A stretch of 64,000 nucleotides of DNA. It comes from Holophagaceae bacterium (GTDB lineage Bacteria; Acidobacteriota; Holophagae; Holophagales; Holophagaceae). Location of the stretch: assembly GCA_009783055.1 (NCBI GenBank), contig WRHW01000001.1, forward strand, positions 1-64,000, in the 5' to 3' direction. Under the pieces are notes generated by a model. The model searched no databases. It saw only the letters and a list, made by a program, of their open reading frames with translations, and had not been told where the DNA came from. Positions within the stretch are counted from its first letter, which is position 1. Each line of letters starts with the position of its first letter. Of this stretch, positions 1 to 64,000 are shown piece by piece. The translations under genes and the position numbers were made by a program.

Positions 1-100
1 TTTGCAAACACGAGCAAAGCCCGTATTTTCAAAAACTTGCGGGCACTGCTTTCGCATTGCCGTTATACCAAGTTACTCCCGTATGGGTGCAACTTGGTAT
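1..100 (-). repeat. 100-nt composite dispersed repeat, copy 1
   Basis: The reverse complement of this stretch aligns without gaps to 48591-48690 with about ten mismatches in 100 nt. It contains a 36-nt palindrome (65-100; arms ATACCAAGTT / AACTTGGTAT) followed by a spacer and a conserved block containing GAAAATACGGGCTTTGCTCG. The window edge may cut the unit. It is non-coding, and resembles a REP/MITE-like element. Confidence 0.8.
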
Positions 101-141
101 AAACCCAAGACCTGTTACCATAGATACAGAAAGGTAAGCGT

Positions 142-408
142 ATGCCAACCATCTCAATGTTTTACGGCATCATAATTCGGATGTTCGCAAATGAGCAAGG
201 GCACAACACGCCTCATCTTCATGCCCTATATGGAAACCATAAGGCAACAATTGATTTCAGTGGCAATATTATCAAAGGAAAACCACTGCCCTCAAAACAA
301 ATGCAACTCGTCCTAGCATGGATAGCAATACACAAAGAAGAATTAGAGGCTAACTGGCTCCTACTTGACAACAATGAACCTCCTTTCAAAATTGATCCCT
401 TGAGATAG
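142..408 (+). CDS. DUF4160 family protein
   Basis: An 88-residue protein with the DUF4160 pattern: an N-terminal MPTISMFYGIIIRMF strand, the segment HNTPHLHALYGNHKATIDF, then a P-x-K--LVLAWI--H-EEL--NW tail. Members usually sit directly before a DUF2442 gene, as here (10 nt gap), and the pair is often suspected to be toxin-antitoxin-like, but its biochemistry is not established. The start has a GAAAGG ribosome site 7 nt upstream. Family assignment is firm; function is unknown. Confidence 0.8.
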   Translation: MPTISMFYGIIIRMFANEQGHNTPHLHALYGNHKATIDFSGNIIKGKPLPSKQMQLVLAWIAIHKEELEANWLLLDNNEPPFKIDPLR

Positions 409-418
409 CGAGGCCCTT

Positions 419-670
419 ATGCAGGAACCCACAATACTAGAACTTGGTTTTCTACCAAACTATATCCTAAAACTACGATTCAGCACCAACGAAACGAAGT
501 ACTTTGATGCTACCGCATGCACAAGAGGCGAATGGGGCAAAGAACTCAAAAACCCAAAGTACTTTGAATTAGCCAGAATTAGCGATGACAGAACATTCAT
601 TGAGTGGCCTAACGGAATTGACATTTGTCCCGACACACTGTATGAAACTAGCTCTTCAACTTGCCCTTAA
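419..670 (+). CDS. DUF2442 family protein
   Basis: An 83-residue partner of the DUF4160 gene. It shows the DUF2442 layout: a short beta-rich N-terminus (LPNYILKLRFSTNETKYFD), a middle LKNPKYFELARIS, then FIEWPNGIDICPDTLYE. The last residues (SSSTCP) are not typical and the protein is slightly short, so the 3' end may have drifted. It is probably cotranscribed with the upstream gene. The family is recognised; the molecular role is not known. Confidence 0.75.
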   Translation: MQEPTILELGFLPNYILKLRFSTNETKYFDATACTRGEWGKELKNPKYFELARISDDRTFIEWPNGIDICPDTLYETSSSTCP

Positions 671-747
671 CTTAGAACCACCAACCAATGTCACAACCTC
701 GAATATTTTCCCTTGAGCCATTGCTGGACCACACGAAAGGAGACGCT

Positions 748-957
748 ATGGGAATCGTAAGTTATGACTTGGACAACCTGCCGCCACTGACGGAAGAACA
801 ACAGGCAAGGCTGGATGCTTTGGCGGCAATGCCAGACGATGAAATTGATTGCTCTGACATCCCGGAAGCAACTGAAGAACAACTTGCCCGTATGCGTCCG
901 TTTCGAGAAGTGGTTGCTGAGTTCAGAGCCCGGCAGAAAGAAAAAGCTTTGGTATGA
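748..957 (+). CDS. small antitoxin-like protein (orphan)
   Basis: The start at 748 is chosen because AAAGGAG lies 5 nt upstream; the longer reading from 688 has no ribosome site. The 69-residue acidic product (MGIVSYDLDNLPPLTEEQQ..., then DDEIDCSDIPEATEEQLAR) resembles the short acidic antitoxins found beside BrnT/RelE-type toxins. No toxin gene follows: the next 190 nt hold only repeats. It is best called an orphan antitoxin-like gene, with the family uncertain. Confidence 0.5.
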   Translation: MGIVSYDLDNLPPLTEEQQARLDALAAMPDDEIDCSDIPEATEEQLARMRPFREVVAEFRARQKEKALV

Positions 958-962
958 GTTTT

Positions 963-980
963 ATACCAAGTTGCACCCAT
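963..980 (+). repeat. half copy of the 36-nt palindrome
   Basis: ATACCAAGTTGCACCCAT matches the left arm of the palindromic family (full copies at 65, 19487, 24909, 47739 and 48591). The right arm is absent. It lies just after the stop of the antitoxin-like gene. Confidence 0.6.
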
Positions 981-1026
981 ACACCTGCTCCCTCCGTTCC
1001 ACCATCTCTAGCTTATACCAGTTCAT

Positions 1027-1062
1027 AGTTTTCAGTTATCAGTTATCAGATGGAAAGCCTGA
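1027..1062 (+). repeat. TTATCAG short repeat cluster
   Basis: Direct repeats of CAGTTATCAG followed by ATGGAAAGCCT. The same composite (TTATCAGTTTTCAGATGGAAAGCCT) recurs near 33380, and related strings occur at 39498-39535 and 52870-52885. All are intergenic. Confidence 0.55.
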
Positions 1063-1149
1063 ACCTGCGCATCTTTGCAGGAGGTATTATCGGATACCGT
1101 CTTTTTAAGCCTTGGTGTTTACATAAAATTCGTTACATGGTCTCTGTTA

Positions 1150-2220
1150 CTAATGTTCTTTCTTTGTCTCTGCACTACCATGCTCAAGGCTCTTTAGCTC
1201 AGCAACTATTCCGGACACCAGGTGGCACTTTTGGGCATACGGGATGAATGCACTCTTAAAGCCATTGATAATAATCTCTTTAATTTCTTCTATGCTAAAA
1301 TCAAGCTCCTGATGCAATCTCCAATACTCGTCGCTCAGGGTTGTGTTGGTGATAAGCCTGTTATCTGTGTTTACAGTCACCCTCATCCCCAAGTCATAGA
1401 ATAGGCGGATGGGATGATCTTCGATCCGCTTGACCACCTTAGATTGCAAATTAGAACTAATGCACATCTCTAATGGGATTCTGTGGTCATTGACATAATT
1501 AACCAATTCTCCGTCCTCTATCAGGCGCACACCATGACCTATGCGGTGCGCCCCGCAGATATGTATCGCCTGATGAACGCTTTTGGGGCCGTATGTCTCG
1601 CCCGCGTGGAGAGTGCAATTGATATTATTTGACGATACTCTTTCAAAGGCATCCTTATACTTTTTGTCTGGAAAGCTCTCCTCGGCTCCTGCCAGGTCAA
1701 ATCCCACCACACCATGATTTTTATAGGCCACGGTGAGGGCGGCAAGGCGGTTTGCCTCTTCAGGGCTGATGTGACGGATGCCACAGATAATCACTCCAGT
1801 CTTAATGCCGTATTTACGCTCGGCTAGTTCTAGCCCCTCCAAAACTGCCGAAACAACTCCAGTTAGGTGCATTCCCTTTCGTAGGTGCAGTATCGGGCTG
1901 TAGCGCACCTCCATATACCTTATGTTTTCGTTTGCAGAATCCTCTGCCAGCTCAAATGCTACCCTAACCAAACTTTCGTAGGTTTGCATAACGGCCAGCG
2001 TTACGTCAAAGGCCTTGAGGTATTCAACTAAATTTTTGCAGTCACTACCCACTTGAACGATGGGACGCAATTTTTCTGGGGTATGGGCAGGCAATCTAAC
2101 CTTGTCTTTTTCTGCCAATTCCAGTATTGTCTCTATGCGAAGGCTACCGTCCAGGTGGACGTGGATGTCTGACTTTGGAAGTCGCTGTATGTCTTTCAAT
2201 GAAAGTTTATGCTTTGACAT
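1150..2220 (-). CDS. add: adenosine deaminase
   Basis: A 356-residue amidohydrolase-superfamily protein that would deaminate adenosine (or deoxyadenosine) to inosine in purine salvage. It carries the family signatures: the metal-binding HVHLDGSLR near residue 20, CTLHAGE near 205, RIGHG shortly after, and VTVNTDN near 290. The usual ending of the last motif is NTDDP; here it is NTDNR, a small departure that could affect specificity. The length is normal. A GGAGGG ribosome site precedes the start. It is divergent from the tautomerase-like gene at 2306. An adenine deaminase-like or other ADA-family specificity cannot be excluded. Confidence 0.85.
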   Translation of the reverse strand: MSKHKLSLKDIQRLPKSDIHVHLDGSLRIETILELAEKDKVRLPAHTPEKLRPIVQVGSDCKNLVEYLKAFDVTLAVMQTYESLVRVAFELAEDSANENIRYMEVRYSPILHLRKGMHLTGVVSAVLEGLELAERKYGIKTGVIICGIRHISPEEANRLAALTVAYKNHGVVGFDLAGAEESFPDKKYKDAFERVSSNNINCTLHAGETYGPKSVHQAIHICGAHRIGHGVRLIEDGELVNYVNDHRIPLEMCISSNLQSKVVKRIEDHPIRLFYDLGMRVTVNTDNRLITNTTLSDEYWRLHQELDFSIEEIKEIIINGFKSAFIPYAQKCHLVSGIVAELKSLEHGSAETKKEH

Positions 2221-2305
2221 TGCTTTTCCCTCCGGTCGTGGTAGACTACTTTCACTGTAAAGTATTTTACGCTTGAAGAATACATTTTACAAAGGAGACT
2301 CATCT

Positions 2306-2890
2306 ATGGCCATAGTCACTATTCAGACACCGCCATTAAATAATATACAAAAGAAGCGCATCGGCGAGAAGTTGCTTGATTCACTCCATAGTGAAGGTGT
2401 GCCAGCACCAACGGTTGTTGTGCTTTTTCGCTCGGAAGATTCTGACATCTACCTGGATGGAGGCTTATTGATAGAAGCCAAGCCACAACAGGTAGCGTCA
2501 ACTCCAAGCCATACAATTACAACCGTATCTAAGCCTGCTCCTCAGGTAATGTCCAGAGAGCAGACCCCAACACCTCGACCTACCCCTCCCCCTCCTCTGC
2601 AAAGGAGCATTCCTGATTATGCAGTGGTAAAAGAAAAGATCAGAAAGATGCTGGTAGATAGTGGTGGTATTTCCAGTTTTCAGGCACAGAGTGGCCTTGC
2701 CTTGAAGGGCTTTGAGGGTGCATCTGCATTGCTCCGCAAAGTATTTGCTGATCTGGAAGCAGAGGGCATCATAGAAAAACAAGGCCAAAAACGAGGCACC
2801 AGGTATGTTCTCAAAGGCATCACTACAACCCAGCCACAACAAGTAGCCCCTGTAATTCTTGTCAAGTCAGAAAAGCCCAGCGGCCAATAG
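2306..2890 (+). CDS. tautomerase-fold-like / winged-helix two-domain protein
   Basis: Start 2306 is set by AAAGGAG 8 nt upstream. The 194-residue product has three parts. Residues 1-55 (MAIVTIQTPPLNNIQKKRIGEKL...) resemble the 4-oxalocrotonate tautomerase fold. A Pro-rich linker (about 75-105) follows. The C-terminal part (about 110-180: VKEKIRKMLVDSGG...LEAEGIIEKQGQKRGTRYVL) looks like a winged-helix DNA-binding domain. Residue 2 is Ala where tautomerases have the catalytic Pro-1, so catalysis is doubtful. It lies 55 nt upstream of S46 peptidase A. It may be a regulator; no exact family is recognised. Confidence 0.55.
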   Translation: MAIVTIQTPPLNNIQKKRIGEKLLDSLHSEGVPAPTVVVLFRSEDSDIYLDGGLLIEAKPQQVASTPSHTITTVSKPAPQVMSREQTPTPRPTPPPPLQRSIPDYAVVKEKIRKMLVDSGGISSFQAQSGLALKGFEGASALLRKVFADLEAEGIIEKQGQKRGTRYVLKGITTTQPQQVAPVILVKSEKPSGQ

Positions 2891-2945
2891 CCAGGTTCCA
2901 GCACTTATAGCCACAAATACTAAATTCTCAACAGGGGATTACACC

Positions 2946-5030
2946 ATGAAACTAAGACAACTTTTATCACTGTTAATCTGCGCCGGCTTTACGGGGATAG
3001 CCTCCGCTGATGAAGGCATGTGGACATTTGACAACCTGCCCATCGCCCAAATAAAGGCAAAGTATGGCTGGGCACCTGATCAAGCATGGCTGGATCACGT
3101 ACGCATGGCCTCCGTTAAATTTCCCGGAGGTTCCGGTGCCTTCGTAAGCCCGGATGGTTTGGCACTTACAAACCACCATGTCGCCCGTGGAGCCATATCC
3201 AGGGTAAGCACACGGGAAAATGACTACGTAAGAGATGGCTTTGTCGCCGCCTCAATGGAACAAGAAATCAAAATCCCCAACTACCAGTTGCGCGTATTGA
3301 TGACGAGCAAAGATGTTTCAGCTCAGGTAAAGGCCGTCGTTTTGCCAAACATGACCCCCGCTCAGGCAAACAAGGCCAGGCGAGATAAGCTGGCTGAAAT
3401 CAGAGCAGAAATAGCCAAAGACACCAGCTTATCCTACGATTCAGTCACTCTATATCAAGGGGGAGAATACTGGATATATGGATACAAAAATTTTTCAGAT
3501 GTAAGGCTTGTTGCCGCCCCGGAAATGCAGGTGGCTGACTTTGGGGGAGCACATGACAACTACACCTTCCCAAGGTGGGGGCTTGACTTTGCCCTCGTCA
3601 GGGTTTATGAAAACGACAAACCCTACAAACCCACCAATTACCTCCCCTGGACTAAGGGTGGCCTCAAGGCCAACGACCTGGTAATAGTATCAGGCCATCC
3701 AGGTTCTACATTTCGCCAACAGACCCTCGCCCAAATGGTGTTTGCCAGAGACTTTAATATTCCTGTAAGAATGCGCTCTCAAGAATGTCAAAAGGCCGCC
3801 ATACTTGAATATGGCAAAACAGGCCCTGATGCGGCCAGGACTGCACGAGAAGCTATCTGGGGCATAGACAACGGCTACAAGCGCATCGCAGGGCAATTAA
3901 TGGGACTCAAAGTTTCTGCCAACATAGAAAAAGTTGCTCGTGAAGAAAAGGAATTGCGAGAAAAAGTTAATGCAGACCCTGCCCTTAGGGCAAGAGTGGG
4001 CGGCAGTTGGGATGAAATTGAAAAAGCAGTCAAGCTAAACAAAGAAATACTGGACTATATCCAATTGTTGGACGGAAGAGGTTCCACCATTTTGGGAACT
4101 GCCATCAACGTGGCGCGTTGGATGTATGAATCCTCCTTACCAGCCTCCCAACGACCTGATATTTCAGATGAGTCCCTGAGGACAAGGAAGGCCGCACTGG
4201 AGCGCGTTCAGCAAAACATCAACATTGAGCTAGACATTGTAAGGCTCCAAGCCGGAATCCAGGAAGCCATCACTGCTCTTGGCCAGCAACATGAGATAGT
4301 AAAGATTTTGACCAACGGCAGACCCGCAGTCGAAGTTGCAAAAAAATTGCTGACAGAAACCCAATTTAACAACCCCGAATTTCGCAAGAACTTACTAGAC
4401 GGCGGAATCAAGGCTCTCGAATCCTCTACCGACCCCCTGATAGTGCTTGCACGAAACATAGATACAAAATCCAGACCATACCGCAAACAATTAGACGAAC
4501 AAGTGAACGCCGTCATTAGCGAACATGCACAACGCATAGCCACAGCAAGGTTTGCCATACACGGCAAGGCCAACTATCCAGACGCAACAGGCACACTACG
4601 CCTAACTTACGGGCCAGTGGCAACCTATCCAGCCAACGGCACACTCATGCAACCCTTCACCACATTTCATGGCCTACTGGATCGACACACTGGCTGGGGA
4701 GGCAACTCTGCAAATGCTGAAGGCGGCCTCTGGACACTACCGCAGAGGTGGCTAGACAAGCTGAGGGATGTAGAACTAACAACCCCCTACAACTTCACCT
4801 ATGCCTGCGACACCGTGGGAGGCAACTCAGGTAGCCCAGTGCTCAACGCCAAAGGCGAGGTTGTTGGCCTCAACTTTGATTCCAACATCGAAGGTCAGGC
4901 TGGCTACTACGTCTACGACGGCAGAACAAAGCGTAGCATTGCAGTAGACGCAAGAGCCATCACCGAATCCCTCAACAAAGTCATGGGCGGTGCCTGGATA
5001 GCCAAAGAACTATTAGACGCAGGGAAATAA
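2946..5030 (+). CDS. S46 family dipeptidyl-peptidase (copy A)
   Basis: A 694-residue secreted serine peptidase of family S46 (DPP7/DPP11 type), which removes dipeptides from oligopeptides in the periplasm. Start 2946 follows an AGGGGAT site and gives a clean signal peptide (MKLRQLLSLLICAGFTGIASA). DEGMWTFDNLP opens the mature chain. Triad regions are visible: His in LTNHHVARG (near 76), Asp in HDNYTFPRW (near 203), Ser in GGNSGSPVLN (near 627). The loop after the Ser reads GLNFDSN, with Ser where copies B and C have Gly. That position is near the S1 specificity residue (Gly in DPP7, Arg in DPP11), so preference may differ. Paralogues are at 42382 and 45655. Confidence 0.9.
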   Translation: MKLRQLLSLLICAGFTGIASADEGMWTFDNLPIAQIKAKYGWAPDQAWLDHVRMASVKFPGGSGAFVSPDGLALTNHHVARGAISRVSTRENDYVRDGFVAASMEQEIKIPNYQLRVLMTSKDVSAQVKAVVLPNMTPAQANKARRDKLAEIRAEIAKDTSLSYDSVTLYQGGEYWIYGYKNFSDVRLVAAPEMQVADFGGAHDNYTFPRWGLDFALVRVYENDKPYKPTNYLPWTKGGLKANDLVIVSGHPGSTFRQQTLAQMVFARDFNIPVRMRSQECQKAAILEYGKTGPDAARTAREAIWGIDNGYKRIAGQLMGLKVSANIEKVAREEKELREKVNADPALRARVGGSWDEIEKAVKLNKEILDYIQLLDGRGSTILGTAINVARWMYESSLPASQRPDISDESLRTRKAALERVQQNINIELDIVRLQAGIQEAITALGQQHEIVKILTNGRPAVEVAKKLLTETQFNNPEFRKNLLDGGIKALESSTDPLIVLARNIDTKSRPYRKQLDEQVNAVISEHAQRIATARFAIHGKANYPDATGTLRLTYGPVATYPANGTLMQPFTTFHGLLDRHTGWGGNSANAEGGLWTLPQRWLDKLRDVELTTPYNFTYACDTVGGNSGSPVLNAKGEVVGLNFDSNIEGQAGYYVYDGRTKRSIAVDARAITESLNKVMGGAWIAKELLDAGK

Positions 5031-5066
5031 TTGCAAACCCCACATGGTTATAAAAAAAGGCTCACT

Positions 5067-8000
5067 TTATATGCAGGTAATGTCAGCATCAAAAGTGCCT
5101 GCTCTGTAGGCGCGTAAATAGTTCATAACAAGGCTGGCGTATTGTGGCCTTTCCCTATTCCAAATTGGGAAAGTGTCGAGTATGTATTGGATTGTGTTTT
5201 CATCTTCTTTTGAGTCAAAGCCATAGGCAAGGAAAAACAGGGCATCGAGTTGGGCTTGTAGCGTGAGGCGGCGTTTTTCGTCCCATTTATATGGCTTGCC
5301 TTTGTATCCATAAGCAGTGGCCATTGGCTTGAGTGCGTCGCAGGTATAGCTCAACTCAAAGGCGCGTGGAGCTATTAGCGATTCCCAACTATGGCCGTGT
5401 ATTGTTTGGGAATAGAAGTCTGGGGGCAGGGCTGGGAGTTGTTCAATGATATATAGCGACAAATGGGATGTTTGGACTTTTTGCCTTGCCACAAAGTCTT
5501 TTACAATAGAGGAATGATCTGCCAGAAAGCATAATCTGAGATTATGACCAATAGTTTCGGGGAATACAAAAAATGGCAGGGTGTTTCCCAAAGCACTATA
5601 AGGCACTGGCGCAGAGACAATAGTCCTAAAGTTAGTCACATTTGTAATATCACGGAAAACAAATAACCATGGTTGACGCTTTGGGTGCTTCTGCATTAGC
5701 TCATCTTCAAGTATGTAGTACTGTGGTGCGGTGAAAAATCTTGGATCAGTAAGTGATTCGCCAAGGGTGGCATTTGCTGACGATTTGTTATGAATGTTGT
5801 CTAGGTTGATCCTAATGCTTGCATAACGGGGATTCCAAAGGTTTACCATTTTCCCTTCAAGCAATGGTACATACCGCCCTTTTGGGGAATTGTAGGTAGG
5901 CAAGCCATCTTTTTTTTCTGGCCAAGCACCAATCTGTTCCAGTTGGGACTTCGTCTTGAAAAGCCCGCTGTCATTAGTCATATGGAATAGTGTTTTGTAT
6001 ACCACTCCCCAAGGATTGTCTTTTGGTTGACCATATTCTAGAGGTGTATGCTTTATCAGTATTGGCACTTTTTCATATATTCGTCTTGTAATTTCTAAAT
6101 CCGTATTCGTCCTGAATACGGGGCATGTCTTGGTGTTCGGATTTAATAGGTCAAAATCTGTGGGTTTGAGGTGCAGGGTGCGCTCATCAATTTCTTCTAT
6201 CCGTTGCAGAAAGCTGGCCGTTGGGATGTATTGGGCATCGTTGTCATTTCCTGACAGCCCAATTAGAGAAAACTTGAATTGGGCGTGGATGTCTGGGAAC
6301 CAATACTTTTTGTTTTCAAAATCATATATGAATGAAAGCCTTTTTTCCGACACCATTTGTCGAAAAAATAGTGCGCTACTTGCATCTGTGCAAATGCCAG
6401 ATGGCACTATAAATCCAGCTTTGCCAGTTTTATTAATTAAACCTAAAGCTCTTTCAACTATCAGACCATATAGGTTTGTGTCGCCGCCTCCAAGCAGGGG
6501 ATATGGCGAATCCTTGGCATGGCAATAATCAAGAAATTGCTGTCTGAGATGACCGGCACGTTGATAATCGTCCCATATCTGTGGCTCATCTGTTGGCAAC
6601 ATCTCAATGGCCTTTTTCCGCATCGCCTGACTTTGCATCAGAGCAATGTGCGGCATTACTTTCTCAAAATATTCATTTTCTTGTAATTTTATCCTCTCCC
6701 ACGGGGGATTAGTTATTACTGCATCGAAGCCCATGTTTTTTTTATTTCTCACTCCGGGATACAGAACAGTTGGAAAGGCAAGTTCCCAATGAAAAAACGC
6801 ATGGTTTGTGCGGTCTTCGATGATATTTTTTATACATGCGTCTAGATGCTCGATGGCCGGTTCCACCTTAGTTTCGGGCGAGGTAATGCGAGATAAAAGG
6901 TTTTCAAATGCGGTGTTGTCAGCCAAAAGTGTTTTGACTATATCAATTGTTTTTCGATTTTTTCCTGTCCCAACAATTTGGGGTTTGTTAGAAAAACCGC
7001 GACTGGTCACACTATCTAACATGATGCGGATGGTCTTAAGTGTCTGTTCTACGTCTGCATATATTTGTTTTGACTGCTCTACTTGTTCTTTGGTTGCATC
7101 TGATAGCCCCATTAGGTTTGACAATTCTTTGATGATCGATTGTGGCCGGAATTTTAATTCGTCTGTAGACATCATGTTGGTTTCTATACCGCTACTGGTT
7201 ACATCTTCGTAGTCTGCTATGTTTGCCCCGATTAGGCTGTTGCCGCACTTTAGGTGGTGGTCAAGAAAACTTAATGGTGCGCCAAGGGTAAAGCTATCTA
7301 GCCAGAGGCTGAGTTTTGCAAGCTCTACTGCCAAGGGGTTGATGTCTACTCCAAAAAGGCATCTCTTCATTAGTAGGCGTTTTAGGAGGTTGAGGTCGTC
7401 TAATTCGGGTTGGATTCGTTTGCAGGAGTCTGATGACATGCCTTGGTCTTTGAGTGAGCCTATTATGTCTGTTCTCTGTTGGCGCAGTAATTTCATAACA
7501 GGATGTTCTTTTGAACTCTTTTTTTGTATTAGTTCATCCTGATGTGAGGCAAGTATTGCAATTATTTTTTCTGTTATGAAGTCTAATGCTGACACAAGAA
7601 AATGACCGGAACCCATTGATGGGTCGAGTACATTTATTTCGAGCAGTTGGTCAAGAATTTCGGCTGATAGTAGCTCTTGTTGCTTTTTATCTTTGCACTT
7701 TAGCCATTGAGCCAGGATTGCGTCTGCTTTTGTTTTACGCTCTTCTAAGATTGGCTCTAATGTATTTTTTACTAAAAATGATACAAGGTCTTCATGTGTG
7801 TAGTACGAGGCTGTATTTCTGCGAGCGTAACTATCATGGGTGATTTCAAATGATTCGCCTGTCTGCACTAGTTTGTAGTCTAGCAAACCTTCATAAAGTG
7901 ATCCTAGTTGCCTTACGCCCAGGTCTTTGAAGTCGATCATTGAATATTCGCCTTCTCTTCCGAGGGCCAGACTGAGGCTATTTATTGCTGGTATCAGGTC

Positions 8001-9197
8001 TGAATCATATATCTTTAGCTGGCTAAGCAGGGGATAGTTTTTGGGGTCAAATAGGCCGCCGTTGTAGTAGGGTAGTTCTAATACGGGGTCGCCACTGTTG
8101 ATTAACTCGAAAAGTGTGTTGAGGTAGTTCCATTTGTGTGGCACTCGCCCTTTTGGTGCTGTGTGGGTTTCTTGTAGTTCTCTTCTTAACTCGGTGAGGC
8201 TAACTTCGCGATAATATTGCTGGTTTACGGGGAGCAAGCCTTTATCTTCGGCATAAAAAAGAAATAGCAAACGGAATAATAGCACTATGGTATTGGCTTC
8301 TAGTGTTTCTATTGTTTTTATTGGTGTGTCGGCAATTGCTTTGCTGGTTTGCCCTGTCCCCCTCCATAGGCCATTAGCTAGTTGGACAAATACGCCTTCT
8401 CTTCCATAAATAACGCTTTCAAGCGAATTGCCTATTTCAATTGCATATTTGTGGGATTCTTCTTTGATTATGTCTAACTGGCATTTGTTGTCGGGTTGGC
8501 GATGAAAGGCTTTTGCTGAGAAAAGCATGAGGAAATATCTAAATCTTGCATAAGGGTCTTCTTTTGTGCCTGTGTAGGCTATTAGGTCTTCTAAGTCTAT
8601 TTCCAGATAGTAATAACTTCTGTTGGCAGAGTATTGGCAGTAGAGCCGCCATTGTTTACCATTTGTCAGGATTGCCCATTTGATTTGGTTATTTGATAAA
8701 ACATGTGCTTTGTCTAAGTAGGTGTTGATTTGCAATACTGGGTTTTGGCCAGTTTCTTCTAAGGCTGATTTTTTTAGGGGGCAATTCCAATACTTTGCTT
8801 CCATGATGGTAATGGCTCTGGTATAAAAAGCCCCCATGTCTTTTTGGTTGTATGCTGTTACTGCGTCTATGCGAGTTTGCTCGTCATAGAACAGGGCATA
8901 ATCGGGTGTGCCGGATTTGACGGTGGTTTCCCTTTTGAATGTGAAGCCAAGCATTTCTGCTACCTTGCTTATCCATTCGCTTCTTGTATCTTCTTCGTTT
9001 TTTTCTATCCTCGCCTTTGAGTAGGATATATATAGGGCTTTGAGCTTTTGATGGATTTCACGGCATTTTTCTTCATCCCAGTATTGGAAGGCTGGTGTGG
9101 AGGTTATTCGCTCAAGAAGATAGTGGTCTGAAAATAGCCCAGTGTTGATAAATGGGTCTTCGGAGAATATTTTGAGTTGGTAGGATTCGGTGGTCAT
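5067..9197 (-). CDS. type IIG restriction-modification enzyme (Eco57I-like)
   Basis: A 1376-residue single-chain restriction and adenine-methylation enzyme. A PD-(D/E)XK-like nuclease core is visible in the N-terminus (TPDYALFYDE near 100, then IMEAKYW near 132). A helical connector follows, then the gamma-class N6A methylase with motif I VLDPSMGSGHFL near 525 and motif IV ITNPPWERI near 829. A C-terminal target-recognition region (about 950-1350) completes it. The length suits the family, and the frame is intact. It stands alone between S46 peptidase A (convergent) and a TA pair (divergent), as expected for a self-contained system. The recognition sequence cannot be read from the sequence. 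Confidence 0.85.
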   Translation of the reverse strand: MTTESYQLKIFSEDPFINTGLFSDHYLLERITSTPAFQYWDEEKCREIHQKLKALYISYSKARIEKNEEDTRSEWISKVAEMLGFTFKRETTVKSGTPDYALFYDEQTRIDAVTAYNQKDMGAFYTRAITIMEAKYWNCPLKKSALEETGQNPVLQINTYLDKAHVLSNNQIKWAILTNGKQWRLYCQYSANRSYYYLEIDLEDLIAYTGTKEDPYARFRYFLMLFSAKAFHRQPDNKCQLDIIKEESHKYAIEIGNSLESVIYGREGVFVQLANGLWRGTGQTSKAIADTPIKTIETLEANTIVLLFRLLFLFYAEDKGLLPVNQQYYREVSLTELRRELQETHTAPKGRVPHKWNYLNTLFELINSGDPVLELPYYNGGLFDPKNYPLLSQLKIYDSDLIPAINSLSLALGREGEYSMIDFKDLGVRQLGSLYEGLLDYKLVQTGESFEITHDSYARRNTASYYTHEDLVSFLVKNTLEPILEERKTKADAILAQWLKCKDKKQQELLSAEILDQLLEINVLDPSMGSGHFLVSALDFITEKIIAILASHQDELIQKKSSKEHPVMKLLRQQRTDIIGSLKDQGMSSDSCKRIQPELDDLNLLKRLLMKRCLFGVDINPLAVELAKLSLWLDSFTLGAPLSFLDHHLKCGNSLIGANIADYEDVTSSGIETNMMSTDELKFRPQSIIKELSNLMGLSDATKEQVEQSKQIYADVEQTLKTIRIMLDSVTSRGFSNKPQIVGTGKNRKTIDIVKTLLADNTAFENLLSRITSPETKVEPAIEHLDACIKNIIEDRTNHAFFHWELAFPTVLYPGVRNKKNMGFDAVITNPPWERIKLQENEYFEKVMPHIALMQSQAMRKKAIEMLPTDEPQIWDDYQRAGHLRQQFLDYCHAKDSPYPLLGGGDTNLYGLIVERALGLINKTGKAGFIVPSGICTDASSALFFRQMVSEKRLSFIYDFENKKYWFPDIHAQFKFSLIGLSGNDNDAQYIPTASFLQRIEEIDERTLHLKPTDFDLLNPNTKTCPVFRTNTDLEITRRIYEKVPILIKHTPLEYGQPKDNPWGVVYKTLFHMTNDSGLFKTKSQLEQIGAWPEKKDGLPTYNSPKGRYVPLLEGKMVNLWNPRYASIRINLDNIHNKSSANATLGESLTDPRFFTAPQYYILEDELMQKHPKRQPWLFVFRDITNVTNFRTIVSAPVPYSALGNTLPFFVFPETIGHNLRLCFLADHSSIVKDFVARQKVQTSHLSLYIIEQLPALPPDFYSQTIHGHSWESLIAPRAFELSYTCDALKPMATAYGYKGKPYKWDEKRRLTLQAQLDALFFLAYGFDSKEDENTIQYILDTFPIWNRERPQYASLVMNYLRAYRAGTFDADITCI

Positions 9198-9425
9198 ATA
9201 GCATCACATTTTTGAGGTAGTAGCGGTATTTATTGCGTTTCAACTTTCCAGTACAAGTATATAGCAACACTACTTTTGGTAGCCCATAATTGCCACGGTT
9301 TTTTGTGTTTACCGTATGTGTCCCATGACACAAGTGGTCAATGGTCAGTTTGGTATAACAATTCAACCAAAACAGTGCTAATCTACCAGTCAGAAACCTT
9401 GAAAGATGATGAAAAGGAATCCGAA

Positions 9426-9710
9426 ATGACCACACAAATCCCAGCAGTTATAGACGAAGCAACTAAAAACCAGTTCGACACAATCTGTACAAATATTGGG
9501 ATACACCCCTCAAACGCAGTTGGCGATCTAATGAAATTCTTTGTCACTTCAAACGGATTACCAGTTCAACACACAATACCCACCATCGGGGACTCTGCTG
9601 GAATCGGCCAAAAAATGTCTCGAAAGGAAGTATTCGGGTTCATGCGAGGCCATTTTGAAATGGCTGACGATTTTGACGCACCTATGGAAGAATTCAAGGA
9701 ATACATGTGA
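9426..9710 (+). CDS. RelB/DinJ-type antitoxin with DUF2281-like tail
   Basis: Start 9426 follows AAGGA; the 94-residue product begins MTTQIPAVIDEATKNQFD. Its N-terminal half has the ribbon-helix-helix look of RelB/DinJ antitoxins (AVGDLMKFFVTSNGLP). Its C-terminus (FGFMRGHFEMADDFDAPMEEFKEYM) is the toxin-binding tail seen in small antitoxins that pair with PIN toxins. It overlaps the PIN gene by 4 nt, so it is translationally coupled. It probably represses its own operon. Related loci are at 25430 and, decayed, at 48362. Confidence 0.8.
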   Translation: MTTQIPAVIDEATKNQFDTICTNIGIHPSNAVGDLMKFFVTSNGLPVQHTIPTIGDSAGIGQKMSRKEVFGFMRGHFEMADDFDAPMEEFKEYM

Positions 9711-10096
9711 AGAACATTTTACTAGACACACATACAGTACTTTACTGGATTAACAAATACGAAAAGTTATCTGACCTGGCGAAAATAACGCTAGAAGATG
9801 AAGAAATCATATTGTATTTAAGCCTTGCATCTTTTTGGGAAATTGCAATAAAAACAAGTAATGGAAAACTATCCGAATTACATGGCGGTATAACGGAATT
9901 TTTATATCGGATTCAACACATCCCTGTGTCAGTAATTCCAATCAATCTAAGCTATATAAAAGCACTTGAAAAATTGCCAAAAATCCACAAAGACCCATTT
10001 GACAGGATCATTATCACTACCGCCCAGACAGAAAATATGCCAATTCTGACATCAGACCAGAAAATCCATGAATACCAAGTAGAGACCATTTGGTAA
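9707..10096 (+). CDS. PIN-domain toxin (VapC-like ribonuclease)
   Basis: A 129-residue PIN protein with a GTG start overlapping the antitoxin stop. Acidic active-site positions are visible: Asp in LLDTHTVLYWI, Glu in LASFWEIAIK, Asp in HKDPFDRIIITTA, and Asp in the ILTSDQKI segment. Such toxins cut RNA (often tRNA) when released from their antitoxin. It is intact and full length. The hairpin at 10113-10148 probably ends the operon. Confidence 0.82.
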   Translation: MKNILLDTHTVLYWINKYEKLSDLAKITLEDEEIILYLSLASFWEIAIKTSNGKLSELHGGITEFLYRIQHIPVSVIPINLSYIKALEKLPKIHKDPFDRIIITTAQTENMPILTSDQKIHEYQVETIW

Positions 10097-10112
10097 CGAA
10101 GATAGCCTCTTG

Positions 10113-10148
10113 TATAGCAGTTCAACTACAAAAAGTTGAACCGCTATA
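10113..10148 (+). terminator. hairpin after the TA operon
   Basis: Arms TATAGCAGTTCAAC and GTTGAACCGCTATA pair around a short A-rich loop, 16 nt after the PIN stop. There is no T-run, so termination strength is uncertain. The right arm recurs at 37771-37786, so it may instead be another dispersed repeat. Confidence 0.45.
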
Positions 10149-10189
10149 TATAGTCAGCAATATTCAGACGCGACTCGGTGGGAATGGCC

Positions 10190-10603
10190 TTATTCCCATG
10201 TTGTTTGCCAGGTTACACCAAATTTATCGGTCACCCAGGCGCATTTGCGGAAGTGTGCAACAGGCTCCGGCCCCATCATTACCATGCCATCTTTTGATAG
10301 TCCATCGAAGATAACATCAAATTCGGCTTCATCGTTGCAATATATATGAATCGAATTAGCCCAGTTGAACATGGGTGCAGAGTGATCCGAATCCATGTCT
10401 AAAAACATTATCTCTTGCTCCTTGAAGGACAATATACCCATTAAGATTCTGTTTTCGTTTCCTTTTGTGGCATGAGGAACTTTATCTCCGTACCGGAGCA
10501 ATTGAGCTATTTTGGCTCCGGGAAAGCAAGAAACGTAGTAATTAATAGCTTCCTCTGCCTGCCCATTAAAAGTCAGAAATGGTGAAATAAGACTCTTCTG
10601 CAT
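10190..10603 (-). CDS. VOC-superfamily PhnB-like protein
   Basis: A 137-residue protein of the vicinal-oxygen-chelate fold, PhnB / '3-demethylubiquinone methyltransferase-like' type. It has the characteristic opening (ISPFLTFNGQAEEAINYYVSCFPGAKI), the middle GILSFKEQEIMFLDM and the ending AWVTDKFGVTWQTTW. Members bind small ligands and most lack a proven reaction; the methyltransferase label in databases is historical. It is a monocistronic gene, convergent with the TA pair. Family assignment is confident, substrate unknown. Confidence 0.8.
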   Translation of the reverse strand: MQKSLISPFLTFNGQAEEAINYYVSCFPGAKIAQLLRYGDKVPHATKGNENRILMGILSFKEQEIMFLDMDSDHSAPMFNWANSIHIYCNDEAEFDVIFDGLSKDGMVMMGPEPVAHFRKCAWVTDKFGVTWQTTWE

Positions 10604-10646
10604 AGGAACTCCGTTTAGTTTGCTGTGCCTTGCACAGTCAGTCGCA

Positions 10647-12458
10647 ATTATTTATTCTCCATGTATTTACAAGTGACTTCAATGATTTCATCAAAGTCGC
10701 TATGTAGCAGATGTTCGGCTATCACACCCAACAACTCCCTGGTCGAATGAGACCACGCCTTGCCCTTTAACTCTGACAACGCCGACTCTATACCACTCTC
10801 GTCATACTCACCACAGGCTACTTTTATCAATTGCAATTTTGTTTGCAATAACTCTGTATCATCTTCCACTCCATCGTCACATACATCCTCTTTTGGCACT
10901 AACCCGTCTATTACCTCATGTAGCTTGACTAAAAATGATGGCGTGTCTGACTCTATTGCGTTTACATCACCGCTCCTGCCTAATTGCTCTAATTTACTTG
11001 CTATGTCTGATAGAGCCTTCTGCCCTATGTTTGCTAAAGCACTCTTCATACCATGAACGTTGATTATATATGTACGCACGTCGTCTTCACTATATTTACC
11101 CTCTTTGGCTACTATTGACTCTATTACTGCTAACGATTTTGACGCATCCCTCACAAATATCTTGGCAAATTCTGGGTCGATTGCCTGACTTGGATGACTA
11201 CCTGATGTATGCTCTTTCTTCGCCTCTGCCTGCGCTTTTGCCTCTTTTATTACTTCGGGGGTCTGTTTGTCTCTTATCAGTTTGTTCAATATTGAATTTA
11301 ACTGGCGCATGTCTATCGGCTTGGATATAAATCCGTCGAACCCTTTGTCTAAGAATATCTCTGCCTGACCTGCCACTGCGTTGGCTGTTAAGGCTACTAT
11401 TGGATGCTTGTACCCGAATGACCTTATCTTCTGAACTGTCTCTATGCCATCCATCTGTGGCATCATGTGATCCATAAATATTATGTCATACTCTTTTCCG
11501 CTCTTTACTTTATCTAAGGCTATGAATCCGCTCGGCGCTGAGTCGATCTTTAATCCATACGGCGACATCAATCCTTTGGCTACATATATGTTTGTTTCTA
11601 CGTCGTCTACTATTAATACGCTCCCATACGGCATTGGCTCTCTGGTAATCTGAATCCCTTTCATCTGGGCGTTACCGTCTGTCCTAAATCTATGCAGGTT
11701 TTCTGCCGCCGCACTCCCTAATACCTCTGACCCTACTACTACCTGAGGTAATCTCACTGTAAATGTTGACCCTACTCCAGGCTCGCTCTCTACTGATATG
11801 TCTCCGTCCATCATCTGAATTAGGTTACGGGTTATACTCATTCCCAATCCTGTGCCTTCTGTGGTGCGATTGGCTTCTAGGTTGAATCTTGAATACTCGT
11901 CAAATAATTTGTCTATCTGCTCGCGGGACATGCCCTGACCGGTGTCGCTTACGCTCACTGCTAATATTACTTCGCCGTCTTTTAATGCTACCTCTGGGAA
12001 TATTGCCAACTTGACTGTGCCTTCTTTTGTATATTTGAAGGCGTTTGATAATAGGTTGTTTAATATCTGCTTTACTCTTAATTCGTCACCTGATAAAAAT
12101 AATGGCAATTTCTCGTCTACCTGTACGTCAAATATGATCGGCTTACTGCCTATCCTCATTATGTTTAATTGGGCTGTGTCGCTTATCAAACTCGCTGTCT
12201 CATACTTGGCTACCACTAATTCTAATTTACCGGCTTCTATCTTTGATAAGTCTAATATGTCGTTTATTATGCCTAATAATAAATCGCCTGATGTGTATAT
12301 CTTGCCCAAGGCTTCACGAACTTCTCCACCCAATTCCTCGTTCTCCATCTGAATCTCGGTAATACCCAATATCGCATTCAATGGAGTACGAATCTCATGG
12401 CTTACTGTACTCAAAAATGCACTCTTTGCCCGATTCGCCGCCTCTGCCTCCACTTTTT
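10647..12458 (-). repeat. 1812-nt duplicated kinase module, copy 1
   Basis: It aligns to 13815-15626 at a constant offset of 3168 nt; I found no difference in the lines compared by eye, and the encoded 603 residues are identical. The repeat starts 1 nt outside the stop codon and ends in the linker just before the HisKA domain. Confidence 0.92.
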
Positions 12459-13650
12459 TTGCACTCTCCAGAGTACCCCTCTCGATGGATGCTTTTAGGT
12501 CGACTGTCATTTTATTGAATGCAGTAGCCAGCGTACCAATTTCGTCCCTCGAATGAATTTCTATCTGCTTGTCCAGATTGCCGCCGCCGAGCTCTACTAC
12601 ACCGGTTGTTAGCCTTTTTAAGGGGCGGGAGATGAGCCGCGACAAAAGATATGAAGTAATAGCCAACAATACAAGAGACGAGATTGCCATGATGAGCGTG
12701 AAGCGGTTATTGCGTTTTTCAATATCTAAGAAAAGTTCGCTGGATGGAATCTGAACAGAAAACGACCATCCATTATCGAAGCGTCGACTGAAAGTTATGT
12801 ACTTTTTTCCACCATCGACAATATTGCCCTGGGAAACGCTACCATCGTCTAAAAACTCCAAACTGTCGTACCACGGTAGACCTTTAAGTGATGAGCCTGC
12901 ATGATTGCTATTGACATCTGATGTGTCTGAAATCACGTAGTCGTCCTGGGGTGAGCCTAGTAATACAAAACTACTTGCTGTGGGCTTGATGGCAGAAAGG
13001 GTGTCAACCATAGTCTGTATCTCCCAGTCCACAGTTGACATACCAATAAACTTTCCGTCTTGGTTATATATACCTGCCCCAACAGTCGTCATCAGGGCAT
13101 TGGTTCCTGCATCATCAATGTAGGGAACTGTCCATACAGCGTGGTATTTGCTTTTGATGCGGGCCTTGATTTGGGTATACCAAATCTGAGTATGGTAATC
13201 ATATTCCTCTGTTTCAAATTCAGGGTCGTATCGCACTTTGCCAACCGATGAATCATAGAAGGCATAATAGCAGGCCCTTTTCCTGGCGGGTTCCAGAGCG
13301 TACGGTTCAAACCAGATTCCCCCACCAACAGCGGCTCTAAAGGAATCAAAATTCTCTATAGAAACGGCGGCACCTAGTTTGGCAGAATATCTGCCCGACC
13401 GATGATATTCTCCCCCGGCCAGAGCCAGGTCTACAGCGTTGCGCTCCATTTCGGCAATGGTTTTCCCTACATGCTCAATCTCATAGGCAACAGTTTTTGA
13501 CACTTCCGCAATGCGGAATTCTTTGAAATTTTTTGTTGTCACCATCGAATAGACAAAAAAGGCTGTCTGGATAGCTGTGAAAAAAATCAGCACGATGGCT
13601 AATATTTTTGACTGGATGGAGAAAAAGCCCATTTTCATATCAATTACCAC
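10648..13650 (-). CDS. Cache-domain hybrid sensor histidine kinase (REC + HPt)
   Basis: A 1000-residue membrane sensor: TM1 (about 15-37), a periplasmic double-Cache-like domain (about 40-325), TM2 (about 330-350), HAMP (about 350-400), HisKA with SHEIRTPLN (His near 417), HATPase with an N-box NNLLSNAFKY and DTGQGMS / GTGLGMS boxes, a receiver (phospho-Asp in IIFMDHMMP), and an HPt domain (HGMKSALANIG). It should sense a small extracellular ligand and pass phosphate His-Asp-His. From residue about 398 to the end it appears identical to the HydS kinase upstream. GTG 13650 is the listed start; ATG 13638 is equally possible. Confidence 0.9.
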   Translation of the reverse strand: MVIDMKMGFFSIQSKILAIVLIFFTAIQTAFFVYSMVTTKNFKEFRIAEVSKTVAYEIEHVGKTIAEMERNAVDLALAGGEYHRSGRYSAKLGAAVSIENFDSFRAAVGGGIWFEPYALEPARKRACYYAFYDSSVGKVRYDPEFETEEYDYHTQIWYTQIKARIKSKYHAVWTVPYIDDAGTNALMTTVGAGIYNQDGKFIGMSTVDWEIQTMVDTLSAIKPTASSFVLLGSPQDDYVISDTSDVNSNHAGSSLKGLPWYDSLEFLDDGSVSQGNIVDGGKKYITFSRRFDNGWSFSVQIPSSELFLDIEKRNNRFTLIMAISSLVLLAITSYLLSRLISRPLKRLTTGVVELGGGNLDKQIEIHSRDEIGTLATAFNKMTVDLKASIERGTLESAKKVEAEAANRAKSAFLSTVSHEIRTPLNAILGITEIQMENEELGGEVREALGKIYTSGDLLLGIINDILDLSKIEAGKLELVVAKYETASLISDTAQLNIMRIGSKPIIFDVQVDEKLPLFLSGDELRVKQILNNLLSNAFKYTKEGTVKLAIFPEVALKDGEVILAVSVSDTGQGMSREQIDKLFDEYSRFNLEANRTTEGTGLGMSITRNLIQMMDGDISVESEPGVGSTFTVRLPQVVVGSEVLGSAAAENLHRFRTDGNAQMKGIQITREPMPYGSVLIVDDVETNIYVAKGLMSPYGLKIDSAPSGFIALDKVKSGKEYDIIFMDHMMPQMDGIETVQKIRSFGYKHPIVALTANAVAGQAEIFLDKGFDGFISKPIDMRQLNSILNKLIRDKQTPEVIKEAKAQAEAKKEHTSGSHPSQAIDPEFAKIFVRDASKSLAVIESIVAKEGKYSEDDVRTYIINVHGMKSALANIGQKALSDIASKLEQLGRSGDVNAIESDTPSFLVKLHEVIDGLVPKEDVCDDGVEDDTELLQTKLQLIKVACGEYDESGIESALSELKGKAWSHSTRELLGVIAEHLLHSDFDEIIEVTCKYMENK

Positions 13651-13690
13651 TAGTTACTTGAGCTAATTTTATAACTGGAATTTTTTCCAG

Positions 13691-13735
13691 TTTTGAAATC
13701 CAACGGAGTTGGCCAGGCTGTGCCAAAATAAAGCC
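13691..13735 (+). repeat. TTTTGAAAC...GGAGTTGG dispersed repeat, copy 1
   Basis: TTTTGAAATCCAACGGAGTT followed by GG, AGGCTGTGCC and AGCC. It matches 62246-62288 almost throughout and 31836-31860 in its first half. It lies between the two kinase genes, next to a small hairpin (AACTGGAA / TTCCAGTT). Confidence 0.65.
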
Positions 13736-13814
13736 AGACATGGCTTTGACGTGGACGGCGAAACGGAGACACAGACGTAACAACGAGTTTTGTAATTGCC
13801 TCACTTGTAATATC

Positions 13815-15626
13815 ATTATTTATTCTCCATGTATTTACAAGTGACTTCAATGATTTCATCAAAGTCGCTATGTAGCAGATGTTCGGCTATCACACCCAAC
13901 AACTCCCTGGTCGAATGAGACCACGCCTTGCCCTTTAACTCTGACAACGCCGACTCTATACCACTCTCGTCATACTCACCACAGGCTACTTTTATCAATT
14001 GCAATTTTGTTTGCAATAACTCTGTATCATCTTCCACTCCATCGTCACATACATCCTCTTTTGGCACTAACCCGTCTATTACCTCATGTAGCTTGACTAA
14101 AAATGATGGCGTGTCTGACTCTATTGCGTTTACATCACCGCTCCTGCCTAATTGCTCTAATTTACTTGCTATGTCTGATAGAGCCTTCTGCCCTATGTTT
14201 GCTAAAGCACTCTTCATACCATGAACGTTGATTATATATGTACGCACGTCGTCTTCACTATATTTACCCTCTTTGGCTACTATTGACTCTATTACTGCTA
14301 ACGATTTTGACGCATCCCTCACAAATATCTTGGCAAATTCTGGGTCGATTGCCTGACTTGGATGACTACCTGATGTATGCTCTTTCTTCGCCTCTGCCTG
14401 CGCTTTTGCCTCTTTTATTACTTCGGGGGTCTGTTTGTCTCTTATCAGTTTGTTCAATATTGAATTTAACTGGCGCATGTCTATCGGCTTGGATATAAAT
14501 CCGTCGAACCCTTTGTCTAAGAATATCTCTGCCTGACCTGCCACTGCGTTGGCTGTTAAGGCTACTATTGGATGCTTGTACCCGAATGACCTTATCTTCT
14601 GAACTGTCTCTATGCCATCCATCTGTGGCATCATGTGATCCATAAATATTATGTCATACTCTTTTCCGCTCTTTACTTTATCTAAGGCTATGAATCCGCT
14701 CGGCGCTGAGTCGATCTTTAATCCATACGGCGACATCAATCCTTTGGCTACATATATGTTTGTTTCTACGTCGTCTACTATTAATACGCTCCCATACGGC
14801 ATTGGCTCTCTGGTAATCTGAATCCCTTTCATCTGGGCGTTACCGTCTGTCCTAAATCTATGCAGGTTTTCTGCCGCCGCACTCCCTAATACCTCTGACC
14901 CTACTACTACCTGAGGTAATCTCACTGTAAATGTTGACCCTACTCCAGGCTCGCTCTCTACTGATATGTCTCCGTCCATCATCTGAATTAGGTTACGGGT
15001 TATACTCATTCCCAATCCTGTGCCTTCTGTGGTGCGATTGGCTTCTAGGTTGAATCTTGAATACTCGTCAAATAATTTGTCTATCTGCTCGCGGGACATG
15101 CCCTGACCGGTGTCGCTTACGCTCACTGCTAATATTACTTCGCCGTCTTTTAATGCTACCTCTGGGAATATTGCCAACTTGACTGTGCCTTCTTTTGTAT
15201 ATTTGAAGGCGTTTGATAATAGGTTGTTTAATATCTGCTTTACTCTTAATTCGTCACCTGATAAAAATAATGGCAATTTCTCGTCTACCTGTACGTCAAA
15301 TATGATCGGCTTACTGCCTATCCTCATTATGTTTAATTGGGCTGTGTCGCTTATCAAACTCGCTGTCTCATACTTGGCTACCACTAATTCTAATTTACCG
15401 GCTTCTATCTTTGATAAGTCTAATATGTCGTTTATTATGCCTAATAATAAATCGCCTGATGTGTATATCTTGCCCAAGGCTTCACGAACTTCTCCACCCA
15501 ATTCCTCGTTCTCCATCTGAATCTCGGTAATACCCAATATCGCATTCAATGGAGTACGAATCTCATGGCTTACTGTACTCAAAAATGCACTCTTTGCCCG
15601 ATTCGCCGCCTCTGCCTCCACTTTTT
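13815..15626 (-). repeat. 1812-nt duplicated kinase module, copy 2
   Basis: Partner of 10647-12458. It covers the HisKA, HATPase, receiver and HPt coding region of the HydS kinase. Sequence diverges abruptly at both borders. Confidence 0.92.
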
Positions 15627-18189
15627 GTCTTTCTGAATCCAGTAGTATATTTTTTGTGTCTGTAATATCCATTAGGGCACCAGCAACATGTATGGCGTTG
15701 CCATCACTATCCCTTATAGTTGCCCCGGAGGCATGAAAATATGCGTAATCGCCGTCTCTCTTTTGTAGCCAGTATTCCACGTCGAAAGGCGTCATGCCAC
15801 TTTTGTCGAGTAAATGAGTTGCAAAGGCTGTAACAACTCGTTCTTTATCATCCTCGTGTATCCGATCAGACCAGCTACTTAGCACATTTGGAAAATCTTT
15901 TTCGTCTACAAAGCCAAGCATCTGCCTAAATTCGTTAGACCAATTAAACACATTAGCAGGATTTACAGGATCTTCCTGAACTACTTCCATATCCCAGAGG
16001 CCGATTTTAGATGCTTTAACAACCAAATTTAATTTTGCTAATTGTAGTTCGTTTAGTTTGCGCGTAGTTATAAGCTCTAGTTCACGCTCATGGATTTGAG
16101 TCATGTCGAAAACATAGATCACTATTGCAAAACTATCCTCGTAAGGAATTTTTCTGAATTCAACGCTCAAATTTCGAGTGTCGCCATCTAAAACTATGTT
16201 TGTTTCAAATTGAATAAATCCAACTTTAACCGCTGTAGCAAATCTTTCGGATAATGGTATAGATGGGCTACCATCCTCCTGGAATGGTGGTATGGCCGCC
16301 GCGAGACGTTCATGGAAGTTGGCAATCATTTGTTCTTTTGATTCAAAGCTCATAAAACTTACTGCCGCAGGGTTGCAGTCAACCACTTTGAAACTTGAAT
16401 CAAGCAATATATTCATGTGGGGATTGGCTCTAAACATTGCTGAAGCAGTTGATTGCGCGGCTTCGAGGGCACTGGTCGTTGTCTTGATTTCCTCGATTAT
16501 TCGCTTCTGCTCCCTCAAATCGCGCGTATATACTGCAACGAGGTTGTCTCCCTTAAAGTCAATTCGGACTAAGGTGACTTCTGCAGGGATTGGCTCTCCA
16601 TCAAGAGTTTGATGCAACCATTCGATTCTTAGAAAACCCTTCTCTATTACTTCGTTGTAATTTTGGGTGGCTTTGTCCCTCGATGAGCTCCCATCGGGCT
16701 GGTATTCGGGCATCAGGTGGAAAAAATTATCTATATATTCTTGTTTGCTTGTCAAATTAAAGAGGCGCACTGCTTCCTGGTTACAATAGACCATTTTGTT
16801 GTTTTTGTCCCAAAAATGGGCGCAAAAAGGCGTGGCATCCAGCATGATCCGCATACGGTCATCTGCTTCACGCATTTTTTCCATATCTGAAATACGCTCA
16901 AGAGCGGCCAGGTTTTCCTCGTGTGCAGTTTTTGCGTCTTCCATTGCCTTATAGATGCAGTTGGCTGGTATATTTACGTCAAGTGCAATTTTAATAGCCA
17001 TCTTGCGGCACGTTTCGCTACCGCATGAACCGCAATCAATGCTTTGTTTTTCTATACTATCTTTGTTTAGTAGCCTGAAAGCCCTTTCAATATCCTCATC
17101 AGATATTTGCACAATTACAGCAGACGGTGGTTTATATGTTCTTAAAAAATGGGAGAGGTTAAATGTGTCGTCATATTTTTTATATAATTCATCATAATAT
17201 TCTCTCTTACGGTTGACCGTCGCCAACCTCCTGTTGTTGTCCATCTCCCGATTGATTTTAAAAACATTTGTTGCATGGGAGCAGGCAGTACCCATATTGC
17301 AACCCTCTGAACAATTAAGCACATCAAATATTTGGGGCAATATTTCTGTGGGAGATTCGGCATAAGAATCTAATTTTTCGAATACATGAAATCCTTCTGC
17401 TCTGTCTATGCTTATATCTTTTCCGAGAAAAAATTCGATATTTTCTCTGAGGCCACCGGGCATGGGGAATAGCGACCCCAGACCGCACTCATAGTGGTCA
17501 AAGCCCGTCTCTTCTTTAGGCAAAACAATATTATTGTTGTCCAAATACTCTATTAACATATCAAATGTAACGTTGTAGTGTGATAGCCCTGTCTCCTCAA
17601 ACTCGCTTGACTTGGCAACACAAGGGGATAGCGCCGCAAGACGGTCTGTAATGCCTTCATATTCCTTCATGTAAATGGCAAGGCTGGCCATGGGACTCTG
17701 CACAGGAGACAGATACTCCAATAATTCGGGGCGGTGTATTTCTATGTAGCTTACAATCACTGGACAGGGCTGAGTAATGGCTGGCTTTCCATTTGTTTTC
17801 TCGAAGTGCCTGACATATCCCCAAATACAAATATCAGCTCCGAGAGATACATCATAAATTTTGTTTATTCCCAGTTGCTTTAGGTATGTAAACAACCTCT
17901 TATATTCTGGAATATTAGTACGAATAGCTGGGGCGGCTATTAGGGAAATAGGTATTCCATTCTTTAGGTCTGTAAAGAACTGGTCAGTGTCATCAGCGTG
18001 GTTTCTTGCATCGTGCTTGCAGGCTGTAATACAACGACCACAGGCGATACATTTTTCGTAATTAATTTTTACCTTTACGTTTCCGTCTGTGTCTTGGTAA
18101 GTGATATTAGCAGATTCTATGGGGCATTCTCTGACGCACCTGTTGCAACCAGTACAAAAATCCAGTTTTACTTTGACGACTTCCTTCAT
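13816..18189 (-). CDS. HydS-type [FeFe]-hydrogenase sensor / PAS hybrid histidine kinase
   Basis: A 1457-residue cytoplasmic sensor. In order: two 4Fe-4S clusters (CTGCNRC...C, residues 12-22; CIACGRC...C, 47-57); an [FeFe]-hydrogenase-like domain (about 80-310) keeping H-cluster cysteines in TQPCP (C142), LSPC (C190) and NCSEGC (C293, C297); a 4Fe-4S 'Fes' domain (CGSCGSETC near 386-394); about three PAS domains (440-850); then HisKA, HATPase, receiver and HPt. The proton-relay Cys of catalytic enzymes (first Cys of TSCCP) is Pro here, as in group C sensory hydrogenases, so H2 or redox sensing is likelier than turnover. It lies 42 nt after the HD-GYP gene. Confidence 0.88.
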   Translation of the reverse strand: MKEVVKVKLDFCTGCNRCVRECPIESANITYQDTDGNVKVKINYEKCIACGRCITACKHDARNHADDTDQFFTDLKNGIPISLIAAPAIRTNIPEYKRLFTYLKQLGINKIYDVSLGADICIWGYVRHFEKTNGKPAITQPCPVIVSYIEIHRPELLEYLSPVQSPMASLAIYMKEYEGITDRLAALSPCVAKSSEFEETGLSHYNVTFDMLIEYLDNNNIVLPKEETGFDHYECGLGSLFPMPGGLRENIEFFLGKDISIDRAEGFHVFEKLDSYAESPTEILPQIFDVLNCSEGCNMGTACSHATNVFKINREMDNNRRLATVNRKREYYDELYKKYDDTFNLSHFLRTYKPPSAVIVQISDEDIERAFRLLNKDSIEKQSIDCGSCGSETCRKMAIKIALDVNIPANCIYKAMEDAKTAHEENLAALERISDMEKMREADDRMRIMLDATPFCAHFWDKNNKMVYCNQEAVRLFNLTSKQEYIDNFFHLMPEYQPDGSSSRDKATQNYNEVIEKGFLRIEWLHQTLDGEPIPAEVTLVRIDFKGDNLVAVYTRDLREQKRIIEEIKTTTSALEAAQSTASAMFRANPHMNILLDSSFKVVDCNPAAVSFMSFESKEQMIANFHERLAAAIPPFQEDGSPSIPLSERFATAVKVGFIQFETNIVLDGDTRNLSVEFRKIPYEDSFAIVIYVFDMTQIHERELELITTRKLNELQLAKLNLVVKASKIGLWDMEVVQEDPVNPANVFNWSNEFRQMLGFVDEKDFPNVLSSWSDRIHEDDKERVVTAFATHLLDKSGMTPFDVEYWLQKRDGDYAYFHASGATIRDSDGNAIHVAGALMDITDTKNILLDSERQKVEAEAANRAKSAFLSTVSHEIRTPLNAILGITEIQMENEELGGEVREALGKIYTSGDLLLGIINDILDLSKIEAGKLELVVAKYETASLISDTAQLNIMRIGSKPIIFDVQVDEKLPLFLSGDELRVKQILNNLLSNAFKYTKEGTVKLAIFPEVALKDGEVILAVSVSDTGQGMSREQIDKLFDEYSRFNLEANRTTEGTGLGMSITRNLIQMMDGDISVESEPGVGSTFTVRLPQVVVGSEVLGSAAAENLHRFRTDGNAQMKGIQITREPMPYGSVLIVDDVETNIYVAKGLMSPYGLKIDSAPSGFIALDKVKSGKEYDIIFMDHMMPQMDGIETVQKIRSFGYKHPIVALTANAVAGQAEIFLDKGFDGFISKPIDMRQLNSILNKLIRDKQTPEVIKEAKAQAEAKKEHTSGSHPSQAIDPEFAKIFVRDASKSLAVIESIVAKEGKYSEDDVRTYIINVHGMKSALANIGQKALSDIASKLEQLGRSGDVNAIESDTPSFLVKLHEVIDGLVPKEDVCDDGVEDDTELLQTKLQLIKVACGEYDESGIESALSELKGKAWSHSTRELLGVIAEHLLHSDFDEIIEVTCKYMENK

Positions 18190-18231
18190 AGCAGTCGCCC
18201 CCAGCCATTCATTTGCAGAAGCGCAAACAGC

Positions 18232-19302
18232 TTAGTTTTGGCGATCATTGCCAATTGTCCTACTGTTTCTATCTACTGATTCGAAAAGTTTTTGCACGTT
18301 ATAAAACACCTCGGCAATTTTTGGATCAAACTGCGTACCGGAATTTTCCATTATTATTTTTACTGCTTCTTCAACTGTGAACGGTTTTTTGTACGGACGC
18401 TCTGATACAAGTGCATCATAGACATCGACAATGGCCATGAGTCGCCCTTGGATAGGTATGTCCGTACCCTTCAACATCCTTGGGTACCCCCTGCCGTCCC
18501 AACGCTCGTGATGGCAACCTGCAAACAGTTTTGCATTTCGCAGAAACTCTACATCATCGGTTCGAGAGGCTATGTTGTCTATGGCCTTTTCGCCCTCTGT
18601 TGTATGGGTTTTCATTATTGCATATTCTTCATCGTTTAGTTTGCCGGGCTTATTGAGGATTACATCTGATATGGCTATCTTGCCTACATCATGCAGACGC
18701 GCTGATGAAACAAATAAATCATGGTCGAGCTCGCAAATCTCATCGGTATACAGACCAGTATCTGCCAGAGCGTCTAACAATATCTGGATATAAGCGGCGG
18801 TGCGGTCAACATGCCCCCCAGTACCCTCATCTCGACTCTCCACTAAATCGGCAAAGCCAAATATGATTGCATTTTGCAGGTGCTGGAGTTCTTCTGACTT
18901 TTGTTGAAGTTGGGCGGTGCGCTCGCGTATGAGTTCATCTATGTCTAAGTGTGTTTTTATTCTGTTTATCAGCACTGGGGCAGAAAATGGTTTGATGACA
19001 AAATCTATCACTCCTAGCTGAAAGCCCCTAGCCTCAACAGAAGCATCGGCCATACTTGTAAGAAAAATTACCGGAATATCGGCCAATGTTTCGGTTTCTT
19101 TGAGCTTTTGCAGAGCTTCAAACCCATCCATCTCAGGCATCTCAATATCTAGCAAGATCAAGTCAGGCTTAATTTTTTCAATCATGGCAAACATTTTCGC
19201 CGCAGACGGCAATGTCATTACCCTGTGCTGATCTTTCAGGGCCTCTTTTGCGACTGACAAATTTGTGTCGTTATCGTCTACAACGAAAATAGTTTTTTGC
19301 AT
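18232..19302 (-). CDS. response regulator with HD-GYP phosphodiesterase domain
   Basis: A 356-residue protein: receiver domain (1-120; VVDDND, phospho-Asp in ILLDIEMPEMDG, Lys in VIKPF), a short coiled linker (EERTAQLQQKSEELQ-like), and an HD-GYP domain (about 150-340) with HDVGKIAISD and HHERWDGRGYP. HD-GYP enzymes hydrolyse cyclic di-GMP, so this should lower c-di-GMP when phosphorylated. Start 19302 follows a GGTGGAAAC site. It heads the operon with the two hybrid kinases, which are its likely phosphodonors. Confidence 0.9.
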   Translation of the reverse strand: MQKTIFVVDDNDTNLSVAKEALKDQHRVMTLPSAAKMFAMIEKIKPDLILLDIEMPEMDGFEALQKLKETETLADIPVIFLTSMADASVEARGFQLGVIDFVIKPFSAPVLINRIKTHLDIDELIRERTAQLQQKSEELQHLQNAIIFGFADLVESRDEGTGGHVDRTAAYIQILLDALADTGLYTDEICELDHDLFVSSARLHDVGKIAISDVILNKPGKLNDEEYAIMKTHTTEGEKAIDNIASRTDDVEFLRNAKLFAGCHHERWDGRGYPRMLKGTDIPIQGRLMAIVDVYDALVSERPYKKPFTVEEAVKIIMENSGTQFDPKIAEVFYNVQKLFESVDRNSRTIGNDRQN

Positions 19303-19483
19303 GTTTCCACCATCAACAAAAACGATAAACATCAAGGCCAGATAAATAGTAACAGAATTTTTACAATTTGGGTAGAAATACTAAGTTTCGGTAATTCCGA
19401 AAACCCCGTTGGCTATCTTCGTCTCCATTTTTAGTCGATTACGGCTGAGTCTCCTGCAAAACCTATGGTTTTGTAAGAGGCTC

Positions 19484-19525
19484 ATTATACCAAGTTGATC
19501 CCATTTGGTTGGAACTTGGTATAAT
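19484..19525 (+). repeat. 36-nt palindrome, extended copy
   Basis: ATTATACCAAGTT and AACTTGGTATAAT form 13-bp arms around a 16-nt centre (family core 19487-19522). It lies in the divergent region between the HD-GYP gene and the amidohydrolase, 23 nt before the latter's start, so it could affect that mRNA's leader. Confidence 0.75.
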
Positions 19526-19548
19526 TGGGAATGTTAGCCGGAGAATCC

Positions 19549-21933
19549 ATGCCAAACCATTCAATCAAATATAAAACGCAGAATATTAGCTGGTTTACCC
19601 TAGCCTGTCTCCTTTCGGTGATAGGGTTAATTTCAGCTTGTAGGCTCGCCTCATCAGACAAACATTTTGTGCCTTCAAACCAAGTCTATGATGCGTCAAA
19701 GTTCTATGTCTACTACAATGGAAAAATTTATAATGAATACGTCCCTCTCGAAAACAAAACTGGTGGGGGTAGCTACTCCCTGGTAAGTGGGATGATTACC
19801 CAAGGCCAATGGGTCAGATGGGTCGGCACTGCAAATACAGAAGCTCAAATAAGGTCGGCATTTGAAGGGGAGAACCTTTCTGCCAGCAATACGGTATTTA
19901 TTAACCTAAAGGGTGCAACTGTGCTACCTGGCCTAATTGAAAACCACATGCACTTCGTTGGCCAAGGTGAACTATCTTTACGGATCGACTGCTTTTGGAA
20001 GCCCAAACAAACAATAATCGCAATGGTTGTTGAAGAAGCCCAAAGATTGAACAGGGAATGGGTATCAGGCGGAAAAACAGACCCTATCCCCTGGGTTTTG
20101 TCTCGTGGCTGGCTCCATACTTTAGGGGGCGATTGGGATAGTCATCATCCTGATACATATCTCGACTGGCCAACACGGTGGGAACTTGACGAACCGATGT
20201 CTAAAGCGGGTGTGGGACATATTCCAGTATTTTTAAGGCGGGCAGATGGCCATTCTGCATGGGTAAATACCGCTACGCTGGAGCTGGCCTTCGCCCATCA
20301 AAGATATGCTAATAAAAAAGACTATTGGGCTAAACCTGTGTTTCAAAACTCAAATGGAGGCAACGACATAATTCTAAATGCAGAAGGCACTCCGATAGGA
20401 ATATTGGCGGGCGGAAACGTTAGACAGGAACTACTTGACCCAGTAATGCCTGAACTCACTGATGTGCAATTGCGATTCTCCATTAAGGCCGCAGAATCTG
20501 AAGCCCTATCATATGGTCTCACTTCCATCATGGATGCAGGAGCATCGCTAAGGACAGTTCAATTTATTGAAGAAGCCTATGAAAATTTGGCTGATACACT
20601 CAAGCTCCGGATTTATCAGGAATTGTCAGTAGAAGCCGATGGCAAGTTTAATAATGGAAATGGATTCAAGGCATTTCCAGTCAGGGGACATATCCCAACA
20701 GCAATTACAGGAGCCCCTGAGCACTTACACATAAACCGTCCTGCTGGTATTACAACAATACATGGGCCAAGGATAAATGACTATGACATGAGATATACCA
20801 TTAGAAATGTGAAGTTTTTTATTGATGGGTCATTAGGCTCCAGAACGGCAAATTTATTAAAGGAATATTCTGACGATCACGGAAATACTGGCAGTCCGCG
20901 CACCAGTGCAAGAACTGCAGAGCTATTAATCGCAGAGTGCATTAAGTATGGTTTTCAAAACAGTGCTCATTGCATCGGTGACGCAGGCAATAAAATGTAT
21001 CTCGATGCCTATGAAAAAGTATTAAACAGGATAAAAAACAAACAATTGATTCCATCTCCTACTTGGGGTCGATTAAATGATACTTTCGACTACAGACCAA
21101 GGTTGGAACATTTTCAAATTGTAGACCAACTAGAACAGGACGATATTCAAAGAGCCATCGACTTAGGTATGATTCCATCCATGCAGACTGTCCATGCAAC
21201 TTCTGACATGAATGTTGCCAAAGATAGGGTTGGTGAGGAGAGAATCAAAGGTGCTTATGCCTGGCGAACGATCCTCGATAAGGGGGGCATCATAGCCAAT
21301 GGCACAGATGCAAATGTAGAGCTACTCAATCCATACCATAGCCTGTACGCCGCTGTAACGAGGGTTGGCAGAAACCAAAATGTGCCACAAGGCTTCAAGG
21401 CAGAATTTATCGGGGGAACCAAAAATTTTACGGTTGATTCTGGCTGGCACCCTCAACAAAAACTTACCAGAGCCGAAGCCCTGGTAGCAAGCACTGAATG
21501 GGGGGCGTATGCGCAATTTGAAGAAGCTTACAAAGGAAAACTGGCAGTGGGCTATTTAGCAGACTTTGTTGTTATCGATCGCGACTTTTTTGATACCAAT
21601 TCTTGTCCTGACTTCGACATAAAAGATATAAATGCGCTAATGACGGTCATCGGTGGCGAGGTTGTCTATAGTGCAATGGCACCGGAAATAGTCAATTCGT
21701 CACTTCAGCCTGCATACATTGGCACAGATTACAGCACCACAGTGACAGCAAATGGAACAACAGGATTTGTATGGAGTATCTCCAGGGGTAGCCTTCCAAA
21801 GGGGTTATTACTAAACTCTTCCACCGGAGTGATTTCAGGCAAACCAAGTGCCAAAGGTGCTTTTGGATTTACTCTAGTGGCTAAAAATGCTCTTGGCACA
21901 GATTCAAGAAAAATGACAATAGACGTAAATTGA
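19549..21933 (+). CDS. lipoprotein amidohydrolase (YtcJ/Amidohydro_3 family) with Ig-like tail
   Basis: A 794-residue exported metal-dependent hydrolase. Start 19549 follows CCGGAGAA. The N-terminus has a signal peptide and lipobox LISAC (Cys31), so it is probably lipid-anchored. Motifs of the YtcJ-type amidohydrolases are present: PGLIENHMHFVGQG (HxH metal site), FFIDGSLGSRTA, SAHCIGDAGN and ANGTDANVE. The last 80 residues (PAYIGTDYSTTVTANGTTG... to GTDSRKMTIDV) look like a bacterial putative-Ig (He_PIG) domain, unusual for this family. The substrate is unknown; amide or carbamate bonds are typical. The metallophosphoesterase follows after 34 nt. Confidence 0.82.
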   Translation: MPNHSIKYKTQNISWFTLACLLSVIGLISACRLASSDKHFVPSNQVYDASKFYVYYNGKIYNEYVPLENKTGGGSYSLVSGMITQGQWVRWVGTANTEAQIRSAFEGENLSASNTVFINLKGATVLPGLIENHMHFVGQGELSLRIDCFWKPKQTIIAMVVEEAQRLNREWVSGGKTDPIPWVLSRGWLHTLGGDWDSHHPDTYLDWPTRWELDEPMSKAGVGHIPVFLRRADGHSAWVNTATLELAFAHQRYANKKDYWAKPVFQNSNGGNDIILNAEGTPIGILAGGNVRQELLDPVMPELTDVQLRFSIKAAESEALSYGLTSIMDAGASLRTVQFIEEAYENLADTLKLRIYQELSVEADGKFNNGNGFKAFPVRGHIPTAITGAPEHLHINRPAGITTIHGPRINDYDMRYTIRNVKFFIDGSLGSRTANLLKEYSDDHGNTGSPRTSARTAELLIAECIKYGFQNSAHCIGDAGNKMYLDAYEKVLNRIKNKQLIPSPTWGRLNDTFDYRPRLEHFQIVDQLEQDDIQRAIDLGMIPSMQTVHATSDMNVAKDRVGEERIKGAYAWRTILDKGGIIANGTDANVELLNPYHSLYAAVTRVGRNQNVPQGFKAEFIGGTKNFTVDSGWHPQQKLTRAEALVASTEWGAYAQFEEAYKGKLAVGYLADFVVIDRDFFDTNSCPDFDIKDINALMTVIGGEVVYSAMAPEIVNSSLQPAYIGTDYSTTVTANGTTGFVWSISRGSLPKGLLLNSSTGVISGKPSAKGAFGFTLVAKNALGTDSRKMTIDVN

Positions 21934-21967
21934 GGTAAGTGAAACCATCTGCTTAAATGGCAACAAA

Positions 21968-23092
21968 ATGTTCTTCAGATACCTGATCTTCGCCTATCTA
22001 TTAGCCAATATCTACCTATTCATTCGCAGTTGGCAAGCCCTGGAGTTTTTTGGGCGCAAGCGGTATTGGTTTGCGGCAATATTTTGGATGGCCATACTGC
22101 CATTTGCATTTATGCGGATGGGAACAATTTCCGGCTTGCTCTATAACATTTGCCAATACATTGGATTTACAGTATTGGCGGCTTCGCTGTACGGATTTCT
22201 CTTTTTACCGCTCATAGATTTCCTGCGACTCGTCGCTTGGATAGGAAACATACGCCCTGCCCTGATCTACAGACATTACAAATTAACTAAAGTCATAACA
22301 TTTGGGGCAATTTGTCTGTTGATTTCGACAATCATTACTGGAGGATATATCAACGCCCACCACCCAAGGGCTACACATACCACTATCCGCATCGAAAAAA
22401 ATGCAGGCTCTGTGGCAAAACTACGAATAGCACTGGTAAGCGACATACACCTGGGAAATTTTCATGGGCATCGTTCCCTTGCAAAAATTGTCAGAACAAT
22501 CAACGAGCAAAGCCCAGACATAGTTCTGCTGGCAGGGGACATTTTCGACAGGTATACAGAATCAGCAATACAAGGCGACTTGGGGGCAGAGTTTAGAAAC
22601 CTAAAGGCAAAATATGGAGCTTATGTTGTAAACGGAAACCATGAGCGCAGTGGCGGAAGTCAGGCAATGGCTTATGACTACTTAGTCTCAATAGGAGTTG
22701 AGCCACTATTTGATTCTGTCACTTTGATCGAAAACAGCTTTTATGTGGTTGGAAGGCTGGATCGCTCGTCCCGTGAACGCAAGGCTCTTCAAGAATTATT
22801 GACCAATCTGGACAATAGCTTGCCAATAATCCTCCTCGACCACCAGCCTTTTGACCTCGGAGAAGCAGAACTGGCGGGGATTGATCTGCAATTATCCGGG
22901 CATACACACCACGGGCAGTTGTTCCCCTTTAATTTTGTAACGAGCAGATTATTTGAATGTGATTGGGGACTACTGCAAAAGGGCAAAACATTTTTCTATA
23001 TTTCATGTGGTGCTGGAACATGGGGGCCTCCCATCCGCACAGCGGGTCGTTCAGAGGTTGCAATAATAGACCTGGTTTTTATGGTGGATTAA
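21968..23092 (+). CDS. membrane-anchored calcineurin-type metallophosphoesterase (YkuE-like)
   Basis: A 374-residue protein. Three to four hydrophobic segments occupy residues 1-130. A metallophosphoesterase domain follows, with LVSDIHLGNFHG, LLAGDIFDR, VNGNHERSGG, LLDHQP and LSGHTHHGQLFP, which are the dimetal-ligand motifs. YkuE-type enzymes act at the membrane on lipid or wall-precursor phosphates. Probably cotranscribed with the amidohydrolase. The start is an ATG with no strong ribosome site, so a few residues at the N-terminus are uncertain. Confidence 0.83.
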   Translation: MFFRYLIFAYLLANIYLFIRSWQALEFFGRKRYWFAAIFWMAILPFAFMRMGTISGLLYNICQYIGFTVLAASLYGFLFLPLIDFLRLVAWIGNIRPALIYRHYKLTKVITFGAICLLISTIITGGYINAHHPRATHTTIRIEKNAGSVAKLRIALVSDIHLGNFHGHRSLAKIVRTINEQSPDIVLLAGDIFDRYTESAIQGDLGAEFRNLKAKYGAYVVNGNHERSGGSQAMAYDYLVSIGVEPLFDSVTLIENSFYVVGRLDRSSRERKALQELLTNLDNSLPIILLDHQPFDLGEAELAGIDLQLSGHTHHGQLFPFNFVTSRLFECDWGLLQKGKTFFYISCGAGTWGPPIRTAGRSEVAIIDLVFMVD

Positions 23093-23112
23093 CTTATAGA
23101 GCATTACAGAGA

Positions 23113-24798
23113 CTATACGCTAGGATCTTTCGGCAAAAAAGTGTACCGGTTACGTCCATTTTCTTTTGATAAATATAACGCTTCGTCAGCCCTTTTAATA
23201 TAATCTTCACTGCTTTGCGTACCCATAACCTTTCCAGTAGTAATCCCTATTGAAATAGTTACATGATCTGCTATTTTACTTGTTTCGTGTTTAATGTTTA
23301 GTGCATTGACATTTTTCAGCATTTTGTCTGCAACAGCTTGAGCACTTCTTTCTTCAGTAAACGGTAATACAACTACAAATTCTTCACCGCCATAACGTGC
23401 CACAAAATCATCTGTTTTTCTTATGTTGCTACTCAATATTTTTGCGATAGCTTTCAAACATTTGTCGCCTTCAGTGTGTCCATAGGTGTCGTTATATAGT
23501 TTGAAAAAATCTATGTCTATCACTAATACGCTGAGTAGTTTTTCCTCAACGGATAACAATTTTACAACACGCTCAAGAGTTTCATCTAAATATCTACGAT
23601 TATAGATGTTTGTCAATGCATCAAAGTTTACTTTGTCCAATAAATCAATCATTGTAAATTCTACTTCCCGCACTCTTCGCTCTGTCTGAATTTCGGCTTT
23701 TATGCGATAAACAATGTTTTCCGCCATATCATTTACAGCATTTTTTATTAAACCCAATTCATCATCATAATCACCTTCTACTCTCGTATCAAAGTTACCT
23801 TTAGCAATTGCTTCCAAAGCATCTATAACCTTTTTGACCCTCTTAAATAGTTTGTTCATAATGATATATATAATAACAATCATCATTATTAACGAGGCCA
23901 GAGCAAGCAATATTGTAACAATAAATGTCCATTTTAATTCTTTATTATAATCAGTTCCAGGAATTAAAGCAATAATGGTGTAGCTATTTTTATTTTTATA
24001 TCCCGCATAATATTTGATACCGTCAATATTTATCCATGCATAGCCATCGCCCCTGTTTATATTCCTACACCATTCTTCTGTAGACACATCGCGACCCAAC
24101 AGTAATTCGTCTGGATGGGCACTTATAATTCCGTCGTGCAAAACCATACCGAAGCCATTCCTACCTAGTTTTGTATCACTGATTATTTTTTTAATATTGA
24201 TATCATCCCGCAAACCAAGTACTACCCCTGCATGGAAACCAATTTGGTAGAATCCGCCACCTTTTCGCGCAATACCTGTATAGTGGCTCAAATCACCGAT
24301 CAATGGAACGGCGACTTCAGACTTGCGTAAACCTTCCTGTAGCTCGCTTACGGTGCCACCCGCCAGTGCCAGATATTTCCGGGTAGGTTCTGTTGACCCG
24401 TAATTAAAACCCAGGTAATCAGTAATATTACTGTGAGTTATAGTTCCCTTGGCATTGGCAACGCATAACTCCTCTATTCCATAGGCCGTGCAAAGACTTT
24501 CCAAGGCCCTTTTTGACAAATCTGCCCCTGGCCTATCCAACATCTGTGCAACCATTCTGGAAATAGCCAGATGCTTTTCGTTTAACACCTTTTCTGCCGT
24601 ATTAAAAATTATATCCAGATGATCCATCGCTATTGAAATATCATTGATAAAAATACTCAATATCGAGTTTGTTTTAGTGATTACTGATGTATTAAGCAAC
24701 CTGTAATTATTGATAGAAATAAAAAAAACAGATATGACAAAAACGGTTATTGTTGATATTAATATTTTGTTTTTAAGCGTTTTTTTTACACTTTTCAT
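23113..24798 (-). CDS. membrane sensor diguanylate cyclase (HAMP-GGDEF)
   Basis: A 561-residue protein: TM1 (about 10-30), a 240-residue periplasmic sensor region, TM2 (about 275-300), HAMP (about 300-355), and GGDEF (about 385-555) with LVIDIDFFKLYNDTYGH and an intact RYGGEEF active loop. It should make c-di-GMP in response to an external signal. The inhibitory I-site is imperfect: the canonical position five residues before GGEEF reads KTDD. The ATG overlaps the stop of a degenerate upstream frame (ATGA). Confidence 0.87.
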   Translation of the reverse strand: MKSVKKTLKNKILISTITVFVISVFFISINNYRLLNTSVITKTNSILSIFINDISIAMDHLDIIFNTAEKVLNEKHLAISRMVAQMLDRPGADLSKRALESLCTAYGIEELCVANAKGTITHSNITDYLGFNYGSTEPTRKYLALAGGTVSELQEGLRKSEVAVPLIGDLSHYTGIARKGGGFYQIGFHAGVVLGLRDDINIKKIISDTKLGRNGFGMVLHDGIISAHPDELLLGRDVSTEEWCRNINRGDGYAWINIDGIKYYAGYKNKNSYTIIALIPGTDYNKELKWTFIVTILLALASLIMMIVIIYIIMNKLFKRVKKVIDALEAIAKGNFDTRVEGDYDDELGLIKNAVNDMAENIVYRIKAEIQTERRVREVEFTMIDLLDKVNFDALTNIYNRRYLDETLERVVKLLSVEEKLLSVLVIDIDFFKLYNDTYGHTEGDKCLKAIAKILSSNIRKTDDFVARYGGEEFVVVLPFTEERSAQAVADKMLKNVNALNIKHETSKIADHVTISIGITTGKVMGTQSSEDYIKRADEALYLSKENGRNRYTFLPKDPSV

Positions 24799-25078
24799 AT
24801 TTTGACCGTGCTCAATTCATGCCACAGTGAGGCAGTATTTGGAAATGTCTTGAAGAATTGACGCATACCAAGCAAACTGCTTTCGCCATCAAACCCTTCG
24901 CCAAACTCATACCAAGTTGCACCCAAACGGGAGCAACTTGGTATAGACGTATCTTTGCGCTTGCCCATGTTTGATAGCATTCTCACATCTGGTCGTTCCA
25001 TAGAGTCAAATTCAAAATACCTATGGAATTGTATCAGGTCGGTTTCTGAAAGGCCATAATTTTTGTTTAGGGTAGCAA
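24795..25078 (-). pseudogene. possible gene remnant (DUF1016/YhcG-like) split by a palindromic repeat
   Basis: An open frame between the tRNA and the diguanylate cyclase has protein-like segments (NYGLSETDLIQFHRYFEF, and FGEGFDGESSLLGMRQFF followed by KTFPNTASLWHELS). The second recalls the DUF1016 N-terminal domain of YhcG-type nucleases. The 36-nt palindrome sits between the segments and the frame has no ribosome site. The 370 nt before the tRNA hold nothing else coding. The family guess is weak. Confidence 0.3.
24909..24944 (+). repeat. 36-nt palindrome copy
   Basis: ATACCAAGTTGCACCC and GGGAGCAACTTGGTAT arms with AAAC between. It is nearly identical to the copy at 48591-48626 and lies inside the gene remnant. 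Confidence 0.85.
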
Positions 25079-25128
25079 CCTGCGTCCCTCGGCCTGGCTG
25101 GTCTTCGGGTATAGTAGCTAGAATTAGC

Positions 25129-25158
25129 TTGGTATTGTGTATCAAACGCTGGTATAAT
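25129..25158 (+). promoter_or_regulatory. promoter of tRNA-Ser
   Basis: TTGGTA, an 18-nt spacer and a perfect TATAAT end 10 nt before the tRNA. This is a sigma-70-type arrangement. Confidence 0.55.
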
Positions 25159-25168
25159 ACACATATTC

Positions 25169-25258
25169 GGAGAGATGGCAGAGTGGTCGAATGCGCCTGA
25201 CTCGAAATCAGGTTATGGGGTGACTCATACGGGGGTTCAAATCCCTCTCTCTCCGCCA
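25169..25258 (+). tRNA. tRNA-Ser (anticodon CGA)
   Basis: A 90-nt class II tRNA. The acceptor pairs GGAGAGA with TCTCTCC, then G and an encoded CCA. The anticodon stem CCTGA/TCAGG holds the loop CTCGAAA (anticodon CGA, codon UCG). A long variable arm follows, then a T-arm GGGGG-TTCAAAT-CCCTC. All hallmarks of tRNA-Ser are present. Confidence 0.95.
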
Positions 25259-25375
25259 ATACATTGTCAAATACTGTCTAGTCTTGTCTAATACAGTCAG
25301 AAACACCTAGCAACCACGCGCTTCTGAACAGGTAATGCGTCTGCTGGCTATCTATCCTGTGGGCTTGAATGTGTA

Positions 25376-25404
25376 TTGACATCATGCGCACATAGTAATA
25401 ACAT
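25376..25404 (+). promoter_or_regulatory. promoter of the second DinJ/PIN operon
   Basis: TTGACA (25376-25381), a 17-nt spacer and TAACAT (25399-25404) lie 25 nt before the antitoxin start. Such antitoxins usually bind over their own promoter. Confidence 0.55.
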
Positions 25405-25429
25405 ACATTGCTTAGACACAGGAGAAACC

Positions 25430-25684
25430 ATGCCCTCCACAAATATCAACGTACGCATAGACAGCGATCTCAAAGCAAAAGCCCAGAATGTGCTGGCAGA
25501 CCTAGGGCTGGACATGACGACTGCCATCAATGTGTTCATTAACCAGGTTGTCTACACCCAAAGCATCCCATTTGATATTACCAAACAGAAAGCAAAGCAA
25601 CCCAAACTTGGGGGTTGGGAGGGCAAAATCTTTATGTCGCCTGACTTCAACGAGCCAATGGAAGAGTTTAAGGACTATGTGTGA
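25430..25684 (+). CDS. RelB/DinJ-type antitoxin with DUF2281-like tail
   Basis: An 84-residue antitoxin starting MPSTNINVRIDSDLKAKAQ after an AGGAGAAA site. It has a clear RelB/DinJ ribbon-helix-helix domain (LGLDMTTAINVFINQVV, then SIPFDI), then a tail WEGKIFMSPDFNEPMEEFKDYV like that of PIN-partner antitoxins. DinJ normally pairs with YafQ/RelE toxins; here the downstream partner is a PIN protein whose ATG overlaps this stop. Likely autoregulated from the promoter at 25376. Confidence 0.85.
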   Translation: MPSTNINVRIDSDLKAKAQNVLADLGLDMTTAINVFINQVVYTQSIPFDITKQKAKQPKLGGWEGKIFMSPDFNEPMEEFKDYV

Positions 25685-26070
25685 TGAAAAAGCTGTTACT
25701 GGATACCCACGTTGTTTTGTGGATTGCAGAAAATTCGGCCATGCTTTCAAACAAAGCCAAAACAGCAGTGCTGAACAAAACATACGGCAAGTTTGTAAGC
25801 ATCGCTTCCGCATGGGAAGTAGCAATCAAGCTAGGCACAAAAAAACTCAGCCTTGATGGGGGTCTGGCTGAATTTTTCAGAATGGTAGACGAAAACGGCT
25901 TTACAATGCTGTCCATTGAAAGAGCCTATCTGCACCAGCTATCGGCTCTGGCAGATTTCCACAGAGACCCTTTCGACAGGCTAATTATTGCAACGGCGGC
26001 AGTCGAAGGTATGATGTTGATTACCGCCGATGAAAACTTCCGTAAATACGATGTGCCTCTGCTTTGGTAG
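25684..26070 (+). CDS. PIN-domain toxin (VapC-like ribonuclease)
   Basis: A 128-residue PIN protein (MKKLLLDTHVVLWIAENSAML...). Acidic residues are at LLDTH, ASAWEVAIK, HRDPFDRLIIATA and LITADENF. The ATG overlaps the antitoxin TGA, giving coupled translation. It resembles the 9707 toxin in length and motif order and should be an RNase held inactive by the 25430 antitoxin. The frame is intact. Confidence 0.85.
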   Translation: MKKLLLDTHVVLWIAENSAMLSNKAKTAVLNKTYGKFVSIASAWEVAIKLGTKKLSLDGGLAEFFRMVDENGFTMLSIERAYLHQLSALADFHRDPFDRLIIATAAVEGMMLITADENFRKYDVPLLW

Positions 26071-26152
26071 GCCGCCCTGTCAATGCCCATGTTTATCAAG
26101 CAAGTGGAGGAAGCTGGGTCAAGTGATTTCATTTCGCCAAGCCCTGAGACTT

Positions 26153-26181
26153 GGTTGTGTTTAATCGGGATAAACGCAACC
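26153..26181. terminator. hairpin between convergent genes
   Basis: GGTTGTGTTTA pairs with TAAACGCAACC across ATCGGGA. It lies between the convergent PIN and reductase genes, so it could act on both. A relative (GCGTTTAATC / GATTAAACGC, 48815-48836) suggests a dispersed family. There is no long T-run. Confidence 0.4.
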
Positions 26182-26273
26182 TATATAGCCCGTGAATGTT
26201 TGATGCCTGAGAAGCGAGATAAGAGCGAAAGACATGCTGGTTACACGATAGCAACCAATGCCATTAGCCCTCG

Positions 26274-26918
26274 TCAAGGTATGGCCATCCGCTTTCCAAG
26301 TTCAAAGCACTTTTCAAGTTCTTTTGGAAACACTTCGTCATGGCGTTTTTTCTTTGCCTCGCCATCGAACACGGCGACATCGTATTTCTGGTAATCGCTA
26401 AACTGAACTGTGTCATAGCTGGTGTGTATCTCACAGGAGCCGAATGCCATCTCCATAAAGAACTTGGAGCAGTTCATATTGTTTGCCGCTCCCGCCTGGC
26501 CTGCATTGGCTTCCGGCATGTTTAGCGTATACACAAGGGCAGTCTTTATGGGCTTGGGGAAAAGGCTCTTTGAGAAGTCGACATAGCTGATGTATGGGAA
26601 AGTAGCCCGTTCCATGAAAGAGCGCAATTCCCCGGTCTCGGCCATGAAATAGATCGGTGAGCCTAATACCAAGGCATCGGTATCCCTTATTTCCTCAAGG
26701 AGGGGTGTCAGGCCATCCTTGAAACCGCACATACCAAGCCCATTGCCGCCCCTGAGCTTGCATGAAAAGCAACTAATGCAACCTTTGAAGTTCAAGTCGT
26801 AGATATGTACCAGCTTTGCGTCCATACCAGCGGACTTGGCACCTTCCACGACCTTCTCCAGCAGTTGCGCGGTGTTCCAGTTCTTCCGTGGGCTACCGTT
26901 TACGGCTATTAGCTTCAT
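26274..26918 (-). CDS. flavodoxin-family NAD(P)H-dependent FMN reductase
   Basis: A 214-residue flavodoxin-fold protein. MKLIAVNGSPRKNWNTAQLL is the FMN phosphate-binding loop; VLGSPIYFMAETGELRSFMER is the second flavin-contact segment. A cysteine-rich stretch (GCISCFSCKLRGGNGLGMC, near 48-66) resembles the cluster-binding loop of iron-sulfur flavoproteins, so it may carry a 4Fe-4S centre; spacing differs enough to keep this as inference. It could reduce quinones, aromatics or oxidants. A well-placed GAGG site precedes the start. Confidence 0.8.
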   Translation of the reverse strand: MKLIAVNGSPRKNWNTAQLLEKVVEGAKSAGMDAKLVHIYDLNFKGCISCFSCKLRGGNGLGMCGFKDGLTPLLEEIRDTDALVLGSPIYFMAETGELRSFMERATFPYISYVDFSKSLFPKPIKTALVYTLNMPEANAGQAGAANNMNCSKFFMEMAFGSCEIHTSYDTVQFSDYQKYDVAVFDGEAKKKRHDEVFPKELEKCFELGKRMAIP

Positions 26919-26978
26919 GATGTCCTCCCAATCTCAGCAATTTTAGCTCGTTTTGCCACACTTTCCAAACCTGCGGTG

Positions 26979-27494
26979 CTAATTTGGGGGCGACATCATC
27001 GCCTGATCAGCCGTTGGTCCATAAACTTGCGGCAGTGGCACATCCAGCAGACGCAGATAGACAGATAGTTGACCCCGGTGATGGACAGAGTGTTTGATAA
27101 CGTACTCTTTGATGACGGCGAGCTTAGGGATTGTAAAAAACACCTGCGTCCCATTCTTCATGGTCCAGGGTTCCAAAAAAGCCTCGTCTGTGGCCACGGA
27201 CAATTTGGAAAAAGTTGCGCTTGCATTAGCGTCCAGAATGCCCAGAGCCTCCTCAGTGGAATTGGCCTGGGGAGTTTTCCATTCACTCTGCGCGGCAAAA
27301 TCCAACACAGGCGTATCCAGCGTCATGGGCACCCAGGCGGGTATGTTGACGAGGTGGCTGGTAAGCTCACGGAGGCTGAAGCTCTTTTGGTGGGGCCTCC
27401 AGTCCAGTTTTGGATCAGGGGCACTTGCCACGAGAGACCTTGTTATCTTGATTTCCTGCTCTAGTTCCGGTAACAGCCAGTCACGGATCAACAT
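26979..27494 (-). CDS. DinB-family four-helix protein
   Basis: A 171-residue DinB/YfiT-type protein. Start 27494 follows TTTGGAGGTCAAA; the frame opens earlier without a better site. Metal-ligand histidines fit the fold: SHLVN near 54 and IKHSVHHRGQLSVYL near 135. Members are metal-binding, some thiol-dependent transferases, many of unknown role. The gene sits 33 nt after the FIST-GGDEF gene. Confidence 0.75.
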   Translation of the reverse strand: MLIRDWLLPELEQEIKITRSLVASAPDPKLDWRPHQKSFSLRELTSHLVNIPAWVPMTLDTPVLDFAAQSEWKTPQANSTEEALGILDANASATFSKLSVATDEAFLEPWTMKNGTQVFFTIPKLAVIKEYVIKHSVHHRGQLSVYLRLLDVPLPQVYGPTADQAMMSPPN

Positions 27495-27527
27495 TTTGAC
27501 CTCCAAAAGTATCAAATGGAATGTTGG

Positions 27528-29888
27528 TTAACTGCCAACCCTATCGCTAAATATGACACAGCAGTTGCGACCTGCGGCTTTAGCTTTATAGAGGGCCGCA
27601 TCTGCGTTGTTATAAAGCTCCGTAAAGGTGTTTCCATGTACAGGTGACAAGGCAATACCTATGCTACCTGTAATTGGTTTGTCCCTGCCGTCGGGTATGA
27701 TTGTTTCCCATGCCTTTTGTATTTGACCAATTTTTTTCTTCGCCTGCTCGCTATCACCCAAGCCACGGCAAAACAAAACAAACTCGTCTCCACCGTGCCT
27801 ACAGAGAATGTCAGATTCCCTCAACGCATCTTTCATGGCCCTGGCACAGTTTATTAGCACATTGTCTCCGGCTATATGGCCGAGTGTGTCATTAATGCTC
27901 TTAAAATGGTCGAGGTCGATCATCACAAAGGCACCAGTTTTATCGCCATCGTTGGCCAAAAACTCTTCAACCTGCCTCTGCATCGCACTCCTATTATATA
28001 AACCTGTCAATCCGTCTGTCTCAGCTTTGTTGGTTATATATTGCAACCGAAGGCGCACTAACACCGAACCCAGTAGCTCGGCAATAGCATGAACCGTCTC
28101 GGCTTCATTCGTGCCAAGTGGCAAGAAGTATGGGGGGCGTTCAAGCATCCGTCCAGTTATTAGCAAAGCCAGAGTTTGGCCGTGAAGTACTATAGGAGCC
28201 GCAATAAAGTGAGGTAAATTAAATTTTTTCCGTAGGTGCAAAAATGCTTCAGGATTTCTTGAATTTACAATTGTCGAGTGGTTTTCCAGTAGTTCTGGCG
28301 GAATGTTGAAAGATTCATCTTTTGGTAGTCTCTTGATCTCAATATTTGTAAATCCATGCAGAACTTCGGGTCTAAAAAGCCCAGTCCCATCCGCCAACAA
28401 AACTATGGTTTTGTGCATACTAAGGGTCGAATTAATTCGTCGCGCTACATTAACAAAAATATCCTCATAGTTTTCTCTGTGTCGTAGCGATATAGCAAGA
28501 GAGGAAATCAACTGAAACCCTCGACGCTTTGTTTCCAGCTCCAACCTTAAAGCTGTTGCCTGAGTGTCCAACTCCAAAACCTTGGCAAGGTTCTGTTCGC
28601 AGTAAGTCCTAATTGCTTCTACCTGAGACATCAATCTTGGTGGCTTGATCTCAAATTCTGTCTGCCTTTCGTTGCAATCATTGCCTCCCGAACTTATGGA
28701 AAACAGACAAAAAACGCCTGTCCAATCTAATCCTCTGGGCCTCCCTGCCACAGAGGCAATTTCAACTCCGGAATATAGCCCCAACACAGGAACTCGTTTG
28801 GCGACCGTCTGTTGGACAATTAGGGCATCCTCAACGTCGGTTCCACAGTGTCCAGCGGCACGTCCCGCGCAGTCAAAATATAGTGCAAAAACTGGTTCTC
28901 GCCTACCCAGATTTTCAAAAAGGGCATTAATCTTGGGCTTCATATATTCCAAATCCATAGATCGGAACATCAACTGGAAGTCGGTGCCAGCAACCATATC
29001 GGGTTCAAACATAATAATGGCCTGCCGATCAAGGTCAACGCCAAGGCAGAGGCGACTTGCAAATTTATCCTCATCATATTCTGCCCAACGCCCTCCCCCA
29101 TTAATGCCAAACAAAAGAAAGAAGGGATATTGTTGTGGACTGATAGAAGAACAAAGAACCTCATCAATAAAAGCCAAGGCGGGTCGATGGTTGATTTCGA
29201 GTATTGCCGGACCGTCCGATTTTGTAACCGTATAGTACTGCGATGCAGGGCGACAACCGTGCATGATGGTTGTATCAATGCGAACTCCCTTGCCAAACAC
29301 CATAGCAAACGCATTGTGGTCGCTAATTCCATTGCCTGTAAACTGGCTATTCGGGCTACATCCGTGGTCGCCTATCATCCCCACACCCGCCAAAGCTGGC
29401 AGAAAACCCATCGCTTTTTCAATGCCCTCAAGTAGCCATGTTGCCATGACAAGCCCAACATTACCGCTACGGCGCACTGAGTCATAGAAAAGTAGCACGG
29501 CGGAATCCTGCTTAACCCCAAGTTTTGCCAGCCCATGCCCCAACTCAGCCCCTGATTTAGCCTCACTTTCCAGCAGACTGTCATTAATCAACAAATCGAA
29601 ACTGTAGCCATCCAGCCATATCAGTGCCAATCCAACCTGGTCGCCACCGTAACCATAGTAATCATTTGTGATGACACCAGCCGCGCCACCGCCATATACT
29701 GGCACGTTGCTACCTATTACGTCCCAAACCGCGTCCCTAAGTTGTACTTGGTTTACAGTAACCGTACAGAACAATAGGGCAAGGTCAGGACTATCTGTGC
29801 GCCCCGAAGACTGCACAGCCATCTCAGCGGCATGTCGACCGGCAATCGCACTATTAGGCAACTCGCTATGGCCAACCCCTACCTTCAT
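27528..29888 (-). CDS. FIST-domain diguanylate cyclase
   Basis: A 786-residue soluble signalling protein. FIST_N (about 5-220) and FIST_C (about 225-375) sense small ligands, proposed to include amino acids. A GAF-like region follows (about 440-590), then GGDEF (about 610-780) with MIDLDHFKSINDTLGH and CRHGGDEF. The I-site RESD five residues before GGDEF is intact, so product inhibition is likely, unlike the cyclase at 23113. GGAG lies 8 nt before the start. Confidence 0.87.
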   Translation of the reverse strand: MKVGVGHSELPNSAIAGRHAAEMAVQSSGRTDSPDLALLFCTVTVNQVQLRDAVWDVIGSNVPVYGGGAAGVITNDYYGYGGDQVGLALIWLDGYSFDLLINDSLLESEAKSGAELGHGLAKLGVKQDSAVLLFYDSVRRSGNVGLVMATWLLEGIEKAMGFLPALAGVGMIGDHGCSPNSQFTGNGISDHNAFAMVFGKGVRIDTTIMHGCRPASQYYTVTKSDGPAILEINHRPALAFIDEVLCSSISPQQYPFFLLFGINGGGRWAEYDEDKFASRLCLGVDLDRQAIIMFEPDMVAGTDFQLMFRSMDLEYMKPKINALFENLGRREPVFALYFDCAGRAAGHCGTDVEDALIVQQTVAKRVPVLGLYSGVEIASVAGRPRGLDWTGVFCLFSISSGGNDCNERQTEFEIKPPRLMSQVEAIRTYCEQNLAKVLELDTQATALRLELETKRRGFQLISSLAISLRHRENYEDIFVNVARRINSTLSMHKTIVLLADGTGLFRPEVLHGFTNIEIKRLPKDESFNIPPELLENHSTIVNSRNPEAFLHLRKKFNLPHFIAAPIVLHGQTLALLITGRMLERPPYFLPLGTNEAETVHAIAELLGSVLVRLRLQYITNKAETDGLTGLYNRSAMQRQVEEFLANDGDKTGAFVMIDLDHFKSINDTLGHIAGDNVLINCARAMKDALRESDILCRHGGDEFVLFCRGLGDSEQAKKKIGQIQKAWETIIPDGRDKPITGSIGIALSPVHGNTFTELYNNADAALYKAKAAGRNCCVIFSDRVGS

Positions 29889-30003
29889 GAAACTAACTCC
29901 ACGTTACCCTGTAATATGATACTAATATTGAAAGAAAAGTGAAGGATAAAGTTAGTTAGTGTTAAGGTTTTTTCTAATCCTTATCACATTTTTGGCGTCG
30001 TAA

Positions 30004-30035
30004 ATTTTGAAAATGCGGGCTTTGCTCGTAATTGA
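30004..30035 (+). repeat. partial copy of the 100-nt repeat's right end
   Basis: TTTTGAAAATGCGGGCTTTG then CTCGTAATTG matches the TTTTTGAAAATACGGGCTTT block at 48656-48690 and 1-40. The palindrome half is missing. It lies upstream of plsY. Confidence 0.6.
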
Positions 30036-30105
30036 AAAAACTTTTGTAATCTTTTGCGTTCAACCTGTTGAACAGTACCCGGTATTACTTGCTAAAATAA
30101 ATACT

Positions 30106-30759
30106 ATGACCATAGCCTTCTTCATCTTCCTGGCCATTGCCTTTTTGATTGGAAGCATACCTTCTGGCCTTATCCTTGGTTTACTGACTGGCAGGGGGGA
30201 TGTGAGAAAGGTTGGATCGGGCAATATCGGTGCAACAAACGTATTGAGAGCCTTTGGAAAAAGGATGGGTTGCCTCACCCTAGGGCTAGATGTTTTCAAA
30301 GGTATTTTGCCTGTAGTTTTTGTAATTTTTCTTGGCAACAGAATGCTTGGGCTAATGATCAATGACAACGTAGCCCCTTCACTTGTAGCACTTGCAGTTG
30401 TGCTAGGGCATGTATATACCCCTTGGTTACGCTTTAAGGGAGGCAAAGGGGTCGCCACTGCCCTGGGAGCGGCTATCGGGTTTAGTCCTTTTTCGATACT
30501 GCCCTTTTCGATACTGCCCTCCATCACCCTCTTTGTCTTTGCCATTGCCACTACTCGATACGTAAGTCTTGGGAGTATACTGGGGGCACTGGCTCTGCCG
30601 ATGTACTGGCTATATCGGATGATAGTTTTCCCTAGGGTAGACTCGGTTTATGTGCTATTGATATGGACACTTTTGTCCGCAATTATAATTTTGAGACATC
30701 GCAAAAACATAGTGGGTCTCATCAACGGAAAAGAGCATAAATTAGGCAAAAAGGGGTAA
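30106..30759 (+). CDS. plsY: glycerol-3-phosphate acyltransferase PlsY
   Basis: A 217-residue integral membrane enzyme that acylates glycerol-3-phosphate using acyl-phosphate, the first step of phospholipid synthesis. Start 30106 gives the family length. Signatures: GSIPSGLILG, KVGSGNIGATNVLRAFGK (phosphate-binding loop) and WLRFKGGKGVATALG. A duplicated PFSILPFSILP string marks a small in-frame repeat in one transmembrane helix. gpsA follows after 52 nt, so substrate supply and use are linked. Confidence 0.92.
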   Translation: MTIAFFIFLAIAFLIGSIPSGLILGLLTGRGDVRKVGSGNIGATNVLRAFGKRMGCLTLGLDVFKGILPVVFVIFLGNRMLGLMINDNVAPSLVALAVVLGHVYTPWLRFKGGKGVATALGAAIGFSPFSILPFSILPSITLFVFAIATTRYVSLGSILGALALPMYWLYRMIVFPRVDSVYVLLIWTLLSAIIILRHRKNIVGLINGKEHKLGKKG

Positions 30760-30811
30760 ATACCTGTTGTAGTAGACGGTAACAACAAATGGTGAAAAAA
30801 ATGGAGGCAAA

Positions 30812-31807
30812 ATGACAGACATCGTTGTTTTCGGCAGTGGGGCATGGGGAACTGCCCTTGCATCAACTTGGGCGCGGAAGGGTCTAAACGTCACTCTGTG
30901 GGCATACCCTGTGGACGCTGGAATCGAACTGGGACGCAGTAGAAAGCATCCACGGCTCCCAGGTGGCGATCTCCCGGAATCGCTGAAAGTTGTCACATCA
31001 CTGGACGAGGATTTTACGGCTCCACTTTGGGTAAGCGCCTTGCCCACCCAGAAAAGCCCTGAGGTTTGGCAAAACATAGCAAAGTCTGTAAGTACCCGCC
31101 CAGCCCACTTTATACATGTTTCAAAAGGCGTGCTTAATTCTACCTGTGGCCTCCTTTCTCAAGCATTGGAGCCCATCCTTGGGATGTCAGTGGGTGTGCT
31201 ATCAGGCCCTACATTTGCCGATGAAGTATTCCGCGAATGCCCTACTGCAATAGTACTGGCCATGCCAAATCGAGTATCTAACGCAGATGCCAAGCAGTTA
31301 CAGAATCAATTGGCTACCAACCGCATCAGGGTATATTTCACAAGGGATGTCTCTGGAGTAGAGCTTTGTGGTGCTCTCAAAAACATTCTCGCCATTGCTT
31401 CTGGCTTGATGGATGCCCTTGACCTTGGCAAAAATGCAAAAGCCGCCTTACTTACAAGGGGCTTGGCCGAAATAGCCCGCCTAGTGGAGAGGCTGGGAGG
31501 CCAGACCCATACAGTCATGGGTTTAGCCGGAATGGGCGACCTCGTACTAACCGCCACTGGCCAACAGAGCCGAAATCGCATATATGGGGAAATGCTAGGC
31601 AAAGGCGCATCCCCAGATGAAGCAACGGCAAAAATGGGCGAGCAGGTAGTTGAAGGTGTCCACACCGCACGCGCCGCCATCAAACTGGCACAAGAAGTGG
31701 GTGTCGAGCTACCAATCACAGCCGAAGTAGTTCGTCTGCTTGACGGCCATGACCCCAGAGAAGCTGTAAACAACCTGATGACTCGAAGTTTGAAGACGGA
31801 ATATTAA
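30812..31807 (+). CDS. gpsA: glycerol-3-phosphate dehydrogenase [NAD(P)+]
   Basis: A 331-residue cytoplasmic enzyme reducing dihydroxyacetone phosphate to sn-glycerol-3-phosphate, the substrate of PlsY. The nucleotide-binding FGSGAWGTALA opens the chain. VSKGV, LSGPTFADEV, GALKNILAIASG (catalytic Lys) and GLAGMGDLVLTATGQQSRNR are all canonical. GGAGG lies 4 nt before the ATG. Length and frame are normal. Confidence 0.95.
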   Translation: MTDIVVFGSGAWGTALASTWARKGLNVTLWAYPVDAGIELGRSRKHPRLPGGDLPESLKVVTSLDEDFTAPLWVSALPTQKSPEVWQNIAKSVSTRPAHFIHVSKGVLNSTCGLLSQALEPILGMSVGVLSGPTFADEVFRECPTAIVLAMPNRVSNADAKQLQNQLATNRIRVYFTRDVSGVELCGALKNILAIASGLMDALDLGKNAKAALLTRGLAEIARLVERLGGQTHTVMGLAGMGDLVLTATGQQSRNRIYGEMLGKGASPDEATAKMGEQVVEGVHTARAAIKLAQEVGVELPITAEVVRLLDGHDPREAVNNLMTRSLKTEY

Positions 31808-31835
31808 CTTAGCAATTTTCAAAATCCGCCAGACT

Positions 31836-31860
31836 TTTTGAAACGATGGAGTTGGTAGAA
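31836..31860 (+). repeat. TTTTGAAAC...GGAGTTGG dispersed repeat, partial copy
   Basis: TTTTGAAACGATGGAGTTGG then TAGAA. It matches the first half of the copies at 13691 and 62246, and a TTTTCAAAA inverted arm lies 20 nt upstream. It lies just before the putP ribosome site. Confidence 0.55.
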
Positions 31861-31869
31861 AGGAATGCC

Positions 31870-33375
31870 ATGAGTGTTCAGGCCATAGTTTTGGTTTTCT
31901 ACATGGTTGGAATGTTGGCATTAGGTTTTTACAATTATAGAAAAAACAAAAACCTATCCGACTACTTTTTAGGAGGACGCAATCTAGGCCCATGGCAGTC
32001 TGCGATGAGTGCCCAGGCATCTGACATGAGCGGTTGGCTACTGCTGGGTTTGCCTGGGTTGGCTTTCGCCCTCTACATGGGTACTACAGAAGCGATTTGG
32101 ACAGCTTTGGGTTTGGCGATAGGCACATACCTAAACTGGCTACTGGTTGCAAAACGTTTGAGGAAGCATACCCAGATTGCCGGCAACGCAATCACTCTCC
32201 CTGTATATTTTGAAAATCGTTTCAGAGATACTACTAAACTCTTGAGGAGCATCTCAGCAATTTTTATTCTGGTTTTTTTCCTTGTATATACATCTGCCCA
32301 ATTCGTCGCCGCGGCAAAACTATTTGCCACACTCTTTACTGCAAACTACACAACAGGACTCTTTATTGGTTGCTTTACTATCGTGGGTTATACCTTTTTG
32401 GGCGGTTTTAGCGCAGTATGCACGATGGATACAATCCAAGGCATCTTTTTGTTTCTGGCAATGCTTCTAGTCCCAATCACAATCCTCAATAGCATGGGAG
32501 GCATTGGGGAAGTAACCACCACCCTCGCGGGAGTTACAACCGAAGTATTTTCATGGTTCCCCAAAACGCCAGAGGGAGGCATATCATTGATACTGCTCGT
32601 TTCGGCATTTGGATGGGGGTTCGGCTATTTTGGGCAACCCCATATTCTTGCCAGATTCATGGCAGTCAAGAGTTCAAAAGAAATTAAACCAGCGCGCATT
32701 ATTGCTATGGTCTGGGTAATAACCACACTTGCAACAGCGGTGATAATAGGCGTGCTTGGTAGCGCATATCTGTCAGGAGGATTCATGTCACCAGAAGCCA
32801 CAGCCTCGGTGACTGTTGACAACGAAAAAATATTTCTTGCTCTAGTCCAAAACCTAATGGGGCCTGTCATTGGTGGGCTACTTATGGCGGCAGTTCTCGC
32901 GGCAATATCGAGTACCGCCGATTCCCAATTATTAGTAACAGCCTCGTCCGTCACTGAAGACTTGTTCATGGCATTCAACAAAAAACAAATATCTGACAAA
33001 GCCTTAGTATTAGTAAGCCGCGGAACTGTGATAGTAGTTTCCCTCATAGCAGTATTACTTGCGCTAAATCCTGAAAGTTCGGTATTTAGGCTAGTTGCAT
33101 TTGCATGGGGAGGCTTCGGCGCGGCCTTTGGCCCCTGCATACTTTTTTCGTTATATTGGAAGCGCATGACCCTTTGGGGTGCATTTGCTGGCATCCTGTC
33201 AGGTGGCGTGGTATCTATCGTCTGGCACAATCTAAAGGGTGGCATATTTGAAGTATATGAGATAGTACCCGCATTCATTATCTCCTGCCTAGCAATAATC
33301 ATTGTTAGCATGAAGACAAAAGTTTCGCAGGAAATTCAAGAAGAATTCGACCGCGCCCAAGTAGCGGATATATAA
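31870..33375 (+). CDS. putP: sodium:proline symporter (SSS family)
   Basis: A 501-residue polytopic transporter with about 13 hydrophobic segments, importing proline with Na+. Start 31870 follows AAAGGAATGCC. Family features: SDYFLGGRNLGPWQSAMSAQ (Na+ site region near 35-55), ASDMSGWLLLGLPG, the GWGFGYFGQPHILARFMA segment, and SSTADSQLLVTASSVTEDL. It may feed peptide-derived proline after S46 peptidase action (inference). Confidence 0.9.
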   Translation: MSVQAIVLVFYMVGMLALGFYNYRKNKNLSDYFLGGRNLGPWQSAMSAQASDMSGWLLLGLPGLAFALYMGTTEAIWTALGLAIGTYLNWLLVAKRLRKHTQIAGNAITLPVYFENRFRDTTKLLRSISAIFILVFFLVYTSAQFVAAAKLFATLFTANYTTGLFIGCFTIVGYTFLGGFSAVCTMDTIQGIFLFLAMLLVPITILNSMGGIGEVTTTLAGVTTEVFSWFPKTPEGGISLILLVSAFGWGFGYFGQPHILARFMAVKSSKEIKPARIIAMVWVITTLATAVIIGVLGSAYLSGGFMSPEATASVTVDNEKIFLALVQNLMGPVIGGLLMAAVLAAISSTADSQLLVTASSVTEDLFMAFNKKQISDKALVLVSRGTVIVVSLIAVLLALNPESSVFRLVAFAWGGFGAAFGPCILFSLYWKRMTLWGAFAGILSGGVVSIVWHNLKGGIFEVYEIVPAFIISCLAIIIVSMKTKVSQEIQEEFDRAQVADI

Positions 33376-33379
33376 TATC

Positions 33380-33404
33380 GGTTATCAGTTTTCAGATGGA
33401 AAGC
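33380..33404 (+). repeat. TTATCAG short repeat
   Basis: GGTTATCAGTTTTCAGATGG then AAAGC, as at 1027-1062. It lies between putP and the DUF1905 gene. Confidence 0.5.
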
Positions 33405-33418
33405 CTTGTACTGTGACT

Positions 33419-33727
33419 ATGGACAAAAAGAAATCTGCCAAAAATGTTTTTGATTTTTCTGCCCGAATCGAGGAGTCTAAAATCGGCAAGGGTGGTGCAT
33501 ACGTGCGGTGTCCCTTTGATATCCGAGCCGAGTTTGGAGTGGGACGATTAAAGGTATCTGCTACATTCGATGGCGAGCCATACCAGGGTAGCATCGTCAA
33601 CATGGGCGTAAAAAACCCAGATGGTTCTATTTGCTACATACTTGGCATCCTAAAGGGCATCCGCACAAAAATAGGCAAACAGCCAGGGGATTTGGTACAC
33701 GTGGTTGTATCTCCAATTGGTAAATAG
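33419..33727 (+). CDS. DUF1905 domain protein
   Basis: A 102-residue protein with the DUF1905 pattern: FDFSARIEESKIGKGGAYVR, PFDIRAEFGVGRLKVSATFDG, YQGSIVNMG, and an ending IRTKIGKQPGDLVHVVV. Many members carry a YdeI-like C-terminal helix; this one is the stand-alone beta-barrel form. The ATG at 33419 is preferred over a GTG two codons upstream, though neither has a clear ribosome site. Its function is unknown. Confidence 0.75.
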   Translation: MDKKKSAKNVFDFSARIEESKIGKGGAYVRCPFDIRAEFGVGRLKVSATFDGEPYQGSIVNMGVKNPDGSICYILGILKGIRTKIGKQPGDLVHVVVSPIGK

Positions 33728-33825
33728 TGCACGCGGCTTGTAGTGGTATAAGATACGACTGCGTTGGTTTACTTGCAGAAAGCGTTGCATGTCACAGGTA
33801 AACGACAATAGCTATTTACGTTTTT

Positions 33826-33866
33826 GTTGTTCACTTAACGGCGAGCCAAGCCCGCCTATGAACAAC
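33826..33866 (+). other. intergenic inverted repeat
   Basis: GTTGTTCA and TGAACAAC enclose an inner GGCG/CGCC stem. It lies in the 210-nt gap before the DUF433 gene, where nothing coding is seen. It could be a terminator or repeat remnant. Confidence 0.35.
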
Positions 33867-33938
33867 AGACGAGGCTGAACCTCTGGGGGGCGTGCCCAGA
33901 CATTGACAAATGAATAAATCTCTCTATATGCTTACAAC

Positions 33939-34169
33939 ATGGAACACTTGGACAGAATAACCCGCCAAAGTAGCGTAATGGGAGGCAAAGCCTGTATCCG
34001 CAACATGCGGATTACTGTTGGGATGATAGTCAACCAAGTGGGCGAAGGCCATACCATTGAAGAAATACTTGCCGACTACCCACACCTGGAAAAAGAGGAC
34101 ATACTTCAATCTCTCCGTTACGCCGCATTGCAGACCGAGCAGAGGGAAATCGCTTTTGCTGATGCCTGA
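33939..34169 (+). CDS. DUF433 antitoxin
   Basis: A 76-residue DUF433 protein: LDRITRQSSVMGGKACIRNM, the helix-turn-helix-like VGMIVNQVGEGHTIEEILADY and DILQSLRYAA. DUF433 proteins are the usual antitoxin partners of DUF5615 proteins. The stop overlaps the next start (TGATG), giving coupled translation. Probably autoregulatory through its helix-turn-helix. Confidence 0.85.
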   Translation: MEHLDRITRQSSVMGGKACIRNMRITVGMIVNQVGEGHTIEEILADYPHLEKEDILQSLRYAALQTEQREIAFADA

Positions 34170-34540
34170 TGAGAATACTCATTGACATGAACCTGTCCCC
34201 CCGATGGGCAGATGTTTTCTCAAAGCACAATATTGAGGCCCTGCACTGGTCAAGCATTGGAGCCGCAGATGCTCCAGACACAGAAATTATGGCCTATGCG
34301 AAAGTCAATGATTTTGTGGTCTTTACCCACGACTTGGACTTCAGCACCATACTCGCCATCACTCATAACGAAAAGCCCAGCGTCATTCAGATTCGCACCG
34401 GCGACATTAGCCCCGCAGTTGCCGCGCCCCTTGTCATAAATGTGCTGAGGGTAGCCGAAGATGAAATTGAACGAGGTGCTTTGATTACTGTTGACCTGAA
34501 GAAATACCGTTTGCGGATACTGCCTTTGATCGGCGTGTAG
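34169..34540 (+). CDS. DUF5615 PIN-like toxin
   Basis: A 123-residue Mut7-C/DUF5615-type PIN-like nuclease. MRILIDMNLSPRW carries the first acidic residue, HWSSIGAADAPDTEIMAYA the next, and VVFTHDLDF the HDxDF motif of the family. It is probably an RNase neutralised by the DUF433 protein. Intact. The 138 nt after its stop contain no gene I can support. Confidence 0.82.
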   Translation: MRILIDMNLSPRWADVFSKHNIEALHWSSIGAADAPDTEIMAYAKVNDFVVFTHDLDFSTILAITHNEKPSVIQIRTGDISPAVAAPLVINVLRVAEDEIERGALITVDLKKYRLRILPLIGV

Positions 34541-34678
34541 CAGGTTGTTTTTTTGGCTTGCCGAAAAAATTGCCACGTTTTGCATCCGCAATCAGCTCTG
34601 CCAAAGCGGGGGTTTTTTGGGTATGTCCTGGTATCCGCCGAGGCATAGCCTCACGCGATGCTTTACTACTTGCCCCAG

Positions 34679-34747
34679 TCAACCATCCTGCATCGTCAGC
34701 CCAGGGGCACGTTCTGCTTTTACGAGGGCACGCATGGTCTTGGTCAT
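34679..34747 (-). pseudogene. tdh: 5' fragment resembling threonine 3-dehydrogenase (tdh)
   Basis: On the minus strand a GCAGGAGTCGAAC ribosome site leads into an ATG and MRALVKAERAPGLTMQD, which strongly resembles the start of L-threonine 3-dehydrogenase. Two codons later the frame meets TGA and homology is lost. The rest of the gene (about 320 codons) is absent. With the kbl-like tail at 37453 on the same strand, it suggests a broken threonine-degradation locus. The match is from memory of the family. Confidence 0.5.
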
Positions 34748-35036
34748 GTTCGACTCCTGCGTCAGTAGAGTATGGCAGTTTAACGCAGTGTGGTCACAAA
34801 AAGCACTTTGTCTTCACGCACAGAACCCGATTCCCGCATGGCAAGGCCACCATCTTTGTGAAAAGCCTTTATTCCATGCCATAATCGATCCTGGTGTTGT
34901 TACAAATGAAGAACAAGAGACAAAAAACCGAATGCAACCGTCTAAGCTACAGCCGCCGACTACTTGGCGCACGATGGCTTTGCCTAAGGATGGTGGTCAG
35001 AAGCATGAGAGCAATTTCGCTATATGGGACAATCAT

Positions 35037-35942
35037 ATGAATGCATCGGCACGTAGCCCCCTAGCCAAGCCTTTTGTCAAATGGGCGGGCGGCAAATCGC
35101 AAATATTGGACAAAATCAGAGCAAAGTACCCGGCTGGGTTAGGTAATGGAATTAATAAATACGCCGAGCCTTTCGTTGGCGGCGGCGCAGTACTGTTTGA
35201 CGTGCTAAATCTCTACCCGCTAGACAAGGTTTATATAAGCGACATCAATCGAGAGTTAGTCCACGCTTACATTACTATCCGAGAGAACGTGGGTGGGCTG
35301 GTGCGCGCTTTGACAGATTTTCAGCAGGAGTACTTGAGTGCTGGGGCAGAAAAACGAAAGAGCATCTACTACGAAAAGAGAGAGAGATTCAATGCCCTAA
35401 AGTTGGCACAGGACTGCTCCTTGGAATTGGCGGCACTGTTCATCTTTCTGAACAAAACATGCTTCAACGGACTTTATCGAGTGAATGCCAAGGGGGGCTA
35501 CAACGTACCACAAGGCAAATATCACAACCCTTGTGTCTGCGATGAAGAGAACTTACGCATGGTGTCATCTAAGCTACAAAAGGTAACGATTGTCCACGGG
35601 GATTACAAGTCATCCCAAGCCTTTATCGATGATAAAACATTCGCCTACTTCGACCCGCCTTACCGACCTTTGAGTGTGACAGCCAGTTTTACGTCTTATG
35701 CACAGGATGGCTTTGATGACACAGCACAGTCAGAGTTAGCAGGTTTTATCGATGAAATGAGCGAACGCGGGGCCTTTGTTCTGGCAAGCAACTCAGATCC
35801 AAAGAACACTGATGAGACAGACGATTTTTTCGATAGGCTTTATGCCAAACATGATATATCAAGGATAGATGCGTTGCGGGCGATTAATTCTGTGGGGAAT
35901 GGGCGGGGGCGGATTAGAGAATTATTGATTGCTAGTGGTTGA
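35037..35942 (+). CDS. Dam-type adenine-N6 DNA methyltransferase (alpha class)
   Basis: A 301-residue methylase (MNASARSPLAKPFVKWAGGK...). The frame extends upstream to 34545, but that part has no homology, so ATG 35037 is used. Motif X is FVKWAGGKSQIL, motif I is AEPFVGGGAVLF, and catalytic motif IV is YFDPPYRP near 204. NKTCFNGLYRVNAKGGYNVP is typical of Dam/DpnM enzymes, which methylate GATC. A MutH/Sau3AI-like nuclease follows 45 nt later, so this likely protects its target. Confidence 0.88.
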   Translation: MNASARSPLAKPFVKWAGGKSQILDKIRAKYPAGLGNGINKYAEPFVGGGAVLFDVLNLYPLDKVYISDINRELVHAYITIRENVGGLVRALTDFQQEYLSAGAEKRKSIYYEKRERFNALKLAQDCSLELAALFIFLNKTCFNGLYRVNAKGGYNVPQGKYHNPCVCDEENLRMVSSKLQKVTIVHGDYKSSQAFIDDKTFAYFDPPYRPLSVTASFTSYAQDGFDDTAQSELAGFIDEMSERGAFVLASNSDPKNTDETDDFFDRLYAKHDISRIDALRAINSVGNGRGRIRELLIASG

Positions 35943-35987
35943 ATAGCAGTAACAGAAATACAGATACCAAAATAACAGGAGAAGCAG

Positions 35988-36602
35988 ATGGAAAGAGACG
36001 AAGCACTACAAAAATTAACAAAGTTGATTGGACGCGACCTACACGTTCTTGCCGATAAATATGGATTAACAATAAAGTCTGCTAAGGGAGGTGTAAATAA
36101 AGGATGGGCAGGTCATGTATGTGAAAGATATTTGGGATTGCCTTTGAACTCCGCACAAAGCCCAAATTTTGGTTCCTGGGAGTTGAAATGTATTCCGTTG
36201 TTAGTCAAAAATGGAGAACTAAATTTCAAGGAAACAATGGCAATAACGATGATAGATCCGTATGATGTGATGCGGACTCCTTTCGAAAAAAGTCATCTGC
36301 TTTCAAAATTAAAGAAAGCAATTATTGTAGCAAGAATCGTTGGCACTTCATACGATCAACCTACACACGTCCACTCTGTAACATCTATTGACCAATCAAG
36401 TGAACTATTCGAAGCTGTCCGTGCTGATTACCAACTAGTTCAGGAATGCCTGAAGGATCACACGCGTGGTTTTGATTGCTTAACTGGAAAAATGGGAGTT
36501 TATGTGCAACCACGCACGAAAGGTCGGGGACACGGTAGCAAATCCCGCGCGTTTTATGCTCGCAAACTGTTTTTGGCTCAGTTTATTGATTTAGCAAGAT
36601 GA
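35988..36602 (+). CDS. MutH/Sau3AI-like type II restriction endonuclease
   Basis: A 204-residue nuclease. The segment KGGVNKGWAGHVCERYLG followed by NFGSWELKCIPL matches the MutH/Sau3AI core, with the catalytic E-x-K in WELK near residue 66. The upstream acidic position that is Asp in MutH falls in SPNF here, so the third catalytic residue is not obvious. Sau3AI-like enzymes cut GATC, agreeing with the Dam-type methylase before it. The next methylase ATG overlaps this TGA (ATGA). AGGAG lies 7 nt before the start. Confidence 0.72.
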   Translation: MERDEALQKLTKLIGRDLHVLADKYGLTIKSAKGGVNKGWAGHVCERYLGLPLNSAQSPNFGSWELKCIPLLVKNGELNFKETMAITMIDPYDVMRTPFEKSHLLSKLKKAIIVARIVGTSYDQPTHVHSVTSIDQSSELFEAVRADYQLVQECLKDHTRGFDCLTGKMGVYVQPRTKGRGHGSKSRAFYARKLFLAQFIDLAR

Positions 36603-37344
36603 ATCGCATAGCCAAAAAATGGGAGCCGGATAATTTTGAACTTGAGATGAATACTGTCTGGTCGTTCCCCAATCGTGGCAACTGGGCCACACATGATGCC
36701 AAATACCGTGGAAACTGGTCGCCATATATCCCTCGCAATCTCCTGCTCCGCTATTCAAATGCTGGGGACATGGTGCTTGATCAATTTGCTGGTGGTGGAA
36801 CTACCTTAGTTGAGGCAAAGCTACTGAACCGAAACATAATAGGCGTGGACATTAACCCTGTGGCTCTACAGCGGTGTGCAGAAAAAACAGCGTTCGATAT
36901 GCCTAATACTGGACAAGTCTACATCAGGAAGGGCGACGCAAGGAACCTTGCCTTTGTTCCTGATGAAGGAATTGATTTTATATGCACACACCCCCCCCGT
37001 ATGCAGACATCATTTGTTACAGTGATGGCATCGAAGGCGATTTGTCTTGCTACAGAGTAAAGGATTTCTTAACACAAATGGGACTAGTTGCGGCAGAGTG
37101 CCATCGCGTTCTAAGACCCGGAAAATTCTGCGCCATCCTGATGGGGGACACTCGGAAGAAGGGCTGTGTCGTTGCATTGAGCTTTGACGTGATGAAAATC
37201 TTTGAAAATTCGGGGTTCACCAAAAAAGAAATAATCATCAAAGAACAGCACAATTGCAAAGCAACAGGGTTCTGGAAGACCAATAGCGTAAAGCACAACT
37301 TTCTGCTGTTGGCTCATGAATACTTGTTCGTATTTAAAAAATAG
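36599..37344 (+). pseudogene. second DNA methyltransferase, frameshifted at a C8 tract
   Basis: Two overlapping frames form one methylase. Frame 1 holds WSFPNRGNWATHDAKYRGNW, motif I DQFAGGGTTLVEA (near 60) and ends inside motif IV (CTHPP). The second frame continues YADIICYSDGIEGDL... to HEYLFVFKK. The break is a run of eight C (36991-36998); six C would restore the expected THPPY. A long homopolymer exactly at the break fits phase variation, with this copy OFF; sequencing error or decay are alternatives. Its ATG overlaps the nuclease stop, so it belongs to that cassette, recalling the two-methylase DpnII arrangement. Confidence 0.75.
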
Positions 37345-37452
37345 TGTCGAATACTGGCACCTAACGCGCAAACGGCGCAAAGTGCTCATTAACCACTAAT
37401 GGAATCGATCAAATATCTCGTATTGACCGAATACTAAGGTGGCCTAGAATCT

Positions 37453-37527
37453 CTACTTAACCACTTCCAGCTCCCTGCCGACTTTGGCAAATGCGTTAAT
37501 TGCGAAGTCCAGGTCTTCCTTAACGAG
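37453..37527 (-). pseudogene. kbl: 3' fragment resembling glycine C-acetyltransferase (kbl)
   Basis: Read on the minus strand, LVKEDLDFAINAFAKVG then RELEVVK and TAG closely resembles the C-terminus of 2-amino-3-ketobutyrate CoA ligase. Upstream in the same frame a TAA appears after six more codons. Only about 25 codons survive. kbl and tdh are usually adjacent, and the tdh-like start lies 2.7 kb away on the same strand. Confidence 0.45.
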
Positions 37528-37968
37528 TTGTGGGCAGGATTTTTAGGCAACTCGCATTTGGTTTATCGGATTGGACAGCTATTTGAATGAGCCAGAAAAA
37601 GTGTATATTTCGCCAAATAGGGACAATATAGCCCACGCCCGTCTTTTTGACATCTGTTTGACACGAAGCGTATTTATTAATAAATTATGTCACGAAAATC
37701 AACAATAACTATAGTAGTATCAGCTTTTATCAAACATTGGCTTGACCGATTTTGTGGCTGACTTACTGTAGTTGAACCGCTATATATGATCGGTTGCCCT
37801 GGTGATATATTTCATCAGAATTGCCTTTCATCAGCGATCAAGGAAATGATAGCGCAAGACAGAAAAAATATCAAATTTGGCTTGTTTGGGTTATGAAATT
37901 TGGCTTGTTTTTATTATGAAGATTGGCTCTTCAATTGTCAGTTAGTGGCTAGAAAAAACTTCGTGCCT
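37528..37968. other. intergenic region between RM cassette and rmuC
   Basis: No convincing gene. It holds a promoter-like TTGACA (37658-37663), 17-nt spacer and TAAATT reading into a 24-codon open frame (MSRKSTITIVVSAF...). A GTTGAACCGCTATATA string (37771-37786) is shared with 10134-10150. Two tandem copies of AATTTGGCTTGTTT...TTATGA lie near 37875-37920. It is probably a scar of past insertions. Confidence 0.4.
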
Positions 37969-39477
37969 TTAGAGTTCTTCATCTAGCTCGTTAAAGTCGA
38001 GCTGGGGAATGTTGGTTTGGAGTGTGAGTTCCTCTACATTTTGCAATCGTTTTTCGATAGCCCTCGTGCGGGTGCCGACAATTTTTTCTAATGTCATGTC
38101 AGCAGTCCGTATCTGTTTTTGTGCCTGGCTAAGGGTATCGCCAAACTTGCCAAACTCATGTTTTACGGCGCGTAGTGTATTCCATACTTCCTGAGACCTC
38201 TGTTCGATTGCAAGAGTTTTAAATCCCACCTGAAGCGATCCTAGATATGCAGAAAGTGTTGTTGGGCCTACGATATGTATCTTGTATTTTTCCCTGAGTT
38301 CTTCAAAGAGGGCGGCGTTTCTGATTACCTCGGCAAATAGCCCCTCGGTGGGCAAAAACATCAGGGCAAAGTCGGTAGTTTTAGGTGGTGCAATATATTT
38401 ATCGAAAATGTCCTTGGCGAAAGACTTAACCTTCTGTGCCAGTGCCTTGCGAGCCTCGTCGATGGCCTGTTTGTCCTCGGCATCCAGTAGCCGATTGTAG
38501 TCCTCGACAGGAAACTTAGAGTCGATAGGCAACAACAGTGGCGCGTCTCCACTACCGGGCAACTTGATGGCAAATTCCACGCGCTTGCTATTGCTTATTT
38601 CTATATTCATCTCGTATTGAGTGGGGGCGAGTATATCCGACAGTAATTTCTCTAGCCGCACTTCGCCGTAGGTGCCACGCTCTTTGACGTTGATGAGGGC
38701 ATTCTTTAGGCTCTTAGCATCTGCGGCTAGGTTTTTCATCTCCCCTAAACCAAGTTGGACATTTTCCAGATGCTTGCTAACCACTTCAAATGACTGAGTT
38801 AGCCTAGTCTCTAGTGTCTTTTGTAATTTTTCATCCACCACCCCCTGCATTTGCTCCAACCGCTTTTCGTTGCTCTCTTGTAGTGATTTCATTTTGTTTT
38901 CGAGTGTAGCGTTGATTTTTTCGACACCCTCGGTACTACCCTTCTGCATGGACGTTAGCTTGGAGTCAACTCGTGCCTGAATTTCATTTAGTTGTTTATT
39001 TGTTTCTTCCCTATTGGATTGGAGGGTTTTTTGAACTTGCTCTTGTATGGACGACAGGCGCATGTCTAGCTGGGAAGAAAACTTGCCCAACTGATCGTTA
39101 GTTTCGGTGCGGGTCTCCTGCAATGTTTTATTGACGTTTACATTAATGTTATTGTTGCTCTCGGCACCACTCTGTTGGATGGCCATAAGTTTTTCGGTAA
39201 TTCGGGATTGAAACTCTTGTAGTTGCCTATTGGTTTCTTCACGAATCCCCTGGAGTGTAGACTGGATGCTTGCCTGAATCACATCAAATCGCGCAAATTG
39301 CTCTGTAGCACCATTGCTGATTTGCTTGGCCACCCCATCCCGCAATTCCTCGCCACTTTGCTTTAAGAGGCCATAAATCATCCCAGTATCCGACTTGACC
39401 TTGCGAAAAAACGACATCGCAATCAAGACGAAGAGCAATGAAACGATAATTATGTTAAAAATTATTTGAACATCCAT
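37969..39477 (-). CDS. rmuC: DNA recombination protein RmuC
   Basis: A 502-residue protein with one N-terminal membrane helix (IIFNIIIVSLLFVLIAMSFF), a long coiled coil with repeated QSNREETNKQLNEIQ-type units (about 45-250), and the RmuC nuclease-like domain (about 270-450: VKERGTYGEVRLEKLL, LPIDSKFPVEDYNRLL, FLPTEGLFAEV). RmuC limits inversion at short inverted repeats, notable in a region rich in them. Start 39477 follows AAAGGGG. Its neighbours are unrelated. Confidence 0.9.
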   Translation of the reverse strand: MDVQIIFNIIIVSLLFVLIAMSFFRKVKSDTGMIYGLLKQSGEELRDGVAKQISNGATEQFARFDVIQASIQSTLQGIREETNRQLQEFQSRITEKLMAIQQSGAESNNNINVNVNKTLQETRTETNDQLGKFSSQLDMRLSSIQEQVQKTLQSNREETNKQLNEIQARVDSKLTSMQKGSTEGVEKINATLENKMKSLQESNEKRLEQMQGVVDEKLQKTLETRLTQSFEVVSKHLENVQLGLGEMKNLAADAKSLKNALINVKERGTYGEVRLEKLLSDILAPTQYEMNIEISNSKRVEFAIKLPGSGDAPLLLPIDSKFPVEDYNRLLDAEDKQAIDEARKALAQKVKSFAKDIFDKYIAPPKTTDFALMFLPTEGLFAEVIRNAALFEELREKYKIHIVGPTTLSAYLGSLQVGFKTLAIEQRSQEVWNTLRAVKHEFGKFGDTLSQAQKQIRTADMTLEKIVGTRTRAIEKRLQNVEELTLQTNIPQLDFNELDEEL

Positions 39478-39497
39478 AAGTACCCCTTTCATATAAT

Positions 39498-39539
39498 ACC
39501 AGTTTTCAGTTACCAGTTTTCAGTTATCAGTTATCAGTT
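39498..39539 (+). repeat. TTATCAG/TTTTCAG short tandem repeats
   Basis: Five near-tandem units of CAGTTTTCAG/CAGTTATCAG just upstream of rmuC. Same family as 1027, 33380 and 52870. Confidence 0.6.
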
Positions 39540-39636
39540 TGCCAGTGGAAGAAAATTTTACGCTCTTACCCAATTGTAACCACGGTGCGGTCACAATTAA
39601 ACTGGTTTCAATATCGCCTCTTTATTAACATAGGTG

Positions 39637-39648
39637 GCAACTTGGTAT
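39637..39648 (+). repeat. half copy of the 36-nt palindrome
   Basis: GCAACTTGGTAT, the right arm only, between rmuC and the type IIG-like gene. Confidence 0.4.
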
Positions 39649-39750
39649 TATTATTACTTTCGCTATAAAGAGTGCTATCATAAAAGAGATAAAGTGCAAT
39701 GATAAAGTACTTCCGTGACCGGATTTCCCTGACTGAACAGTACGACAAAC

Positions 39751-42315
39751 ATGGCGAAAAAAACTACCAATCCAAGCGAAGAAGAAATCAAAAACTATGT
39801 CCGTGAATTGTTTTTCAGAAAATATTTTTGCACAGTTGCGGGTAACATAGATTTTGTAGTAAAGACAAAGCAAAGCATGAAGGATGCAACATCAGGTCAT
39901 CTCCTATGGGCAGAGGCAAAAAAGGAGATAAAAGCTGATGTAATTGCTATGCTAACCCAGCTTGTACTTACCATCGGAAAAGAACGACCCTTTGATAAGG
40001 GATTGATTCCACCGCCCTACTTGGGGTGTTTCGATGGTGTTCAAATAGCATTCATCCCCTATTACAAGATTTCAGATATTTTCTATAAATCAGACTTCAA
40101 CTGGAATATTGCACCCTCGAACAAATCAACAAAAGAATTTGCCGAAGTCTACGAAAGAATCAGGCAAATTACAGAGGAAGACAATTCCTTGCCCACATAT
40201 ATTTTTGATTTTGTCCAAGACGAGAAAGAACTTAAGGACTTTATCAGGATCAACTTTATCCAAGGTAAAATCGGAACATCAAAAATTCAAATCGACAAAA
40301 ACAACTTTATGATTGTATACATCAAATGGCTGGAAACAGTTAAGCCAACTATTGATCTCCCGTCATGGGAGGCGGCTAAGAAAATTGGTATTTTTGACTG
40401 TCATTTTTACTTGGCTGACTTGCTGTCTCAAGAAAATAGCACATTGACACAAAAACTGATTGTTCTACTCAAATCTGATAAATATGAAGTTGGCAGAAAA
40501 ATTACCGATCTCGGAACTTCGTATACAGAAGTAGTGTTTAGCCCAAATCAAGTAGCCCATACTCAGTTCTGGCAAAAATATGAACGCCCGCCAGCAGTGG
40601 AATATTGGGATTACATCCTGGAGCGCATAGACCTGCTTGTTCCACAAGATATTAGGGAGCGCAGAGGCTCATTTTTTACACCAAGAATTTGGGTTGAGCG
40701 ATCTCAAGAATATCTGGCAAATACTCTCGGAGCTGATTGGCAGGATGAATACTACATCTGGGACTGCGCCGCAGGCACAGGAAACTTACTTTTTGGCCTC
40801 GTCAATAAATACAATATATGGGCATCAACTCTTGATAAGGCAGACGTAAATATCATCCACGAGCTAATAGACAAAAACACAGCAAATCTACTTAAAGATC
40901 AGGTGTTTCAGTTTGATTTCCTGAATGACGATTTTTCTGACCTGCCTAAAGAATTAAGGGAAATAATCGACGACCCCGAAAAGCGAAAAAAGTTGGTTAT
41001 ATACATCAATCCACCGTACGCACAGGCAGGGAGCAGAACCACAATTTCTAAAACCGGCAAACATAAAGATGGAGTAGCCCCATCAAAACTAAAAGCGATA
41101 GCAAAGGATAGCGATAGTGAAACAGGGACTCTGGAAAATGAAGCGAGGGAGCTATACATCCATTTTCTGATGAAGGTTATCACTAAGGTTCGTGGCTGTG
41201 TGCTAGCAGAGTTTTCAACGCTAAAAACCATACAAGCACCAGTGTTTGAGCGGTTTAGAAATATTTTTAATTCAAAATTATTAAATATGTTTGTAGTGCC
41301 AGCAAACACATTTGATAATGTAACGGGCGAATTTCCAATCGGATTCAAAATCTGGGACACTGGTGCTAGAGATGTATTCTCATCAGTCGAGGCTACAGTT
41401 TACGACCATCAGGGAGACTTGCATAGCAGAAGAGAATTTGTTGCATATGCCCGTCAACAAAACATTACATCATGGATTTCTAAATATAAGATTCCAGAGA
41501 AAAGAACATTCAAAGATAAAGAAAAAACAAAAGTGGAACTTGAAGAAGAGTTTATGCAACAAAACAACATTATAGGATTTCTCCTTGGAACTGGGAGAAC
41601 CTGTGTTCAACAGTACAATCTCATTTATATTTCCAACAAAAAAAAATCATCAATTCCTCATGCCAGAGGCTCCTGGATAAATAGATCTAACTTGATGCAA
41701 GTATGTACTTTTTTTTCGATATGGAAATCTATTACTGCCAATTGGATAAATGACTGCGACCACTTTCTTGCGCCTAATGAACGTTACTATCAGGACAGTA
41801 ATTTCCAACTAAATTGCTTTGTATACGCCCTATTCACCAACGCTGTAAGCACTTCTGATGGAACAAATCACTGGATTCCATTTACCCATCAGGAAGTTGA
41901 TGCTAGAAAGAAGTTTGAAAGTAATTTTATGTCTGAATATATTAAAACAATCTTTCAAGGCCATACCATTTCGCTATTTCCAGACACACTTCTCACTGAA
42001 GATAATGACACCCTTTTAGACAATGCTCTTTGCCATAAAAACCAACGCCTTGAATTTTCCTCAGTCGCCAAAGCTGTCTTTAATGCTGGCCTCAAGATAT
42101 GGCAATATTATCATTCCAAACCAAGAGTAAATGTCAATGCCAGCCTATACGACATTCGGCTATATTTTAATAAAAGGAATGAGCAAGGCAGGATGAATAC
42201 TAATAGCGAGGACGAAAATTTCAACCAGTTAGATGCAAATCTTCGCTCTGCACTAAAAACCTTGTCTGAAGAAATTGAACCCTTGGTCTACGATTATGGG
42301 TTTTTGAAAGGCTAG
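39751..42315 (+). CDS. type IIG-like restriction-modification enzyme / DNA methylase
   Basis: An 854-residue protein. The N-terminus has a nuclease-like core (IDFVVKTKQ, then LLWAEAKK near 53-59, fitting PD-(D/E)XK). The methylase part has motif I WDCAAGTGNLLFGL (near 338) and motif IV IYINPPYAQAG (near 420), N6A type. The long C-terminus (500-854) should hold target recognition. No separate specificity or helicase subunit is nearby. The frame is intact. It differs from the 5067 enzyme in size and motif wording, so it is an independent system. The exact start is uncertain because no clear ribosome site precedes it. Confidence 0.72.
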   Translation: MAKKTTNPSEEEIKNYVRELFFRKYFCTVAGNIDFVVKTKQSMKDATSGHLLWAEAKKEIKADVIAMLTQLVLTIGKERPFDKGLIPPPYLGCFDGVQIAFIPYYKISDIFYKSDFNWNIAPSNKSTKEFAEVYERIRQITEEDNSLPTYIFDFVQDEKELKDFIRINFIQGKIGTSKIQIDKNNFMIVYIKWLETVKPTIDLPSWEAAKKIGIFDCHFYLADLLSQENSTLTQKLIVLLKSDKYEVGRKITDLGTSYTEVVFSPNQVAHTQFWQKYERPPAVEYWDYILERIDLLVPQDIRERRGSFFTPRIWVERSQEYLANTLGADWQDEYYIWDCAAGTGNLLFGLVNKYNIWASTLDKADVNIIHELIDKNTANLLKDQVFQFDFLNDDFSDLPKELREIIDDPEKRKKLVIYINPPYAQAGSRTTISKTGKHKDGVAPSKLKAIAKDSDSETGTLENEARELYIHFLMKVITKVRGCVLAEFSTLKTIQAPVFERFRNIFNSKLLNMFVVPANTFDNVTGEFPIGFKIWDTGARDVFSSVEATVYDHQGDLHSRREFVAYARQQNITSWISKYKIPEKRTFKDKEKTKVELEEEFMQQNNIIGFLLGTGRTCVQQYNLIYISNKKKSSIPHARGSWINRSNLMQVCTFFSIWKSITANWINDCDHFLAPNERYYQDSNFQLNCFVYALFTNAVSTSDGTNHWIPFTHQEVDARKKFESNFMSEYIKTIFQGHTISLFPDTLLTEDNDTLLDNALCHKNQRLEFSSVAKAVFNAGLKIWQYYHSKPRVNVNASLYDIRLYFNKRNEQGRMNTNSEDENFNQLDANLRSALKTLSEEIEPLVYDYGFLKG

Positions 42316-42334
42316 TTTGGGGGCGTTTTCATAG

Positions 42335-42363
42335 TAACTTGTATCTTGTAACTGCTATATAAT
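42335..42363 (+). promoter_or_regulatory. promoter candidate for S46 peptidase B
   Basis: A perfect TATAAT (42358-42363) with TAACTT 17 nt upstream (42335-42340). The ribosome site GGAGG follows 7 nt after the -10 box, which would leave almost no leader, so the transcription start must lie close to the coding region. Confidence 0.35.
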
Positions 42364-42381
42364 GTATTTGGAGGTATTATT

Positions 42382-44472
42382 ATGACTTTGAGACTTCGCT
42401 CTCTCCTTACGGCCACCAGCATGGCTCTTGTATCGGGTGCTTTGTTTTCTGATGAAGGGATGTGGACGTTTGACAACCTACCCCTCAAGAAGATGATGGA
42501 AAAATATGGCTTTGCGCCTGATAAGCAGTGGCTCGAACACGCCCAGCTTGCGGCTGTAAATTTTGGCGGTGGTTCGGCTTCTTTTATTAGTAGCAATGGC
42601 CTCGTTATCACCAACCACCACGTTGGACGTGGTTCGCTACAACGTCTCTCTACTAGTGAAAATAATTACATCAGGGACGGCTTCATTGCCCGCACTATGG
42701 CTGATGAAATTAAGGTGCCTAACCTGACCATCCGCACGGTTGTGCAAATGGAAAACGTTACCGAAAAGGTAAATGCCGCCGTAAAGCCCGGTATGAAGCC
42801 TGAAGAGGCGGCCCAGGCCAGAAGCCAGGCCCTCGCTAGCATTGCCCAGGAATTGGGCGACAAAACGCGCCTAGAGCCACGCCAAGTAACGCTTTATAGC
42901 GGTGGTGAATATTGGGTATACCTCAACAAAGTGCATACAGATGTACGCCTGGTGGCGGCACCTGAAACCGAAGTTGGCGGATTTGGTGGCGATCCAGATA
43001 ATTTTACCTATCCGCGCCATGACCTAGATTTCTGCATGTTTAGGGTCTATGAAAATGACAAACCATATCAGCCATCACACTTCCTAAGAATGCCCTCAAC
43101 CCCCCTAAAAAATGGAGATTTGACCTTTGTCATAGGCAACCCTGGGCGAACTCAGAGGCAATTAACCTATGCCCAGATGATGTTTAACCGCGACTATTCG
43201 GCCCCAACATCCATCGCAAACCTTAAAGAACGCAGAGAAGGCATCCTTGCAAACGTGGCCGCCGCAAAAACTGAAGACGAACGTCGCACAGCCATGGCTC
43301 CTATTTTTGGAGTAGAGAATAGCCTAAAGGCACAATCCGGCTACTACCGCGGACTCATTGACGTTGCCGCCATGGGCCGCATCAAGGCCGCCGAGGATGA
43401 ACTCAGAGCCAAGATAGCCGCAGATCCGCAGTTAAAGGCTGACGCAGGAAACAGCCATGCAAGGATAGAAGATGCTGTTAAACTGCAGATTTCTGTGTTT
43501 AAGGAACAACAAGTACCGGGCTTTTTTACTGCCGCCGGTGACTTGTCTGTCCGGTTGATGTCGATAATGAATATTGTCAATCGCCCTGCTACTGCTCAGG
43601 CCACCCCTGCTGGTGGACGTGGCGGAAACCAAGTAGCCCGTGATAGAGAACTTGCAGTTGGCAATTTTGCCTTCGACAAGGCCATAGAAACGCGCAACCT
43701 CACTGTAGCTTTGGAAAAATCAGTTAAGGAATTAGGGCCTAACCATAAATTTGTCAAGTCTGTTTTGGGCAATAGATCTGCTGAGGCTGTAGCCAAGGCC
43801 GCCGTTGACGGCACTCAGCTTGCGTCTGCAGATGCCAGAAAGGCACTGTTGGATGGTGGCAAGGTAGCTGTGGATGCCTCTAAAGATTCGTTGCTCGCCC
43901 TGCTAAAGCAAGTAATTGAGCTACAGGCAAACGTAACAAAAGTAAATGGCCAAGCTCAGGCGATCATTAGCGATCATTCGCTACGCATTGCAAAAGCTCG
44001 CTTTGCGGTATATGGCAAGGAAATGTATCCAGACGCAACCGGCACCCTGCGCCTCACTTATGGCGCGGTGCAAACCTATGAGGGCAATGGCACGAAGATG
44101 CAACCCTTCACCACATTCTATGGCCTCTACGACAGGCACATCGGCTGGGGCGGCAACGAGGCCAAGGCCGAAAATGGCTCTTGGACGCTACCTCAGAGGT
44201 GGCTGGATGCCAAAGATAAAATTAACCTCACTACTCCGCTCAACTTTGTCCACGATGTTGATACCATTGGCGGTAACAGCGGTAGCCCAGTGCTAAACGT
44301 CAAGGGCGAAATAGTTGGCCTGCTCTTCGATGGCACATACGAGAGTCTGCCAAATAACTATTTCTATGACGTAAAATACAATCGCTCCGTAAGCGTTGAT
44401 ATGAGGGCAGTGCTGGAATCCCTCTGGTCTGTCTATGATGCCGCCCACCTCATCAGGCAGATGGGGAACTAA
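42382..44472 (+). CDS. S46 family dipeptidyl-peptidase (copy B)
   Basis: A 696-residue secreted S46 peptidase with signal peptide MTLRLRSLLTATSMALVSGALF, then DEGMWTFDNLPL. Triad regions: ITNHHVGRG, GDPDNFTYPRHDLDF and GGNSGSPVLN. The specificity loop reads GLLFDGTYE, with Gly as in DPP7-like enzymes that prefer hydrophobic P1 residues. An Ala/Gly/Pro-rich insertion (TAQATPAGGRGG) sits mid-chain. TTTGGAGG lies before the ATG. It is about as long as copies A and C but clearly diverged. Confidence 0.92.
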   Translation: MTLRLRSLLTATSMALVSGALFSDEGMWTFDNLPLKKMMEKYGFAPDKQWLEHAQLAAVNFGGGSASFISSNGLVITNHHVGRGSLQRLSTSENNYIRDGFIARTMADEIKVPNLTIRTVVQMENVTEKVNAAVKPGMKPEEAAQARSQALASIAQELGDKTRLEPRQVTLYSGGEYWVYLNKVHTDVRLVAAPETEVGGFGGDPDNFTYPRHDLDFCMFRVYENDKPYQPSHFLRMPSTPLKNGDLTFVIGNPGRTQRQLTYAQMMFNRDYSAPTSIANLKERREGILANVAAAKTEDERRTAMAPIFGVENSLKAQSGYYRGLIDVAAMGRIKAAEDELRAKIAADPQLKADAGNSHARIEDAVKLQISVFKEQQVPGFFTAAGDLSVRLMSIMNIVNRPATAQATPAGGRGGNQVARDRELAVGNFAFDKAIETRNLTVALEKSVKELGPNHKFVKSVLGNRSAEAVAKAAVDGTQLASADARKALLDGGKVAVDASKDSLLALLKQVIELQANVTKVNGQAQAIISDHSLRIAKARFAVYGKEMYPDATGTLRLTYGAVQTYEGNGTKMQPFTTFYGLYDRHIGWGGNEAKAENGSWTLPQRWLDAKDKINLTTPLNFVHDVDTIGGNSGSPVLNVKGEIVGLLFDGTYESLPNNYFYDVKYNRSVSVDMRAVLESLWSVYDAAHLIRQMGN

Positions 44473-44570
44473 AGCTATCGTCGACAACGGGCATTTTGGG
44501 TTTGTGCCAAGCTACCGAAAAAGAGCGTGGCTTGGCACAAAAACCAGCAACTGAAGTTAGGGAGCCATTA

Positions 44571-45565
44571 GTGCAGACAGCGCAAACACTGTTTGATGAA
44601 GATTGTCGCCTTGAGCAGTACAGTGGAAAGTCCATCCATGAAGAATTTGCTCAAGATTCAGAAATAGTTTTTTTACATGGCGATTCTATTGATAGTTTGG
44701 GAGAGTGCCCACCCAATTTTGCAAAACTGATTATTACTTCGCCACCCTACAACGTGGGTAAAGAATATGAAACCCAAACCAACCTGAAAAATTACTTAAA
44801 AGCCCTTGAGCCAATGCTAGACGAGCTCGTCCGGGTATTAGCTCCTGACGGCTCGCTTTGCTGGCAAGTTGGAAACTATGTAGAAAACAAAGAAGTATTC
44901 CCCCTGGACTTCTACTTTTACCCGCTTTTCAAAGAGCGCGGCCTAAAGCTCCGCAATCGCATTATCTGGACATTTGAGCACGGCCTACATTGTTCAACAC
45001 GTTTTTCGGGACGCTATGAAACCCTGCTGTGGTTTACAAAGGGAGATAGCTACGTTTTCAACCTTGATCCCGTCCGAGTACCCTCAAAATATCCCGGCAA
45101 GACCCATTTTAAGCCCGGACCCAAGTATGGGTTGCCGTCTGGCAATCCTCTCGGAAAAACCCCGGCGACATTTGGAAGCTGATGTTAAACGAGTGGGAAA
45201 CAGGGCTATGGAACATCCCCAACGTAAAGGCCAACCATCCAGAAAAAACTTTGCATCCTTGCCAATTTCCTATCGAACTTGTAGAACGCTGTATTCTGGC
45301 CTTTACCGAGCCAGGCGACTGGGTAATAGACCCTTTCAGCGGGGTCGGCTCTGCCATGCTTGCGGCCGTTAAGCTGGGTCGCCGGGCATTGGGGTGCGAA
45401 AGGGAAGACGAATACATCGCAGAAGCTAAAAAACGTATGGGGTTGCTGTTTTCAGGTAGCCTGCCTTACCGTCCTTTGGGCAAGCCCGTCCATCAACCAA
45501 CGGGACGTGAAAAGGTATCCCAGATCCCAGCGTTATGGCTCGGACAACAGGAGGGACTACAATGA
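44571..45565 (+). pseudogene. beta-class DNA methyltransferase, single-base frameshift
   Basis: A GTG at 44571 follows AGGGAG. Frame 1 carries motif IV ITSPPYNVGKEYE and runs to SGNPLGKTPATFGS then stop at 45182. The shifted frame continues GDIWKLMLNEWETGLWNIPN then VKANHPEKTLHP, with motif I VIDPFSGVGSAMLAAV near the end. Changing AAAAACCCC near 45158 by one A joins them as GKNPGDIW, the family reading. Order IV then I marks a beta-class enzyme. It is inactive unless frameshifting rescues it; a sequencing error is possible. No nuclease partner is adjacent: it lies between S46 copies B and C. Confidence 0.78.
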
Positions 45566-45654
45566 AAATAGTAGGTAAATATTCATTTTTTTCAATATTC
45601 TGACAGGTTTTGAAAAAGGCTCAAATAACAAACTACAAATCATTTGGAGAACCT

Positions 45655-47718
45655 ATGCGTCTACCCTTAACCGCACTGCTACTTGCCTCCCTTGCTACCC
45701 CTGCCCTGCGATCCGACGAGGGCATGTGGACTTTTAGTAGCATCCCCGTAGCAAAACTGATGGAAAAATATGGCTGGGCACCAGACCAGGCATGGCTGGA
45801 TCACGTCAGGATGTCTTCCCTGCGTTTCCCCGGAGGTTCTGGCTCTTTTGTGAGCAAGGATGGTTTGGTGTTGACAAACCACCATGTAGGCCACAATTTT
45901 ATTCAGGCAGTAAGCAAGGATGCCGACTTTGTCAAGGATGGCTTTGTCGCTAATACAAGGGAGCAGGAAGTCAAGGTTCCTGGCCTCACTCTGATGATGT
46001 TACAGGAAACTGTGAATGTCACTGAGGAGGTTGAAAAGGCTGTACCTCAGGGGGCAAATGAAAAGGTGGCAACTGAGGCACGTGTAGCCGCTATTTCGCG
46101 TGCCCAGAAAGCCATGTCAGAAAAAACTGGCCTTCAATGCGAAACGGTATCCCTGTTTCAGGGTGGCGAGTTTTGGATTTATTGCTACAAGACCTTCAAG
46201 GATGTTCGCTTGGTGGCCTGCCCTGAATATCAAGTGGCGGCCTTTGGCAAAGATGACGACAATTTTACGTGGCCACGACATGACCTGGACTTTTCTTTAT
46301 TCAGGGTATATGAAGATGACAAGCCTTATAATCCACAACACTATCTGACTTGGAGCAAGGTTGGTACCAAAAATGGCGACCTAACCTTTGTTACGGGGCA
46401 TCCGGGGTCGACTTCGCGCCTTTACACTGTGGCTCAGATGGAAAACGACAGGGATGTTATTTATCCTCCGATTTTGAGAAATCTGCAGACCAATGTAGAG
46501 CGTCTGCGTGAAGTAGCCCGTAGCGGAGAAGAAGGCGAACGACAGGTTTCTGCACAGTTGATGGGGATGGAAAATAGCTTGAAGGCTCTGACAGGCTATC
46601 ACAAGGGTTTGCTTGACGTTGAGCAGATGGCGAGGGTTAGGGCCACAGAAGAAGAACTCATCGCCAAAGTAAAGGCTAACCCAAACCTGAATGCTCTGGC
46701 AGGCGATAGCTGGGATAAGATTGCAAACGCTATGAAAGACTACGCCAGATATACTAAAGAAAATCAACTCATCAATCTGGGTTCAAGCCCATCACTATTT
46801 TTGGCTGTAAACTATATTCGCTCCCTCAAAGAGGCAGATAGACCTGAAGACGATAGATTACAAGGCTATAAGACAGAAAGTGAGTTGACGCGAATTAGTG
46901 AGTCCTTTGAAAACGGCCCAACCAACGACCCATCAAATGATATTCCGACTTTTACAAACTATCTAAACGCCGCCCAAAAGGCGTTAGGCGATGATCATCC
47001 ATATCTCTCCCCCATATTGAATGGCAACTCGCCGGAAGATGCCGCCAAAAATGCACTGAGTAACACTACATTCAATGATGGCAACTTTAGAAAAAAACTC
47101 ATTGAAGGCGGCCTCAAAGCCATAGCGGCCACAAAAGACCCGTTGGTGGCATTGGCTTATAAGATCGAGCCATATATGACAGACTTCCGCCGGATGGGAG
47201 ATAGCTTTAGGTCGGTAGTAACTGACCACCAAGCCCGAATCGCAAAGGCTAGGTTTGAAGTATATGGCCATGACGTATATCCGGACGCTACTTTTACTCT
47301 TCGCCTCTCTTATGGCACCGTTGAGACTTTCCCCATGGAAGGAACTCTGGCTCAGCCATATACGACCTTTTATGGTATGTATGACCGGGCTGAATCCTGG
47401 GGCCCTGAGGCTAGATGGGCATCATGGAGCCTTCCTGAGCGTTGGGATAAGGCTAGAAACACTATCAATCTAAAGACACCATATAACTTCATCACCAATA
47501 ACGACATAACGGGTGGTAACAGCGGTAGCCCATTGGTGGATAAAAATGCTGAGCTGGTTGGTTTGGCGTTTGATGGCAACATACACAGCCTGGCTGGAAC
47601 TTATTACTTTGATCCTAAGATGAACCGCACTATTGCCGTGGATTGCCGTAGCATCGTTGAAGCCCTCAATACTGTTATGGGTGGCAAGCATTTAGTTGAG
47701 GAGATATTAGGCAGGTGA
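45655..47718 (+). CDS. S46 family dipeptidyl-peptidase (copy C)
   Basis: A 687-residue secreted S46 peptidase. Start 45655 after TTGGAGA gives signal peptide MRLPLTALLLASLATPALRS and then DEGMWTFSSIP. Triad regions: LTNHHVGHN, DDDNFTWPRHDLDF and GGNSGSPLVD. The specificity loop is GLAFDGN (Gly). The frame opens 15 codons earlier without a ribosome site. It follows the broken methylase by 89 nt and ends at the palindrome 47739. Probably acts with copies A and B on imported protein fragments. Confidence 0.92.
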   Translation: MRLPLTALLLASLATPALRSDEGMWTFSSIPVAKLMEKYGWAPDQAWLDHVRMSSLRFPGGSGSFVSKDGLVLTNHHVGHNFIQAVSKDADFVKDGFVANTREQEVKVPGLTLMMLQETVNVTEEVEKAVPQGANEKVATEARVAAISRAQKAMSEKTGLQCETVSLFQGGEFWIYCYKTFKDVRLVACPEYQVAAFGKDDDNFTWPRHDLDFSLFRVYEDDKPYNPQHYLTWSKVGTKNGDLTFVTGHPGSTSRLYTVAQMENDRDVIYPPILRNLQTNVERLREVARSGEEGERQVSAQLMGMENSLKALTGYHKGLLDVEQMARVRATEEELIAKVKANPNLNALAGDSWDKIANAMKDYARYTKENQLINLGSSPSLFLAVNYIRSLKEADRPEDDRLQGYKTESELTRISESFENGPTNDPSNDIPTFTNYLNAAQKALGDDHPYLSPILNGNSPEDAAKNALSNTTFNDGNFRKKLIEGGLKAIAATKDPLVALAYKIEPYMTDFRRMGDSFRSVVTDHQARIAKARFEVYGHDVYPDATFTLRLSYGTVETFPMEGTLAQPYTTFYGMYDRAESWGPEARWASWSLPERWDKARNTINLKTPYNFITNNDITGGNSGSPLVDKNAELVGLAFDGNIHSLAGTYYFDPKMNRTIAVDCRSIVEALNTVMGGKHLVEEILGR

Positions 47719-47738
47719 CATTTTAGTGGTCAGTGGTT

Positions 47739-47774
47739 ATATCAAGTTGCTACCTATAGGGTGCAACTTGGTAT
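47739..47774 (+). repeat. 36-nt palindrome copy
   Basis: ATATCAAGTTGCTACC and GGGTGCAACTTGGTAT around TATA. It lies 20 nt after the S46 copy C stop, where it could also serve as a transcript-end hairpin. Confidence 0.75.
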
Positions 47775-47842
47775 AAGACAACTGCCTAGCACTCTGTGCT
47801 GTTGGGAATTGCTATAAGTAATGGTGTAATTATTAATAGTTT

Positions 47843-48220
47843 CTATCTAGGCAAAGCAAAGAAAAACAAAATTAACAACAGACTGAATGCTGTTGCCAAG
47901 ACACCTAAAACAAGGGTGATTACATTGACAAACTTGCTTAAACTGGCTCTCCAGCTTCCATTCATTGGAAGTTTTCCTCTACCCGTGTTGCCTCGCGACA
48001 TGCCGATAATAGAGAAAACAGTCCCACCCCAAGAAAAGGGGAAAAACCAGAAAAAGCCAAGACTAACGTAATTGTGGCGAGCCTCTGAGCGAAACACGCG
48101 GTATGCAAGAAAAAAGAATGCAAGCGCGGCTAGGCTCCATATCATTGATTGGTTGGTTATCTGCTTTCCTTGATTATCGTCTGCAAATGTCTCAAAGAGC
48201 TGTGGCGGCTGGTCGCTCAT
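47843..48220 (-). CDS. small membrane protein, unknown family
   Basis: A 125-residue protein beginning MSDQPPQLFETFADDNQGKQ after GGAGAAGG. Three hydrophobic segments are visible (WSLAALAFFFLAY; LGFFWFFPFSWGGTVFSII; FVNVITLVLGVLATAFSLLL). It resembles short DUF-type inner-membrane proteins but I do not recognise the family. Its ribosome site lies inside the remnant of a PIN toxin gene, so its upstream region has been rebuilt by a deletion. Confidence 0.6.
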   Translation of the reverse strand: MSDQPPQLFETFADDNQGKQITNQSMIWSLAALAFFFLAYRVFRSEARHNYVSLGFFWFFPFSWGGTVFSIIGMSRGNTGRGKLPMNGSWRASLSKFVNVITLVLGVLATAFSLLLILFFFALPR

Positions 48221-48365
48221 GGATTGCCTTCTCCAAAAAAATACTTGCGATGCTGAGATGTAACAAGTGGGTTTTGTCCAATAGTAGTGCTTCTGTTTTA
48301 GATGACAAATGTTTTGGATCATTTATTAGCCAAAGAGCCGCGTGCGTATCAAGCAATAATCTCAT
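48221..48365 (-). pseudogene. truncated PIN toxin remnant
   Basis: MRLLLDTHAALWLINDPKHL matches the start of the PIN toxins at 9707 and 25684. The frame reaches LSIASIFLEKAI, where a one-base slip in a T7 run spoils the expected SIWE. Everything after residue about 50, including two catalytic acidic residues, has been replaced by the start of the membrane-protein gene. Confidence 0.75.
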
Positions 48366-48579
48366 TCCATGTATTCCTTGAAATCTTCCAGTGGGCATCA
48401 AAATCATCAGCCATCCAAATTTGGACGCGCATACAGCCAAACATTTCTTCTCTTGACATTTTTTGCGAGTCTGCTGTGGGCGTTACTGTGCTGAATGGAA
48501 TACCGTTATAGTTATTGCAGACCTTGTCGAACTGCTGTTTAGTGGCTTCGTCAATGTGCGTTGATACTCGAACTGACAT
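48362..48579 (-). pseudogene. degenerate DinJ-type antitoxin
   Basis: It begins MSVRVSTHIDEATKQQFDKV like the 9426 antitoxin but lacks about 20 residues in the middle (the second RHH helix). The tail MFGCMRVQIWMADDFDA then shifts frame: a missing base after GCC turns the expected LEDFKEYME into HWKISRNTW. The correct-frame TGA overlaps the ATG of the PIN remnant, as in intact loci. Confidence 0.75.
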
Positions 48580-48590
48580 AAAGACATCTC

Positions 48591-48690
48591 ATACCAAGTT
48601 GCACCCAACCGGGAGCAACTTGGTATGACAGCAACGCGAATGCGGTGCTCGCAAGTTTTTGAAAATACGGGCTTTGCTCGTGTTTGCAAA
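48591..48690 (+). repeat. 100-nt composite dispersed repeat, copy 2
   Basis: Complete unit: 36-nt palindrome (48591-48626), a 29-nt variable spacer, then GCAAGTTTTTGAAAATACGG to TGTTTGCAAA. About 90% identical to the reverse complement of 1-100. It lies 12 nt upstream of the decayed antitoxin. Confidence 0.85.
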
Positions 48691-48701
48691 AAATTCTCTC
48701 G

Positions 48702-48727
48702 GTATCCACTTGCCTGCAAGTGGATAC
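48702..48727. repeat. perfect 12-bp inverted repeat
   Basis: GTATCCACTTGC and GCAAGTGGATAC separated by CT, just after the 100-nt repeat. Cruciform- or hairpin-forming. The surrounding 280 nt (48580-48860) contain no gene. Confidence 0.5.
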
Positions 48728-48814
48728 ACGAGGCTTCCACGCTGACTTTTCCTCCATTTTTTCCTTTCAAATCGCTGTTTGTTTGGTTGCTACGTCGCGT
48801 CCATAAGGCGTTTC

Positions 48815-48836
48815 GCGTTTAATCCCGATTAAACGC
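48815..48836. terminator. perfect 10-bp inverted repeat after ferredoxin gene
   Basis: GCGTTTAATC-CC-GATTAAACGC lies 24 nt past the ferredoxin stop. A related hairpin is at 26153. It could end ferredoxin transcription; no T-run follows. Confidence 0.35.
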
Positions 48837-48860
48837 AACCTAGTATCAGGATGTGATCGG

Positions 48861-49136
48861 CTATAAGCGATAGACTACATCGCCACTTATCATTGCTTGG
48901 CACGCTAACCTTTGTTTGGGGTTGGCTCTGAGGATGCGCAGAATCCTTGATTCTGCCTCGCTTGGAAGGGAGAGGTTTTCAATACCGGCTACAATCTCAA
49001 CCAAGCATCTCCCACAGCGTCCATGCCCTCTGCATGAATGCTTGTCCTGTGATGATGGGATTGACGTGCCGGCGACCAATGGCAGACCGGCTTCTAATTC
49101 AACGCTTTCTGTTTGGTCAACCAAGGTAACTTTCAT
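48861..49136 (-). CDS. 2Fe-2S ferredoxin
   Basis: A 91-residue plant/vertebrate-type ferredoxin. Cluster cysteines: SCRGHGRCGRC (C-x5-C-x2-C) and a fourth in RLACQ. This is the spacing of Isc-type and metabolite-oxidoreductase ferredoxins. Start 49136 is set by GGAG 6 nt upstream. It is divergent from the dsrC operon, sharing a 193-nt control region, so it may supply electrons to that sulfur-handling module (inference). Confidence 0.82.
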   Translation of the reverse strand: MKVTLVDQTESVELEAGLPLVAGTSIPSSQDKHSCRGHGRCGRCLVEIVAGIENLSLPSEAESRILRILRANPKQRLACQAMISGDVVYRL

Positions 49137-49329
49137 TTTGTACTCCATCGCTTGCAAAGCTAAAATCACGGGAAATGAAAAAAATATTTAGCGCGATCAA
49201 TCCATTTTATGCCCATAAAGATTGTTAGGCAGACATAAAATTTTGACATATCTCCTTGCTTGGGAAAACATAGTATTAGGCGTACGAGTTTGTGCGAAGA
49301 TGCAAAAAGTAATTTTTTAGGAGAAAGTG

Positions 49330-49650
49330 ATGGCAACAATAGATTTTAACGGTGCTACGGTAGAACTCAACGAGGAAGGTTTTCTTGTCGACCCCAATAT
49401 CTGGAATGAAGAGTTGGCAAAAGTACTGGCAAAGCATGAGGAGGGGCTAGATGAGCTAACAGAGGAACACTGGGCTGTTATTAAGTTTATCCGATCTTAT
49501 TATGAAGAAAAACAGTCGGCTCCTATGGTCCGCGCCGTTTGCAAGGGGTCTGGGATTCGTCTACAACAGGTGTATGATTTGTTTCCCAGCGGGCCTGCAA
49601 AAGGTGCATGTAAATTAGCTGGTCTGCCCAAACCAGACGGATGTGTTTAG
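49330..49650 (+). CDS. dsrC: DsrC/TusE-family sulfur-carrier protein
   Basis: A 106-residue sulfur carrier. ATIDFNGATVELNEEGFLVD opens the family fold, and LTEEHWAVIKFIRSYYEE and LFPSGPAKGACKLAGLPKP are canonical. Both C-terminal redox cysteines are present, eleven residues apart, the last being penultimate (GCV). That makes it a true DsrC rather than a one-Cys TusE homologue: it can form a trisulfide or intramolecular disulfide. AGGAG lies before ATG 49330. It heads an operon with DsrM-like, DsrK-like and cysteine desulfurase genes. Confidence 0.9.
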   Translation: MATIDFNGATVELNEEGFLVDPNIWNEELAKVLAKHEEGLDELTEEHWAVIKFIRSYYEEKQSAPMVRAVCKGSGIRLQQVYDLFPSGPAKGACKLAGLPKPDGCV

Positions 49651-49658
49651 GGGAACGA

Positions 49659-50312
49659 ATGACTTTTTTTGATGGTTTCTTGTATGGTGCCCTATTGGTG
49701 GCAATCATGTGGGCTGGCTACGCACTTGTGTATATTTGGTTTCGCACTCGGAATTTTGGCAAGCGAGAACTTTTTTCCGCTCCTGCAGGTAGTCAGGTTG
49801 GTGGTGCCATTTATGCCTTTACTTGGGCGATGCTACCTTGGGCAAAGGAGAGCATCCGAGGCAATTTGATAAGCTATGCAATGGGCATTGCATACCATGT
49901 CGGCATTTTTACCGCTATTGCCCTCTTGGTAATATACATTTTCCCCGCCCTTCACGATCTGACAGCAATATTTCTTTACTACATCATTCCATTTGCTCTC
50001 GCCTTCGGCGTTATTGGTGGCATTTCGCTATTAATTAAACGTATGCTAAACCCCATACTACGAGCCATTTCAAGCCCAGACGATTATTTTTCAAACACCT
50101 CTGCAACGCTTTTTGTGGGGCTTGCTCTCGCAACGCTTCTGTTGTCTCGAATTTGGATAACACGATTATGGTTTATTTCCGCCATAGTTCTTTTTATCTA
50201 TATTCCATTTAGCAAAATACGGCACTGCCTTTTCTTTTTTATTACAAGGTACCACTTTGGCGCGTTCTTTGGTCGCCGGGGATGTATGCCACCTTCTAAA
50301 ACAAAGGTGTAA
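49659..50312 (+). CDS. DsrM-like membrane cytochrome b subunit
   Basis: A 217-residue protein with five to six hydrophobic segments. Histidines suited to heme b ligation occur in AYHVGIF and in SKIRHCLFFFITRYHFGAFF, as in the NarI/DsrM family. It is shorter than typical DsrM. It would oxidise menaquinol and pass electrons to the DsrK-like partner, whose ATG follows after 1 nt. GGGGAA precedes start 49659, 8 nt after the dsrC stop. Confidence 0.7.
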   Translation: MTFFDGFLYGALLVAIMWAGYALVYIWFRTRNFGKRELFSAPAGSQVGGAIYAFTWAMLPWAKESIRGNLISYAMGIAYHVGIFTAIALLVIYIFPALHDLTAIFLYYIIPFALAFGVIGGISLLIKRMLNPILRAISSPDDYFSNTSATLFVGLALATLLLSRIWITRLWFISAIVLFIYIPFSKIRHCLFFFITRYHFGAFFGRRGCMPPSKTKV

Positions 50313-50313
50313 G

Positions 50314-51660
50314 ATGCCTGAAATAGATGAGTTGGAAAATAGAATCAACGCCCTGACTGAGGCAGACATTGAATCTGGCCTGGCCTTCTTTAGGTCAAAG
50401 TTAAAGGAAGCAGAAGCTAGCTACCTCAACTCATGTGTGCGCTGTGGGCTTTGCGCTAATAGTTGCCACTACTATCGCGCTACCCCAGAATTGGAAAACG
50501 TGCCTGTCCGCAAGCTGGGCTACATTGTGGCTACCTTTAAGGCCAGTTTTACATCCCTTGGACGCATTGCCCCTGGCCTAGTCAACGCAAAGCCCTTTAC
50601 CCGTGAAATAATACGATGTTGGATAGATTCAGTCTTTGGACGGTGTTCGCTTTGTGGTAGATGCTCAATTAATTGCACTATCGGTATTCCGTTGCCAAGT
50701 TTATTTCGGGCGGCCAGAGCCACTCTAGCTTCAATGGACTTGGTGCCTCTCGACCTACAAGCAACAGTAAACAACAGCCTAAAGTACGGCAATAACATGG
50801 CAATAGAGCAGGAGGAATGGATAGAGACAGTTGAATGGATTGAGGAGGAGCTACAGGCTGAGGTAGAAGACCAAAATGCAAAACTTCCCTTGGATAAAAT
50901 CGGGGCTAAATATCTCTTCACCGTAAACCCTCGCGAGGCAAAGTTTTTTCCACTATCCCTCCAAGCGAGTGCCAAGGTGTTTTGGGCGGCAAAAGAAAAT
51001 TGGACTATGGCAAAAGATGTAGGCTGGGACCTCACAAACTACGGCCTCTTTAATTGCAACGATGATCAGGCAGGAACTATTTTTAAGAATATGGCCACTG
51101 CAATGGATCGGTTGAAGTGTGAAACATTAGTAATTGGTGAATGCGGACATGGCTACCAGAGTGCCCGATGGATGGGGCCAGAATGGCTCAAGGCACACTT
51201 TCCATACCCTGTTGTAAGTTTTTTAGAGGTGATGGACGAATATTTGGAACAGGACAAAATCAAAGTAGATAAAACAAAAAACCAACAAATAGTAACTTTG
51301 CATGACCCTTGTAATTTGGTTCGGCATGGTGGAATTGTGGAACCACAAAGGAGAGTGTTACGGCAATCAGTAGAACATTTTGTAGAAATGTCACCCTATG
51401 GCCATGAAAATTTCTGTTGTGGAGGCGGAGGCGGACAATTGTCAATGAGCAAGTATACAGCCCGCAGAATGAATGCTGGTGGGGTTAAAGCTCGTCAAAT
51501 TGCCGATACTATGGCCAAAATAGTCGCCACACCATGTCACAACTGCGTTGACCAGCTTATGGAACTTAATAAAGAATATTCACTCAAAATCCAAATCAAG
51601 ACCGTCGCAGAGCTTGTTGCAAACGCACTTGTATTAACATCCCGAAAGGATAAGACATGA
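50314..51660 (+). CDS. DsrK/HdrD-like iron-sulfur oxidoreductase
   Basis: A 448-residue protein. Two 4Fe-4S motifs (CVRCGLCANSC near 43-53; CSLCGRCSINC near 112-122) are followed by a helical linker and two cysteine-rich CCG-type domains (ECGHGYQSARW; HDPCNLVRHGG; NFCCGGGGGQLS; TPCHNCVDQ). That is the DsrK/HdrD architecture, which reduces heterodisulfides or DsrC trisulfide at a noncubane cluster. With DsrM-like and DsrC upstream it should form a quinol:DsrC oxidoreductase. The next gene's ATG overlaps its TGA. Confidence 0.82.
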   Translation: MPEIDELENRINALTEADIESGLAFFRSKLKEAEASYLNSCVRCGLCANSCHYYRATPELENVPVRKLGYIVATFKASFTSLGRIAPGLVNAKPFTREIIRCWIDSVFGRCSLCGRCSINCTIGIPLPSLFRAARATLASMDLVPLDLQATVNNSLKYGNNMAIEQEEWIETVEWIEEELQAEVEDQNAKLPLDKIGAKYLFTVNPREAKFFPLSLQASAKVFWAAKENWTMAKDVGWDLTNYGLFNCNDDQAGTIFKNMATAMDRLKCETLVIGECGHGYQSARWMGPEWLKAHFPYPVVSFLEVMDEYLEQDKIKVDKTKNQQIVTLHDPCNLVRHGGIVEPQRRVLRQSVEHFVEMSPYGHENFCCGGGGGQLSMSKYTARRMNAGGVKARQIADTMAKIVATPCHNCVDQLMELNKEYSLKIQIKTVAELVANALVLTSRKDKT

Positions 51661-52862
51661 CATACCTAAATCTTCCCATCCCACCTGAAGTCAAGATGAT
51701 ATACCTAGACAATGGGGCAACATCTTTTCCCAAACCGCAGGAAGTCTATGAAAAAATGGATCGTTTTTATCGAAGTGCAGGTGTAAACCCTGGCAGAAGT
51801 GGCTTTGACCTCTGTCTTGAAGCTGGTGGGCTTGTAGATGAGACACGCAAGCTACTCTGCGATTTCTTTGGTGGAACAGATCCAAACAGGCTAACCTTCA
51901 GTTACAACAGTACCGACTCGCTTAATTTGGCAATTTGGGGAACTGTCAATCCAGGAGATCACGTTGTCACCACCCACCTTGAACACAACGCCACGCTACG
52001 CCCCATTTGGAAATTAGAACAAATGGGCTGTCCAGTTGATTGGGTCGACTTCGATAGATCAGGCTATGTTGACCCACAAGAGATAATCAAGCGACTCCGC
52101 AAGGACACAAAGGCTGTGGTTATGAATCATGCCTCGAATGTAATCGGCACAGTGCAGGATGTTGCTACTGTATGCCGCGAATGTAGAGATAGGGGCATTA
52201 CCTCCATCCTAGACGTTAGCCAGAGCGCAGGTATGGTACCAGTAAAAATGGATGACATCTACGCTGATATTATTTGCTTTACTGGCCATAAGAGCCTGAT
52301 GGGGCCAATGGGCATTGGTGGAATGTATTCGAGAGAGGGCGTTGAAATAAGGCATACCCGCGCTGGTGGAACAGGCGTGAAGAGCATACAGCGCAATCAC
52401 TTAGATGAATATCCCTACCGCATGGAATATGGCACACCTAACTTGCCAGGGATCGCTGGCCTGAATGCAGGGATAAAATGGGTCAACAAATATGGTGTCA
52501 AGGCTATACACCAACATGAGATGGCACTTTGGAAAATATTGCGGAATGGCATAGAAAATCTTGAAGGTGTAACCTTGTACTGCGCTAAAGACGCGCCTGG
52601 TAAAGAGCGTATTAGTGTACTTTCATTCAATATAGAAGGTTTGGAAGCGGCAAATACAGGCACCATGCTGGACGTGGACTATGACATTGCCTGTCGAACT
52701 GGACTGCATTGCACCCCAATGGTGCATGAACACTTAGGGACAGACAAAATCCAAGGTGCCGCAAGATTTGGCATTGGGGCATTTAATAACGAAGAACAAA
52801 TACAGACAGCTGTGAGAGCAGTAACAGAAATTGCCGAAGCACATTTGAAGAGGCAGAAGTGA
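51657..52862 (+). CDS. cysteine desulfurase (class V aminotransferase fold)
   Basis: A 401-residue PLP enzyme. IYLDNGATSFPKPQEV opens the fold, FTGHKSLMGPMG holds the PLP lysine, and CRTGLHCTPMVHEHLG the catalytic Cys, the form seen in the EF2568-type desulfurase family. It would release cysteine sulfur as persulfide, a plausible sulfur source for the adjacent DsrC. The ATG overlaps the DsrK-like stop; an internal ATG at 51693 is an alternative start. Confidence 0.85.
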   Translation: MTYLNLPIPPEVKMIYLDNGATSFPKPQEVYEKMDRFYRSAGVNPGRSGFDLCLEAGGLVDETRKLLCDFFGGTDPNRLTFSYNSTDSLNLAIWGTVNPGDHVVTTHLEHNATLRPIWKLEQMGCPVDWVDFDRSGYVDPQEIIKRLRKDTKAVVMNHASNVIGTVQDVATVCRECRDRGITSILDVSQSAGMVPVKMDDIYADIICFTGHKSLMGPMGIGGMYSREGVEIRHTRAGGTGVKSIQRNHLDEYPYRMEYGTPNLPGIAGLNAGIKWVNKYGVKAIHQHEMALWKILRNGIENLEGVTLYCAKDAPGKERISVLSFNIEGLEAANTGTMLDVDYDIACRTGLHCTPMVHEHLGTDKIQGAARFGIGAFNNEEQIQTAVRAVTEIAEAHLKRQK

Positions 52863-52869
52863 TACTAGT

Positions 52870-52885
52870 TTTCAGTTATCAGATA
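52870..52885 (+). repeat. TTATCAG short repeat
   Basis: TTTCAGTTATCAGATA directly at the left edge of the IS element, same family as 1027, 33380 and 39498. Confidence 0.45.
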
Positions 52886-52952
52886 TAATACCATTTTCTA
52901 TTGATAATATGCTAAATATTTGTTATCCTCTGATGATATTGGAGGGCATCAG

Positions 52953-53974
52953 ATGGCAAGGGGCAAACCTGAATTTTTGGACGAGCTTGCAGAGCGTGCG
53001 GAGGCTGACCTAAAGACAGTGGACCGCCACCGCGTGGCCTTCAAGCTGAATGCCATAGTGGCAGTCACGAGGCACACGGCAGAGAAAGTGGCGGACATAA
53101 TAAGAGTGGCTCCGCAGACCATCTGGCGTTGGGCCAAGGCATACAAAGAGGAAGGCTTGGGCGGCCTTCAGCCCAAGCCAAAAAGGCCAAAGCCTTCAAA
53201 GCTCACAAAAGAGCAGAAGGGGCAGGCATTGAAGTGGCTGGACGAAGCGAAGACGCCTGACGGCAGGCATGCCCATTGGACGCTAGAGAAGCTACGCCAG
53301 GCATTTATTGACGAGTTCAATGTCGAGCTAGGCACGACAACAATCTGGACTTGGTTACGCAAAGAGGGCAGGAAGCTGAAAGTTCCAAGGCCCAAGCACT
53401 ACAAAGCGGACGTAGTGGCGCAGGAGGAGTTCAAAAAAAAACTGCCGAGATCGCGAAAAACAACCCGGATGCCATAGTTTGTTTCTTCGACGAAGGACGC
53501 TTCGGCAACCAGCCATATTTAGGCAAATTCTGGGCAACGAAGGGCGTGCGGCCCACGGTCAAAGTAAAGATAGGCTACGAGAACTTCTACGCCTATAGTG
53601 CGGTGTGTCCCTCTACTGGCAAGAACTTCACGCTCTTCCTGCCGTATGTAAACACCGCCATGATGAACATGTTCCTGGAGGGGCTTGGGGTATGGCTGGA
53701 AGGCCGCCGTTGCATCCTGATAATGGACCAGGCAGGATGGCACACGTCAAAGGAGCTGAAAGTGCCGCCAAACATAGAGATAGTATACCTGCCGGCATAC
53801 TCGCCGGAACTGAATCCCGTGGAGCGGCTGTGGGACTGGCTGAAGCGGAACACCATACGCAACCGCTTTTTTGAGACGCTCGAAGAGGTCATGGATGCTG
53901 TAGAAGAGCAGTTGAGGGAAGCCACCGCAGGCATCCTCAAGAGCTTGTGCGCCTGCAACTATTTATCACATTAG
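52953..53974 (+). CDS. IS630 transposase (two frames joined by -1 frameshift)
   Basis: The first frame starts at 52953 after GGAGGG and encodes the helix-turn-helix region (VADIIRVAPQTIWRWAKAYK; TTTIWTWLRKEGRKLKVPR), stopping at 53477. The second frame carries the DDE domain: FFDEGRFGNQPYLGKFW, IMDQAGWHTS and YSPELNPVERLWDWLKR. Joining requires a one-base backward slip on an A9 run (53433-53441), the slippery sequence typical of programmed frameshifting; it gives EEFKKKTAEIAKNN. The acidic triad is intact. The product is about 340 residues. Confidence 0.88.
53433..53441 (+). promoter_or_regulatory. A9 frameshift site in transposase
   Basis: Nine A residues read AAA AAA AAA in frame 1. A -1 slip opens the DDE-domain frame. 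It probably sets a low transposase level. Confidence 0.65.
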
Positions 53975-53989
53975 AAATAGAAAATGGTA

Positions 53990-55021
53990 TTAGATGTCTG
54001 GTAGGCTCCGAGGAGTGGGTGCCGACCAATGAAGCCCATAGGGCAACAGATTATAGCGGTTTTGTATGCCTACCCAAAGAGATAATTCAGATTCTGAAAT
54101 CGATCCATTTGAGGGTGCAAGGGGCAAGTGATGCTTGTATACAAATGTTTTTACCTCCGCAGGTGTGACATTTAGAAGCCTTGTAAGCATTTCCTGAGTG
54201 TATGTGACATCATACTCCTTACGAGTGATTGAGCGGTAATCGTAGGATTCTTTAAGAACCAAAAGAGTATTGGAACGATCCAGCTCAACTGCCGCGTCTA
54301 GATTAGGGTAGGGGTTACCACCTAATAGACTCTTTGCTTGAGCGGCTCCGATATGTGCCAGAGGATGTATTGGATTGGTATGTAATAATTGTATGCAAAT
54401 TTCTAGGGCTTCCTTTGGCCTTTCCAGGTAGATTAGTGCCTCCGCATGTCTGATAAATGCCTCTGGTTCGTTTGGTTCAGATCGTGTCCACTGTTCTGTA
54501 ATGTCCAGATATTCGTCAATAAGACCCAATTCCCTCAACAGAATTGCAAGCCGTCTGAGTGCATGGATATTTCCTGGACTCAGTATTAACATACGTTCCA
54601 ATAATTCTGTTGCTCTGCCAATCTCGCCATTCAATTCCAGTCTTTGTGCCCATTCATAAATGATTCTCGCTTGTGCCTCGACTGGATGATTAAGAGTGCA
54701 TCGGCGTGCATCAGTAGGATGTAATATTTGTGTTGGTACCCAAGTATGCACGGCAGGATTTCTGCCGTCTGGTTTTGCAAGATCTTCTTCAATAGCATGG
54801 ATAATTAACTTTATTCCATTATCCCATAGTGGAGGCAGTGGAAGTCTTAAGTGAGATGAAAGCTCTCTTTTCAATGGTTGCAAGGCGTCCCCTGAATGAC
54901 CCAGACGAAGTTTTATCCTGAGAAACCTTGGATCGTCTGCCGAATTCTGTTTGATGGCCACTCGCATGGCCAACTCGCCTACATCTGGATCGAATCCGTC
55001 CAATAAAAGAAAGTCAAGCAT
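53990..55021 (-). CDS. TPR-repeat protein, stop provided by the IS edge
   Basis: A 343-residue cytoplasmic helical protein. About four TPR-like units lie between 125 and 250 (ARIIYEWAQRLELNGEIGRA; ALRRLAILLRELGLIDEYL; AFIRHAEALIYLERPKEAL; AHIGAAQAKSLLG). The C-terminus (KEYDVTYTQEMLTRLLNVTP...) is not assigned. Its TAA uses the last T of the IS plus the TA duplication. Removing the IS would extend it by two residues (Tyr, Ile) to a TGA, so the insertion barely changed it. It is last in the S55-to-TPR run; partners unknown. Confidence 0.65.
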   Translation of the reverse strand: MLDFLLLDGFDPDVGELAMRVAIKQNSADDPRFLRIKLRLGHSGDALQPLKRELSSHLRLPLPPLWDNGIKLIIHAIEEDLAKPDGRNPAVHTWVPTQILHPTDARRCTLNHPVEAQARIIYEWAQRLELNGEIGRATELLERMLILSPGNIHALRRLAILLRELGLIDEYLDITEQWTRSEPNEPEAFIRHAEALIYLERPKEALEICIQLLHTNPIHPLAHIGAAQAKSLLGGNPYPNLDAAVELDRSNTLLVLKESYDYRSITRKEYDVTYTQEMLTRLLNVTPAEVKTFVYKHHLPLAPSNGSISESELSLWVGIQNRYNLLPYGLHWSAPTPRSLPDI

Positions 55022-55168
55022 TGCGCATCAAAGGAATATCGTCTGTTTTGCTTGCCAAGAAAAATAGCGACAATGTGAAGTCAAAAGAACAATTGTATCA
55101 AGCAAACCACATTTTTTTGCTAGGAGTTGTGCCTATAAAACATCAATCCCTGATTTATTTGTTCATCA

Positions 55169-56317
55169 TCAATTGGTGACTACGTCTCCAAGCGTCATTT
55201 CAGATTTTGTGATGATAATCAGGCATGTTGAGGAGTCTGCATCGGCTCGAACAACTAGTAATTGTCCTAAATATCTATTGGTTTGTGGACCATTGTTGTC
55301 TTGATTGATCAGTGAATTAGGACGGAGACAGACAAGAACATCACCTACGTTATATCCCCCCTTGGTGCCTCTGTCGATTATTACAAGCGAACCATTGCTT
55401 AGGAACGATGCGCCATTTCTGCCATAAACAATCTTCGCTGTTGTTTTTGTAGAGATTGGCTCAAGAACATCTTCTATTTGATAAACATCCTCCTTGAGAA
55501 TCAGGGCTGGTTCAAGAAAAGGTGTAACAAAGTCGCCAACCTCAACGCCGTCTTGAGTATCTTCTACAACGGCTTCTGAATTTTTTGAATGAACCGATAT
55601 TATCCTCAAAATGGCGGCATGCTGAATCACATCTCCAATTGGTTGTAACCCAAACCTGTCATCAGGGTGCATGAGCCGATTTTTGACAACTTTATGTACC
55701 ATCATCCGGTCGCCAGGCTGGTGACCCTTTGAAAGCCCACCGTCCACGTATACAACGTCGCCTCTTGACAAATTGTGTCGTTGTTCTTTCTGGACACCCG
55801 TTACTTTCTGTGCTCCAACCTGTCTGAAATATGCGTCTGCACCATTTGTAGCCAGATAGGGAAGTTGCAAGTAATCCTGGAAGCTATAAGCGTATCTGAC
55901 CCACCCAACCGAGATAGCATCAGCTTTTTGCCCACCACCGGGAGGCAAATCAGATATTTCGGAGTCAGGTTCATCATCTTCAGTTATTACTACAGCCCCA
56001 GTTTGAACAATTAATGGGTCCCCAGGATAAATCCAGTGGGGGTCTGCAATCCACTTATTGCGTTCCCATATTTGTGGCCAGGCATAGGGGCTACCCAGAT
56101 ACTTTCGACCTAGGTCCCAAAGCGTGTCCCCTTTTGCCACTATGTGAAGAATTTGACCGGGCAATACAGTGACTTCCTTTGGGTAATCCCACCTTGAAGA
56201 ATGCCTTTGGATTACTACAGTTTCTGAAACCCTTGGATCTTGATCGCCCATTGTTATAGCTAGACAAGGTAATACACTAAATAGGCCTAGTACTCCCAGC
56301 CATCTTTTTTGAGCCAT
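55169..56317 (-). CDS. exported LysM-domain protein
   Basis: A 382-residue protein with a signal peptide (MAQKRWLGVLGLFSVLPCLA) and one LysM domain (about 50-105: LHIVAKGDTLWDLGRKYLGS ... NPHWIYPGD-type ending), which binds peptidoglycan. The rest (about 150-380) is beta-rich with repeated GDVVYVDGG / GVEVGDFVTPF / GYNVGDVLVC segments, suggesting barrel-like domains. It is probably a periplasmic wall-associated factor. It follows the PfkB gene by 31 nt in the same operon. Confidence 0.75.
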   Translation of the reverse strand: MAQKRWLGVLGLFSVLPCLAITMGDQDPRVSETVVIQRHSSRWDYPKEVTVLPGQILHIVAKGDTLWDLGRKYLGSPYAWPQIWERNKWIADPHWIYPGDPLIVQTGAVVITEDDEPDSEISDLPPGGGQKADAISVGWVRYAYSFQDYLQLPYLATNGADAYFRQVGAQKVTGVQKEQRHNLSRGDVVYVDGGLSKGHQPGDRMMVHKVVKNRLMHPDDRFGLQPIGDVIQHAAILRIISVHSKNSEAVVEDTQDGVEVGDFVTPFLEPALILKEDVYQIEDVLEPISTKTTAKIVYGRNGASFLSNGSLVIIDRGTKGGYNVGDVLVCLRPNSLINQDNNGPQTNRYLGQLLVVRADADSSTCLIIITKSEMTLGDVVTN

Positions 56318-56348
56318 AAGTTACCCCCAAAAGAACAATTGTTGCAAA

Positions 56349-57260
56349 TTATATTCCATTGATTCCCAATAAATGAGAAAATTGTTTCATTCTTTCGTTT
56401 ATGTCTTGGTTTGTTGCGTTTGCAATTTTTTCTGTGCCAAAATTTTCAATTGTAAAACTAGCCATAACAGTACCTATGATCATTGCCTTTCTCAGTGATG
56501 CCTCTTCCAAATTGCCTTGAGAAGCCAAAAATCCTAAGAAACCACCTGCAAAAGTATCACCTGCCCCTGTCGGATCGATGACAGTTTCCATTGGAATTGC
56601 CGGAAAGGGGATGCAAATATTTGGTGTAACCAGCAAAGCTCCGTATTCCCCTCTCTTAACCACGACAGTTTTTGGCCCCATAGAGGTTATTGTTTTTGCC
56701 GCTCTAACGATATTTTTTTCCCCGGTAAGGCTTTTTGCCTCGGTTTCATTTATTAGCAAGATGTCAATTTCCAGTAGCACCTTTTTTAGAGCAGTGAGCG
56801 ATCCCTCAATCCAGTAGTTCATGGTGTCGAGGGCAATCCATTTGGGGCGAGCCGACATTTGCTTTACAACTTCAAGTTGTAACCGCGGATCGATATTTCC
56901 CAGAAATAGATATTGGGAGTTCTTATAATGTTCTGGCAAAACCGGCACGAAATCGGCAAAAACATTCAAATTTGTCTGTATTGTCTGAGCCTCGTTTAAG
57001 TCTGTTCCATAGCTTCCCTTCCAGTGAAAACATTTGCCAGGCTTGTGAATGACGCCATCTAAATTAATAGACCGACCTTGCAAAATGGACTCTTCTTCGG
57101 AACTAAAATCTTCTCCAACTACAGCCACGAGCTGGATTGGGCAAAAATTACTGGCGCTGAGAGAAAAGTAGGTTGCAGAACCTCCTAAAAGGTGTTCATG
57201 CCTACCAGCTGGCGTTTCTAGGTCGTCAAATGCTATACTTCCCACTGCTAATAGAGTCAT
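56349..57260 (-). CDS. PfkB-family carbohydrate/nucleoside kinase
   Basis: A 303-residue ribokinase-fold kinase. Start 57260 follows GAGGACTTC. LLAVGSIAFDDLETPAGR and HLLGGSATYFSLSA form the substrate end; DPTGAGDTFAGGFLGFLA is the anion hole with catalytic Asp. The sugar is not readable: the N-terminal pattern resembles PfkB members annotated as adenosine- or sugar-kinase-like. The upstream frame to 57344 overlaps the Smr-like gene and is not used. Gap to the Smr-like stop is 13 nt. Confidence 0.83.
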   Translation of the reverse strand: MTLLAVGSIAFDDLETPAGRHEHLLGGSATYFSLSASNFCPIQLVAVVGEDFSSEEESILQGRSINLDGVIHKPGKCFHWKGSYGTDLNEAQTIQTNLNVFADFVPVLPEHYKNSQYLFLGNIDPRLQLEVVKQMSARPKWIALDTMNYWIEGSLTALKKVLLEIDILLINETEAKSLTGEKNIVRAAKTITSMGPKTVVVKRGEYGALLVTPNICIPFPAIPMETVIDPTGAGDTFAGGFLGFLASQGNLEEASLRKAMIIGTVMASFTIENFGTEKIANATNQDINERMKQFSHLLGINGI

Positions 57261-57273
57261 GAAGTCCTCATAG

Positions 57274-57993
57274 TTACTTTGTTTGGGGTTCGTAATAAAA
57301 AATCCATGCCTTGGCTCCCCCCATTGGGATTGGTGCTTGGGCATATTTTGCCAGAGGCGCAGATTGCGGTGAGTTGATGAAATCAGCTAGTACTTGGTTC
57401 AATTGTTCTGATTCTCCTAAAACCACATGCAGTGAACGCCAGCCGCGACAAAAACCATCTAAAACTCTCTCTCTCAAACGTTCTAGGGCATCCTCATTAT
57501 TGTGATTTCTGAGGTCTAGCTGGCCATCAACTTCAATGGTCATACCGGCGGCCAATTGTATTTTTTCTGGAGGGTCTTTTTGAAACTCTATTTCGTACTT
57601 GCCTTCCAAAGAATCTTCCCAAACTACTTGGGCTGTATTGGATTTTTTTGTAAAGACACTTTCTGGGAAGGCTATATGGTCTTCCAACGTTCCTGACGGA
57701 ATCTCCTTTACTGCGGTTTGAATGGGTATTTTTATAGACTTTGGCTTGACACCTTTTAGCTGTGAAATGGCTTCTTCAAATTCATCTGATTCTCCCGAAT
57801 CCAGTTGAAACAGGGCGTTTTTAGCTTTTGGCTTTCCTAGTGCAGTCAAAAAAAGTGCATCTTCTTCCTCCAAGGACTTTGGCATTTCTGGTCTTGGGGC
57901 AGGTTTAGCTTGTACTGGAGGGGCAGGTGGACTATTACCTTCCTGAGCCTTTAAGTTAAGTTTTAGCTTTGCAAGATCTTTGCTCCAAACCAT
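57274..57993 (-). CDS. Smr-domain-like protein
   Basis: A 239-residue protein. The first 65 residues are Lys/Pro-rich and disordered (MVWSKDLAKLKLNLKAQEGN...PPAPPVQAKPAPRPEMP). The C-terminal 90 (GQLDLRNHNNEDALERLRER to GGAKAWIFYYE) follow the Smr pattern: LDLR, then a helix, a strand and the GGxGA-type ending. The usual HGKG nuclease motif reads VVLGES here, so nicking activity is doubtful. It is probably cotranscribed with the PfkB kinase. Confidence 0.6.
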   Translation of the reverse strand: MVWSKDLAKLKLNLKAQEGNSPPAPPVQAKPAPRPEMPKSLEEEDALFLTALGKPKAKNALFQLDSGESDEFEEAISQLKGVKPKSIKIPIQTAVKEIPSGTLEDHIAFPESVFTKKSNTAQVVWEDSLEGKYEIEFQKDPPEKIQLAAGMTIEVDGQLDLRNHNNEDALERLRERVLDGFCRGWRSLHVVLGESEQLNQVLADFINSPQSAPLAKYAQAPIPMGGAKAWIFYYEPQTK

Positions 57994-58163
57994 TCCAGAC
58001 CATCTCCACCCATGATTCCTTGTTGTTACTTTCTGAAGGCAATAGCTAAGTTAATCACTTTACCATTTTTCCACCACTACTGCGCCCGCTAAAATCCATC
58101 TTTCTCAGGGTAGCACATGGCGGAAGTTACCATTATAGCCATACTATCGCCAATACCAAATGA

Positions 58164-60284
58164 TTATCGTCTTCTAGCCTCTCCTATCAAAACTGAGGTG
58201 GACTGCTCATTCCCACAGAAATCTGTAACTTTGACGGTAATCCTATCACCACGAACATTTTCCATTGGAACTAAGACGTTAAAGTGTTCTTCTTTCTGAT
58301 CATAAATTCCATCTTCTGGAAGTATAAGAAGCCAATTTTCGCCATCAGCACTGATTTTTGCGTCTTTAATTATGGAGCTTTCGTCTCTAGCAACAAAGCG
58401 AACTCGAACCCCATCACCTTCCTTAGTTGCAGTTATTTCAGGAATATTGGGTGGAGTATGGTCAATGATGAATGGAATAGAACGCCAAGAGCTTGACAAT
58501 GCGGCGTTAAAAGGCTGTGATGGTGAGTCGGTAGCTGTTACTTCCAGCCTGTAACGACCATCAGGGACTGGCAATGTATCAAATGTGAAAAATCGCTCAT
58601 GCCACGCTTTTTCTATCTCTATGGGGGTGCCTTTTTCGGGTACTAGTCGGATACTAAAGCTGAGTTGATCATCGTTTGGGTCATTTACTCTGAAAACGAA
58701 TGCCTGTGCACCCTTTCTGTAACTACGGTCTTCTGAGCCTACCCACCCAAGAGTAGGAACTAGAGTCTGTATTTTTAATGGGATTCTTTCAATACCAAGC
58801 TCCATTTGTGAACCTTGGCGGGATATTACAAGCCCAGAGGGCATTACATCAATTCCTTCCCAAACAGGTGGTAGGTTGCGGTTTGAATAATGAACCCTTA
58901 TCCCTTCTACTATGGGAGTTCCTCCTCCACGGGTGGAAGTTAATTTAATGCGGAATTGTGCAAACCGTGTTGGCTTCATCTGGGGACGCTCACCGGAACG
59001 AAGGGGAGGACTCCAAGCCCCCCATGTACTGTCTGGGGTTTCTGTCGACCCAACCCGAAATTGGATTTCTGCGCTAGTGCCCTGCGGTGTATCCGAGTCT
59101 AGATACATCCTTCCCCAATCTGCTAAGGGGTTGGCTCTCAGTGGAGGACTGTCCATAGTACCCTCTGTGGCCTGTATCTCGGACAGTATATGTATTTCTG
59201 CTGGGTTTGATGCCACCGCCATGATGTCTGAGCCGGATTGTAGAAGGGAGGTTACTTGGGCTGTACCAAGGTCTTGAACTACAGAGAAAGGCTCTATTTG
59301 TCTGGCCTTTTCAGAAAGAGGAATTGCAAAAATTCGGCTACGATTACCTGTGCCTAGCAGTAGTTGGTCTTTCCATGCAGTCATGCAAAAAACCTGGCTT
59401 TGGTTGCTTGACCACAGAACCTGAGGTATTCGGTCTCGGTCTAGCTTAATAACACTTGAACGGACCGAATCACTGCTAGTTATTAGGTAGCTTTCGCGGT
59501 TTTCTAATAGCCCACCGCTAATTTTTTCTGTAAGCCCCTGATTTGCACCGATAAATAGCTGACCATCTTGCAATAGCAATGTCCTGACCTCCTCATACCC
59601 AGTGGCGGCCAAAACTTCAATCTGTTCACCTGCCTGAGTAAATCTAGTGACCAATCCATGACCATGAGTGCCTAAAAGCCAAACGCCAGGGCTTTCCGGG
59701 ACAATGGTTGTAAATGCAGTTTCTTCTGGTATGGAGGCAAGCCTTCTAGCGGTATTGTTTTCTCTTGCCAGGTATAGGGTTGCTCCCCTATCACTCCCAC
59801 CTGCTATCAGGACATCAGTACCGTTTGAACCGAGCGACCAAATTACCCTTGCGTCAACTTCTCCAAATGCTTTTGATTCTCCATTAGAATTAATCCTGTG
59901 CAATTTACCATCTGCGCTTGTTGCCACGATAATGTCATTCCCCAAGCGAGTCATGGCAAAGATCATCCCGCCCTTTAGCTGGGTAAATGGCCTTACTTGC
60001 CCACCTGAATAACGAAAAATACGTCCATCAGTCCCGGCTGACAAAAAAGCTCCTCCCTGGCCATCAGGCACAGCACACCATACGACACCCTCGGGGAGTT
60101 GGGCGGTTCTCCTAGCGTTTGGAGCCAATCGCAAACTTCCATCTGCGCTGATTCGCACACCTTTAACGTCTGCCCCCAGCCAGTCATTAAAAGATGAAAA
60201 GCTGACCGTGGCTTGTTGAGCATACTCAATAGAGTACATGCCAAGAACCATTGCAACAGAAAGGAATAAGCGTTTGATAGTCAT
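58164..60284 (-). CDS. exported beta-propeller-like protein with Ig-type C-terminus
   Basis: A 706-residue secreted protein (signal peptide MTIKRLFLSVAMVLGMYSIEYAQ). Residues 30-370 hold WD/YVTN-like repeats: GGAFLSAGTDGRIFRYSGG, DIIVATSADGKLHRIN, VLIAGGSDRGATLYLA and VWLLGTHGHGLVTRF, consistent with a propeller. The rest has a discoidin-like or fibronectin-like stretch (RMYLDSDTPQGTSAEIQFRV) and an Ig-like end (DHTPPNIPEITATKEGDGVR). A binding scaffold is likelier than an enzyme. It lies 55 nt after the S55 peptidase gene. Confidence 0.6.
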   Translation of the reverse strand: MTIKRLFLSVAMVLGMYSIEYAQQATVSFSSFNDWLGADVKGVRISADGSLRLAPNARRTAQLPEGVVWCAVPDGQGGAFLSAGTDGRIFRYSGGQVRPFTQLKGGMIFAMTRLGNDIIVATSADGKLHRINSNGESKAFGEVDARVIWSLGSNGTDVLIAGGSDRGATLYLARENNTARRLASIPEETAFTTIVPESPGVWLLGTHGHGLVTRFTQAGEQIEVLAATGYEEVRTLLLQDGQLFIGANQGLTEKISGGLLENRESYLITSSDSVRSSVIKLDRDRIPQVLWSSNQSQVFCMTAWKDQLLLGTGNRSRIFAIPLSEKARQIEPFSVVQDLGTAQVTSLLQSGSDIMAVASNPAEIHILSEIQATEGTMDSPPLRANPLADWGRMYLDSDTPQGTSAEIQFRVGSTETPDSTWGAWSPPLRSGERPQMKPTRFAQFRIKLTSTRGGGTPIVEGIRVHYSNRNLPPVWEGIDVMPSGLVISRQGSQMELGIERIPLKIQTLVPTLGWVGSEDRSYRKGAQAFVFRVNDPNDDQLSFSIRLVPEKGTPIEIEKAWHERFFTFDTLPVPDGRYRLEVTATDSPSQPFNAALSSSWRSIPFIIDHTPPNIPEITATKEGDGVRVRFVARDESSIIKDAKISADGENWLLILPEDGIYDQKEEHFNVLVPMENVRGDRITVKVTDFCGNEQSTSVLIGEARRR

Positions 60285-60339
60285 GTGGTTTTGCCTGTGA
60301 GAAATAATAAAGTTGATTTTACCTTGGTATATTTTTCGA

Positions 60340-62097
60340 TTATTCAATTTCAATTTCCAGTGTTATCAGCCCTGTCACTTCTCTCTCCAGAGCCAATGCC
60401 GCCCGTCCAATCACATGTCGCTGAAGCCTGTTATCTGAAGTATCTCCATCTAATAATAGAAGGCTACTGATGGAGGGCGGGATACCTTCTATCCGATTTC
60501 CTCTCAAACCGGCACCTTCCTGTTCTTGGGACAAAAAGGCATAGGCATAGTTATTTTTTAGAGTTCCATTAAGTAGTAGAACCATTTCTGCCAAGGATGT
60601 AGTGCGAATTTTCTGGCTGTCTGGATCGTTTCGCAATATGGATAACCCGTCACCAACCTGCAACATAGCCTTACCTGGTTTTGCTGATAATGGGACAGGG
60701 ACATTCAAAGCTGTAGTCTCCCTGACACCCTGAAAATTCTGCATTGTGATTTGAATTTGCATTGTTTGTCCACGCTTAACTCTTGCTACCAGTGGCCTTA
60801 CACCTACAATTGCGGTAAGGTCAAGTCTTTCCTCACCTTTTATGTTTATTGAAATCCCTTCGATAATAGGGCGTTCAAAGGGATTAAGGCAAATTGCCTG
60901 TAGCATTGCCCCCAAATACATAGGTAGGCGCATTGAGTTAATATCCGCAGACATATTTTCAACAACAAGTGGCTGTTGATTTGCAAGTTTGATGTTGCCT
61001 TGGAGGCTGAGGCTCTGCATACCAGACTCACGCACATTAGATATAATTGTCTGAGCCAAAGCCTCAGACACCAATCCGGGAGTGAGCAGAGGATGATCCA
61101 AAACATCAAAGCTGAAGTTTATGTTTCTTTTGCCTCCGAGGTTTAACCCAACTCGAAAGGGTATTGTCTTTGGCTCTGCACCAATTACTCCGGTAACCCC
61201 TGTTGGCCGATCAAGGCGAACTGCCCCAATGGGAGCTATAGGTTGAGCCAATTTCATACTGCTGTCGTACCTAGCAACATGGGTAGAAACCGAAGCAGAC
61301 CACAAAGGAAAGTCCACGACTCCTAGGTTTCCCAATTGATGACCTAAAAGTAACACCCGCTTACCTGATACATAAGTAATGGTGCCGGAAGCGGCGGCAT
61401 TCAAATCACCAGTAATCAGTGGAATTGCTACCATGCCTCCTGGTTCGATAGGGCTGGGTATCGCCTGACCATCGTCTCCGACAATATGGCCAGCAAAGAC
61501 AACAGGAATGCCGTCCCACCAGCCCTTGGTTTCCCTGCTCGGAGCGATTCCATGTAGCACCAAGGGTATAACTTGCTCATCCTTAGTTGTTTCTGGGGTG
61601 CTGATTAGATCCGAAAGCGGAATCATCTCCCCCAATTGGGCAGACCTGACAACTCTTGCTGGGTCGAGTCGAGGAGGAATTAATGGAGTTCGAGCAGAAA
61701 TAGTGTCTGGTACATCCATTAGCTGATCTAGCATTTCCTGAATGGGAGTAATTCCGGCTATCGGGTCTTTCCCCCAACTAAATCCTGTTGAGAGTGCTCC
61801 GATAAGTTTTCCATTTATGTAGCATGGTGAGCCACTCATCCCCGCCAAAATCCCACTATTTGCTAGGGGGCCACCACTAGCCATAACAAGTATTCGATCC
61901 CTTCCGGGCATACTATTTTTTTCTACTCCAAGCACTTCAAATTCAAACCGTTCAATCTTGCTCCCCTTAAACACTGTCAGTCCATGTCCCTGCATACCAA
62001 TTCTTATCTCAGAAACAGGCATAATCTGTGATGAAGATTGACAAAAAACAGGAACTGCCAATAGCAATGCCAAAAATGTATGTGTTAGAACACTCAT
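60340..62097 (-). CDS. SpoIVB/S55-family peptidase-like protein
   Basis: A 585-residue exported protein with signal peptide MSVLTHTFLALLLAVPVFCQ. The N-terminal 220 residues carry the S55 domain: SEIRIGMQGHGLTVFKG, LVMASGGPLANSGILAGMSG with the catalytic Ser in GMSGSPCYINGKLIGALS, and a likely His downstream. The remaining 350 residues are beta-rich and unassigned. In Bacillus, SpoIVB cuts a regulator during sporulation; in non-sporulating bacteria S55 proteins are larger, secreted and uncharacterised. First gene of the six-gene minus-strand run. Confidence 0.75.
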   Translation of the reverse strand: MSVLTHTFLALLLAVPVFCQSSSQIMPVSEIRIGMQGHGLTVFKGSKIERFEFEVLGVEKNSMPGRDRILVMASGGPLANSGILAGMSGSPCYINGKLIGALSTGFSWGKDPIAGITPIQEMLDQLMDVPDTISARTPLIPPRLDPARVVRSAQLGEMIPLSDLISTPETTKDEQVIPLVLHGIAPSRETKGWWDGIPVVFAGHIVGDDGQAIPSPIEPGGMVAIPLITGDLNAAASGTITYVSGKRVLLLGHQLGNLGVVDFPLWSASVSTHVARYDSSMKLAQPIAPIGAVRLDRPTGVTGVIGAEPKTIPFRVGLNLGGKRNINFSFDVLDHPLLTPGLVSEALAQTIISNVRESGMQSLSLQGNIKLANQQPLVVENMSADINSMRLPMYLGAMLQAICLNPFERPIIEGISINIKGEERLDLTAIVGVRPLVARVKRGQTMQIQITMQNFQGVRETTALNVPVPLSAKPGKAMLQVGDGLSILRNDPDSQKIRTTSLAEMVLLLNGTLKNNYAYAFLSQEQEGAGLRGNRIEGIPPSISSLLLLDGDTSDNRLQRHVIGRAALALEREVTGLITLEIEIE

Positions 62098-62245
62098 GAT
62101 ATGACCATCCAGTATTATCAGACTATCAGGATATTGGCGGTAATGACACAGTAAGCCCCAACATATAATGCCATAGCGAGTATTCAGGTTCCCACAAAAG
62201 CAAGTTGTGCTGAAATGTATGAGCCCTTTTCAAAGCCCGTTAGGG

Positions 62246-62288
62246 TTTTGAAACAACGGAGTTGGTAGGCTGTGCCCGAAATGTAGCC
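62246..62288 (+). repeat. TTTTGAAAC...GGAGTTGG dispersed repeat, full copy
   Basis: TTTTGAAACAACGGAGTTGG then TAGGCTGTGCC and AGCC; matches 13691-13735. A preceding CCCTTTTCAAAG arm pairs with it to form a hairpin. The 364-nt gap 62098-62461 otherwise holds only a doubtful short frame. Confidence 0.65.
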
Positions 62289-62461
62289 GAATCCTGCGTA
62301 ACACTGTATTATTTCATACTTTACAGTCGTTTAGCTGGAAACGGTGGTTATGAAGGCGTTGACGACCAATAAGGTTTTGAAACTACCTCATATGTCAACA
62401 GAGTTTGAAATTTCTAAAGAGGATTCTTTTTTTACTCATGCTGTCTTGTTAGTGTTAAATA

Positions 62462-63235
62462 ATGCGAATTTTGATGTTAGGAGATATCGTAGGCGAACCA
62501 GGGAGGAGATTGCTCGAAAGATTTCTTCCAGAGCTACGACACAAATTAAGTGCTGATTTTGTGATCACTAATGGTGAAAACGCCGCCCACGGAAATGGAA
62601 TAAATGAAAACATCGCCAGACACTTTTTTGGTAGTTTGGGTGTTGATGCAATAACAACAGGCAATCATGCTTTTGATGTCAAGGGTATCTCTGCATATTT
62701 TCAACACGAACCGAGGATACTTCGTCCAGCGAACTGGCCTCCTGGTACTCCAGGCAAAGGATATCTGAAGGTCCATACAGCAACCAATGAGGAATTGCTA
62801 ATCGTAAATCTAATCGGCAGGGTAGGTATGCAGGCAGTTGCCGACTGTCCTTTTCGCACTATTGATGCAGTACTGGCTAAAGAACGGGCAGATATAGTTG
62901 TAATTGATATTCACGCCGAAGCCACCAGTGAGAGGCAAGCCCTTGGCTGGTATTTGGATGGAAGGGCATCAGCAGTCCTGGGCACCCATACACATGTCCC
63001 TACAATGGATGAGAAAATTTTGCCAAATGGCACTGCTTTTGTTACAGATATTGGGATGGTTGGACCCTATGGTGGCGTTATAGGAATGGACAAAAACTGT
63101 AGCCTCAGCCGATTTCTTAATGTGAAGGGCGAAAGATGGAAGGTTGCGGAAAGCGACTTGCAACTACATGGAATATTGATAGAAACACAAGGCCGAAAGA
63201 CTATCCGCCTTGAAAGAGTTTTCAGAAAGTTGTGA
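62462..63235 (+). CDS. ymdB: YmdB-type metallophosphoesterase (TIGR00282 family)
   Basis: A 257-residue cytoplasmic phosphodiesterase. MRILMLGDIVGEPGRRLLER, ITNGENAAHGNGI, ITTGNHAFD, IDIHAEATSE and VLGTHTHVPTMDEKILPNGT are the dimetal motifs. Family members hydrolyse 2',3'- or 3',5'-cyclic nucleotides and influence RNA decay and biofilm switching. ATG 62462 gives exactly the family length, though no strong ribosome site is seen. The DUF721 gene follows after 3 nt. Confidence 0.9.
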   Translation: MRILMLGDIVGEPGRRLLERFLPELRHKLSADFVITNGENAAHGNGINENIARHFFGSLGVDAITTGNHAFDVKGISAYFQHEPRILRPANWPPGTPGKGYLKVHTATNEELLIVNLIGRVGMQAVADCPFRTIDAVLAKERADIVVIDIHAEATSERQALGWYLDGRASAVLGTHTHVPTMDEKILPNGTAFVTDIGMVGPYGGVIGMDKNCSLSRFLNVKGERWKVAESDLQLHGILIETQGRKTIRLERVFRKL

Positions 63236-63238
63236 GAA

Positions 63239-63583
63239 ATGAGGGAAAAAAAGGGAAGGCATGAAAAAGAAAGACTGTCGCCAATAGGTCACATAATCAG
63301 TAAAAATTCTGCCGAATTAATAAAATTGGAGCAACTAAAGAATGCTTGGTCATATTTTGTTGGGCATGGAAACAGCAAAATAACTTATCCAATTTCAATT
63401 AGGAATGGATTGTTGGTTATTGGGTGCCACAACATGTCTGTACTTGAAGATTTAAGAAAAAGTGCAATAAAAACATGGCCTGATCTATGTGACAGGATCA
63501 ATTCCATTCTCAAACTACATCTGGATAGCCTTGAAATAGTTCCATGTGATCCCGAGCCAGAGGTTACAAACCAAACAAACTGA
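63239..63583 (+). CDS. DUF721 / DciA-like protein
   Basis: A 114-residue protein with the DUF721 core: LEQLKNAWSYFVGHGNSKIT, then PISIRNGLLVIGCHNMSVLEDLR and INSILKLHLDSLEIV. DciA proteins load the replicative helicase DnaB in bacteria lacking DnaC. Length and pattern fit; the role is inferred from the family. Cotranscribed with ymdB. Confidence 0.75.
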   Translation: MREKKGRHEKERLSPIGHIISKNSAELIKLEQLKNAWSYFVGHGNSKITYPISIRNGLLVIGCHNMSVLEDLRKSAIKTWPDLCDRINSILKLHLDSLEIVPCDPEPEVTNQTN

Positions 63584-63654
63584 AAAATAGAGGTATACCC
63601 CGATTCCCTTGTAGCAGTATTGGAATATTACAGAAGAGCAAATTCAATAAATAG

Positions 63655-63682
63655 TAGACACAGCGATTAATAATAATATAAA
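63655..63682 (+). promoter_or_regulatory. promoter of tRNA-Pro
   Basis: TAGACA, a 16-nt spacer and TATAAA, ending 11 nt before the tRNA. Confidence 0.5.
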
Positions 63683-63691
63683 ATCAAGCAC

Positions 63692-64000
<309 letters not shown>

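Follow-up and report, generated by a model that had tools for sequence, protein, structure and literature searches.

What does a tautomerase-like domain do at the head of a protein that ends in a DNA-binding-like domain? The question is raised by a gene in the window, the whole stretch of 64,000 nucleotides of a Holophagaceae bacterium that was analysed here (assembly GCA_009783055.1, contig WRHW01000001.1). A preliminary description of this DNA had claimed for the encoded protein a tautomerase-like first domain (residues 1-55) with Ala in place of the catalytic Pro-1, a Pro-rich linker and a DNA-binding-like second domain, and had suggested that the fold serves as a ligand-sensing or assembly module of a regulator, beside an S46 peptidase. 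The features concerned are collected in table 1.

Table 1. Fusion gene, its parts and its immediate neighbours in the window
Feature	Position	Strand	Remarks
Putative pseudo-tautomerase/winged-helix gene	2306..2890	+	194 aa + stop (stop codon 2888-2890), ATG start
Ribosome-binding site AAAGGAG	2291..2297	+	Read from sequence
Predicted tautomerase-fold domain, residues 1-56	2306..2473	+	Structure model, fold search, profile comparison
Pro-rich linker, residues 57-104	2474..2617	+	Low model confidence, pLDDT about 49-66
Predicted winged helix, residues 105-171	2618..2818	+	Invariant wing G160, K-R-G-T-R-Y 162-167
Conserved C-terminal tail (I/K)-L-V-K, residues 184-187	2855..2866	+	Alignment
Adenosine deaminase	1150..2220	-	Divergent, 85 bp from gene; family-wide neighbourhood member
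S46 peptidase	2946..5030	+	55 bp downstream; Peptidase_S46 E 5.6e-172

Domain architecture of the fusion protein

A longer start at TTG 2273 is possible, but the alignment of relatives begins at the ATG. No sigma-70-like site was found ahead of the gene on the + strand in a promoter scan of the window. In the intergenic regions of 31 of 50 loci, inspected by eye only, a TTTTAC-spacer-TATTAT-like promoter and, ahead of the ribosome site, an AT-rich GTATACATA element recurred at Geothrix-like loci. A chance open reading frame was ruled out by the same architecture in 53 of 61 family genomes and by dN/dS; both domains are under similar purifying selection (0.295 for the N-terminal domain and 0.257 for the winged helix, 19 pairs).

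The tautomerase-like reading of the N terminus, for which structure prediction and a fold search had been proposed as the check, was confirmed. In the predicted protein, this region has strands at residues 2-8, 37-43, 48-50 and 53-55 and a helix at 13-29. Modelled alone (62 residues, 28 sequences), the domain reached an AlphaFold pLDDT of 86.6 and a pTM of 0.63. It shows the beta-alpha-beta fold with C-terminal hairpin of the 4-OT subgroup of the tautomerase superfamily, the absence of which would have refuted the first reading. All 50 Foldseek matches listed from the PDB belonged to this superfamily, the best of them being 3m20 DmpI (E 0.019, TMq 0.62, rmsd 3.2). With VIA-align the best match was 1s0y (Z 6.4, rmsd 2.9, 55 aligned), and the 50 matches listed were confined to the tautomerase superfamily, MIF and designed cages built on a fold of this kind. 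The scores are modest because the domain is small, and the Foldseek E-values are weak even at their best. A relationship to known members of the 4-OT subgroup was also found at the level of sequence profiles. For this comparison 13 tautomerases native to Holophagaceae were picked from a PF01361 search, out of 17 loci read; against them, hhalign aligned the family profile from Met-1 over 53 columns with a probability of 94.1 and a score of 37.8, while two sets of 200 column shuffles scored at most 16.3 and the reversed profile 9.6. Chance beta-alpha-beta resemblance was ruled out by the shuffles, the reversed control and the fold search, and the N-terminal 56 residues are, as modelled, a 4-OT tautomerase fold.

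Single sequences gave only weak matches among 23 members: NCBIfam DmpI in 8 (best E 4e-4), Pfam Tautomerase_3 in 9 and Tautomerase PF01361 in 4 (best E 0.0045). The window protein itself matched no tautomerase model of Pfam or NCBIfam, and two family loci (G003 and G014) stayed below 22 bits in a genome search and did not pass the curated Pfam Tautomerase cut-off. A sequence search of solved structures returned 2 chance-level matches for the full profile and 38 for the N-domain profile, no tautomerase among them, and PHROGs gave no informative match to the fusion family.

The strands carry a further sign. At residues 3, 4, 6 and 37-41, a large hydrophobic side chain is present in 94-100% of 62 rows, and both faces of strands 1 and 2 are hydrophobic. 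Since a lone two-layer domain needs no hydrophobics on both sheet faces, this may be taken as a sign of an oligomer in which the sheet would be buried. A partner in a tautomerase heterohexamer is unlikely in the window's genome, where PF01361 matched no further protein (best E 0.644).

The remaining parts of the claimed architecture were likewise present in the prediction. A low-confidence stretch rich in Pro separates the two domains, and the second domain, modelled with confidence, has the winged-helix fold of DNA-binding proteins, with predicted helices at residues 105-119, 124-130 and 139-152 and strands at 121-123, 156-159 and 166-169. Its best structure match was 3lmm (Z 10.4, rmsd 1.4, 65 aligned), but many MarR/ArsR/Fur-type and Z-alpha domains scored within 1-2 Z units of it, so no winged-helix subfamily is implied. 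In fold, the domain resembles winged helices of the MarR/ArsR/Fur type and the one at the C terminus of 3lmm (Z 8.8-10.4, about 57-77 residues); it differs in that the window protein reaches no family-model cut-off and in that the fusion would oligomerise through another domain. None of the Pfam and NCBIfam HTH models passed its cut-off for the window protein, and HTH matches among the 23 members were weak (best E 0.0045). Invariant in 23 aligned members were S123, S124, F125, R144, G160, K162-Y167, L185 and K187. The basic residues K162, R163 and R166 of the wing and R144 of the third helix are among them, but the segment is about neutral (net charge -2 to +4 in 59 of 62 rows), and it could therefore bind protein rather than DNA. 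As a domain layout, the predicted architecture agrees with the regulator-like one first described.

Active-site residues in the fusion family

Ala-2 does occupy the Pro-1 position of the window protein, and proline is absent there from 52 of 62 distinct full-length relatives (A 48, P 10, S 3, T 1). In one respect the first reading needs to be corrected: what defines the family is not this substitution. On a tree computed with the first two residues left out, and including two side-family rows that both carry Pro, the Pro-2 state needs 5 changes, of which at least 3 are forced by well-supported branches; residue 2 has thus changed at least 3-5 times within the family. This alternation of P, A, S and T rules out Pro-1 loss as the defining event. 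Judged from the alignment, the feature constant across the family is instead the absence of the Arg-11 and Arg-39 equivalents. The 4-OT Arg-11 position holds L in 61 members and F in 1 (Leu-11 in the window protein), and the Arg-39 position V in 58, I in 3 and A in 1 (Val-38), in a register taken from the alignment with the native Holophagaceae tautomerases. This loss alone is no proof of inactivity, because several Pro-1-bearing, DmpI-like tautomerases native to Holophagaceae also lack Arg-11, Arg-39 or both. Taken together, the residues suggest that the fusion protein is likely to be catalytically inactive, and a pseudo-enzyme platform is the best reading of it.

When A, P, S or T follows, the initiator Met is normally cleaved off. 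Because all residue-2 states are small residues that permit this removal, the old pocket may still be important in its geometry. It could even be supposed that the protein, in spite of a non-proline N-terminus, is an active enzyme, its mature Ala, Ser, Thr or Pro offering the free amino group as base and its winged helix serving as a partner-binding or gene-linked module. All 62 members carry a residue 2 compatible with such a group, 10 of them still Pro, and the N-terminal amino group is raised as a possible base or acid by Davidson et al. (PMC5818174). However, all 62 have aliphatic residues in place of Arg-11 and Arg-39, apart from a single Phe, whereas known Pro-1-less members are said in the same paper to have kept the rest of their subgroup's active-site residues, and the repeated changes at residue 2 argue against a fixed catalytic group. 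We consider an active enzyme improbable.

Davidson et al. count 346 Pro-1-less members, 294 in the MSAD subgroup and 13 in the 4-OT subgroup, which are uncharacterised, and PMC11641302 gives the same 346 among 11,395 members. With these the fusion family shares the tautomerase fold and Ser or Ala for Pro-1; it differs from them in its active-site residues, and most of them belong to MSAD. The family is like the 4-OT/DmpI subgroup in the beta-alpha-beta unit and hairpin over residues 1-56, in the profile relationship and in the Pro-2 of 10 relatives, but most relatives lack Pro-1 and all carry a linker and a winged helix.

Distribution, phage copy and gene neighbourhood

The fusion gene was found in 53 of the 61 Holophagaceae genomes (G000-G060), with one gene per genome, two of the 53 showing pieces or a fragment; cultured Geothrix strains are among the carriers, and the nearest congener of the window among the genomes compared is G003. 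Eight genomes had no copy: G010, G018 and G025, which belong to one genus and measure 0.9-1.2 Mb; G013 and G008, in which the contig stops at the Fur side of the locus or close to it; and G001, G002 and G058, which are 64-78% complete. In the three genomes of 0.9-1.2 Mb (L183, L184 and L185) the locus M24 peptidase, Fur, adenosine deaminase, DHH phosphoesterase and GTP cyclohydrolase II is intact and the fusion gene is missing between M24 and Fur; the absence is therefore real.

Neither 39 genomes from outside the family (best E 0.04) nor 357 genomes elsewhere in the phylum yielded a full-length relative. The latter search matched 36 of 39 family genomes and gave partial matches in 9 of the 357, mainly to the winged helix (best E 2.9e-5). 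A wider scan of genome contigs also found no full-length relative outside the family; the winged-helix part alone matched at 4 of 59 loci, and the three of these that were read encode unrelated proteins (a restriction-type methylase, a lysine/alanine-rich protein and a probable Fic-type protein, named by eye). Among the cellular lineages searched, the fusion family is specific to Holophagaceae. Two genomes of one genus (G011 and G019) contain a second member, at L125:2378-2842 (+) and L130:2942-3385 (+), just upstream of rpsF-like and rpsR-like genes (names by eye); it is shorter (147-154 aa), carries Pro-2 and lacks the tautomerase hairpin.

A phage has captured a copy of the fusion gene. The IMG/VR contig IMGVR_UViG_3300028327_000538 (96,165 bp) encodes a 169-aa protein that shares 54% identity with the window protein across 170 columns but lacks the conserved (I/K)LVK tail. 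The contig is that of a tailed phage, with a terminase large subunit (E 7.1e-59), a head maturation protease, an endolysin and an RNA ligase; of 10 contig proteins compared with PHROGs, these four were identified as named, 1 matched a regulator family and 4 had no match. Phage copy, window protein and G003 member formed one clade (100/100), and still did so when four long-branch rows were omitted. The contig may be chimeric, but the copy stands between a SocA/Panacea gene and, at a distance of 81 bp, a divergently oriented HTH_3 regulator, and for this reason does not look like a host flank. A first IMG/VR scan with the single window protein missed the copy, and repeat scans of viral sets found no IMG/VR contig beyond this one. 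Phage GenBank records gave no match to a Geothrix member, and plasmids none to the window protein; with one viral contig only, these results speak against a mobile element. Just beside the phage copy lies a GC-rich repeat of 45-49 bp, translated within several ORFs into a run rich in Ser and Gly, whose 27-base core occurs in four exact copies, two per orientation (G426 contig 75130-77569; L189:15121-17573); within 3 mismatches, the core was absent from four genomes of the window's genus.

The neighbourhood was investigated at 54 loci (the window and 53 others), 46 of them with at least 3 kb upstream. A divergent Fur-family gene (FUR Pfam E 4.1e-34) adjoined the fusion gene in 45 of these 46, about 75-175 bp away, the sole exception being L071, the window's congener. 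Within 3 kb, adenosine deaminase was present in 44 and DHH phosphoesterase in 42 (identities by Pfam), the old order being divergent Fur, adenosine deaminase, DHH phosphoesterase and GTP cyclohydrolase II. The ancestral neighbour is thus a divergent Fur-family regulator, not the S46 peptidase. In the window there is no Fur gene at this place, and adenosine deaminase is directly divergent from the fusion gene. Elsewhere in the window, DUF4160, DUF2442 and a small ORF weakly resembling a BrnA antitoxin stand in a row at 142-957, which looks like a small toxin-antitoxin-type cluster, and an Eco57I/MmeI-like restriction-modification protein of 1376 aa is encoded at 5067-9197 (-).

The adjacency of the S46 peptidase, first noted in the window, is real; the functional link suggested with it was not supported. 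A dedicated regulator of the peptidase would fit a gene on the same strand with no + strand terminator found in between, and S46 also lies downstream in L071. It was downstream at none of the other loci scanned, so the role of the family cannot depend on it, and an adjacency confined to the window and L071 looks recent. This rejects S46 as a conserved partner; it is probably not part of the system, and a dedicated S46 regulator is very hard to credit. A co-regulator acting with the neighbouring Fur-family protein, for instance at a common divergent operator region, would be in line with the pairing just described. But the two genes are separable both ways, as each occurs without the other: no Fur of this type was found at E 0.001 in the four genomes of the window's genus (G000-G003, of which two are 64-69% complete), yet the fusion gene is retained in G000 and G003, and three g8 genomes keep Fur and its flanks without the fusion gene. 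This counts against an obligate Fur partner, and we regard a Fur co-regulator as quite improbable.

Possible roles of the fusion protein

We consider it rather probable that the fusion protein is a lineage-specific, oligomeric transcription regulator on a catalytically dead tautomerase core. This reading is favoured because of the two folds, the flexible linker, the catalytic loss and the divergent pairing with regulators in both host and phage. A 4-OT-type N-terminal domain, its catalytic residues lost, would have been retained for assembly, forming a core that, like 4-OT itself, is probably trimeric or hexameric. Such a core would display several winged helices on flexible Pro-rich tethers, and multivalent DNA binding is proposed for this reason. 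Autoregulation from the divergent promoter region may be added, as may a ligand in the old active-site pocket. We infer the oligomerisation, DNA binding and targets of the regulator. A counterpoint to it is that three streamlined genomes do without the gene.

The single copy in 53 of 61 genomes, the long, low-confidence linker and the phage copy would also suit a nucleoid-associated DNA organiser, which would bridge DNA by means of several weak winged helices on an oligomeric core; phages take up host nucleoid proteins. However, the winged helix is about neutral, unlike most nucleoid proteins, and divergent pairing with Fur and, in the phage, with HTH_3 is more typical of specific regulators. 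A nucleoid protein therefore seems unlikely to us. It is somewhat easier to imagine, although still doubtful, that a dead hexamer with up to six winged helices is a DNA-binding hub, either a global regulator or a DNA organiser particular to Holophagaceae, and that phage copies without the tail seize or block host regulation.

The fusion is a new architecture of a known superfamily. Our literature search found no fusion of a tautomerase with a winged helix, a DNA-binding domain or an HTH, most subscription journals being outside its scope; no DNA-binding fusion was seen in the passages of PMC5818174 consulted, the term 'DNA-binding' being absent from its text, and a search joining Holophagaceae, Geothrix and tautomerase gave no mention of a tautomerase among its top matches. 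The 4OT-SnoaL fusion (9mua, 9mup) is alike in that an N-terminal 4-OT domain (aligned chain residues 1-63 of 186) is followed by a further domain, but by title its partner is SnoaL, not a winged helix, and one entry is titled as 3-bromopropiolate treated.

Our results suggest that an old enzyme fold is now the assembly core of a gene regulator. The family offers a clean example of an enzyme fold, now joined to a winged helix, that seems to have outlasted catalysis. The fusion has been kept through a bacterial family with cultured members and was also taken by a phage, and the non-enzymatic use of the tautomerase fold becomes directly testable in it.

Follow-up and report, generated by a model that had tools for sequence, protein, structure and literature searches.

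In metagenomes, dsrC and dsrMK are taken as markers of sulfite or sulfate respiration. A locus in Holophagaceae bacterium GCA_009783055.1 (genome completeness, 95%) raises the question of what such genes do where a cysteine desulfurase stands beside them and sulfite reductase is missing. A preliminary description of the analyzed window, a stretch of 64,000 nt of contig WRHW01000001.1, had reported four tightly coupled genes forming a DsrC-DsrMK-desulfurase unit without sulfite reductase, and their positions, gaps, and overlap were all confirmed. On the forward strand, dsrC (49330..49650; ATG at 49330, stop at 49650) encodes a two-cysteine DsrC, a sulfur carrier. It is followed after 8 nt by a dsrM-like gene of the DsrM2/HmcE/TmcC type (49659..50312, ATG at 49659) for a membrane cytochrome b with a predicted NarI fold, and after a further gap of 1 nt by a dsrK-like gene of the DsrK2/HmcF/TmcB type (50314..51660, ATG at 50314) for a cytoplasmic Fe-S protein. 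The last forward-strand gene, csd (51657..52862), overlaps the dsrK-like gene by 4 nt (ATGA) and encodes a putative EF2568-type (group II/SufS-like) cysteine desulfurase.

The lack of sulfite reductase extends beyond the locus. The preliminary description had named dsrAB elsewhere in the genome, under the same regulation, as evidence that would count against such a unit, and neither DsrA nor any siroheme sulfite reductase (NIR_SIR) was found in the entire genome, at its 95% completeness. DsrA was likewise detected in 0 of 17 family relatives with dsrC, and DsrJOP were found neither in the window nor at neighboring loci. A search for tusA, also proposed at the outset, gave no TusA in the entire genome, and the same was true of DsrH/TusB; TusA was missing from 14 of 18 dsrC-positive genomes of the family.

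The DsrC assignment is clear. The protein scored 126 bits against PF04358 (cut-off, 24.9) and 111 bits against TIGR03342 (cut-off, 53.5), it is closest among solved chains to the DsrC proteins 1ji8, 2xsj, and 2v4j, and the gene at 49330 is the sole dsrC of the genome. The claim that it carries two cysteines held throughout an 18-sequence alignment, where C94 and the penultimate C105, 11 residues apart, were invariant, as was the whole C-terminal arm, GACKLAGLPKPDGCV.

The membrane pair was less canonical than first described. The DsrM-like protein had no Pfam match and no match in a sequence search against the PDB, and its profile scores were 36 bits for TmcC and 35 bits for HmcE. Its AlphaFold model (pLDDT 90) found E. 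coli NarI in all of its top eight PDB matches (probability 1.00, E ~2e-3, TM ~0.5), which identifies the modeled subunit as a NarI-type membrane fold. The only invariant histidines, in alignments of 13, 18, and 24 rows, were H80 and H189. DsrM is reported to hold two hemes (PMC10504309), and the single pair here falls short of that two-heme ligand set, making transmembrane electron transfer and energy coupling doubtful. The DsrK-like protein matched the Fer4_8 and CCG Pfam families and contains a pair of [4Fe-4S] motifs and a single CCG catalytic motif, C333-X34-CC-X38-C-X2-C; no motif cysteine varied among 15 relatives, as expected of a DsrK cofactor set. Its scores for HmcF (275 bits), TmcB (274 bits), and DsrK (216 bits) all lay under the curated cut-offs of 750, 735, and 400 bits (DsrK equivalog NF045796), respectively, and in a DsrK tree the DsrK2 branch linked to csd lay with the one linked to DsrAB, apart from true DsrK. 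A DsrM-like cytochrome and a DsrK-like protein are thus present as claimed, but by scores and tree the pair is assigned to a DsrM2K2/HmcEF-like branch and not to canonical DsrMK.

By score and key residues, csd is an EF2568-type cysteine desulfurase, with that activity predicted. It scored 389 bits against TIGR01977, over the cut-off of 377, and its nearest solved chain is the cysteine desulfurase 5b7s. The PLP lysine Lys212, the catalytic Cys352, and the motifs HKSLMGP and RTGLHCTPMVH were invariant in 15 relatives. It is the sole EF2568-type copy of the genome, which has one further, distant desulfurase homologue; with that other homologue present, a housekeeping role for csd was ruled out. 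A selenium-cluster enzyme was also ruled out. Operon csd copies share 73-87% mutual identity, whereas the EF2568-type copies of selenium/molybdenum-hydroxylase clusters in the same bacteria, though of the same TIGR01977 family, form a distinct group at 36-39% identity and adjoin TusA, YedE-like transporter, or xanthine-dehydrogenase genes.

Upstream, a divergent intergenic region (49170..49329) separates dsrC from a small 2Fe-2S ferredoxin gene on the reverse strand (48861..49169; PF00111, 28.8 bits). This divergent gene is present as described; its membership in the unit was rejected, as no homologue occurred at any other compared locus, and it probably lies outside the conserved unit. In most Holophagae relatives, a MocR-type PLP regulator (GntR-HTH plus aminotransferase) is divergent to the operon; it is replaced at this locus, with no MocR homologue within the 64-kb window. 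MocR/EhuR-like regulators are a class responding to PLP or amino acids, and their divergent position at most Holophagae loci was counted in favor of a cysteine-to-sulfide module. The recurrent neighbors, an amidohydrolase, CysS, HPPK, and a TonB receptor, supplied no convincing additional component.

The preliminary description had treated a desulfurase adjoining dsrMK in this genome alone as fatal to the idea, and had called for a survey of gene order; the adjacency proved to occur in dozens of genomes, so a horizontal oddity of a single genome was rejected. The same four-gene order recurred at Holophagaceae loci with enough contig and in metagenome-assembled genomes labelled Eisenbacteria, Gemmatimonas, Latescibacterota, and Krumholzibacteria. 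In other Acidobacteriota the genes clustered in at least four other arrangements, so that csd keeps company with dsrC/dsrMK across at least five. Among 54 Acidobacteriota genomes, csd adjoined dsrMK/dsrC in 40 of 43 DsrA-negative versus 0 of 11 DsrA-positive genomes; counted by genus, adjacency was seen in 22 of 24 without DsrA versus 0 of 9 with it (p = 1.4e-6). The exceptions (G089, G124, and G301, from two genera) are DsrA-negative with DsrMK and no adjacent csd. Within the family, dsrC and operon-type csd co-occurred (16/18 dsrC-positive genomes vs 2/43), and the two genomes among the 43 had contig-edge or degraded copies. The operon is patchy in the family's main genus (5 of ~36 genomes), and in one relative the dsrK adjoining csd is broken. 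The association of csd, dsrC, and dsrMK is far beyond chance and recurs in tens of genomes: many bacteria without sulfite reduction retain the DsrC-DsrMK end part, almost always beside a cysteine desulfurase. A literature search, partly of titles and abstracts, found no description of a DsrC-DsrK-desulfurase operon, and no such cluster is described in PMC3397948, PMC9774590, PMC10579422, or PMC13232883; a syntroph for which cysteine, iscS, and dsrC are discussed has asrAB and no csd-dsrMK module (PMC10579422).

Known systems share parts of this arrangement. The DsrC/DsrMK(JOP) arm of dissimilatory sulfite reduction has the same two-Cys DsrC, NarI-type cytochrome, and DsrK with two [4Fe-4S] and a CCG motif; here, in contrast, the genome lacks DsrAB and has a desulfurase in its place, the DsrK-like protein reaches 216 of 400 bits, and the cytochrome has one His pair. 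Closest by profile score and tree are DsrM2K2 beside dsrAB in Acidobacteria and the Desulfovibrio-type redox complexes HmcEF/TmcCB, but these occur in DsrAB-containing genomes or Hmc/Tmc complexes, whereas the partners here are DsrC and csd. In the TusA-TusBCD-TusE relay of tRNA thiolation, a cysteine desulfurase also supplies a DsrC-family protein; unlike that relay, the operon has a two-Cys DsrC and a quinone-linked reductase and comes without TusA or TusB homologues.

The association of csd with DsrC and DsrMK suggests an undescribed route from cysteine sulfur to sulfide using membrane electrons. On balance, we think the operon probably encodes a cysteine-to-sulfide module, in which csd feeds DsrC, quinol reduces it through DsrMK, and H2S is released; we infer direct partnership of csd, DsrC, and DsrMK, a reductive direction, menaquinol as donor, and H2S as product. 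In such a scheme, csd would convert L-cysteine to L-alanine, hold the sulfur as a Cys352 persulfide, and transfer it directly to DsrC, at the penultimate cysteine. The other cysteine of DsrC would then free the sulfur as H2S or trap it as a trisulfide, leaving DsrC oxidized, and the membrane cytochrome and the CCG [4Fe-4S] center of the DsrK-like protein would deliver two electrons from menaquinol to re-reduce it. The net reaction would be L-cysteine + menaquinol -> L-alanine + H2S + menaquinone. The invariant cysteines of DsrC together with those of the DsrK CCG motif make a two-thiol redox cycle possible, and the lack of TusA and DsrH, with restriction of the module to DsrA-negative genomes, favors direct desulfurase-to-DsrC loading. 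Such loading would follow an in vitro precedent with other proteins, in which E. coli IscS and cysteine persulfurate A. vinosum DsrC at the penultimate Cys (PMC3397948); in sulfite reducers, DsrC-trisulfide is reduced by DsrMK(JOP) (PMC10504309).

A menaquinone/ubiquinone methyltransferase gene is present and was counted in favor of the module. Formation energies give ~-60 kJ/mol for cysteine + H2 -> alanine + H2S, or E0' ~-0.1 V; with menaquinol at ~-0.075 V, almost no driving force remains at standard state. This small driving force, the single His pair, the csd-less DsrA-negative genomes, and the patchiness were counted against the module. A stronger version, cysteine respiration, in which DsrC-delivered cysteine sulfur would be the terminal acceptor of anaerobic quinol oxidation in several sulfite-reductase-free phyla, is possible but doubtful.

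An unlikely alternative is biosynthetic delivery, with a TusE-like DsrC supplying csd sulfur for thiolating tRNA or for making Fe-S or molybdenum cofactors, and DsrMK doing no more than keeping DsrC reduced. TusE is indeed homologous to DsrC and works in a relay fed by IscS (PMC3397948), and csd is a dedicated desulfurase, but this relay needs neither the second DsrC cysteine nor a quinone-linked membrane complex. Further, TusA and DsrH/TusB are missing, DsrC scores 75 bits against a TusE-equivalog cut-off of 191, no biosynthetic target gene recurs in the cluster, and the patchiness and broken dsrK make the module look dispensable.

We hold it improbable that DsrMK instead oxidizes a cysteine- or sulfide-derived DsrC persulfide to the trisulfide, passing electrons to the quinone pool. 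Such a route has been proposed for sulfur oxidizers, and DsrMK is reversible in literature models (PMC10504309, PMC6018796). DsrAB, the next enzyme, is however missing in all csd-bearing genomes tested, leaving an oxidatively formed trisulfide with no known fate, and no DsrEFH or DsrL partners were seen. There is a similarly small chance that the point of the same reactions is not to supply sulfide but to detoxify excess cysteine or, as an electron sink, to balance the quinone pool under anaerobic conditions; the divergent amino-acid/PLP-type regulator, the patchy, accessory distribution, and the fermentative/anaerobic lineages fit this purpose, but the neighborhoods have no recurrent importer of cysteine or exporter of alanine. 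Inherited synteny of functionally unlinked neighbors, as CysS, HPPK, and UPF0102 in one locus group appear to be, is very improbable for an association that persists through several rearrangements and across two distinct DsrK branches and goes with the absence of DsrA.

The cysteine-to-sulfide reading is testable, as Geothrix limicola Red804, a named strain with a public collection record, has the operon. In these bacteria, which lack sulfite reductase, dsrC and dsrMK would mark a cysteine-linked process. If true, DsrC would have a second sulfur source, orphan DsrC/DsrMK genes would be explained, and soils, sediments, and guts would have an extra route from organic sulfur to sulfide. It would also suggest how the DsrC-DsrMK arm may have functioned before, or apart from, DsrAB.

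The four-gene layout proposed in the preliminary description was confirmed, with dsrC (49330..49650), a dsrM-like gene (49659..50312), a dsrK-like gene (50314..51660), and a cysteine desulfurase gene, csd (51657..52862), all on the forward strand and separated by 8 nt, 1 nt, and then a 4-nt overlap. The first product is a DsrC with two cysteines. The second is a small membrane protein whose sole sequence matches in a profile search were the cytochrome subunits TmcC and HmcE; its AlphaFold model (pLDDT 90) best matched nitrate reductase NarI in the PDB, which supplied the first eight matches, each with probability 1.00 at E ~2e-3 and a TM of only ~0.5. The third, of DsrK type, is an iron-sulfur protein carrying two [4Fe-4S] motifs and a CCG motif, and the fourth is an EF2568-type cysteine desulfurase with its PLP lysine and catalytic cysteine motifs. 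Immediately 3′ of csd are transposase-like ORFs in two overlapping frames (52920-53974; IS630-like by eye), given which the right flank of the operon may be rearranged in this genome. Elsewhere, S46-type peptidase genes (42382-44472 and 45610-47718) flank a DNA methyltransferase-like gene (44496-45565) split across two overlapping frames.

Within the Holophagaceae, dsrC was present in 18 of 61 genomes, and dsrC, dsrM, dsrK, and csd shared that order and strand at every locus with sufficient contig. Operon-type csd was found in 16/18 dsrC-containing versus 2/43 dsrC-less genomes (Fisher 1e-10). In these two dsrC-less genomes the copy sits at a contig edge: G032 has operon-type csd with dsrM/dsrK, and in G021, a same-genus relative, csd adjoins a truncated dsrK remnant (L142:5400-6812), where the operon seems to be decaying or else the contig is misassembled. 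A high-scoring csd from G018, also without dsrC, was of a different kind, only 37% identical. Among the family loci read, 12 had a divergent MocR-type regulator (GntR DNA-binding and aminotransferase domains, EhuR-like) directly upstream. The divergent ferredoxin (48861..49169, reverse strand) fills this position in the window and in no other locus, which argues against its earlier grouping with the operon. The family also has EF2568-type desulfurases in other settings, with TusA and a YedE-like transporter or with TusA and xanthine-dehydrogenase-like genes (L145:5881-8356, L146:275-6320); these are likely of the selenium/molybdenum-hydroxylase kind.

Pairing of the desulfurase with dsrMK is not peculiar to one genome. 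Across 84,980 species genomes scanned, 29 loci were recovered, some of them from MAGs labelled, possibly wrongly, as Thermoanaerobaculaceae, Eisenbacteria, Gemmatimonas, Fibrobacter, Latescibacterota, and Krumholzibacteria. In nearly all, csd lay 3′ of dsrK on the same strand, the exceptions being a contig that stops within dsrK and two distant Acidobacteria with csd close by on the opposite strand. The operons are divergent enough (DsrK 56-60%) to rule out single-source contamination. DsrK of this kind occurred in 66 of 396 Acidobacteriota genomes. Gene order varied among the neighbourhoods of 40 Acidobacteriota loci, with at least five layouts: C-M-K followed by csd on the same strand; C-M-K and a convergent csd; a divergent csd upstream of C; M-K-C and a convergent csd; and C-csd paired next to M-K. 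That csd and dsrC/dsrMK stay together despite repeated rearrangement is good evidence that they are functionally linked. In one Acidobacteriota group, a cysteinyl-tRNA synthetase gene, in many cases with HPPK and UPF0102 genes, lies a few kb from dsrC-csd (L098, L105, L106, L107, L110, L124, L126, L127, L129, L130, L131, L133), perhaps as plain synteny. At four loci (L103, L104, L105, L110), csd adjoins an amidohydrolase of the N-acyl-D-amino-acid deacylase/dihydropyrimidinase type.

The absence of sulfite reductase, first described for the window, extends to its genome (2.7 Mb, 141 contigs, 95% complete), in which no DsrA, siroheme sulfite/nitrite reductase domain, TusA, or DsrH/TusB was found. 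This genome has one DsrC copy, a menaquinone/ubiquinone methyltransferase, and at least one further desulfurase homologue, distant from the operon csd, which is therefore an extra, dedicated copy. Of the 61 genomes carrying DsrK or DsrC genes of this type that were searched for DsrA, the 54 with a readable neighbourhood were tabulated. Adjacent csd was found in 40/43 DsrA-negative versus 0/11 DsrA-positive genomes; per genus, the counts were 22/24 versus 0/9 (p = 1.4e-6), or 17/19 versus 0/9 (p = 8e-6) with the window's family excluded, both p values being optimistic as the genomes are related. In the DsrK tree, whose root is arbitrary and some of whose inner branches are weakly supported, DsrAB-linked sequences cluster with a csd-linked set from families f42, f63, and f81, while the other csd-linked sequences, including the window, form another branch; the csd link thus spans two DsrK branches, in each case in genomes lacking DsrA. 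Canonical DsrK from the same genomes was placed apart. Ten loci of DsrAB-containing Acidobacteriota (L117-L123, L125, L128, L132) have a gene for a macrodomain (ADP-ribose-binding) protein 5′ of dsrM2, and in most a histidine-kinase-like protein is encoded downstream.

The membrane pair did not hold up as canonical DsrMK, as profile scores for the DsrK-like protein favoured HmcF and TmcB over DsrK, all below cut-offs. This protein corresponds instead to the DsrM2K2 paralogues, reported adjoining dsrAB in Acidobacteria (PMC6018796), and also to the DsrMK type lacking JOP (PMC10504309). Whereas DsrM is reported to carry two hemes (PMC10504309), the DsrM-like cytochrome (49659-50309) and its relatives, DsrAB-linked DsrM2-type proteins included, have only two invariant histidines, forming one His pair. 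From these residues we infer a single heme b, which, judging by the His positions in predicted helices, we would guess to be the cytoplasmic-side one.

Protein families of the operon are each known; their combination, distribution, and exclusion with DsrAB appear new, and no description of the csd/dsrC/dsrMK association was found in the literature searched, which excluded most subscription papers and preprints. The operon probably works as follows. The desulfurase would convert cysteine to alanine and an enzyme persulfide, whose sulfur would pass to the penultimate cysteine of DsrC; the second DsrC cysteine would then either aid H2S release or form a trisulfide, and DsrK and DsrM would regenerate the DsrC thiols with electrons from menaquinol. 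Loading has a direct precedent in vitro, where Allochromatium vinosum DsrC was persulfurated on its penultimate cysteine by Escherichia coli IscS and cysteine (PMC3397948), and DsrC reduction is the established final step of sulfite respiration (PMC10504309). That these particular proteins act jointly, and in this direction, is inferred. By our own estimate from formation energies, menaquinol and cysteine offer little energy. Whether any of it is conserved is therefore uncertain, and the operon could serve detoxification or electron disposal.
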